Origin: a virus
DNA length: 28,953 nucleotides
Reading direction: 5' to 3' (one strand)
IMG/VR virus record: IMGVR_UViG_3300025577_000045
Span: 1-28,953 of that record
Below are positions 1-28,953 of this stretch, piece by piece (the first letter of the stretch is position 1; each line of letters begins with the position of its first letter). The position numbers and the translations under genes are program-made. The notes under the pieces were generated by a model that did not search any database, was not told the DNA's origin, and saw only the letters and a program-made list of their open reading frames with translations.

Positions 1-45
1 TAAACGCTTCTTCTCGTTTGGTAACAAATATTTCTCAGTACTCAT
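1..45 (-). CDS. Unidentified gene, 5' end only (cut by window edge)
   Basis: Only the first 15 codons are inside the window; the peptide begins MSTEKYLLPNEKKRL and stays open to the edge. The ATG at 45 lies exactly 5 nt downstream of a perfect TATAAATA at 51-58, so it has its own probable late promoter and is likely a real gene start. It follows regA in the same direction. The fragment is too short to identify; it does not look like the start of T4 gp43 or UvsX as I remember them. Confidence 0.5.
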   Translation of the reverse strand, partial: MSTEKYLLPNEKKRL

Positions 46-50
46 GTTTT

Positions 51-58
51 TATTTATA
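51..58 (-). promoter_or_regulatory. Late promoter TATAAATA
   Basis: Perfect match to the T4 late promoter box (known to span -13 to -6). The predicted +1 falls on the A of the ATG at 45, giving a leaderless transcript. It lies just before the end of regA. Confidence 0.6.
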
Positions 59-61
59 ATA

Positions 62-493
62 CTAAGATTTTTTCTTTACATTACCAATATTATATTTGGA
101 ATTAAGAGTCCAATTCTTCTTCTCTTTGAATGGTACAATTTTAATTTGTTTTAAGTTGGTCTTTTCACTAGCATGAGTATAGTTTACTAATTCTAGCAAA
201 CCCCAATCAGATAAGAGAGTTGTTATAGTGTTCCTTCTTTTAAAATCTTCTTCAGTAAAATTAGAAGGTTTACCATCAAGTAAAAATAGTTCTTTAAAGT
301 GTAGAATAAAGTATCGCCCTTGCTTATGAAGAATATGGCAACTTTGAAATAAAGTGTTTTCTTCTTTTTGAGAAGAGACTCCAATTCGAGTAAGGGTTTC
401 TTTTACCTTAAGAAAATCGTCTGGCTCAGACAAATAGATCTCAAGCATTTCATCAGGAGACCAACTTTTTATTTTTTCATTATCAATGTTCAT
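62..493 (-). CDS. regA: RegA translational repressor
   Basis: This 143-residue protein matches T4 RegA (122 residues) along its length. Shared stretches include EPDDFLKVKETLTRIG near residue 23, QSCHILHKQGRYFILHFKE near 50, TEEDFKRRNTITTLLSDWGL near 80, and a C-terminal KYNIGN. RegA binds the initiation regions of many early phage mRNAs and represses their translation. An N-terminal extension of about 17 residues and a basic tail (VKKKS) account for the extra length. It sits directly after gene 62, as in T4. AATAAATA at 500-507, 6 nt before the ATG, is a possible weak late-type promoter overlapping the gene 62 stop. Confidence 0.95.
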   Translation of the reverse strand: MNIDNEKIKSWSPDEMLEIYLSEPDDFLKVKETLTRIGVSSQKEENTLFQSCHILHKQGRYFILHFKELFLLDGKPSNFTEEDFKRRNTITTLLSDWGLLELVNYTHASEKTNLKQIKIVPFKEKKNWTLNSKYNIGNVKKKS

Positions 494-505
494 TATAATT
501 ATTTA

Positions 506-946
506 TTATGCTTTTCCACCTTTGTCATGATGACGATGTAAAGCTTTTAACTCTTCTTTATTAAATAAATCCAATACATCGCGCGCTTTCTCAGAACTAT
601 ATCCATAGTGATCCATGATAATTTTAATATCATTACTGTCAGGAATTGCTTTAAACCATTTACTAAATCTTTTACGAGGACGTAATACGTTCTTATAAAA
701 ATCATATTGCATTCTAGCAGGGAGATGATAATTCATATTCATCTCATTAGCAAATAGAATAGTATCATTAAACTGAGATAACCCTCGGTTAATCATAAAT
801 GGAGTATAAGCTTTCTCAGGACTATCAGGGTCTGGTAAGGTTTCACTAGAATCAGCAGTTACACCTTTAAGAATATCCGGAGCTTTAGAACCAGCATTAA
901 TATTATTTAAAATATCAAAGAAGGAAAGTTTTTTAACTTTGCTCAT
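506..946 (-). CDS. 62: Clamp loader small subunit gp62
   Basis: A 146-residue protein of the T4 gp62 family, which joins gp44 to form the loader that places the gp45 clamp on DNA. Recognisable segments are KLSFFDILNNIN near the N terminus and YTPFMINRGLSQFNDTILFANEMN in the middle. The start at 946 is chosen because its ATG overlaps the gene 44 stop as TAATG, the classic arrangement for translational coupling that helps set subunit ratios. An in-frame ATG at 955 would add three residues inside gene 44. The T4 protein is longer (187 residues). Confidence 0.9.
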   Translation of the reverse strand: MSKVKKLSFFDILNNINAGSKAPDILKGVTADSSETLPDPDSPEKAYTPFMINRGLSQFNDTILFANEMNMNYHLPARMQYDFYKNVLRPRKRFSKWFKAIPDSNDIKIIMDHYGYSSEKARDVLDLFNKEELKALHRHHDKGGKA

Positions 947-1881
947 TACTTCCATTTAATGTTTGCCATTAACTCTACTAAACAGGCAACCATGTTGATT
1001 TCTTTATCACCACAGAACGCTGCTTTGTAACTATAATCGGCAATGATTAAAACTGCAGAAGGAATAGATGAAGGATCCGCATAATCATATAATGAATCGT
1101 ATATCTTTCTAAATACAACAGTACTATCAAGAGATGTATTATTGCATACCCATCCTCGCATTCCTTTAAAGTCTTTTGACTTTAGGAAAGTAATAACCTC
1201 AGAAATATTAGAATCAGATACTCCAAGTAAAACAGTTGGCTGGATTTCACCGCCTGCTCCATATCGTTGGCACTCACCAATAATCCTTCTCCAATCTGGA
1301 GCATATCTAATAATAAGTTCGGCTAGTATTTTATCTTCATACTTAATGCCTTCCTTATCTAATATAGTTTTTAAACGCGATAGGAACTTACCAGCAAGTG
1401 TGGCAAGATCCTTTTTATTTGTATTAAACTCAATGACTGAACACCTGCTATGCAACGGCTCAATGATTCGATTCTTAAAATTGCAAGTTAAGATAAACCT
1501 ACAGTTATTAGAAAACTCCTCAATGAAACCGCGCAAAGCAGGCTGTGTACTTTGGGCGTTAAGATAATCAGCCTCATCAAGAATGATTACCTTTAAACCG
1601 CCGCCAAGACTAACGCTACTAGCAAACTGCTTAATCTTATTTCTTAATACATCAATACCGGATTCTTCCGAACCGTTGATTAACATATAGTCAAGATTAA
1701 GTTGATTGCATAATGCTTTTGCTACAGTTGTTTTTCCAAGACCAGCTGAGCCGGTCAATAACATGTTGTGAACCTCTCCTGATTTAACAATAGAATTAAA
1801 TGTTTTCTTTAATTCGTTAGGAAGGATACAATCGTCAATCGTGGTTGGGCGATACTTTTCGCACCAAAGTGTTTCAGTCAT
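946..1881 (-). CDS. 44: Clamp loader ATPase subunit gp44
   Basis: A 311-residue AAA+ protein of the T4 gp44/RFC family that opens and loads the sliding clamp. It starts with the family signature EKYRPTTIDDCILP (residues 8-21). The Walker A motif GSAGLGKT is at 44-51, Walker B ILDEAD at 100-105, and the SRC arginine-finger motif at 145-147. T4 gp44 has 319 residues, so this is full length. The stop overlaps the gp62 start (TAATG). No Shine-Dalgarno sequence is visible before the ATG. Confidence 0.96.
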   Translation of the reverse strand: MTETLWCEKYRPTTIDDCILPNELKKTFNSIVKSGEVHNMLLTGSAGLGKTTVAKALCNQLNLDYMLINGSEESGIDVLRNKIKQFASSVSLGGGLKVIILDEADYLNAQSTQPALRGFIEEFSNNCRFILTCNFKNRIIEPLHSRCSVIEFNTNKKDLATLAGKFLSRLKTILDKEGIKYEDKILAELIIRYAPDWRRIIGECQRYGAGGEIQPTVLLGVSDSNISEVITFLKSKDFKGMRGWVCNNTSLDSTVVFRKIYDSLYDYADPSSIPSAVLIIADYSYKAAFCGDKEINMVACLVELMANIKWK

Positions 1882-1906
1882 AATATAAATTTAAGTCAAT
1901 TTTTGT

Positions 1907-2182
1907 TTAGGCTTCTACCGGCTCAAGAATATCGGATTCAGCGGTTGCTTCTTCGCCTTCAGCTTCTTCGCCTTCAGCTTCTTCGCCTTCAGCTTTAGCT
2001 TCTGGTGCGGGAAGGAATGCGCGCATATAATCAAATACTTGACCAACGGTTGACATTTCTTCTGCTTTAATCGCGCCACGCTCTGTACATGCTGCGATTA
2101 CTCTACATACCATTGCTACTGCTCCAAGGTTAATTTCGACAGTTTCAGGGGTTTCCGTTGCGGTATTTTCTTCGTTTTCCAT
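1907..2182 (-). CDS. Small acidic protein between clamp and clamp-loader genes
   Basis: A 91-residue protein of unknown function between genes 45 and 44. Residues 17-60 form a compact predicted domain (INLGAVAMVCRVIAACTERG, then EEMSTVGQVFDYMRAFLP). The tail is acidic and repetitive, with EGEEA three times, encoded by a 15-base tandem repeat. The leader is rich in CAA and has no Shine-Dalgarno sequence. Its place inside the replication operon suggests a role near the replisome, but nothing in the sequence proves it. Confidence 0.75.
   Translation of the reverse strand: MENEENTATETPETVEINLGAVAMVCRVIAACTERGAIKAEEMSTVGQVFDYMRAFLPAPEAKAEGEEAEGEEAEGEEATAESDILEPVEA
1948..1992. repeat. Three tandem copies of a 15-base unit
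   Basis: The plus-strand unit CTTCTTCGCCTTCAG occurs three times exactly at 1948-1962, 1963-1977 and 1978-1992. On the coding strand it encodes the EGEEA repeats of the small acidic protein and keeps the frame. Copy number could vary by slippage without breaking the gene. Confidence 0.95.
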
Positions 2183-2221
2183 AATTATGTTTTGTTGTTT
2201 TGTTGTTTTTACTTTACTAGT

Positions 2222-2893
2222 TTAGTTGTAAGTTGATGTTTTTTCAAGAGCGATGTAATATTTTACAGGCACTGATGTATTTATCCACTCACTGATTAGC
2301 TTTGAACTAATTTTTACATTATAGTCTCCGCTAAGAACTTTTAAATTCGCGATGAGGAACTGCAGATCAAAGGATGATTTGCATTCGTTGTCTTCATCGA
2401 GAATGATTGAAAATGTGTTTGCTGTTGGGTTCTTTGGATCAACTACGGCTAAAGTAACTACGCCATCTTCACCTTTTAGCGAGACGATAGCATGGTTCAT
2501 AACACGAGCCGCACTCCTAATTTGAGTTAAAGTATTACCACTGATTGATACACTTACTTCAGTTGATGGCATTGTGATTTCGTTTTGAGGCGAAGTGAGA
2601 ATGCTTTCATCGGCGAAGCGATAAGATGCTTTAGCTTTTCCATTTTGTAGAGTTACTGATTCGCCGTTAAAGGAAAGCTCAGGTTCATCTACCAAGTTAA
2701 CTACATTGATAAATTCGTTAAGATCATAGATTCCAAATTGAGATTCAAAGGTTTCTGTAATTTCAGCTACTGCAAAAATATTCTTTGCTTCGGCGATTGT
2801 GCTTAGAGAATTCCCAGGCTTAACAACCAAATTTGGATTGATATCTGAGAAGTTCTTTAGGATGTTTAAGGTGTCGTTTGATAACGTTGTCAT
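2222..2893 (-). CDS. 45: Sliding clamp gp45
   Basis: A 223-residue protein (T4 gp45 has 228) of the trimeric sliding-clamp family, the DNA polymerase processivity factor and, with gp55, the mobile activator of late promoters. Family features include LSNDTLNILKNFSDINPNL at the N terminus, FGIYDLNEFINVVNLV, ITMPSTEVSVSISGNTLTQI, and the ending PVKYYIALEKTST. An in-frame ATG at 2974 would add 27 residues, but that extension is the read-through of a terminator hairpin and a promoter, so 2893 is the true start. The -10 box ends 6 nt before this ATG, predicting a leaderless early mRNA. Confidence 0.93.
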   Translation of the reverse strand: MTTLSNDTLNILKNFSDINPNLVVKPGNSLSTIAEAKNIFAVAEITETFESQFGIYDLNEFINVVNLVDEPELSFNGESVTLQNGKAKASYRFADESILTSPQNEITMPSTEVSVSISGNTLTQIRSAARVMNHAIVSLKGEDGVVTLAVVDPKNPTANTFSIILDEDNECKSSFDLQFLIANLKVLSGDYNVKISSKLISEWINTSVPVKYYIALEKTSTYN

Positions 2894-2899
2894 AATGAT

Positions 2900-2928
2900 A
2901 TTATATTCTAATTGTAGTGATTTGTAAA
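2900..2928 (-). promoter_or_regulatory. Early sigma-70 promoter of gene 45 (TTTACA-17-TATAAT)
   Basis: The minus strand reads TTTACA (2928-2923), a 17-nt spacer, then TATAAT (2905-2900). Only six bases (ATCATT) separate it from the gene 45 ATG, so the expected +1 coincides with the start codon. It sits immediately downstream of a terminator, so gene 45 is insulated from upstream transcription. Confidence 0.8.
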
Positions 2929-2971
2929 TAAAAAAAGTAACCGTGTCAGGACCACCACAACCCTGACACGG
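2929..2971 (-). terminator. Rho-independent terminator upstream of gene 45
   Basis: The minus strand has a perfect 10-bp stem, CCGTGTCAGG (2971-2962) with CCTGACACGG (2950-2941), an 11-nt loop, then TTAC and a run of seven T. It ends transcription from the cobS-like/small-basic-protein operon. Confidence 0.9.
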
Positions 2972-2989
2972 CACTATTATTACCGTCTA

Positions 2990-3247
2990 TTAACGTTTTG
3001 CCTTAGGACTAACTAGGGTGTATCGCTTAACGGTAGTACCGCCGCGTAGGCGGTGAGAGTTAGAGTAAATCTTAACACCTCGCTCTGTGCGAAGGCGATT
3101 TACGACACGGCGGGGATCGCCAATGCCAGCCATTTTTGCATCTTCAACTGAGAACTCTTCGCCTCGGTTAAGACATTCGGCAACAGCGTCTGATTGAGTG
3201 TTGCGTTTAACGAGCGTGCGGAATTTAGCAATTTGTTGTTTATTCAT
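2990..3247 (-). CDS. Small basic protein, possible winged-helix DNA-binding
   Basis: An 85-residue basic protein of unknown function. The pattern SVEDAKMAGIGDPRRVVNRL, then RTERGVKIYS, a turn with RLRGG, and VKRYTLVS resembles a winged helix: a recognition helix followed by two strands and a basic wing. That is a fold guess by eye. The start at 3247 is preferred over an in-frame ATG at 3310 because the extra 21 residues would translate a CAA/AAC-rich leader. It follows the cobS-like gene and is closed by the terminator at 2929-2971, so it is the last gene of that operon. Confidence 0.7.
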   Translation of the reverse strand: MNKQQIAKFRTLVKRNTQSDAVAECLNRGEEFSVEDAKMAGIGDPRRVVNRLRTERGVKIYSNSHRLRGGTTVKRYTLVSPKAKR

Positions 3248-3290
3248 ATTTGTTGTTTTTGTTTTTGTTGTTATAGCCGTTTGTTGTTTA

Positions 3291-4511
3291 TTAGTGTTGG
3301 CTAGTATCACTAGAGTTTTCGTCAGTCGAGTTTTCGTCAGTCGTGAAATTCATATCTTTGTCAATTTGATTTGTATCAATCTTGGTATAGAGATCGAGGA
3401 AAGCTTCCTTAGTCTCATCTTCGAATCGGGTGATACACATCTTAATTGCTTCAAGGCGATTGTTAAAGATTGAAAGAGCTTTAACAATGTGGCATAGTCG
3501 GCGAGTTGAGATTAATTCGTCAACGCCTTCACTTTCGTAAGTCTTACGGATAACTGCGCCCCAGCTGACGAGTTTATCAGCAAAATCATCGTGCCCTCTG
3601 ACATCGCATGAAGTCATATGCTTCTTAATAATTTTTAGTTCGACATTATATGCGGGGAAGGGCTGATCGATACTTGCTACGAATCGTTCTACGAAAGCAT
3701 CATCAATGATTTGTGCGGCAGAGTATCGTCCATCATCGGCACCCCGCCCCTTAGTATTCGCCGTTGCAATAACGTTGAACCCAGGAGCGGGGTGAACTAC
3801 GCCACCCGTTTTTTTCACCATCACCGGCTTACCTTCCAAGACGCCTTGGAGACACATGATCTTATTTGAACCTCGGTCCATTTCGTCGATCAATAGTATA
3901 CATCCAGCTTCCATGGCTTTTAGTACCGGTCCTTTTTGGAATACAGTCTCACCATTGATGAGACGAAAACCACCAATCAGATCGTCTTCATCAGTTTCTG
4001 GTGATATCTGTACTCGAACATATTCGCGCTTTGCCTTTGCGCAGGCTTGTTCAACCATCATTGTTTTCCCGTTTCCTGACATTCCACTAATGTACAGAGG
4101 GAAAAATTGTTTTGAGTCGATAATCTTCTTAATCTTTGAGAAGTCGCCCCATGAAATAAAGTTAGGATCTACCTCTGGGATATAAACATCGTCATTGGAA
4201 ACCGATTGGACCGAAGTGGCAAATTTGAAATTCTCATCAGCAGAGTTACTTTGCTGAGGTTGAGCCACCGAAGCTTTCTTTTGCGTAGGCTTAGTTAGGC
4301 AGACATTGCGCATGTCCCATTCACCTCGCTTTGGGCCGGAGTGCATAAAGGTTTCTTTGGCACTATTGTAACTATAACCGTGGGCTCTAGCGTGTGTGTA
4401 AATATCCTTCGTTTTAACGATTGGATATGTTGAGACTGCTTGTTCTAATTCTGACATTACAGTGTCATAGTTGGACTCAGGCTTCTGCGTATTTGTGGTG
4501 TCTTTTTTCAT
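3291..4511 (-). CDS. cobS: CobS-like AAA+ ATPase (MoxR type)
   Basis: A 406-residue ATPase. An N-terminal segment (residues 1-75) is followed by a linker to about 105 and a MoxR/CobS-type AAA+ core with Walker A GMSGNGKT (143-150), PETDEDDLIGGFRL (171-184), and Walker B CILLIDE (204-210). Sensor-like TANTKGRGADDGRYS and an arginine-finger region DDAFVERF follow. The tail is acidic and Ser/Thr-rich. CobS in bacteria is a cobaltochelatase subunit, but marine T4-like phages commonly carry this gene. Here it lies next to a VWA partner, the usual MoxR-VWA pairing. Remodelling of a protein complex is a safer guess than cobalamin synthesis. It has its own early promoter with a leader of about 60 nt. 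Confidence 0.88.
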   Translation of the reverse strand: MKKDTTNTQKPESNYDTVMSELEQAVSTYPIVKTKDIYTHARAHGYSYNSAKETFMHSGPKRGEWDMRNVCLTKPTQKKASVAQPQQSNSADENFKFATSVQSVSNDDVYIPEVDPNFISWGDFSKIKKIIDSKQFFPLYISGMSGNGKTMMVEQACAKAKREYVRVQISPETDEDDLIGGFRLINGETVFQKGPVLKAMEAGCILLIDEMDRGSNKIMCLQGVLEGKPVMVKKTGGVVHPAPGFNVIATANTKGRGADDGRYSAAQIIDDAFVERFVASIDQPFPAYNVELKIIKKHMTSCDVRGHDDFADKLVSWGAVIRKTYESEGVDELISTRRLCHIVKALSIFNNRLEAIKMCITRFEDETKEAFLDLYTKIDTNQIDKDMNFTTDENSTDENSSDTSQH

Positions 4512-4572
4512 AATGTAATTTGATGGTGTAATGGGAGGTACTTAGCGAATCCGTTCCCTTCCTTGTAGATAT

Positions 4573-4601
4573 ATTATAAACTAAATCTTAGTGAATGTAA
4601 A
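4573..4601 (-). promoter_or_regulatory. Early sigma-70 promoter of the cobS-like gene
   Basis: The minus strand reads TTTACA (4601-4596), a 17-nt spacer, and TATAAT (4578-4573). The sequence from the -10 box onward, TATAATATATCTACAAGGA, is identical to that of the promoter at 7048-7076, so the two transcripts should share their 5' end. Confidence 0.85.
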
Positions 4602-4645
4602 TAAAATAATGATAGAAAATGCATTTATTTTCACATTTTTTCCTA

Positions 4646-7003
4646 TTAAATCACCGTGTCAATGAATTTATTAAGGAAAATTCGGCTCTGTCGTTTAGTG
4701 GTATTAAACTTCTTAAAGGAGGTTGCCAATTTACTTCTATTCGCGGCTTTGTTAAGATCTTCAGTATCAACGGTGTCTGGCACTTGAAATTCTTCTTCAT
4801 CATTTATTTTTAAGGATTTAAGGTTATCAATAACGAAATAGGTATCATAGTTATATCCATTTTCAATAGCATAACAGTTGCTTTTTAGTTTCTTAGCTTC
4901 ATTTTTACACTTGTCAATATATTCCCACTTACGTAGATTTTTAATATGAGCCAATGCGCCGAATGAATGATTTCTGCCATTTGCCGGACTTGAAGTTAAG
5001 AAGAATCCAATCATCTTAGAGCCGGTGTCCTTCTTAATACTTTTTACAACATCAGAATATGCATTCGGGTTTTGGCGACTAATATCAACAGTATCTTTTC
5101 CTATTTTAATATATCGGTAATTTCCCCAAGGGTCTTTAGAATTTGAATACATTTGATTTTCTTCATCCTCTACTTTTGGCTCGGTAGAATGAGAGTGAGG
5201 AGTTTGGCCTTCGCCATCTGTTAAAAATACAGTTGTCATTTTTTCAACATTATGCGTTTTCCTGAAATTTTTGATAAGGCCGTGAGCCATGATTAAAGTT
5301 TCAATAAGAGGAGTGCCGCCCATCTCTTCTAATTCAGAATTCATACAGTTATGTTCCAAATATAGGTTAGTCTGATATGTTCTAGTGCCATACGGTTGAT
5401 TTATTTGAATGGATAGCTTATCATATTTATCTCCATCTGAAAATATTGCACCGCTTTGAATATATAATTCTTTTAAAGCAGTTTCATATTTAGATTTCTT
5501 TAAAGAGGAATTCATTAACTCACAAACCTCGGTAGTAAAGATATCAAGGTTATTTCCGTATTGGAAATTATTTCTAAAGAAGTCGTTTTTATTTTCGTAT
5601 TTTCTAATATACTTACCATTTTCCAAAAAGGCTCTACCGGATTTACTGGTGAAACTATAAACAGAGAACGGAATATCAACCGTCTTACAAAACATAACCA
5701 ATTGAATAGTCTGCTTAATAACATCGCTGATGCAATTACCCATGCTTCCTGAGTTGTCAATAAAAATATTCATTCCGTGGTTTTTAGAATCAGCAAGGTT
5801 GGTTACCGATTTAAAAATCTGATCATCATATTGGTAACTATGCAATTTGTTTACATTGATGGCTCCGGTTCTAGCTTGTGTAGATCTTGAATATGAATGT
5901 GCGGCTTTTCGCCTTTCAAATTCTTTACAAAGGATATTTACATTTTTCTTTGTAGAATTCTTAAACAAGGCCCACTTTTCGTGAACCATTGGATCATTCA
6001 TAATAGTATCATAATGAATACTGGCTTTACGCGCCGTGCGAACGTCATCGAGGGAGTGTACTAAATTTCCCACATTTTTTTCAGGAAATTTATTTAGGAT
6101 AGTTTCATTGGATGCCATTTCACCAAGATCCTCAAGGTGTTTATCCAATGAATCTTGAGTTTCTGATTTAAACGCTTCTGAGGTTTCTTCTTCTTTACTG
6201 TGAAGCTGTCCTCCAGAGTTTCCACCATGTGATGTATTAGTATCTGGAGATGAGTTTTTATCTTCTGAGGATTTTGAAGAGGAATCGCCATCATCATCTT
6301 CTGATTCTAAATCATCGTCACCTGATTCTGAATCGTTAGACATTTGGTTATCCTCGCCGTCATCAGAAGGCTGTTTTGCCTTTTCTTTGGGGTTTTTCTC
6401 TTCCTCTTTCTCAATAAAATCAGCAAGCTCTTGAATAACGTCCAATACATCATCATAGGTTTTACACCGGTTAACCTTATCAAATAATACGGTTTCCTCA
6501 TCGGAGAATTGGACATCAATAAGATCTCTTAATTTACCTTTAAGGTTAATACGATCAATGAATCCTAAAGCATTCACATCCTTATCTTTAATTTCAAAAA
6601 GATCGTTTTCTTTAAAATAGGAGTATCCATCATTAAAGGATTTAATAAGGCCAGGATATTTAAATTGGATCATCTTTTCAATCCTAATATCTTCAACAAT
6701 GTTGGCAATGTCAAAAGGGAGTTTTGGATAACGCTCTTTAAATTTAGTAATTCCATCCTCAGGAGTAAATAGAGCATGACCAACTTCATGGCCAACCAGC
6801 AGGTCGGAAACCTCTTTAGTATCGGTATTCCACGCAGGCAATCCAAGAACTCGATTTTTAACATCAAAATAGGCTGTCTTAAAATTGCCAACAGTCACTT
6901 GAATATCTTCAGTGGCTAATAATTTGGCAAGCTGTTTCTGAGCGTCTATATTAATAATAGTGCGGTCAGGCTTTGGTTTAATAACGTGTGGTTCTTTAAT
7001 CAT
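4646..7003 (-). CDS. cobT: CobT-like VWA protein with HExxH zinc-protease motif
   Basis: A 785-residue protein. The N-terminal part has HEVGH at residues 72-76 and NIVEDIRIE at 101-109, the pattern of a gluzincin-like metallopeptidase (H72, H76, with E104 as candidate third ligand). Residues about 198-300 form a highly acidic Ser/Asp/Glu-rich linker. The C-terminal half is a von Willebrand A domain with a full MIDAS: D416-x-S418-x-S420 in IFIDNSGSMGN, a later GGTPLIETL threonine, and VFLTDGEG. The layout resembles CobT-type proteins, which pair with CobS ATPases. It lies upstream of the cobS-like gene, each with near-identical early promoters. Function in phage is unknown; the peptidase reading is an inference from motifs. 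Confidence 0.85.
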   Translation of the reverse strand: MIKEPHVIKPKPDRTIINIDAQKQLAKLLATEDIQVTVGNFKTAYFDVKNRVLGLPAWNTDTKEVSDLLVGHEVGHALFTPEDGITKFKERYPKLPFDIANIVEDIRIEKMIQFKYPGLIKSFNDGYSYFKENDLFEIKDKDVNALGFIDRINLKGKLRDLIDVQFSDEETVLFDKVNRCKTYDDVLDVIQELADFIEKEEEKNPKEKAKQPSDDGEDNQMSNDSESGDDDLESEDDDGDSSSKSSEDKNSSPDTNTSHGGNSGGQLHSKEEETSEAFKSETQDSLDKHLEDLGEMASNETILNKFPEKNVGNLVHSLDDVRTARKASIHYDTIMNDPMVHEKWALFKNSTKKNVNILCKEFERRKAAHSYSRSTQARTGAINVNKLHSYQYDDQIFKSVTNLADSKNHGMNIFIDNSGSMGNCISDVIKQTIQLVMFCKTVDIPFSVYSFTSKSGRAFLENGKYIRKYENKNDFFRNNFQYGNNLDIFTTEVCELMNSSLKKSKYETALKELYIQSGAIFSDGDKYDKLSIQINQPYGTRTYQTNLYLEHNCMNSELEEMGGTPLIETLIMAHGLIKNFRKTHNVEKMTTVFLTDGEGQTPHSHSTEPKVEDEENQMYSNSKDPWGNYRYIKIGKDTVDISRQNPNAYSDVVKSIKKDTGSKMIGFFLTSSPANGRNHSFGALAHIKNLRKWEYIDKCKNEAKKLKSNCYAIENGYNYDTYFVIDNLKSLKINDEEEFQVPDTVDTEDLNKAANRSKLATSFKKFNTTKRQSRIFLNKFIDTVI

Positions 7004-7271
7004 GATATAGTGGTGGTTGGCTATTCTCGTGCCGTCCTTGTAGATATATTATACTCTAAAAAGCATAGAATGTAAATAAAATAATTCACAAATATGCATT
7101 TTTCTCTACAACCCCCGTAGAATAAGGGTTTGTCGTAAAAAAGACCGTTTAAAGAGCCATTTTAAAACTGTTTGACGTATATATTATAGGAAATAAGAAG
7201 AATTGCTCTCTAATGCCCTTTTTACGTTATTATCACGTTTTATGCATTTTAACCTATTAACCATTAACGAG
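7004..7271 (-). other. Longest gene-free gap (gene 46 to cobT-like gene)
   Basis: These 268 bases hold the early promoter at 7048-7076 and a second -10-like sequence, TATAATATATACG, at about 7176-7188 with no recognisable -35 box. A weak imperfect hairpin (ACAAACCC with GGGGGTTGT, about 7108-7133) has no T-run. No convincing small gene or RNA gene was found. Confidence 0.5.
7048..7076 (-). promoter_or_regulatory. Early sigma-70 promoter of the cobT-like gene
   Basis: The minus strand reads TTTACA (7076-7071), 17 nt, TATAAT (7053-7048), followed by ATATCTACAAGGA as at the cobS-like promoter. The leader to the ATG at 7003 is about 38-40 nt. Confidence 0.85.
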
Positions 7272-8993
7272 TTACGTGATAGATTTTATGCTTGTGAAGT
7301 TTTGGCGTCTTTGAAACTCAATCTTACGATCAAATTTTCCTTCAAGGAGGTCTTGCTTATGGCTAATAACAAAAACACGAGTTTCATCATCAAGCGAATG
7401 CATTATCTTTAACAAATTATCAATGCCGTCAAAATCAAGACTAGCATCAAACACTTCGTCCAATATAAGAAGGTTTGTATTTGCTGAGTTTTTCATTTTG
7501 GCAATTTGTCGCCATGCAAATAAAAGACTTAAGTCAATTCGTTGTTTCTCTCCTTCACTGAATGATGCATAACTAAAGTCATCACGATGGCGACTTCTAA
7601 TAGTTTCATTAAAGTTTTCATCCAATTCAAAACTAACAAAGAAGTCAAGCAACTGCAGATAATTATTAATTAACTTATTCATCGGGGGAAGGTATTGACG
7701 AATGATCTTCGTTTTAATACCAGTATCCTTTAGCAGTTCACCAATAACATCATTATAATGTTTTTCTTCAATTTGCTTTGATTTTAAATCGCTAAGGTCA
7801 TCCCTAGTAGTTTGCATATCAAGTAATTCATTCTGCGATTTCTTTAAATCGTTATCATCTGCGGTTTCATTCTTTTGAGCACTTAATTCAGATATCCGCT
7901 TTGAAAAGTTTTTAATCAAAACATTATTACTAGTCATTTCATTATTAAGTTTAAACAACTCTTGCATTTCCTGATTAGTGGTTTGTAGTTGTTCGCCGGT
8001 AGATTTAATGTTGTTCTGTAATTTTTCAAAACCATCAGTTAGTTCTTCTTGTTTACATCCACAAGATTCTAGTTTGTTATCGCGTATAACCGTATCAATA
8101 GTTTGGCTACATGTTGGGCAAGCTGAGTTAGACTTGTAAAACTCGGCTTCCTTTTCAATAGCATTCATTTTACTTTTAATCTGAGATTCAAATGATTTCA
8201 TTTTATTCAAACTACGATTTAAAGTATTAAGCTTCTTTTCAGTATCACTATGCTCTGCTTTGTAACGAACCAAGATTTTTTCGTTACTTTCAATTAAAAC
8301 GTTTTGTTCTGATTGAATATCTGCAATCTCTGATTCATATTTAACTCGATTAGATTCACTGATATCTGATAACTTATCAATATGCTTACGCTGTAAAATA
8401 ATCTTTTCTTTAATCAACTTCCACTGATATTCATTATCTTTAATTTGATCTTTCAGCTTAGCATTATTATCTTTAAGAATAGTATTCATCTTAGAAAATA
8501 TACTAATATCCAAAAGATCTTCAATAACATTGCGCCTTTCATATTGGCGCATCTGCATGAATGGAACAAAATTGCCATTACCTAATACAACAACTTGGTG
8601 AAAACTCTTATGGTTTAATTTAAGAATGTTTGTCTCAAGTAACTTTTGAAAATCGCGGGAATGAGATTCTTGGTTAATCATTTCACCATTAACCCATATC
8701 TCAAAAATGTTTGGTTTAAGTCCTCGGACGATTTTGTAATTCTTATTACCAACCGAAAAGGTTATTTCTACTAAACACTTTTTACCATTGATACTATTAA
8801 TTAATTGAGGCTTATTAATAGCTCGGTGCGGTTTACCAAACAAAGCAAAGCTAAGAGCATCTAGCATTAAACTCTTACCAGATCCATTATGGCCAACAAT
8901 TAATGTTGATTTAGTTGCTTCAAAATCAATAGTGATTGGTGTATCTCCAACTGAGAGAAAATTTGAATATGTTAAGGTATGGAATTCTATCAT
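7272..8993 (-). CDS. 46: Recombination endonuclease subunit gp46 (Rad50/SbcC-like)
   Basis: A 573-residue SMC-like ATPase (T4 gp46 has 560). Walker A GHNGSGKS is at 34-41. Coiled-coil arms run from about 165 to 415 and are split by a zinc hook CPTC at 292-295, with a nearby extra C-G-C at 311-313. The ABC signature SFSEGEKQR is at 477-485 and Walker B LLILDEVFD at 508-516. With gp47 it resects DNA ends for recombination-dependent replication and host DNA degradation. It starts 6 bases after the gene 47 stop, so the two are cotranscribed. Confidence 0.96.
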   Translation of the reverse strand: MIEFHTLTYSNFLSVGDTPITIDFEATKSTLIVGHNGSGKSLMLDALSFALFGKPHRAINKPQLINSINGKKCLVEITFSVGNKNYKIVRGLKPNIFEIWVNGEMINQESHSRDFQKLLETNILKLNHKSFHQVVVLGNGNFVPFMQMRQYERRNVIEDLLDISIFSKMNTILKDNNAKLKDQIKDNEYQWKLIKEKIILQRKHIDKLSDISESNRVKYESEIADIQSEQNVLIESNEKILVRYKAEHSDTEKKLNTLNRSLNKMKSFESQIKSKMNAIEKEAEFYKSNSACPTCSQTIDTVIRDNKLESCGCKQEELTDGFEKLQNNIKSTGEQLQTTNQEMQELFKLNNEMTSNNVLIKNFSKRISELSAQKNETADDNDLKKSQNELLDMQTTRDDLSDLKSKQIEEKHYNDVIGELLKDTGIKTKIIRQYLPPMNKLINNYLQLLDFFVSFELDENFNETIRSRHRDDFSYASFSEGEKQRIDLSLLFAWRQIAKMKNSANTNLLILDEVFDASLDFDGIDNLLKIMHSLDDETRVFVISHKQDLLEGKFDRKIEFQRRQNFTSIKSIT

Positions 8994-8999
8994 AATATT

Positions 9000-10082
9000 T
9001 TATAGTGCGTCTGAAGATTGAGCTTCAACAAAAAGTTCTTGCAGTTTTAATTTTATTCGGTCAGAGTCTAATTCAGTTTCAACAGAATCAACATATGTAT
9101 TCAATAAGCTGACAGTATCAGTTATTTCAATCTTTTCATCTTCAACATTTTCTGAAAGATATTCATCAAAGTTTTCTACAATCTTTAAATCAAAGGGCTC
9201 TTTATTAATTATCTCATCAATATATTTGTCAAAAAGAAACGGGTTCTTCTTATTAATAACAATTACTTTTACATATGAATCTGGTACACAACTAAAATTA
9301 CACGACTTAATCTCTGTGATAATATCATCAGACGCTTTACTATCATCATATACTAGTTTATTATAAATTGTAAGCGGGTTACGAATTGGCATTAGCTCAC
9401 GTGTCTCTGTATCAATAACATGGAAAAACTTTGGATCATTACAATCTGCCCAGGTTAATTCAAAGGGAGTTCCAAGATAATGAATATTTCCTTTATTGCT
9501 TTTCGTATGAAAGTGGCCGCTCATTACAATTTCAAATCGAGAAAAGATATCAGACTTCATAGCTCCAGAACTAGCTTGAACTCCTTTCATCATATCAAAT
9601 CCTTGAAGTTCTAAATGCCCACCTAAGAATGGAGCTTTTACATTTTTAACAAAGTTAGTTACTTCATCGTAATTCTCAGAATTTATCCAAGGGATTAATG
9701 CAATATCCAAACTACCATAACTCACGACGGTTGGTTCCATGTGTAGATTTACAACATCTTTATAATGTTGAAGAATCTCTTCGCAACTTGATAATGAATT
9801 TGTATTTTTATAAAATACGTCGTGGTTTCCTGGAATAAGATCCATGGTCATTCCATGTTCTCTTAACTTATCAAGAAACATTTTCTTATTCCTACTAAGA
9901 ACTTTAAAATTTACCACTCTTCGATGATCAAAATAATCACCAAGATGAAGTATCTTAGTTATACCATTTTCTAAACAATAAGGAAAGAAAACCTTATCAT
10001 AAAATCTTTCAGAATAATCTAAGAAGATATCACTACCATTTTTAACACCCGCATGAGTGTCTGTTATTACAACTAACTTCAT
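9000..10082 (-). CDS. 47: Recombination nuclease subunit gp47 (Mre11/SbcD-like)
   Basis: A 360-residue metallophosphoesterase (T4 gp47 has 339). All metal-binding motifs are present: D8-x-H10 in ITDTHAG, GDYFDH at 48-53, GNHD at 85-88, GGHLEL at 154-159 and GHFH at 189-192. It forms the nuclease half of the gp46/47 complex. Its ATG lies one base after the gp55 stop, and gene 46 follows closely, making a 55-47-46 operon. Confidence 0.96.
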   Translation of the reverse strand: MKLVVITDTHAGVKNGSDIFLDYSERFYDKVFFPYCLENGITKILHLGDYFDHRRVVNFKVLSRNKKMFLDKLREHGMTMDLIPGNHDVFYKNTNSLSSCEEILQHYKDVVNLHMEPTVVSYGSLDIALIPWINSENYDEVTNFVKNVKAPFLGGHLELQGFDMMKGVQASSGAMKSDIFSRFEIVMSGHFHTKSNKGNIHYLGTPFELTWADCNDPKFFHVIDTETRELMPIRNPLTIYNKLVYDDSKASDDIITEIKSCNFSCVPDSYVKVIVINKKNPFLFDKYIDEIINKEPFDLKIVENFDEYLSENVEDEKIEITDTVSLLNTYVDSVETELDSDRIKLKLQELFVEAQSSDAL

Positions 10083-10083
10083 A

Positions 10084-10770
10084 TTACTTATCGAAAAAAT
10101 CAGTTAAAGGACCGTTCTTAGCTTTCTTAGCAGGACGTCTTCCTCTACGCTTTGGAGGTAACTCAACTTCTTCAGGAGTTGGGCCCTTTTCTTCTTTAAA
10201 GAATGGGTTTGTATTTCTCATCCTATTAATTACTCCTTCACCAATTTGAGCAGAGTCTCCACTAAAGTCAGCAAATACATCAACAGCAGATGTACTGATT
10301 ATTTTTTGTTTGATCTCAGTTTGTTTCTTTTCTTTGGCAATCCTTCTTAGAAAAGCAAACCAACTAATTTGTGTAAAGTAACTAAACGCGTTTGGCTTTC
10401 CTGTTCGCGTAGGTTTATCAATATCATAATTATTAACATACTTAATACAATTCTCAACTGCATCCATAACCATATCCTCTCGATATGTATAGTTAATAAA
10501 ATTACCACTATGAGAAAGACCTTCTGCAATATTCAAAAAACATTTACCAATATAATCAGTAATACCTCTTGGATCTATACCGTTTTCAATATCTTCTTTA
10601 ACACCTTTAACATGTTCAGATACGGCTTGCCCGAATAAAGCGTTATCAATATAATGTGGGCCACGTTTCTTCGCAGTCTTCTTCTTAGCAGTTTTCTTTT
10701 TTGCCGTCTTCTTCTTAACGGCTTTCTTATTGACTACTTCATCTGATGTAGGTTTATCTTTATCCTTCAT
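10084..10770 (-). CDS. 55: Late sigma factor gp55
   Basis: A 228-residue protein related to T4 gp55 (185 residues), the sigma-like factor that directs host RNA polymerase to TATAAATA late promoters. Core matches are FLNIAEGLSHSGNFINYTYR, then MVMDAVENCIKYVNNYD, and a PNAFSYFTQISWFAFLRRI-KEKK segment. It adds a lysine-rich N-terminal region with repeated KKKTA (about residues 15-34) absent from T4. The last residues, PLTDFFDK, resemble the hydrophobic clamp-binding tail by which T4 gp55 contacts gp45 (inference). The promoter is so close that the mRNA leader would be about 2 nt. Confidence 0.92.
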   Translation of the reverse strand: MKDKDKPTSDEVVNKKAVKKKTAKKKTAKKKTAKKRGPHYIDNALFGQAVSEHVKGVKEDIENGIDPRGITDYIGKCFLNIAEGLSHSGNFINYTYREDMVMDAVENCIKYVNNYDIDKPTRTGKPNAFSYFTQISWFAFLRRIAKEKKQTEIKQKIISTSAVDVFADFSGDSAQIGEGVINRMRNTNPFFKEEKGPTPEEVELPPKRRGRRPAKKAKNGPLTDFFDK

Positions 10771-10778
10771 ATGTATAT

Positions 10779-10807
10779 ATTATACCATAGATTTAGTCTA
10801 ATGTATA
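10779..10807 (-). promoter_or_regulatory. Sigma-70-type promoter of gene 55
   Basis: The minus strand reads TATACA (10807-10802), 17 nt, TATAAT (10784-10779), then ATATACAT and the gene 55 ATG. Eight bases between -10 box and ATG predict a nearly leaderless mRNA. Confidence 0.75.
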
Positions 10808-10852
10808 TAACAAAATGCTATCAATCTTTTTTTATTATTATGAATTTTATTA

Positions 10853-10881
10853 TTTACATACTATTGATTTTATAGTATAAT
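10853..10881 (+). promoter_or_regulatory. Plus-strand promoter-like TTTACA-17-TATAAT
   Basis: The plus strand has TTTACA at 10853-10858 and TATAAT at 10876-10881 with exactly 17 nt between. It points rightward, antisense to the 3' end of the next gene and divergent from the gene 55 promoter 46 bases away. No plus-strand gene follows. Confidence 0.5.
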
Positions 10882-10907
10882 ATTCTATAGAATAACAAAA
10901 ACAATAA

Positions 10908-11294
10908 TCAATTAAACCTATTCCTCCAATTAAATAAGGTATCATCATTAGTATCCTTATTTTTTTTATTGATTTTTTTTGGAAAGTTAGATTCAATATC
11001 CATTAAAGTATTACCTAAACAATGTTGAATGTAATTACTTAAAGTTGATTCACTATTAACTGATGTTTCAGTTTCAATAATCTTATCATATAAAGTTATT
11101 ATTGATGTATTCATTATTGAATCTTGATGTATGGGAACCATCCCTTCGGGATTAGAAGGGTCCATTAAAAATACATTTTCTAATTCAACTCCAATATCCG
11201 ATACATTAATAAGTTCTCCAATTAAGACTCTTCCAGAAATAGTAGTAAAGATTCTAACATCAAGTTTGTTTGATATGTCGTTATTGTATTTCAT
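10908..11294 (-). CDS. Unknown protein with a possible Sm-like N-terminal domain
   Basis: A 128-residue protein not securely recognised. Residues 10-45 (DVRIFTTISGRVLIGELINV followed by GVELENVFLM) have the strand-turn-strand pattern of Sm/Hfq-like barrels, and a second stretch near 70 (NTSIITLYDKIIE) could complete it. The C-terminal part is basic and Asn-rich. It overlaps the end of the uvsW C-terminal piece by 14 bases and precedes gene 55. The fold assignment is by eye only. Confidence 0.75.
   Translation of the reverse strand: MKYNNDISNKLDVRIFTTISGRVLIGELINVSDIGVELENVFLMDPSNPEGMVPIHQDSIMNTSIITLYDKIIETETSVNSESTLSNYIQHCLGNTLMDIESNFPKKINKKNKDTNDDTLFNWRNRFN
10932..10967 (+). terminator. Possible plus-strand terminator of an antisense RNA
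   Basis: The plus strand has AAATAAGG (10932-10939) pairing with CCTTATTT (10955-10962), then further T. It sits about 50 bases downstream of the plus-strand promoter. The stem is AU-rich, and the T-run is also explained by Lys codons of the opposing gene. Confidence 0.25.
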
Positions 11295-11616
11295 CTAAAC
11301 TTAATGGTATTTCGAAGATCTTGTATTTGAATCCCTCTTTATTATATATACGGATTCTTTCCTGAGCATGTTTAAACGTATAGTTTTTCTTTTTACGCCA
11401 ACTAAGGTTATCAGAAATATCAAATACAGTAGTTTTTCTTCCATCATCTGATTTTCTCAATCCACGACCAATACTTTGAAGAACTTTAATTTGAGATTTT
11501 GTTGGACTAGCGAATATAATATTATGTAAGTTCTTAATATTAATTCCTGTTGAAAACACACCAGTACTTGCCACAATAATTGCTCCGGTGGTATTTGTTA
11601 CTTTATCTGGTTTCAT
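11281..11616 (-). pseudogene. uvsW: UvsW helicase, C-terminal piece
   Basis: This 111-residue frame contains the end of UvsW: motif V region GAIIVASTGVFSTGINI (11-27), FASPTKSQIKVLQ, and motif VI QSIGRGLRK (47-55), followed by the usual tail. From residue 9 (TTGAII...) it continues the homology that stops at residue 403 of the N-terminal piece; 403 plus 103 residues equals 506, against 503 in T4 UvsW. Residues 1-8 belong to the insertion. It is in a different frame from the N-terminal piece, so one product needs splicing, frameshifting, or is not made. Confidence 0.85.
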
Positions 11617-11930
11617 ATGAATTGTTTTCTTTTTTTAATATTAATCTTTTTCTATATTCTGAATAACTTATCTTATCTAAATCATTCATTCCTTCATTAT
11701 TAAAATCTATGTCCTTCTTATTATAACCCTCCCAGGTACACCAGAACATCCAAGTCTTTTTACTTTTATATTCCCGCTTCACGCCATCGAGCCATTACCC
11801 AATTTTCTAATACATCATCATCTATTGTTATTTCACACGCTAATTTTTCAGATCCATCTGTTAATGGAACTTTTACGTTTTGCCCGACAGTGATCTTTTT
11901 TAAACCAAATTTCATTGTTGTTGTTAAGGG
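11593..11930 (-). other. 338-base insertion interrupting uvsW
   Basis: Exon-like homology ends with GATACTAAT (last base 11931) and resumes with ACCACCGGAGCA (first base 11592). The insertion is 338 bases, not a multiple of three. Its reading frame changes twice: it runs open from the uvsW frame for 54 codons, then a 59-codon frame, then the frame of the C-terminal piece. The flanks share a degenerate ACTAAT/ACAAAT. I saw no LAGLIDADG, HNH or GIY-YIG motif and no obvious group I intron core. Identity unknown: intron, decayed mobile element, or replaced segment. Confidence 0.65.
11603..11782 (-). CDS. Small unknown ORF inside the uvsW insertion (GTG start)
   Basis: A 59-codon frame starting with GTG overlaps the end of the uvsW N-terminal piece by 17 bases and ends just inside the C-terminal piece. 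It reads VKREYKSKKTWMFWCTWEGY and continues with an acidic then basic stretch ending in SYETR. The composition is protein-like (several Trp, charged helices), but no family is recognised. It may be the out-of-frame continuation of the 54 foreign residues that end the N-terminal piece. Confidence 0.3.
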   Translation of the reverse strand: MKREYKSKKTWMFWCTWEGYNKKDIDFNNEGMNDLDKISYSEYRKRLILKKENNSYETR

Positions 11931-13139
11931 ATTAGTATCAACAATACTTCGAATGTTTTCTCTGTCATCCGCTTTTACTTCTCCACTAACATAAAAGATA
12001 TTATCTTTATCATCTGCGCTGTCTTGAATCATTTTAAACAAAGGTTTACCATGTTTCTTAACGAGATTAAAAAGAACAAGTGTATTACCATTTTGATCAA
12101 GCGCTAACTTTGATATAAATTTATTTCGGTTTGGGTGTTCAACAATGGTTGCAATTTCACTTTGATAATCCATTTTAACAACTGCTTTCTTTAGAGCATC
12201 ATCATGGTTGCATACAATACATTTAATTTCAAGATCAGCGAGTGTCTTTGAATCAATTAATTTCTTAGTTGAAATTACGTTAAACGTTGGACCAAAGTTT
12301 CCAATTAAAACCAATTCATTACAAAGACTTCCATCAAGAGTTCCAGTAGTACCAATTCTATAAGGCGCATTAACTAACATCCCCATAATCTTATTAAGAC
12401 TCTTGGCTTTAAAGAGGTGCGCTTCGTCTCCAATGATCATCCCATATTGTTGGAACCATTCAGGCCGAAGGTTTATAGCGCTTTGCCATGTTGAAATAAT
12501 AACACGAGCATCAAAGTTTTCTTTTTCTTTACCAGAATATATTTTATGTATTTCGAGATCAGCATCAAAGGAATCATCGTGTGAACTATAATCGGCAAAG
12601 TCTTTACTCATTTGTTCAACCAATGAAGTAGTTGGAACAATGATTAAAACATTATCATCATGATTTTCTATATACCATTTGATATACATGTAAATTATTA
12701 AACTCTTACCAGAACCAGTTGGTGAAACAATTAATGATCTGCCCTCAGTAATTCCATGAATAAATGCGTCATACTGATAATCACGAAGCTCAATTTTTTT
12801 TCCTCCAGCTCTTAGCTCTTGAGAATTTGCAAATTTATCAAGGTAATCTTTATCTATAACCTCTTTGTTTTTAAGAGTAGAGCAAAGGTTAATTCCATAT
12901 CCACTATCCTTTGCAAAACTAAGTGTCTTTGGTAATAAACCATATGGCAAAGTATTATTGCGCATATTCAGTAAACGAATTTTTCCATCCCACATCTTAT
13001 TTCTGTAACTTGGCATAAATTTATACCCGTCAACATAAAAAGTATAATGCTCGCTAAGATCCATCATAGCACCAGAATCATCCGACTTAATATGAATTAA
13101 GGTTTCATCTACATGTGATATGTCATACGTACTACTCAT
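11766..13139 (-). pseudogene. uvsW: UvsW helicase, N-terminal piece with foreign tail
   Basis: A 457-residue frame. Residues 1-403 are UvsW, the RNA-DNA/branched-DNA helicase that acts late in T4 to unwind R-loops and recombination intermediates: N-terminal DNA-binding domain (YTFYVDGYKFMPSYRNKMWDG), Walker A SPTGSGKS (139-146), DEAH box (238-241), TTGT (264-267), and the second RecA domain up to YVSGEVKADDRENIRSIVDTN. Residues 404-457 (PLTTTMKFGLKK... to REAGI) are not UvsW-like and replace motifs V and VI, which follow downstream in another frame. On its own this piece should lack helicase activity. It starts right after uvsY. Confidence 0.88.
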
Positions 13140-13141
13140 TT

Positions 13142-13588
13142 TTAATTTCCAGATACAAACTGGCGATGCGCGATTATATTCTTAATAGTTAAATGTCTAA
13201 AACGAACATTATCAATTATATCTTTACAAGTATCGCAATAGGTTTTTAAGTATTCAACTCTCATTTCCATCTCAACTTTATTTGGGTCAGCATCATAAAA
13301 TTTATTCATGTCGCCTTTAAGCGGTTTGGCCATTCCATTAAAAGGATCGTAATTCCAACTTAACGCATCCATTTCTTCTTTAGTCATTTTACCATTGTAA
13401 TATAACCAAAGGTCTTTATTCAAAACGGCTAATTCTAATTCTTTTTTCTTTAGTCTTAGTTTAGCGTGAGAATGTAACTCAAGATATTTACTATGCAGCT
13501 TCGCGCTGTTAATACTTGTATCATCTAAATTAACATCGTCAATTTTAGAATCGGTTTCCCACAGTTTTAGTAGTGATTCTAGATCCAT
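13142..13588 (-). CDS. uvsY: Recombination mediator UvsY
   Basis: A 148-residue protein (T4 UvsY has 137) that loads the UvsX recombinase on gp32-coated ssDNA. It has the family layout: short acidic N terminus, KLHSKYLELHSHAKLRLKKK helix, LWLYYNGKMTKEEMDA, a central FYDADPNKVEMEMRVEYLK, and NVRFRHLTIKNIIAHRQF at the end. Two ATGs stand in tandem (13591 and 13588). The late-type box TATAAATT at 13594-13601 lies exactly 5 nt before the second, which I take as the start. Confidence 0.9.
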   Translation of the reverse strand: MDLESLLKLWETDSKIDDVNLDDTSINSAKLHSKYLELHSHAKLRLKKKELELAVLNKDLWLYYNGKMTKEEMDALSWNYDPFNGMAKPLKGDMNKFYDADPNKVEMEMRVEYLKTYCDTCKDIIDNVRFRHLTIKNIIAHRQFVSGN

Positions 13589-13593
13589 CATAT

Positions 13594-13601
13594 AATTTAT
13601 A
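13594..13601 (-). promoter_or_regulatory. Late-type promoter TATAAATT of uvsY
   Basis: One mismatch from the T4 late box. The predicted +1 is the A of the second ATG of uvsY (13588). It is embedded in a 16-base sequence shared with the region before gene 20. Confidence 0.5.
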
Positions 13602-13609
13602 TATAATGC

Positions 13610-14101
13610 TTATTTCCTAAACTCAAAAGTATCATATCTAAACGATACTTGGAATACCGCATATACTGGTTCGCCTTCTGCTTGTATATTAAAATCAACA
13701 CCCCCAAGCGATGTTGGAAATGCATCTTTAAAATGTAATTGCTTATTTAAATTATTATGGCTTGATTTAATATTAATTGTAATATCTTTAAAATCAATTA
13801 AACTAGAGTTTTGATCATTGGAATCTTTGTTTGGATTGTTATTATCATTCATCCAATTATAAACTTCTTCATATGCTTCCATAGTTTCATCACAAATAAA
13901 TGAGATGGCCAATGGTTCTTTACTTGTTGTTTCCGAAACAGAAAATCCAGGCATATTCATATAAGGAGTCGCAATCTCGTTATTGGTAATAGCTGGTAAT
14001 GAAAACGAAACAATGTTTTTATTCAGAACTGATTTACTTGCTTGCGTACCAATATGAACAGTAAAGTTATCGGTTGTCGGTAAAAAATTATTCTCAATCA
14101 T
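13610..14101 (-). CDS. Tail-tube-fold protein, candidate tail completion protein
   Basis: A 163-residue protein between gene 23 and uvsY. Its C-terminal part, FKDAFPTSLGGVDFNIQAEG followed by FQVSFRYDTFEF, lines up with IDAFPTNISAIDLNYETND and FTVEFNYQYW of gp19 in this window. The middle, LAISFICDETMEAYEEVYNW, also resembles the gp19 segment around WTITVINDENM. It is therefore a paralogue of the tail tube. In marine T4-like phages the gene here is often labelled gp3 (tail completion/sheath stabiliser), which I recall but cannot check. A perfect late promoter predicts leaderless transcription. Confidence 0.75.
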   Translation of the reverse strand: MIENNFLPTTDNFTVHIGTQASKSVLNKNIVSFSLPAITNNEIATPYMNMPGFSVSETTSKEPLAISFICDETMEAYEEVYNWMNDNNNPNKDSNDQNSSLIDFKDITINIKSSHNNLNKQLHFKDAFPTSLGGVDFNIQAEGEPVYAVFQVSFRYDTFEFRK

Positions 14102-14106
14102 ATTAT

Positions 14107-14114
14107 TATTTATA
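14107..14114 (-). promoter_or_regulatory. Late promoter TATAAATA
   Basis: Perfect T4-type late box exactly 5 nt before the ATG at 14101, directly after the gene 23 terminator. Confidence 0.75.
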
Positions 14115-14116
14115 AC

Positions 14117-14153
14117 AAAAAATGAGGGACCGCCATTTCTGACAGCCCCTCAT
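14117..14153 (-). terminator. Rho-independent terminator after gene 23
   Basis: The minus strand has ATGAGGG (14153-14147) pairing with CCCTCAT (14128-14122), and the inner GCTGTC and GGCGGT pair with wobbles to give about 13 bp around an AGAAAT loop, then six T. It insulates the very highly expressed capsid gene from the next. Confidence 0.92.
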
Positions 14154-14201
14154 CGGGTTTGTGTCGTCCTAAGGTAGTGGACGAAATTTAGCTTTTGCTA
14201 A

Positions 14202-15440
14202 TTAAACAGCAGGGTTAGTACCATTGATATTGGAAACGGTAAACCTACGGAAGTAAGGGTTGTTAGCAGTACCTGCTGGCTTACTAGTTGGACCAGCAAT
14301 AGGATCATGAGCCATTGGGTTAGCAGCAAGACCATAACGAGTCTTAAAGCCGATCTTAGGCTGGAAGCTGTTCTCGTCAACGGCGCGAACCATTGTAAGA
14401 GGAACGTATGGGCAGTAGTAAATACCAGCATCATACGAGTTAGCACCTTTGTAACCAACGGTAGCGTAATCATCAACTGCATATGGATCAACATATACCT
14501 TAATGCGGCCATTGATAAGACCAGCGAATGTGTTACCAGTTGTGTCAACGTTTAAGTTGGACGCGATAGCTGGAGCATAGTCGAGAACGCCTGCAGCTGC
14601 AAGAGCAGAAGCAACGTTTGAAGAGCAGATAACATAGTTACCTTTTCCACGACGAGTGCCTTTAGCAATCTCATTGGATTCAAGCTCAAGTTGGAAGAGA
14701 AGTGATTTGAACTTCTCAACAGCCCAACGGCCGTCTGCATCAACGTCAAGATCAAAGTTACCTTCATCACCTGTACCAGTAAGTTGGTTGGTGAAACCTA
14801 CAACCGCTGCGGTATTAATTGAATCAATAACTTCGCGGTTGATTTCAGCAAGGATCTCAGTGCTAAGAATATTAGCAAGTTCTGCTTCAGCATCAAGACC
14901 GTGAATGGCCTTGAGGTCTTGAGCGAGTTCCATTGAGTACTCAGCTTTAAGAGCACGTGTCTTAGCTTCAACAACAACTTTCTCGATAGTGAAACCCATG
15001 TCCTTAGTAATGTTGCCTTCACCAAGTGCGGTAGAGGTAGAAGGAGCGAATTGAGTAGGAGCATTGAAAAGAGCTTCGTCATCAGTTGTTTCAACAGGAG
15101 ATGCATCAACGCCATTATAACGAGACTTCATCGCGAAGATGAGACCAGTAGGACCGGACATTGGCTGAACACCACAAACATCATAAGCGATAAGGCTTGG
15201 CATTGCACGACGTACAAGGCTGATGAGTACTGGATCCCAGTTATCGGTACCAGCTGCAACATTTGAAGGAGTTTCCTCATTAAGGTATTGCGATTGGCCA
15301 CGAGCTTCGGCAAGTGCCTTCTCTTGGTTTTCTAACATAACTGCAGTTACTGCTTTGCGATGGTTATCGGCGAAGGCAGGTGCATCGGCGCTCTCAAGAA
15401 TGGGAGCCCACTTTTTTTCTAGTTCTTCTGAATTAAACAT
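14202..15440 (-). CDS. 23: Major capsid protein gp23
   Basis: A 412-residue HK97-fold capsid protein of the T4 gp23 family. Marker segments are NWDPVLISLVRRAMPSLIAY, DVCGVQPMSGPTGLIFAMKS and RYG-AANPMAHD. It is clearly shorter than T4 gp23 (521). A candidate gp21 cleavage site of the LxE|A type is ALAE|A after E45, which would remove the N-terminal scaffold-binding arm (inference). It follows gene 22 and ends at a strong terminator. Confidence 0.97.
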   Translation of the reverse strand: MFNSEELEKKWAPILESADAPAFADNHRKAVTAVMLENQEKALAEARGQSQYLNEETPSNVAAGTDNWDPVLISLVRRAMPSLIAYDVCGVQPMSGPTGLIFAMKSRYNGVDASPVETTDDEALFNAPTQFAPSTSTALGEGNITKDMGFTIEKVVVEAKTRALKAEYSMELAQDLKAIHGLDAEAELANILSTEILAEINREVIDSINTAAVVGFTNQLTGTGDEGNFDLDVDADGRWAVEKFKSLLFQLELESNEIAKGTRRGKGNYVICSSNVASALAAAGVLDYAPAIASNLNVDTTGNTFAGLINGRIKVYVDPYAVDDYATVGYKGANSYDAGIYYCPYVPLTMVRAVDENSFQPKIGFKTRYGLAANPMAHDPIAGPTSKPAGTANNPYFRRFTVSNINGTNPAV

Positions 15441-15446
15441 AGTTTT

Positions 15447-15454
15447 AATTTATA
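15447..15454 (-). promoter_or_regulatory. Late-type promoter TATAAATT of gene 23
   Basis: One mismatch from the T4 late box, 6 nt before the gene 23 ATG, predicting a leader of about 1 nt. It lies in the 22-23 gap with an A/C-rich flank. Confidence 0.6.
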
Positions 15455-15487
15455 GTTTTGTGTTTTGTTTTTTGTATAGGAAATGCT

Positions 15488-16972
15488 TTACTCGGAGAAT
15501 TTCTTCCCTTTGCTAATAGCACTTAAATAATTTTGCATTGCTTTGGAAACCTTTGGCTTATCAGAGCTGGCAGATTCTTCAACAATAGTTTCTGTGGTTG
15601 AATAAGAATCTTCATCAGACTCTTGTTCTTCCGTTTCTTCATTAATTGACTCAGCGCCTTCAAAGTAGAAGCCCTTAAGAGTATTAATACTCTCACGGAA
15701 TTTATCTTCACCTTCAAAATCAACGCCCTCAGCCAATGATTTTAGTTTTTCTACTTGAGTTTGAACAAGACCTTCGCATGACTCAACAATAACCTTTTCA
15801 CGAGTTAATGCATCAACCTTATCGGCCAATTCGTCAGCAATTGCGCGTGTCTTATCAAAGTCCTCTTTAACTTGGGCAACTTCACTTTCCAATTGCTCGA
15901 AAAGATCAACCTTAGTTTCAGGAACTTCAATATAGTTCTCAACAAAGAGAGTCTTAAGTGAAGACATGAAGTCTTCAGCAATAGAAGTACGTAGAGAAGT
16001 TTCAATAGCAACTGAATTTTCCTTAGCCCACTCAGATACTGCGTAGGTTAAATACTCATCAACTTGCTCTGATAAAGCTGAGCTCATTGTCTCAACTTCT
16101 TCAGTTAGTTTCTCATCATATTCAGCTTGGATCTTCTCCTTAGCTTCAGCGATTTGTGAACGAACTTCAGTTTCAAAAATAAGAGCAGCCTTGGCTTTAA
16201 AGCCTTCGGTAAGGTTTTCTTCTGACTCAATTAAACGTTTAATATCGTCGGTTTCAACCGCAATAGCATCTTCCTTTTTAACTTTCTTTTCGGACTTTAC
16301 GTCTTCTTCTTCTTCTTCTTCGTCTTCTTCGTCTTCTTCGTCGGAATCCATTTCTTCTTCGTCGTCGGAATCTTCATCAGATTCTTCTTCCTCTTCGTCA
16401 TCGGATTCTTTCTTAGTAGCTTTCTTAGCTTCTTCAATCTCTTCTACTTCTTCAGTAGCTTCAACCTCAGCGCCTTCTTCGATCTCTTCCACTACTTCAG
16501 CAGCTTCTTCGATCTCTTCTACTTCTTCAGTAGTTTCAACTTCTTCAGTTTGTTCAGCAACTACTTCTTCAGCTTGCTCAACAGAACCTTCAACGATTTC
16601 TTCGGTTTCCTCAACGGCTACCGCTTCTTCGCTAATTTCTTGTTCTTCCATTGTTTCTTGTTTGTTAGGATGTTGTTCACTTATTTCCATTTCGGATTTA
16701 GTTCGTGCATTTCTGCGTTGTACTAAATAATCTTCAATCTCATTGACATCCTCACTAATTTCATTGCTTTCATTATAGATTGCAATATCTTCAGCGTTTT
16801 CTTCGGTTTCTTCGACAGATTCTTCAATAGAATCATCGAGTGTTTCCTCAGAGTCAGAGGCTTCTTCACTTATTTCCAAATTAGGAACTTCCTCTAACGT
16901 GTCAAGAGAATCTAAGTCAGCTTCGACAATGTCGAAAACATCATATTCTTCGTTTAATATATTATTAGACAT
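15488..16972 (-). CDS. 22: Prohead scaffold protein gp22 with long acidic N-terminal region
   Basis: A 494-residue protein where gp22, the prohead core scaffold, belongs: between protease 21 and capsid 23. The C-terminal half looks like gp22, with IKRLIESEENLTEGFKAKA, long helices (SQIAEAKEKIQAEYDEKL), LKTLFVENYIEVPE and the ending KVSKAMQNYLSAISKGKKF. The N-terminal half (about residues 1-240) is extremely Glu/Asp-rich with imperfect EEVEEIEEA repeats and EEE/DDEEE runs. T4 gp22 has 269 residues, so the acidic part is an added domain. T4 carries a separate acidic core protein, gp67; fusion of such a function is possible but unproven. Confidence 0.88.
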   Translation of the reverse strand: MSNNILNEEYDVFDIVEADLDSLDTLEEVPNLEISEEASDSEETLDDSIEESVEETEENAEDIAIYNESNEISEDVNEIEDYLVQRRNARTKSEMEISEQHPNKQETMEEQEISEEAVAVEETEEIVEGSVEQAEEVVAEQTEEVETTEEVEEIEEAAEVVEEIEEGAEVEATEEVEEIEEAKKATKKESDDEEEEESDEDSDDEEEMDSDEEDEEDEEEEEEDVKSEKKVKKEDAIAVETDDIKRLIESEENLTEGFKAKAALIFETEVRSQIAEAKEKIQAEYDEKLTEEVETMSSALSEQVDEYLTYAVSEWAKENSVAIETSLRTSIAEDFMSSLKTLFVENYIEVPETKVDLFEQLESEVAQVKEDFDKTRAIADELADKVDALTREKVIVESCEGLVQTQVEKLKSLAEGVDFEGEDKFRESINTLKGFYFEGAESINEETEEQESDEDSYSTTETIVEESASSDKPKVSKAMQNYLSAISKGKKFSE

Positions 16973-16974
16973 AT

Positions 16975-17043
16975 TTAGTTTTTCTTAGTTTCTTTTAAGT
17001 TGGAGAGGAAATCATAAGCGATCTCAGTCTCATTAATATTCAT
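16975..17043 (-). CDS. Possible 22-residue peptide between genes 21 and 22
   Basis: A 22-codon frame starting MNINETEIAYDFLSNLKE ends only two bases before the gene 22 ATG, a spacing that suggests translational coupling. The peptide is polar and could form a helix. There is no matching family and only a weak GGGA before the start, so chance is possible. Confidence 0.3.
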   Translation of the reverse strand: MNINETEIAYDFLSNLKETKKN

Positions 17044-17091
17044 TATTTCCCATACTATAAATTCTCACATTAACCATAATAAAAAATTTGT

Positions 17092-17748
17092 TTATAAATC
17101 AATTGAAATATCCTTAAGAAAGGATGAGAACAGCTGCTGCTGTTGCTCTTCTAATTGATTTAAAGAAAGTTTGTCAGCCTCAGCTTTAATATGCTCTGCT
17201 GCTTTTGTAACGATTTGGTTTCCTTCAAAGAAGTACTCAACGCCTTCCATAATACCATTTACAAATGCGCTCGGAGCTGAAGGATCTTGTACAATATCAA
17301 CTGTTGCTAAAATAAAGTCTTCGTTAACAACATCAACGCCTTGGCGATTTTTTGATACACTGCCCATTCCTCGTGAACTAACACCAAGTTGGCAACCGCC
17401 TTCAAGTAATCCCTTAACGATTGTTCCCATTGGAGTATCAAGAATCTTTGCTTTACCAATAACATTGTTACCATTCCAGCTAAGCTCTGTAATACGATGA
17501 GATACTTTATCCAAATTAATTGAAGGGCCTTCAGGATGGTTTAATTCACCAACTGCGCGACCTTTTGCAACGTAATTCTCAACGTATTTTTTAACCGAAC
17601 CTTCTAGAATTGCCTTTGGGTAAATCCTTTTATTATGATTAAGCTGATCGGCTTGCATAAAGATACCTTCGATGATATGACTCTTTTTGCCATCCTTTGT
17701 TTCGGTGAGGTAATTTAGCTCCTCGTTGTGTTCTGTTATTAGTTTCAT
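17092..17748 (-). CDS. 21: Prohead core protease gp21
   Basis: A 218-residue serine protease of the T4 gp21 family, which cleaves core and capsid proteins during head maturation. Conserved segments are GIFMQADQLNHNKRIYP, GELNHPEGP with the likely catalytic His71, LGVSSRGMGS with the likely catalytic Ser124/125, and DIVQDPSAPSAFV. T4 gp21 has 212 residues. The start at 17748 follows the stop of the preceding gene by one base; an in-frame ATG at 17772 would lie inside that gene. Confidence 0.94.
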   Translation of the reverse strand: MKLITEHNEELNYLTETKDGKKSHIIEGIFMQADQLNHNKRIYPKAILEGSVKKYVENYVAKGRAVGELNHPEGPSINLDKVSHRITELSWNGNNVIGKAKILDTPMGTIVKGLLEGGCQLGVSSRGMGSVSKNRQGVDVVNEDFILATVDIVQDPSAPSAFVNGIMEGVEYFFEGNQIVTKAAEHIKAEADKLSLNQLEEQQQQLFSSFLKDISIDL

Positions 17749-17749
17749 A

Positions 17750-18415
17750 TTATGCAAATCTTGTTGCTTCATTTATCGAACTTGAATTATGTTGTACAGA
17801 ATCTAAAAGTTTTATAATATCATCGTAAACATTTTTAAAAGTAATGCCGCTTCTCTTAGAAAAGGCTGGCATTGTATGTGGTTTTCCACGATGCATAATA
17901 ACAATATCTTCTCCATCTATAAAGACCTCTTTCTTATTTGAATTAGTAAGTTTATGGAAAAAGGCTAAAACTTCATCACGTTTTTTATTGTAATCACTTA
18001 ATTTAAAATTATGCCAAACCGAATAAGGCTTACCATGTAGAGATTTGAGATTTACCGTCGATTCTTCTAAATTATCTTCTTTAATACCAAGGATTTTTTT
18101 AGCAGCTTCTTTATCAATAGTTGCTTTGTAAGTCTTACCGTTGAATTCGAATTCCTCTTCGCCATCAATAACTGCTTTAGCAGCAGCTTTAGTAAATTCA
18201 TTACCTTCTTCTACTTCTTCTTTACTCTTCTTCTTTTTCTCTTTGCCACAAGCTTCAACAACATCTTCAGCATCAGTAAAAATGTTATTTGCTGCAGTTA
18301 CTCTTTGTAAATCGATTTCAGTTTTAACTTTATCTTTTAAAAGAGTATTTAAAATCGAAGAAGATTGCTTAGTATCGCCTGAAACTATGCTTTTTATTAA
18401 TTCGTTTGTATTCAT
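17750..18415 (-). CDS. Putative prohead core protein (gp67/gp68 position)
   Basis: A 221-residue protein between portal 20 and protease 21, where T4 has core genes 67 and 68. The N terminus (MNTNELIKSIVSGDTKQSSS, then LLKDKV) has the short helical look of such core proteins. A KEKKKKSKEEVEEG stretch follows at about 56-70, then an EFEFNGKTYKATIDKE segment, and a C-terminal domain with KPYSVWHNFKLSDYNKKRDE and KEVFIDGEDIVIMHRGKPH. It has a perfect late promoter. Position supports a head-core role; sequence similarity is not strong enough to name it. Confidence 0.7.
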   Translation of the reverse strand: MNTNELIKSIVSGDTKQSSSILNTLLKDKVKTEIDLQRVTAANNIFTDAEDVVEACGKEKKKKSKEEVEEGNEFTKAAAKAVIDGEEEFEFNGKTYKATIDKEAAKKILGIKEDNLEESTVNLKSLHGKPYSVWHNFKLSDYNKKRDEVLAFFHKLTNSNKKEVFIDGEDIVIMHRGKPHTMPAFSKRSGITFKNVYDDIIKLLDSVQHNSSSINEATRFA

Positions 18416-18427
18416 TTTAATATTATT

Positions 18428-18435
18428 TATTTATA
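18428..18435 (-). promoter_or_regulatory. Late promoter TATAAATA
   Basis: Perfect late box 12 nt before the ATG at 18415, with an overlapping second copy AATAAATA at 18424-18431. Leader of about 3-7 nt. Confidence 0.6.
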
Positions 18436-18460
18436 TAATTTTTTGTTTTAAGCATCTATT

Positions 18461-19963
18461 TTAAAACTCATCATCATCAACAGGATCTTCTTCAATTTCA
18501 GCGTCGATTCTTTCAACATCCTCGTCAGTGAAGTTAAGAACATTAGATCTTACCCACTTCTTAGAATAATACTTACCAATAAATGGCTGTATTTGTTCTA
18601 ACATTGTAATGCGTTCTCTTAGGATTTCAAAGTCCTTTAACTCTGAAAAATAGTTATCTTCAATAAAGTCAATTGCTATTTTCTGTTCAATATCATCCCA
18701 TTCTTCTTCAGTACAAATGCGTTTTAGCAAGCACTGTACTCTAAGCATATTAATAAACAATACCGAAAACTTACGGCGAAGTCTATTAATAAACTTTTGG
18801 AATTTTACTTCTTCTCTTGAAATCTCACTAACTCGTCCAGCGTTATAAGTGCTTTCAGAATCAATCCTACTTAACGGAACATTTAATGAACGATATAGTT
18901 TCTTTTGGAAAAAGATAACATCATCAATTTGAGAAAGATTCTCACCGCCTGGGAGCGTAGTAATCTCTGTTCCTCGACCACCTTCACGGCGTGGTAACCA
19001 AAAATCTTCGAGCATACTCATGCTCTTACTTTCATCCTGAACTTCTCCAGTTCGCGCATCGTAAATTAACTTATTACGATACTTAGACATAATTCCTTGA
19101 ACATATTCTTCGGCTTTACCTTTAGGAAGGTTACCAATATCAATATAAAATATGCGGCGTTCAGGAGCTCGTGATATTCTGTAAATAACAAGAGCGTCTT
19201 CCATTACACGCAATTGGTTTACTAGTTTTACACTTTTATGAAGATATGACGTTGAAATTTTTTGTGTTTCGTCTGTTGTTCCCGATGGAACATATACAAT
19301 AACATTTGGGTCGATTTTTAAAGCCTGGTTTCCTGCAGACATATCTTGCCCATAAAGGTAATACTCTTTAGTAACACCAGTGGTTTCTTCACCGGTTCTT
19401 TTACTAACTTTCTTAGTAACTTCTTTTACTTTACGAATATGTAAAGGATCAATTAATCGAACATCTTTAATACCTTGTTTAATATTTTCAGAATCAATCA
19501 TTAAATGGTAATATAGTTTACCATCAATATACCACCGCCTAAAGACGTCATGTGAATTAAAATTAAATTTTAATAGTTTAATAATTGTATCAAACTCATC
19601 TCTAAATTTCTTTTTAATACCATCCGTTAAATCTACATCGTCAAGAACTAAATTTACAGGAGCAGTATTAGAATCTCCAACAATAGCAGCATTAACAATA
19701 TCATTAATTGCGAGATCGCACTCAGGTTGAGCTGCCGCCGTTCTATAACTTTTAATTAGATCTTTTTCGTTTTGAATATTTAAATTATCCAAATCGAGAA
19801 CTTGCCCATAATAACCAGACGCCGCCCCTGATGAAAAAACAGCAGAGCCGTCATCATTTAAAGGCGGAGCAAAACTTTCAATAGAATCCTTTGCGTCACT
19901 TTCATCGTCTAGTATATTTGCTTTCTTTAGCTTTTTACTTATGTCAAATCCGAATACATTCAT
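18461..19963 (-). CDS. 20: Portal vertex protein gp20
   Basis: A 500-residue portal protein of the T4 gp20 family (T4: 524), the dodecameric DNA entry channel and head assembly start point. Family segments include KDLIKSYRTAAAQPECDLAI and NDIVNAAIV near residues 68-96, RRWYIDGKLYYHLM, RISRAPERRIFYIDIGNLPK, KYRNKLIYDA, DFWLPRREGGRGTEITTLPG, and SRIDSESTYNAGRVSEISRE. The C terminus is acidic. The stretch before the ATG is TTATATATAATAT, an imperfect promoter-like AT box preceded by a strong hairpin. Confidence 0.97.
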   Translation of the reverse strand: MNVFGFDISKKLKKANILDDESDAKDSIESFAPPLNDDGSAVFSSGAASGYYGQVLDLDNLNIQNEKDLIKSYRTAAAQPECDLAINDIVNAAIVGDSNTAPVNLVLDDVDLTDGIKKKFRDEFDTIIKLLKFNFNSHDVFRRWYIDGKLYYHLMIDSENIKQGIKDVRLIDPLHIRKVKEVTKKVSKRTGEETTGVTKEYYLYGQDMSAGNQALKIDPNVIVYVPSGTTDETQKISTSYLHKSVKLVNQLRVMEDALVIYRISRAPERRIFYIDIGNLPKGKAEEYVQGIMSKYRNKLIYDARTGEVQDESKSMSMLEDFWLPRREGGRGTEITTLPGGENLSQIDDVIFFQKKLYRSLNVPLSRIDSESTYNAGRVSEISREEVKFQKFINRLRRKFSVLFINMLRVQCLLKRICTEEEWDDIEQKIAIDFIEDNYFSELKDFEILRERITMLEQIQPFIGKYYSKKWVRSNVLNFTDEDVERIDAEIEEDPVDDDEF

Positions 19964-19978
19964 ATATTATATATAATG

Positions 19979-20017
19979 CTTAGAATTACCCCAAGATCAA
20001 CTCAGGGTAATTCTAAG
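19979..20017. terminator. Strong hairpin between genes 19 and 20
   Basis: A perfect 13-bp inverted repeat: CTTAGAATTACCC at 19979-19991 with GGGTAATTCTAAG at 20005-20017, and a 13-nt loop. Neither strand has a T-run directly after it, so it may protect or process the gene 19 mRNA rather than terminate fully. Confidence 0.6.
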
Positions 20018-20046
20018 ACTTAATTTGTTTTAACTAATTATAACGA

Positions 20047-20634
20047 TTAGTTTGAATCTGATGTTGCAGCAGTGGTATTACTTACCCAATATTGGTAATT
20101 AAATTCTACTGTAAACTCTTCAATCGTATCGTTGGTTTCATAATTAAGATCAATTGCACTGATGTTTGTTGGGAATGCATCGATTAATTTATAACCCTTA
20201 ATCGCAGCACCAAGTCCGGATGAGAGTCCATGACCTGCGCCATCACGACCAAGTTGCTCAACTTCTACAGGGCGCATATAGTTTAGCGCTTCGCCTGATT
20301 GGCTGTACTGAGACGTGTTTGCTTTATTATCGTTAATAAGATCCATCCATGTTTCAAAGGCATCCCTTATAAGCATGTTTTCGTCGTTAATAACTGTAAT
20401 CGTCCATGGTTCAAATGTACGGTCTCCTGCAACCTTTAACTTACGACCTAGGTAAGGAACTTCGACGGGTGCTATAACACTCGATGGAAGTTGCGCTCCT
20501 TTGATCATAAAGCTACCAAGCTTAGTCAACGTATCTGTTGAAAGCTCAGGCGGAAAAAACACTTTACATTTGAATAGGTTTGGCCTTGCGCCTCCCCCTG
20601 TTAATTGTGATTTAAAATCTGATATATTACTCAT
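20047..20634 (-). CDS. 19: Tail tube protein gp19
   Basis: A 195-residue protein of the T4 gp19 family (163 residues), stacked as hexamer rings inside the sheath. Markers are GGARPNLFKCKVFFP, PYLGRKLKVAGDRTFEPWTI, VINDENM-IRDAFETWMD, and LIDAFPTNISAIDLNYET followed by FTVEFNYQYW. It follows sheath gene 18 and precedes portal gene 20, the T4 order. TATAAACA at about 20653 may be a weak late-type box. No Shine-Dalgarno sequence is visible. Confidence 0.95.
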   Translation of the reverse strand: MSNISDFKSQLTGGGARPNLFKCKVFFPPELSTDTLTKLGSFMIKGAQLPSSVIAPVEVPYLGRKLKVAGDRTFEPWTITVINDENMLIRDAFETWMDLINDNKANTSQYSQSGEALNYMRPVEVEQLGRDGAGHGLSSGLGAAIKGYKLIDAFPTNISAIDLNYETNDTIEEFTVEFNYQYWVSNTTAATSDSN

Positions 20635-20679
20635 TTTTTTTATTTTCTACTGTTTATATTAATATTTATCAATCCTTTA

Positions 20680-22524
20680 TTAAACCAGCTCTTCAAAAAT
20701 AGCACCTGTTCTGGTAGCTATAAAGTTAAGCGTGATAAAGTTAATTGAACGTAACGGCTTGATGTAAATATCAGCAACGAATCGGTTTCCATCAACAACT
20801 TGTGATGTATTATTCGATGAGTCACACACTATCTTAAAGTCTTCGATTCCTCGACGACCTTGAACATCTCGTAAGAATGGCGCGATTGCATTAACAAAAG
20901 CTGATCTTGTAAACTCGTCGTTAATTTCAAATAACTGGAATTTAGCAGATGTAGCAATTGCCTTCTCAACGGTCATAAACAACCTACGAACATTAATGCG
21001 ATCAAACGCAGAAGGACGTGCTAGGGCTGTCTTATCACCATATAGAACGATACCTTGGCCAGGGAAAGAAACCACTGGGTTAACTCTTTTCTTGTATAAT
21101 TCATCACGATCGGCCTGCTTAGGATTGTAAGCAAGTTTAATAACACTTTGAATATTACCTCGGTTTAATCCAGCTGGAGAGAACCATGGCTCTGAAACAT
21201 TATCTGTATTTGCGCAAAGACCTGCAATATGACCGCATAAAGGAATCCAAACATATTGGTCTTTATAACGATTATAAACATAAGCAGGAGTACTATCAAA
21301 TACTGCATAACTTGTAGAAGTAACACCTCCGGAGCCAGATTTACCTTCAAATTTCCATAATACCTCATTCAATCGGTCGACATCATTTGTGTATTCTTTA
21401 ACCTTTAAAGGAGCAGAAAGGAATGCCATACAGTCTTTACGTGTATTAGCAATTTCTAAAAGTTTATCATCAACGGTTTTGGTTTTTGACGTTACATAAT
21501 CGTAATCAAGAGCAAGCTCTGTAAAGTTCTGTGCAAAAATCAAGTTAACATCAACGGTTTCATAATCGCCAAATAATTCGATTGCCTCCACTACAGGATC
21601 TGCAGTATAATCGGCGTCGTCCATTCCATCTGCGAGATCAACATAATATTCTTCAAAACCTTCCACTGGAACTGTCACTGTGCCGGTGGTCTCTGTAACC
21701 TCTTGTAAAATACTATTAATTCCAGCATAAAAATCTATAAGCGCTCCTTGAACAAGAATAGGCTCTTCAGTAGGACGAACGGCCCAAACATATGAACTTC
21801 CTCCATTTAATTTAGAAACCCAATAGTTAGACTCACCAAACTCATCTTTTGCATTTGCTGCCATTGATAAACCTTGGTAAATTTCAAGAATGCTACCTTG
21901 ATCTCCAGAAAATGCACCACCTTGGTCTACAACCAATACGTGAATTTCATCTTTTGCAGTTGTATCGCCTAAAAGATTTTCCGCCCAAACAGTGTTGGTT
22001 GGTTTATATCCTAATTGAGCTTTAATGGTACTATCTACTGTGTCCCAATTGTCTTCTGTTATAAAATAAACACGCAGTGAGTTACCTAAAGAACCCGCAT
22101 ATCGTGCAACGATATTCGAATCAATCCCAAGTAATTCAGATGATAATCTATCTAAGTCGTCTTGTCCATTAATTACGCCTGGGTCATAATCGCCAGTGAA
22201 GCCGGCTGGTGCTGGAATAGTATCCATACCTGCGCCTCCTGATGTCGCGTTATAAGAGCCATTAACGGCCCGCGCTACTTTTAATGAATTGCCATATTTT
22301 AAAAAGCTAGCAGCAGTTAAGAAGCTAACTTCGATTTCTCCCTTGATTTCTGGTGTTCCAAAAACCTTAGCGAGGTCTGTTTCTGAGCCTACCGTGACTA
22401 AACGTCCCGACGGTCCCCAACGAAAGTACCCTGCATATCCACCAATAGAGGTGGATTGTGCTGGCACTATATCTGTGAGATCAGTTTCTTTGATCTCAAC
22501 TCCAGGTGATACTAAAAATCCCAT
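20680..22524 (-). CDS. 18: Tail sheath protein gp18
   Basis: A 614-residue contractile sheath protein (T4 gp18: 659). The N terminus FLVSPGVEIKETDLTDIVPA and GGYAGYFRWGPSGRLVTVGS is typical. The C-terminal sheath domain has GQGIVLYGDKTA, INVRRLFMTVEKAIATSAKF and the ending FITLNFIATRTGAIFEELV. The variable surface region lies in the middle. This is one of few genes with a Shine-Dalgarno-like sequence (GAAAGGA about 8 nt before ATG), with a leader of about 26 nt from the box at 22556-22563. Confidence 0.97.
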   Translation of the reverse strand: MGFLVSPGVEIKETDLTDIVPAQSTSIGGYAGYFRWGPSGRLVTVGSETDLAKVFGTPEIKGEIEVSFLTAASFLKYGNSLKVARAVNGSYNATSGGAGMDTIPAPAGFTGDYDPGVINGQDDLDRLSSELLGIDSNIVARYAGSLGNSLRVYFITEDNWDTVDSTIKAQLGYKPTNTVWAENLLGDTTAKDEIHVLVVDQGGAFSGDQGSILEIYQGLSMAANAKDEFGESNYWVSKLNGGSSYVWAVRPTEEPILVQGALIDFYAGINSILQEVTETTGTVTVPVEGFEEYYVDLADGMDDADYTADPVVEAIELFGDYETVDVNLIFAQNFTELALDYDYVTSKTKTVDDKLLEIANTRKDCMAFLSAPLKVKEYTNDVDRLNEVLWKFEGKSGSGGVTSTSYAVFDSTPAYVYNRYKDQYVWIPLCGHIAGLCANTDNVSEPWFSPAGLNRGNIQSVIKLAYNPKQADRDELYKKRVNPVVSFPGQGIVLYGDKTALARPSAFDRINVRRLFMTVEKAIATSAKFQLFEINDEFTRSAFVNAIAPFLRDVQGRRGIEDFKIVCDSSNNTSQVVDGNRFVADIYIKPLRSINFITLNFIATRTGAIFEELV

Positions 22525-22555
22525 AAGTTTTTCCTTTCAGTGTATTTTGTTTTAC

Positions 22556-22563
22556 AATTTATA
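22556..22563 (-). promoter_or_regulatory. Late-type promoter TATAAATT of gene 18
   Basis: One mismatch from the T4 late box, 31 nt before the ATG. It gives a leader long enough to contain the GAAAGGA ribosome site. Confidence 0.55.
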
Positions 22564-22614
22564 ATTAGCATAATAAGAATATTCTCAATAACAATATTTA
22601 TTTTATAACGGCCC

Positions 22615-24198
22615 TTAAAAGGCCGATTTCCAATCTTTAATATTATCTACTAAGTTACTATGCTCATCGTTTCTATTATCTTTAGATCCATGCATATAAC
22701 CAAATGGAGGTAGATCCTCTTCCATTTCCAGAATCCTTTCTTTATATAGAAGATCTTTAATTTCTATATCAGTTAATGATCTGAAAAAGTCAGTACTAAC
22801 AAACCATGCAAATAAAACAAAGTTCATTACAGAATCATCGTGTGTTCCACTTGCACCCGAATATGAGTTACCCTTTGGCTCAAACGAACTAAATTCTGCT
22901 ATTGTATTGGGATCAACCAATAATAATTTACCGCCTTCTAACAAATCTTTTAAGTTAGAACAGCCCATTCGTTTAACTTTTGCAGACATTGTTACGCCAA
23001 TACCATTTGATTTTACTGTGCTTGTTGTAAAAGTATTTTCATACTCATGTTCATAATAAACAGCATTACATACTACTTGTCCTGCATCATTATTCTCTAT
23101 AATTACAAGCGCATCGTTATATGTTTTTGCTGCTCTAATAATAACATCTGGGAATAATAGCGGGGAAATTGTATTATTTCTATATGTACAAACTTGTTTA
23201 AATGGTTGGTTTGTTATATCAATGACAGAAAAAGTACTATAGTCTTGTCCTCTTCCCTTTGAAACATCTGCAGTTAAAACATAAGTATGACTAAGATTTG
23301 GCTCTTCATAATAATTAATATCATGTTGAATTTTTTCAGGATTTCGTGAATTCATTCCTAAAAGAATATTTGTATCAATTAAAGTATGAGAGCTACCAAT
23401 AAACTCAATTTCAAATTCTTGTTTAAATTGAACGGCAGATGTATTAGCAATAGTTTCTTTTTTCCAAGCTTCATCTCTGCCTGGAACATCCCACCAACTA
23501 ACTGTGTATGGCGCAAAGTTATTAGCTTTTTGGACAGCGCCTTCCCATAGTTTATAAAACATATTACCAAGTCCATTTGGAGTGCTTGTAATAATTACCT
23601 TAGTGTCTTCACCAGAAGTAATAACTGGATATGTACTAGTGTAAAACTCTTCCGACCTTTGAACGAAAGCAAACTCATCAAGGAATACAACATTCAAACT
23701 CAAACCACGAATACTACTAGAACTAGTAGCTCCGGCAATAATCTCAGAGTTATGACTGAAAATAATATTACCTTTATTTAAAACTTTACAGCCAGGCTGT
23801 AAAAAGAATGGTAAATTCTCTAACATTAGAGTTAGCCTCGCAAGCATTTCTCTTGCAGTTGCTCCTTTATTGGCAAGAATACCGATCTTCTTATTTGAAT
23901 TAAATACTAAGTAATGAAGTAGCCATGCTATTGACGTGATACTTTTACCACTTTGACGGCAAGCTAAAACAATACTAAAACGATTATCTTTATAATGGTT
24001 TACAAGATCTTCTTGGTACCCTCTTAATTTAAATGGAACTAATCCTTTATCTAAACTAATTACCTTAACATATTTTTCGCAGAAGTATGAAATATTATTC
24101 ATACATTTCTTATATTCAATTACTTCTTCTTTAGTAAAGCTTTGTTGTACTCCATCCGCTTTAATAAAGGTATTACCATTATAAGAATTATTTTTCAT
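22615..24198 (-). CDS. 17: Terminase large subunit gp17
   Basis: A 527-residue packaging motor (T4: 610). The ATPase has Walker A ACRQSGKS (79-86), Walker B VVFLDE (170-175) and coupling motif ITSTPNG (203-209). The RNase H-like nuclease has Asp311 in LTADVSKGRGQDYS, Glu368 in VIIENNDAG, and Asp454/455 in GTHDDSVMN. The stop lies in a small CGGCC/GGCCG hairpin (22609-22625). It starts two bases after gene 16. Confidence 0.98.
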   Translation of the reverse strand: MKNNSYNGNTFIKADGVQQSFTKEEVIEYKKCMNNISYFCEKYVKVISLDKGLVPFKLRGYQEDLVNHYKDNRFSIVLACRQSGKSITSIAWLLHYLVFNSNKKIGILANKGATAREMLARLTLMLENLPFFLQPGCKVLNKGNIIFSHNSEIIAGATSSSSIRGLSLNVVFLDEFAFVQRSEEFYTSTYPVITSGEDTKVIITSTPNGLGNMFYKLWEGAVQKANNFAPYTVSWWDVPGRDEAWKKETIANTSAVQFKQEFEIEFIGSSHTLIDTNILLGMNSRNPEKIQHDINYYEEPNLSHTYVLTADVSKGRGQDYSTFSVIDITNQPFKQVCTYRNNTISPLLFPDVIIRAAKTYNDALVIIENNDAGQVVCNAVYYEHEYENTFTTSTVKSNGIGVTMSAKVKRMGCSNLKDLLEGGKLLLVDPNTIAEFSSFEPKGNSYSGASGTHDDSVMNFVLFAWFVSTDFFRSLTDIEIKDLLYKERILEMEEDLPPFGYMHGSKDNRNDEHSNLVDNIKDWKSAF

Positions 24199-24200
24199 CT

Positions 24201-24647
24201 TTAATCAACTTCGATTATATTGTCAGCGTTATCATCACCTTTTAATAAATTTTGTAACTCTGTTGTAGTGCCAACAAAAATACTGTTATTTGTAGTGGTG
24301 GACGCTGCTTTATTTTCGTCTTTAATTAAAGCCTTTCGTTGTTTTTGTAAATCTAAAAGCTGCCCATTCATTTCTGCGGTTTGCTTTATTAAAGCACCAA
24401 GAACTTCAAAAGCACGAGGATGTTCTGCGTCAGCTGCTAAGTTATGCATCTGCTCAATAGCTTCTCCACTAGTATCAATTAAACTTTTAATTTGTTTACG
24501 AGCTATTTCAAAATCCTCTTCAGCATCTGATATAAGGCGGTCTTGAGTTGGCTCCTTTTTTAAAGGGCGGAGTTCCATATTATTTTTCATTTCACTTGGA
24601 ATATTATTCTCAAGTGATTTTAAAATTTCGTTTTTATCTTTACTCAT
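24201..24647 (-). CDS. 16: Terminase small subunit gp16
   Basis: A 148-residue, largely helical protein (T4 gp16: 164) that recognises DNA and regulates gp17. It has DAEEDFEIARKQIKSLIDTS, GEAIEQMHNLAADAEHPRAF and EVLGALIKQTAEMNGQLLDL, the central coiled-coil oligomerisation region, and a C-terminal FVGTTTELQNLLKG. It is directly upstream of gene 17. Confidence 0.94.
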   Translation of the reverse strand: MSKDKNEILKSLENNIPSEMKNNMELRPLKKEPTQDRLISDAEEDFEIARKQIKSLIDTSGEAIEQMHNLAADAEHPRAFEVLGALIKQTAEMNGQLLDLQKQRKALIKDENKAASTTTNNSIFVGTTTELQNLLKGDDNADNIIEVD

Positions 24648-24671
24648 AATATAATTTATTTAAAAATTGCC

Positions 24672-25451
24672 TTAATCATCTGGCCAAATATCTCTATCAG
24701 GATCAATGATTCCTAAGTTAACAACACAATCAAAATCATCTTCGGTTTGCGCTCTCAGTGCCGTTTTAACTTCAACGCCGCCAAAGGCATCTTTGCCTTC
24801 TTCTTCCATAATACTTACATCAATAGCTTTAATTAAACCGCCGTTATTACATGGTATTAAAGGCCCTGCAAACTTAACCTTAACGCCAAAGCTCAATGTA
24901 TATATAATAGTTCTTCGTGAATCTTTAATACCACCTTGATACGAATCTTCATGATCAAGGGAGTTTAGGCTTATTGGAATATCTGTTATACTCTCAGGAC
25001 CTTCTAAACCTTTTACTGAAAGCGTATATGAAGGGCTAAAGAATGGTAAAATTTGTTCAACGATTTGAAGAGCTTCGTCTTGAGATCTAGATAAAACATT
25101 TAAATCAATTGTCATGTTATAAGGTACTGCTTGAAATACATTAAAGCAATTTCCATCAGCGTCCTTTTGTATTGTTTGATTAAATTTTGTTAACTTAGTA
25201 GCAGCGTCATATGTAATATCAGCAATCTCAAATGACATTCTTGGTAATTTAATAGCAATAGATTCATCAAGGGTAGATTCATTTATTCTTGCCAAATATC
25301 TTTCTCTTGGCGCATAGGCTAAAGGAACTCGCTGAACGCTTGTTAACGCGCCATCAACTCGCTTACCAATATAGATATCATTAAATAATGAGCCAAACAC
25401 ACTAATGATCTTTCGAACATTGGCATGGTAAAAATAATCGTGTCCTAGCAT
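24672..25451 (-). CDS. 15: Tail terminator / sheath completion protein gp15
   Basis: A 259-residue protein of the T4 gp15 family (272), the ring that caps the tail and binds the neck. Matches include the N-terminal YFYHANVRKIISVFGSLFND followed by IYIGK, RVPLAYAPRERYL, the IKLPRMSFEI-DITYD motif and EALQIVEQILPFFSPSYTL. A late-type AATAAATA lies 7 nt before the ATG at 25459-25466. Confidence 0.92.
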   Translation of the reverse strand: MLGHDYFYHANVRKIISVFGSLFNDIYIGKRVDGALTSVQRVPLAYAPRERYLARINESTLDESIAIKLPRMSFEIADITYDAATKLTKFNQTIQKDADGNCFNVFQAVPYNMTIDLNVLSRSQDEALQIVEQILPFFSPSYTLSVKGLEGPESITDIPISLNSLDHEDSYQGGIKDSRRTIIYTLSFGVKVKFAGPLIPCNNGGLIKAIDVSIMEEEGKDAFGGVEVKTALRAQTEDDFDCVVNLGIIDPDRDIWPDD

Positions 25452-25461
25452 AGTTTTTTAT

Positions 25462-26397
25462 TTATTGGAAATTAAATGGTTCACCGAATGGATTGCTCTC
25501 TGAAAAGTCAATAAATTCTAAACCGTTAGCCGCATCAGCAAACGTTGCATTACCCGCCCAATGATCTGAATTAAATATATCAGAGTCGGAATCGTCAAGG
25601 CTTCTTAGTTCACTTATAATTAAAGAGCCCCCGCTTTCAGTACCTAAGAATGATGTGTTAGCCTCAATATTATGGAAATATCCGTCATCAAACGTTAAAG
25701 TGCCAACTCTCATTTCTTCAACAATTGGGTCACTATCTGGAACTATATTATATTCAAAGAACTCTGTATTACCAGTTATACCGCCGGGTGTAGTAAATGT
25801 TAATGTTTCTCCATCAATAAAATTTGGTTCTGTTTTGGAATCAATAACAAAAGTAAATCCTTGAGAAAGTTTTTCTTGTATGTCATCAATATCGTCAATG
25901 CCTGTATCAATTTCTTGTCCTTCATATTCAAACTTCTCGCATGTAAGAGTAAATAATGGTAAGTCTTGTAATTGATAAAATGGTTTTTTAGAATCAGAAT
26001 AACGAATTTCAAAAATAGATTTATAAAGAGGCACATAAATTAAATCGCCCTCTCTTGGACGCACTGCATCATCAGCATAACCGTGACGCTGAATAAGTTG
26101 GTTCCATCGATACTTAGCGACGCGTAACGTCATTTCATCTCTAACTTCTAAACCAAACTTTTCATAAATTTTAGAATCTCCTTCAAAGCCCTCCATTTCC
26201 TCAACATACATTTCAACTTTGAATGCTTTATCAAAGGTTGAAACCACGTCTTCATTTAAAACAAAGTCCCTCTTAATAATCTTACGAGGAATATAATAAA
26301 CGTCAATGCCATGAATCTGTATGGACTCTATAACAAGAGACTCATATAAGTTTTGTTCAGACTTAGCGCCGTTTTGAAAATATTTATTTAAAGCCAT
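25462..26397 (-). CDS. 14: Neck protein gp14
   Basis: A 311-residue protein (T4 gp14: 256) forming the neck that joins head and tail. Family features: N-terminal LNKYFQNGAKSEQNLYESLV, IHGIDVYYIPRKI, RWNQLIQRHGY, RPREGDLIYVPLYKSIFEI and QLQDLPLFTLTCEKFEYEGQ, then DTGIDDID. The C-terminal 120 residues are Asp/Gly/Ser-rich, end in GEPFNFQ and make the protein longer than in T4. Confidence 0.92.
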   Translation of the reverse strand: MALNKYFQNGAKSEQNLYESLVIESIQIHGIDVYYIPRKIIKRDFVLNEDVVSTFDKAFKVEMYVEEMEGFEGDSKIYEKFGLEVRDEMTLRVAKYRWNQLIQRHGYADDAVRPREGDLIYVPLYKSIFEIRYSDSKKPFYQLQDLPLFTLTCEKFEYEGQEIDTGIDDIDDIQEKLSQGFTFVIDSKTEPNFIDGETLTFTTPGGITGNTEFFEYNIVPDSDPIVEEMRVGTLTFDDGYFHNIEANTSFLGTESGGSLIISELRSLDDSDSDIFNSDHWAGNATFADAANGLEFIDFSESNPFGEPFNFQ

Positions 26398-26409
26398 TGG
26401 TATTATATT

Positions 26410-27162
26410 TTAACCACAATAAAAATCAACGGGTGCTTCATATTGTAATTGCCATCTTTCTTTAAGTTCTTTTAAATCTGTTACAGCGTCATCATAAATT
26501 GGCCTCCCGTTTATTGTTACGCCGCCCGGTAGTTGCATTCCTTCAAATTTAATTAGATTTGCACCCCATTGTTTTTTAAGAAGTAGTGTTAATAATTCTT
26601 TTAAAGCCATATCATTATATACTTCAGGATATGAATTTGGATCTATTGTTTGGTAACATTCAACAAGAATAAAATTTCCAACGCCGGCATAACCTGTAAT
26701 ATCGCTATGTATTTTAATTGTATTTTTGTGGCGACTATATGAAACCTGTTGAGAATGACCATTTATAATATCATCAATTAATGAAAGGTTTTGTTTAGTC
26801 ATTTCATAGTTTACTAATCCTCCGCCGTTTGATCCATTCAATCCAGCAACATCATTAAGGTGCATTTGATATTTAACACTAAACATTCCACCAAGACTTG
26901 ATGAATTTAAACCTCTGATTCGAGTTACGCTTAATATTGAATCTGGTAATTGAATTTCCCTATTATCAATAGTATCTTGCGTTATCTCATGTTTAACAAA
27001 GGTTCTTACTACTGCATCTGAATGGTACTCCTGATAAAATTGAATAGCTTCATCAATGCGATCATCGATTTGATCTTCATCAAGGTTAATTTCAATGACA
27101 GGAGCGCCTAAAGCTCTTAAACAATATTCTGCTAATTGGTCTCTTGTTTCTGGTCTAGCCAT
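26410..27162 (-). CDS. 13: Neck protein gp13
   Basis: A 250-residue connector protein (T4 gp13: 309). The N terminus RDQLAEYCLRALGAPVIEIN, then DEDQIDDRIDEAIQFYQEYH, is characteristic, as is QLPDSILSVTRI and the C-terminal LTLLLKKQWGANLIKFEGMQ, then PGGVTINGRPIYDDA. It precedes 14 and 15 in the same order as T4. A perfect late promoter is exactly 5 nt upstream. Confidence 0.94.
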   Translation of the reverse strand: MARPETRDQLAEYCLRALGAPVIEINLDEDQIDDRIDEAIQFYQEYHSDAVVRTFVKHEITQDTIDNREIQLPDSILSVTRIRGLNSSSLGGMFSVKYQMHLNDVAGLNGSNGGGLVNYEMTKQNLSLIDDIINGHSQQVSYSRHKNTIKIHSDITGYAGVGNFILVECYQTIDPNSYPEVYNDMALKELLTLLLKKQWGANLIKFEGMQLPGGVTINGRPIYDDAVTDLKELKERWQLQYEAPVDFYCG

Positions 27163-27167
27163 ACTAT

Positions 27168-27175
27168 TATTTATA
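27168..27175 (-). promoter_or_regulatory. Late promoter TATAAATA of gene 13
   Basis: Perfect late box 5 nt before the gene 13 ATG; predicted +1 on the A of ATG. A plus-strand TATAAATT lies at 27189-27196, facing the other way. Confidence 0.75.
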
Positions 27176-27198
27176 TAAACTTATTATATATAAATTGT

Positions 27199-27378
27199 AT
27201 GAATAATGAAATAGTATACATTAACAAAGGCGCTCGGGAATTATTTAAAAAACTCGGATGTGGAGACATAGATTATATCATGATCTATAAAAAAGAAGGC
27301 AATGATATTTACTTTTCTGCCGGAGATAAAGGAAAGTTTAAATCCGATCAAGAAGAAATAAACTTATTTGGCGTTTAA
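27199..27378 (+). CDS. Small unknown protein, only plus-strand gene
   Basis: A 59-residue protein beginning MNNEIVYINKGARELFKKLG and ending in a charged segment. It has a real-protein look: alternating hydrophobics, Gly/Asp turns, balanced charge. An in-frame ATG at 27136 would extend into the gene 13 start, so 27199 is preferred. It is divergent from gene 13 and overlaps the 3' end of the next minus-strand gene by 15 bases. TATAAATT at 27189-27196 is too close to give a normal leader. Confidence 0.5.
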   Translation: MNNEIVYINKGARELFKKLGCGDIDYIMIYKKEGNDIYFSAGDKGKFKSDQEEINLFGV

Positions 27379-27846
27379 GAACGAACCGTATTTTAAAGCG
27401 ATCAGTAATAGAATATACCCTTGCCCCAAAATAATAGTAGCAATAAATATCTTATGAACCTTCTTAGCTAATAATTTATTTTCTGCAGGTATAAAAGCTT
27501 TTATATGGCAATACGCAGCTAACAATGTCATCCCTTGTCTAAAAACAAGGTTAGGAAAAACACCAAAACTAATTAATGCATCAACAGGTTCTTGCATTTG
27601 TAAATAACCAGCTCCCCAATAAAAAGCCCAGTATGTATTATCAAGAATATTTCCAAGGAACCCAATAAAAATTCCGGTAAGAAACCATCTCATTTTTTCT
27701 GAAGAATTGCTGGCACCCTTCTTATTAGCATTCTTTGCAGGCTTAAAAGCTTTAAAGACAACAATGATACATAGGGCCAGCATCGGCAAAGTCCAAGCTA
27801 TAGACTGTAATTGAGCAAAAGCTTTAAAGGTTTCGTAAGGCGTCAT
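27364..27846 (-). CDS. Multi-pass membrane protein, unknown
   Basis: A 160-residue protein with about four hydrophobic segments (near residues 12-33, 53-75, 93-113 and 132-151) separated by Lys-rich loops (KPAKNANKKG at 35-44, ENKLLAKKVHK at 122-132). No family recognised. It lies between the tail fibre and neck genes, beside another membrane protein. A holin or inner-membrane role is possible, but nothing specific supports it. Confidence 0.75.
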   Translation of the reverse strand: MTPYETFKAFAQLQSIAWTLPMLALCIIVVFKAFKPAKNANKKGASNSSEKMRWFLTGIFIGFLGNILDNTYWAFYWGAGYLQMQEPVDALISFGVFPNLVFRQGMTLLAAYCHIKAFIPAENKLLAKKVHKIFIATIILGQGYILLLIALKYGSFLNAK

Positions 27847-27907
27847 ATATTTTATGCGTGTGGTGTTTAAAGCAGAAATAAATCCTAAATCTTTACTTTA
27901 TATAATA

Positions 27908-27915
27908 TATTTATA
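27908..27915 (-). promoter_or_regulatory. Late promoter TATAAATA
   Basis: Perfect late box with a leader of about 56 nt to the ATG at 27846. It sits downstream of the stop at 27940. Confidence 0.6.
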
Positions 27916-27939
27916 AAAATATATCTTTAAATAATAACG

Positions 27940-28389
27940 CTAATTAGCATTTCTCTTAAACTCACGATCGAGTAAAATATCAACCTTTGTTTCAATAGCC
28001 TTTACGTCTTCTTTAATTACGCTTACCTTTTCATGAATTGGAGCGGTTTCTGCTAATATTTGAAGTTGTAATCGTTCTTCTTTGATATGAAATACCTGAT
28101 CTCTAGAATGTAGTTCATGAATCTCTCCCACTTCTTCTAATAATTTTTTAGTCCCAGAATGTGCTGGTAATTGATGGTGAGTACTTACATTATTTAAAAA
28201 TATAATACTTGACCCAACAAAACCAGATAAAGCAATACATGCTAAAGTAACTGCCAACCACCCTTGAATCGTATTTGGTTTTTTAAATCGTATACCAGTG
28301 TCAGTCGCATGTAACTCTTTGATAGTTTCAGCAACGACAAGTTTCATTTCGCGCGTAAAGGCATCTTCGTCAACTTCTGTGTGTTTCAT
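27940..28389 (-). CDS. Single-pass membrane protein with helical C-terminal domain
   Basis: A 149-residue protein: a cytoplasm-like charged N terminus (1-40), one transmembrane segment (about 41-66, WLAVTLACIALSGFVGSSII), then a long polar, probably coiled-coil segment (KKLLEEVGEIHELH and KEDVKAIETKVDILLDRE). The topology resembles inner-membrane spanins or holin-like proteins, and no enzyme motif is present. Function unknown; late expression is suggested by its promoter. Confidence 0.7.
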   Translation of the reverse strand: MKHTEVDEDAFTREMKLVVAETIKELHATDTGIRFKKPNTIQGWLAVTLACIALSGFVGSSIIFLNNVSTHHQLPAHSGTKKLLEEVGEIHELHSRDQVFHIKEERLQLQILAETAPIHEKVSVIKEDVKAIETKVDILLDREFKRNAN

Positions 28390-28434
28390 AACAAATGGGT
28401 ATAATATAAAGGTTTGGTTTACTTATTATAAACT

Positions 28435-28442
28435 TATTTATA
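28435..28442 (-). promoter_or_regulatory. Late promoter TATAAATA
   Basis: Perfect late box about 45 nt before the ATG at 28389, just after the tail-fibre gene stop. Confidence 0.6.
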
Positions 28443-28453
28443 AAATAGTATTT

Positions 28454-28953
28454 TTAATTACCGATTGCTTGCCAACAGAATCCAACGCCGTTACTACCAG
28501 CGCCCTGAGAATTATCAATGCCGTCTGGCCGATCTATAGTAAAACCTTGACGGTTATATGAATCATATGACATAGTCGTACCACCGCCCCCTTGTTTTGT
28601 AATATGTATAGTAAACATATTATTTGGAAACTCTTCTTCAAAGATAAACGTTTGGGCGCCATCTATGTTACTCATAGCAGTTCCAAACTTCATAATTAAA
28701 CCACCAGGTAGTTGTACATGGCCACTGCTGCCGATTAAGCTTGTGCTATAAGGAGCTCCAGGAGTTGGAATTCCGCTTAAAGTATTTGGAAATATGTCAT
28801 CAGTTCCAATTGTTAATTTCTGGCCTTGCTTAATAACAGTATCTCCGGCTTGAGTTACTGTTAAATCAAGGTCTGATGAAGTAAGCGACCCTTGGCCTCT
28901 AAATCCAATTCCAGAATTATCAGGTCCTTGATCAATAAATCCCCAATCGGCAT
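28454..28953 (-). CDS. Tail fibre protein, C-terminal part (5' end outside window)
   Basis: The frame is open from the right edge to the stop at 28454 (about 166 residues). It begins ADWGFIDQGPDNSGIGF, followed by VTQAGDTVIKQGQKLTIGTD. The segment VQLPGGLIMKFGTA, the following TFIFEEEFPNN, and the ending GVGFCWQAIGN match the common C-terminal fibre domain (gp53-like: LPxGxIxQWG ... F..AIG). This domain usually forms the receptor-binding or trimer-capping tip. An internal ATG at 28693 is not the real start, because family homology continues upstream of it. Confidence 0.8.
   Translation of the reverse strand, partial: ADWGFIDQGPDNSGIGFRGQGSLTSSDLDLTVTQAGDTVIKQGQKLTIGTDDIFPNTLSGIPTPGAPYSTSLIGSSGHVQLPGGLIMKFGTAMSNIDGAQTFIFEEEFPNNMFTIHITKQGGGGTTMSYDSYNRQGFTIDRPDGIDNSQGAGSNGVGFCWQAIGN

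Follow-up and report, generated by a model that had tools for sequence, protein, structure and literature searches.

The uvsW gene in the 28,953-nucleotide stretch of viral DNA analysed here (hereafter the window), which comes from a T4-related virus, is genuinely split. We judge, at a probability of roughly two in three, that the split goes back to a homing cassette that resembles a split intein, in which splicing has been lost and the docking parts have been kept. UvsW probably works as two docking pieces and not as one spliced protein, a reading that rests on the analysis of sequences and predicted structures set out below.

uvsW in two pieces

The first-pass annotation had described uvsW as interrupted by about 338 bases, with its halves in different reading frames. 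The ORFs of the window confirm this, and the coordinates, frames and sizes given there all agree with our ORF check. The gene lies on the minus strand and comprises the following features:

13139..11766, minus strand: uvsW first-half ORF with its tail, 457 aa; UvsW up to ...RSIVDTN (base 11931), then 54 codons
11931..13139, minus strand: uvsW first half, codons 1-403; UvsW N domain, RecA domain 1 and RecA domain 2 until just before motif V
11766..11930, minus strand: tail on the first half, codons 404-457 and stop
11782..11603, minus strand: middle frame, 59 aa, GTG start; overlaps the ends of both halves
11616..11281, minus strand: second-half ORF, 111 aa, ATG start; begins MKPDKVTN
11593..11616, minus strand: N-terminal tail of the second half, MKPDKVTN; new start codon and conserved motif
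11281..11592, minus strand: uvsW second half; TTGAIIVAS from base 11592, helicase motifs V and VI to the C terminus

Both halves have UvsW or helicase matches in Pfam and PHROGs. The first is matched by the Pfam families UvsW_N, ResIII and DEAD, and the top structural matches of its AlphaFold model are T4 UvsW (1rif/2oca); the second is matched by Pfam Helicase_C and by the DNA helicase families phrog_9690/16/17901. Two ORFs with their own stop and start here replace one gene that is uncut in relatives, as in genes in pieces. Elsewhere in the window (3291-7003), two large ORFs resemble what we take to be the cyanophage pair of a CobS/CobT-type ATPase and a VWA protein.

An assembly or sequencing error is ruled out as the origin of the split, because nine other IMG/VR contigs from nine data sets, each with a different metagenome id, carry the same 338 bases and the same frames; over the 820 bases aligned, substitutions are the sole differences among these contigs. 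With the second half as query at least 599 relatives were found, and 79 of the best 80 compared read through the site without a stop, the remaining one (locus L019) belonging to the same virus group as the window.

Conserved tails at a single site

The 54 codons that follow the first half had been reported as unrecognised, and this no longer holds, as the first uvsW ORF of Dickeya and Vibrio phages ends in a matching sequence (41-48% identity, E 4e-4 to 3e-3). Across the family the tail is 45-50 codons long and follows the pattern FG..I.V....VPL..G..K.A..IT.DDDV...W, with F, G, L, K, A, T, D and D invariant in 14 tail rows; outside the window's own group, identity to the window's tail is 28-44%. 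In the relatives opened these residues form a tail that a stop codon closes, within a gene split in the same way, and are no part of a normal in-frame UvsW domain.

A tblastn search of 50,697 phage records with the window tail returned 79 records (58 Vibrio, 19 Dickeya and 2 chance), and phages of Bifidobacterium (E 5-6) and of Gordonia (E 9) were discarded as chance matches. The tail of Dickeya phage LIMEstone1 reached 77 records (58 Vibrio and 19 Dickeya), and that of locus L116 reached Vibrio records alone (E 0.3-3). All five phages opened (K469, D506, LIMEstone1, PP35 and Coodle) have the tail match at the end of the first of two uvsW ORFs. A first profile scan of IMG/VR added L109-L113, L115 and L116, the next one L118, L127, L128-L131, L132/L133, L135/L139, L140, L142/L144-L146 and L143, and a further viral scan gave 27 loci, none on a new contig. 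The tail is therewith present in about ten further IMG/VR lineages (L110, L115, L116, L118, L127, L128, L132/L133, L135/L139, L140, L142 and L143), the contigs of L118 and L127 yielding no second half. Among all ORFs of the loci, the tail profile matched 83 at E<=1e-4, one per locus and all of them split uvsW, with zero matches between E 1e-4 and 1. The site is identical in all loci read, where every tail terminates a uvsW first half. The tail is absent from the split DNA polymerase pieces of LIMEstone1, from 50 kb of phage CP21 and from the other ORFs of the loci, and a search of bacterial genomes gave 7 pattern matches and no relative. The "putative split helicase" of Serratia phage WSPA was set aside, being a full-length 499-aa uvsW with a separate small ORF, different from the split described here.

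The second half has its own ATG and begins with the motif MKP[T/S/D]x[V/I], also written M-[KR]-P-[TSD]-x-[VI]. Searched as M.?[KR]P[TSD].[VI], the motif is present in 14 of 14 second halves compared, the same 14, some of them identical, from which it was drawn, against 0 of 876 other ORF starts, 18 of which begin MKP yet miss the full motif. The start reads MKPTK in phages K469, D506, LIMEstone1, PP35 and Coodle and MKPDK in the window. The start of L110, MKPTKIE, resembles MKVTKIE, with which a stretch read by eye as an intein C-fragment begins, adjacent to the split phoH of CP21; the likeness is short and suggestive only. In this Campylobacter phage (L168, 33878-36740) phoH is itself in pieces, which, also read by eye, follow one another as a first half ending in block A, a block B ORF, a pair of TnsA-like ORFs, an ORF for an intein C-fragment and finally the C half.

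The region between the halves

The middle frame of the window occupies the position where relatives have a homing endonuclease ORF, which was found in ten related loci tested. An HNH-type ORF follows the first half in L116, L127, L132, L135, L142 and LIMEstone1, a phrog_314 homing ORF in L110 and L128, and a GIY-YIG ORF in L115 and L118, that of L118 being cut by the contig end and matching Pfam SegE_GIY-YIG. The T4 endonuclease segE is given uvsW as its target in a passage of a published account (PMC2988022). Vibrio phages K469 and D506 have no endonuclease at this place, and their stop and start overlap as ATGA (4 bases). L140 has retained the tail and the start, with most of the endonuclease deleted and a remnant left, and is the closest parallel to the window.

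Some loci hold additional elements. A 281-codon ORF with weak structural-protein matches comes after the uvsW first half in L133 and in L132 (4189-5034 in each), and in L132 the HNH endonuclease ORF comes after it. The uvsW of L115 (493-3520) contains three elements in one gene, the cassette included: a LAGLIDADG-type intein sits in the Walker A motif, and the DECH motif houses a split intein that has an endonuclease ORF of its own.

The last residues of the middle frame, ...SYETR*, overlap the ATGAAACC with which the second half starts, and comparable ends are found in the endonuclease ORFs of L110 (...NETN*), L128 (NETR*), L135 (NETR*) and L142 (NETK*). Described earlier as unrecognised, the 59-codon frame keeps that status, as searches returned no known relatives beyond the same virus group: outside this group the phage search gave only E 9, and the PHROGs search gave, at E 0.12, one family without an assigned function. 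The loci yielded three weak matches (E 0.02-0.2), which were rejected, being opposite-strand short frames or an unrelated ORF. A homing endonuclease is absent from the split of the window, and the 59-codon frame has no homology to any endonuclease. Because of this absence the window is not a full genes-in-pieces member but a variant of the homing-endonuclease split gene without the endonuclease. The middle frame may have replaced the lost endonuclease, of which it is a possible remnant.

The sequence TATAAATA, which we take to be the T4 late promoter motif, is present in 7 of the 12 intervals examined (L110, L115, L128, L132, L135, L142 and L143), mostly just upstream of the endonuclease start. 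Across the whole window it occurs six times on the minus strand and never on the plus strand, with no occurrence in uvsW, a bias in line with late promoters for minus-strand genes.

Horizontal movement of the cassette

Trees, converted flanks and synonymous divergence show that the tail and the endonuclease move horizontally, and the tail is common to elements with different endonucleases. A tree built from the first exon (window residues 8-380) requires 8 changes of the split label, no fewer than 6 of which are forced by starred branches, and rejects a single split clade (P = 1.8e-48); this tree was made by a quick method and contains long branches, among them L127 and L132, whose placement is unsure. 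It holds 77 rows, 14 of them split, which remain from 91 after removal of 14 near-copies (13 uncut and 1 split), and L115 was left out since its first half is broken up by inteins.

LIMEstone1 is nested within uncut Ackermannviridae on this tree. Its relative SKML-39 is uncut, and the two are 90% identical up to the site. In successive 30-base segments the two share 22-30 of 30 bases up to base 1140 and 23 at 1141-1170, followed by 15 and 13; beyond the insert they share 12, 23 and 14 of 30, and then 27-30. The short divergent tract flanking the LIMEstone1 insert is a converted tract, as homing leaves.

Synonymous and nonsynonymous divergence was calculated by the Nei-Gojobori method in a script. 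For L142 and L143, the one pair for which the endonuclease was measured, dS reaches 1.23 for the first exon and 1.16 for the last one but stays at 0.04 for the tail and 0.08 for the endonuclease. The pair L135 and L140 shows the same pattern (first exon 1.75, last exon 1.37, tail 0.12), and between L135, which has an HNH ORF, and L128, which has a phrog_314 ORF, the tail dS is 0.43 while the first exon is saturated. In alignments, identity climbs over about 100 bases before the tail and drops in motif V. The contrasts in dS and the converted flanks therefore indicate that tail and endonuclease move together, flank conversion and mobility being seen in relatives of the window.

Predicted structure of the tail and a proposed docking mechanism

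The tail is predicted to be a folded unit. The AlphaFold model of the first half has a pLDDT of 83.9, with residues 411-450 at 81-90 and residues 401-410 at 62, and the tail modelled alone has a pLDDT of 88.5, with four strands and one helix. In Foldseek the first PDB match to the tail model is the VidaL intein (E 0.77, prob 0.94), below which the 41 matches hold other inteins and some unrelated chains; in a viral library no match has E below 0.001, and the first 50 rows include intein- and Hint-named proteins together with others. When 120 chains ranked by Foldseek were compared by VIA-align, 23 reached Z>=2, and the 21 entries listed (Z 2.5-4.8) are all inteins or BIL/Hint domains, the best being VidaL (Z 4.8, rmsd 3.1 over 52 residues), although a Z under 8 can reflect a common arrangement.

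This reservation bears on the principal competing explanation, which we regard as unlikely but worth serious weight, namely that uvsW is a plain homing-endonuclease split gene, like nrdA of Aeh1, whose tail was acquired once, is unrelated to inteins and has been kept because it covers the edge laid bare where the RecA domain is broken. The evidence of mobility and conservation fits this explanation equally well, and it agrees with the sequence searches, which find no link between the tail and inteins: nothing exceeds the cut-off in Pfam, NCBIfam or PHROGs, searches of PDB sequences gave nothing convincing (the best matches, E 0.035, 0.071 and 0.36, are unrelated families), and the tail profile matches the real intein ORF of L115 at E 6, within background. 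Against it stand the list of 21 structural matches, all of them inteins or Hint domains, and the block B register found by hhalign, which aligned the tail with five intein sequences (P = 9e-4, probability 22%), with 1 of 300 column shuffles scoring as high and the reversed profile lower. At another place in its uvsW, moreover, L115 has a real split intein, accompanied by an endonuclease ORF, and therefore a source of intein sequence is at hand.

The elements needed for splicing are missing. Between exon and tail there is no room for block A and no conserved Cys or Ser in 14 rows; at the columns that hhalign aligns with the TxxH of block B, His is found in 0 and Thr in 1 of 14 tails; and the second halves read have no C-terminal HN before Cys, Ser or Thr, the exon beginning only a few residues after MKPxxV. 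The tail is predicted, from the models, to be intein- or Hint-like without splicing residues, and we hold a Hint ancestry with moderate confidence. The first-half tails keep an invariant acidic pair and the second-half tails keep K/R-P. In split inteins, mutual recognition involves an N-fragment with an anionic region and a C-fragment that is cationic, as stated in a passage of PMC11766414.

Under the reading that we prefer, a homing cassette would have invaded a fixed site in uvsW just before helicase motif V. In relatives this cassette consists of an in-frame tail of 45-50 codons with a stop, an endonuclease ORF and a new ATG with an MKPxxV tail, and in the window virus no endonuclease is left and the two tails remain. 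UvsW would be made as two polypeptides from overlapping frames and reassembled non-covalently. The first tail resembles the later part of an intein N-fragment (the block B region), and its counterpart on the second half resembles the first strand of an intein C-fragment. Because both lack their catalytic ends, such a pair could not splice by a known route; most likely it would act as a docking clasp between the two portions of RecA domain 2. On the simplest account, a split intein would have kept its docking parts and lost its catalytic ends, leaving a permanent two-piece enzyme, in which we infer that the halves assemble non-covalently and that the pair is active.

Introns and inteins spare the host gene through splicing. 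The uvsW cassette family appears to spare its host by docking, with the element bringing the glue for a two-piece protein. More generally, and at somewhat less than even odds, it may represent a mobile element that is neither intron nor intein, one that homes into a gene, leaves it split for good and protects its host with a splicing-dead, truncated split intein as a non-covalent clasp (an acidic tail with an invariant DD and a basic MKPxxV tail), with HNH or GIY-YIG endonucleases exchanged as cargo or lost. If this is true, split inteins can end up as permanent assembly domains. The tails could also serve as small, spontaneously pairing protein tags, and LIMEstone1 and the Vibrio phages provide cultured test cases. 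The record annotations "helicase, helicase", "putative intron" and "hypothetical protein" mask the split uvsW.

Integrity of the halves and rival readings of the insert

Both exons are under purifying selection in other split lineages, with dN/dS of 0.03-0.16 while split in pairs with measurable dS above 1. In the Vibrio phages without an endonuclease the tail has been kept (dN 0.25, dS saturated) and evolves like its gene; the tail of L142 and L143 has 3 changes (dN/dS 0.46). The window and L108 give a dN/dS of 0.14 for the first exon, 0.27 for the tail (from 4 changes) and 0.50 for the second half (from 6 changes), and the middle region of the window group has 2 changes in 149 bases, too few for selection in the window's own group to be more than hardly measurable.

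A further frame break is present in the second halves of four loci, right after MKP...VAS(Y/S) or ATY, in the form of a stop codon after which the exon resumes in a different frame (L142 3306-3360, L143 5138-5195, L132 6043-6110 and L115 4932-5030), and L116 has a one-base frame shift slightly later (5043-5165). L142 and L143 share the break despite many synonymous differences in their downstream exons, and ribosomes could start anew in L142 at a GTG that overlaps the TGA. Reinitiation, frameshifting or damage may be responsible. In the four loci the break comes behind a strong hairpin, with a z score from single-base shuffles of -2.3 to -3.1, against -1.5 in L116, and the same test gives -3.6 for LIMEstone1, which is unbroken, and -1.8 for L110; because LIMEstone1 folds strongly too, a hairpin alone is no marker of the break. 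The window has no such break, and the breaks of L115, L116, L132, L142 and L143 are unexplained by a simple two-piece model.

These five broken lineages, together with the dN/dS of 0.50 from 6 changes in the second half of the window group, are what a decaying pseudogene could produce. We consider it very improbable that uvsW is one in these viruses, as purifying selection acts on both exons of other split lineages, the same architecture recurs in about ten lineages, and the helicase motifs are retained in both halves of the window.

Of the earlier proposals for the insert, namely a small intron, an intein or homing element in decay, and a split gene with assembling products, the last two are best taken in combination. 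Removal at the RNA level, by a small group I or II or other intron, has still less to recommend it than a pseudogene, even though the insert length is not a multiple of three and the LIMEstone paper, in its passage on I-LimI, gives this as a putative intron in uvsW (PMC3296691). At the gathering score no Rfam family was found anywhere in the window, and at E<=10 the region 11400-12100 gave two chance matches only, with no plausible group I or II catalytic core. An intron is not supported, because the interrupting codons are conserved as protein across lineages, in the frame of the first half and with their own stop, and because the second half has a conserved start of its own; in K469 and D506, besides, nothing lies between stop and start. 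The least probable explanation is an active split intein ligating the halves by protein trans-splicing, for which speak the order of N-half, endonuclease and C-half, as in fractured genes with split inteins, and the intein-like fold of the tail, but which would require the block A, junction Cys or Ser, TxxH His and terminal HN residues that are missing here.

Comparison with known systems

Dickeya phage LIMEstone1 (NC_019925) resembles the window in the gene, the site, a related tail and a second half that starts MKPTKI, and differs from it in that the endonuclease ORF I-LimI still lies between the halves. I-LimI is an HNH endonuclease in the record and by PHROGs, and it is listed as GIY-YIG in a table of the LIMEstone paper (PMC3296691). 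The passages of that account which speak of a putative intron make no mention of a conserved tail or a split product (PMC3296691). Vibrio phages of the K469 and D506 type, for which 58 records matched and two were opened, share with the window a related tail, the site and a similar start (MKPTKV); they have no endonuclease between the halves, their stop and start overlap by 4 bases, and their adjacent ORFs are annotated as two "DNA helicase" genes.

Insertion of a homing endonuclease (mobE) in nrdA of Aeromonas phage Aeh1 results in two polypeptides that assemble, and the products of the split gene 43 of phages 25 and 44RR co-purify, according to passages of one account (PMC2988022). As in the uvsW family, a critical gene is split in these systems by the insertion of a homing endonuclease. 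They are single cases, whereas the uvsW family combines one tail family and one site with different endonuclease families. Among the open-access titles and abstract openings listed on uvsW, split genes and split or degenerate inteins with homing endonucleases, no description of the conserved tail or of a docking split intein was found. Fractured genes with split inteins were reportedly described by Dassa and colleagues in 2009. The uvsW family differs from these in the absence of splicing residues and in its far shorter tails, and covalent ligation is not expected of it, but it shares with them a first half with an intein-like tail, a free endonuclease ORF and a short, intein-like start of the second half.
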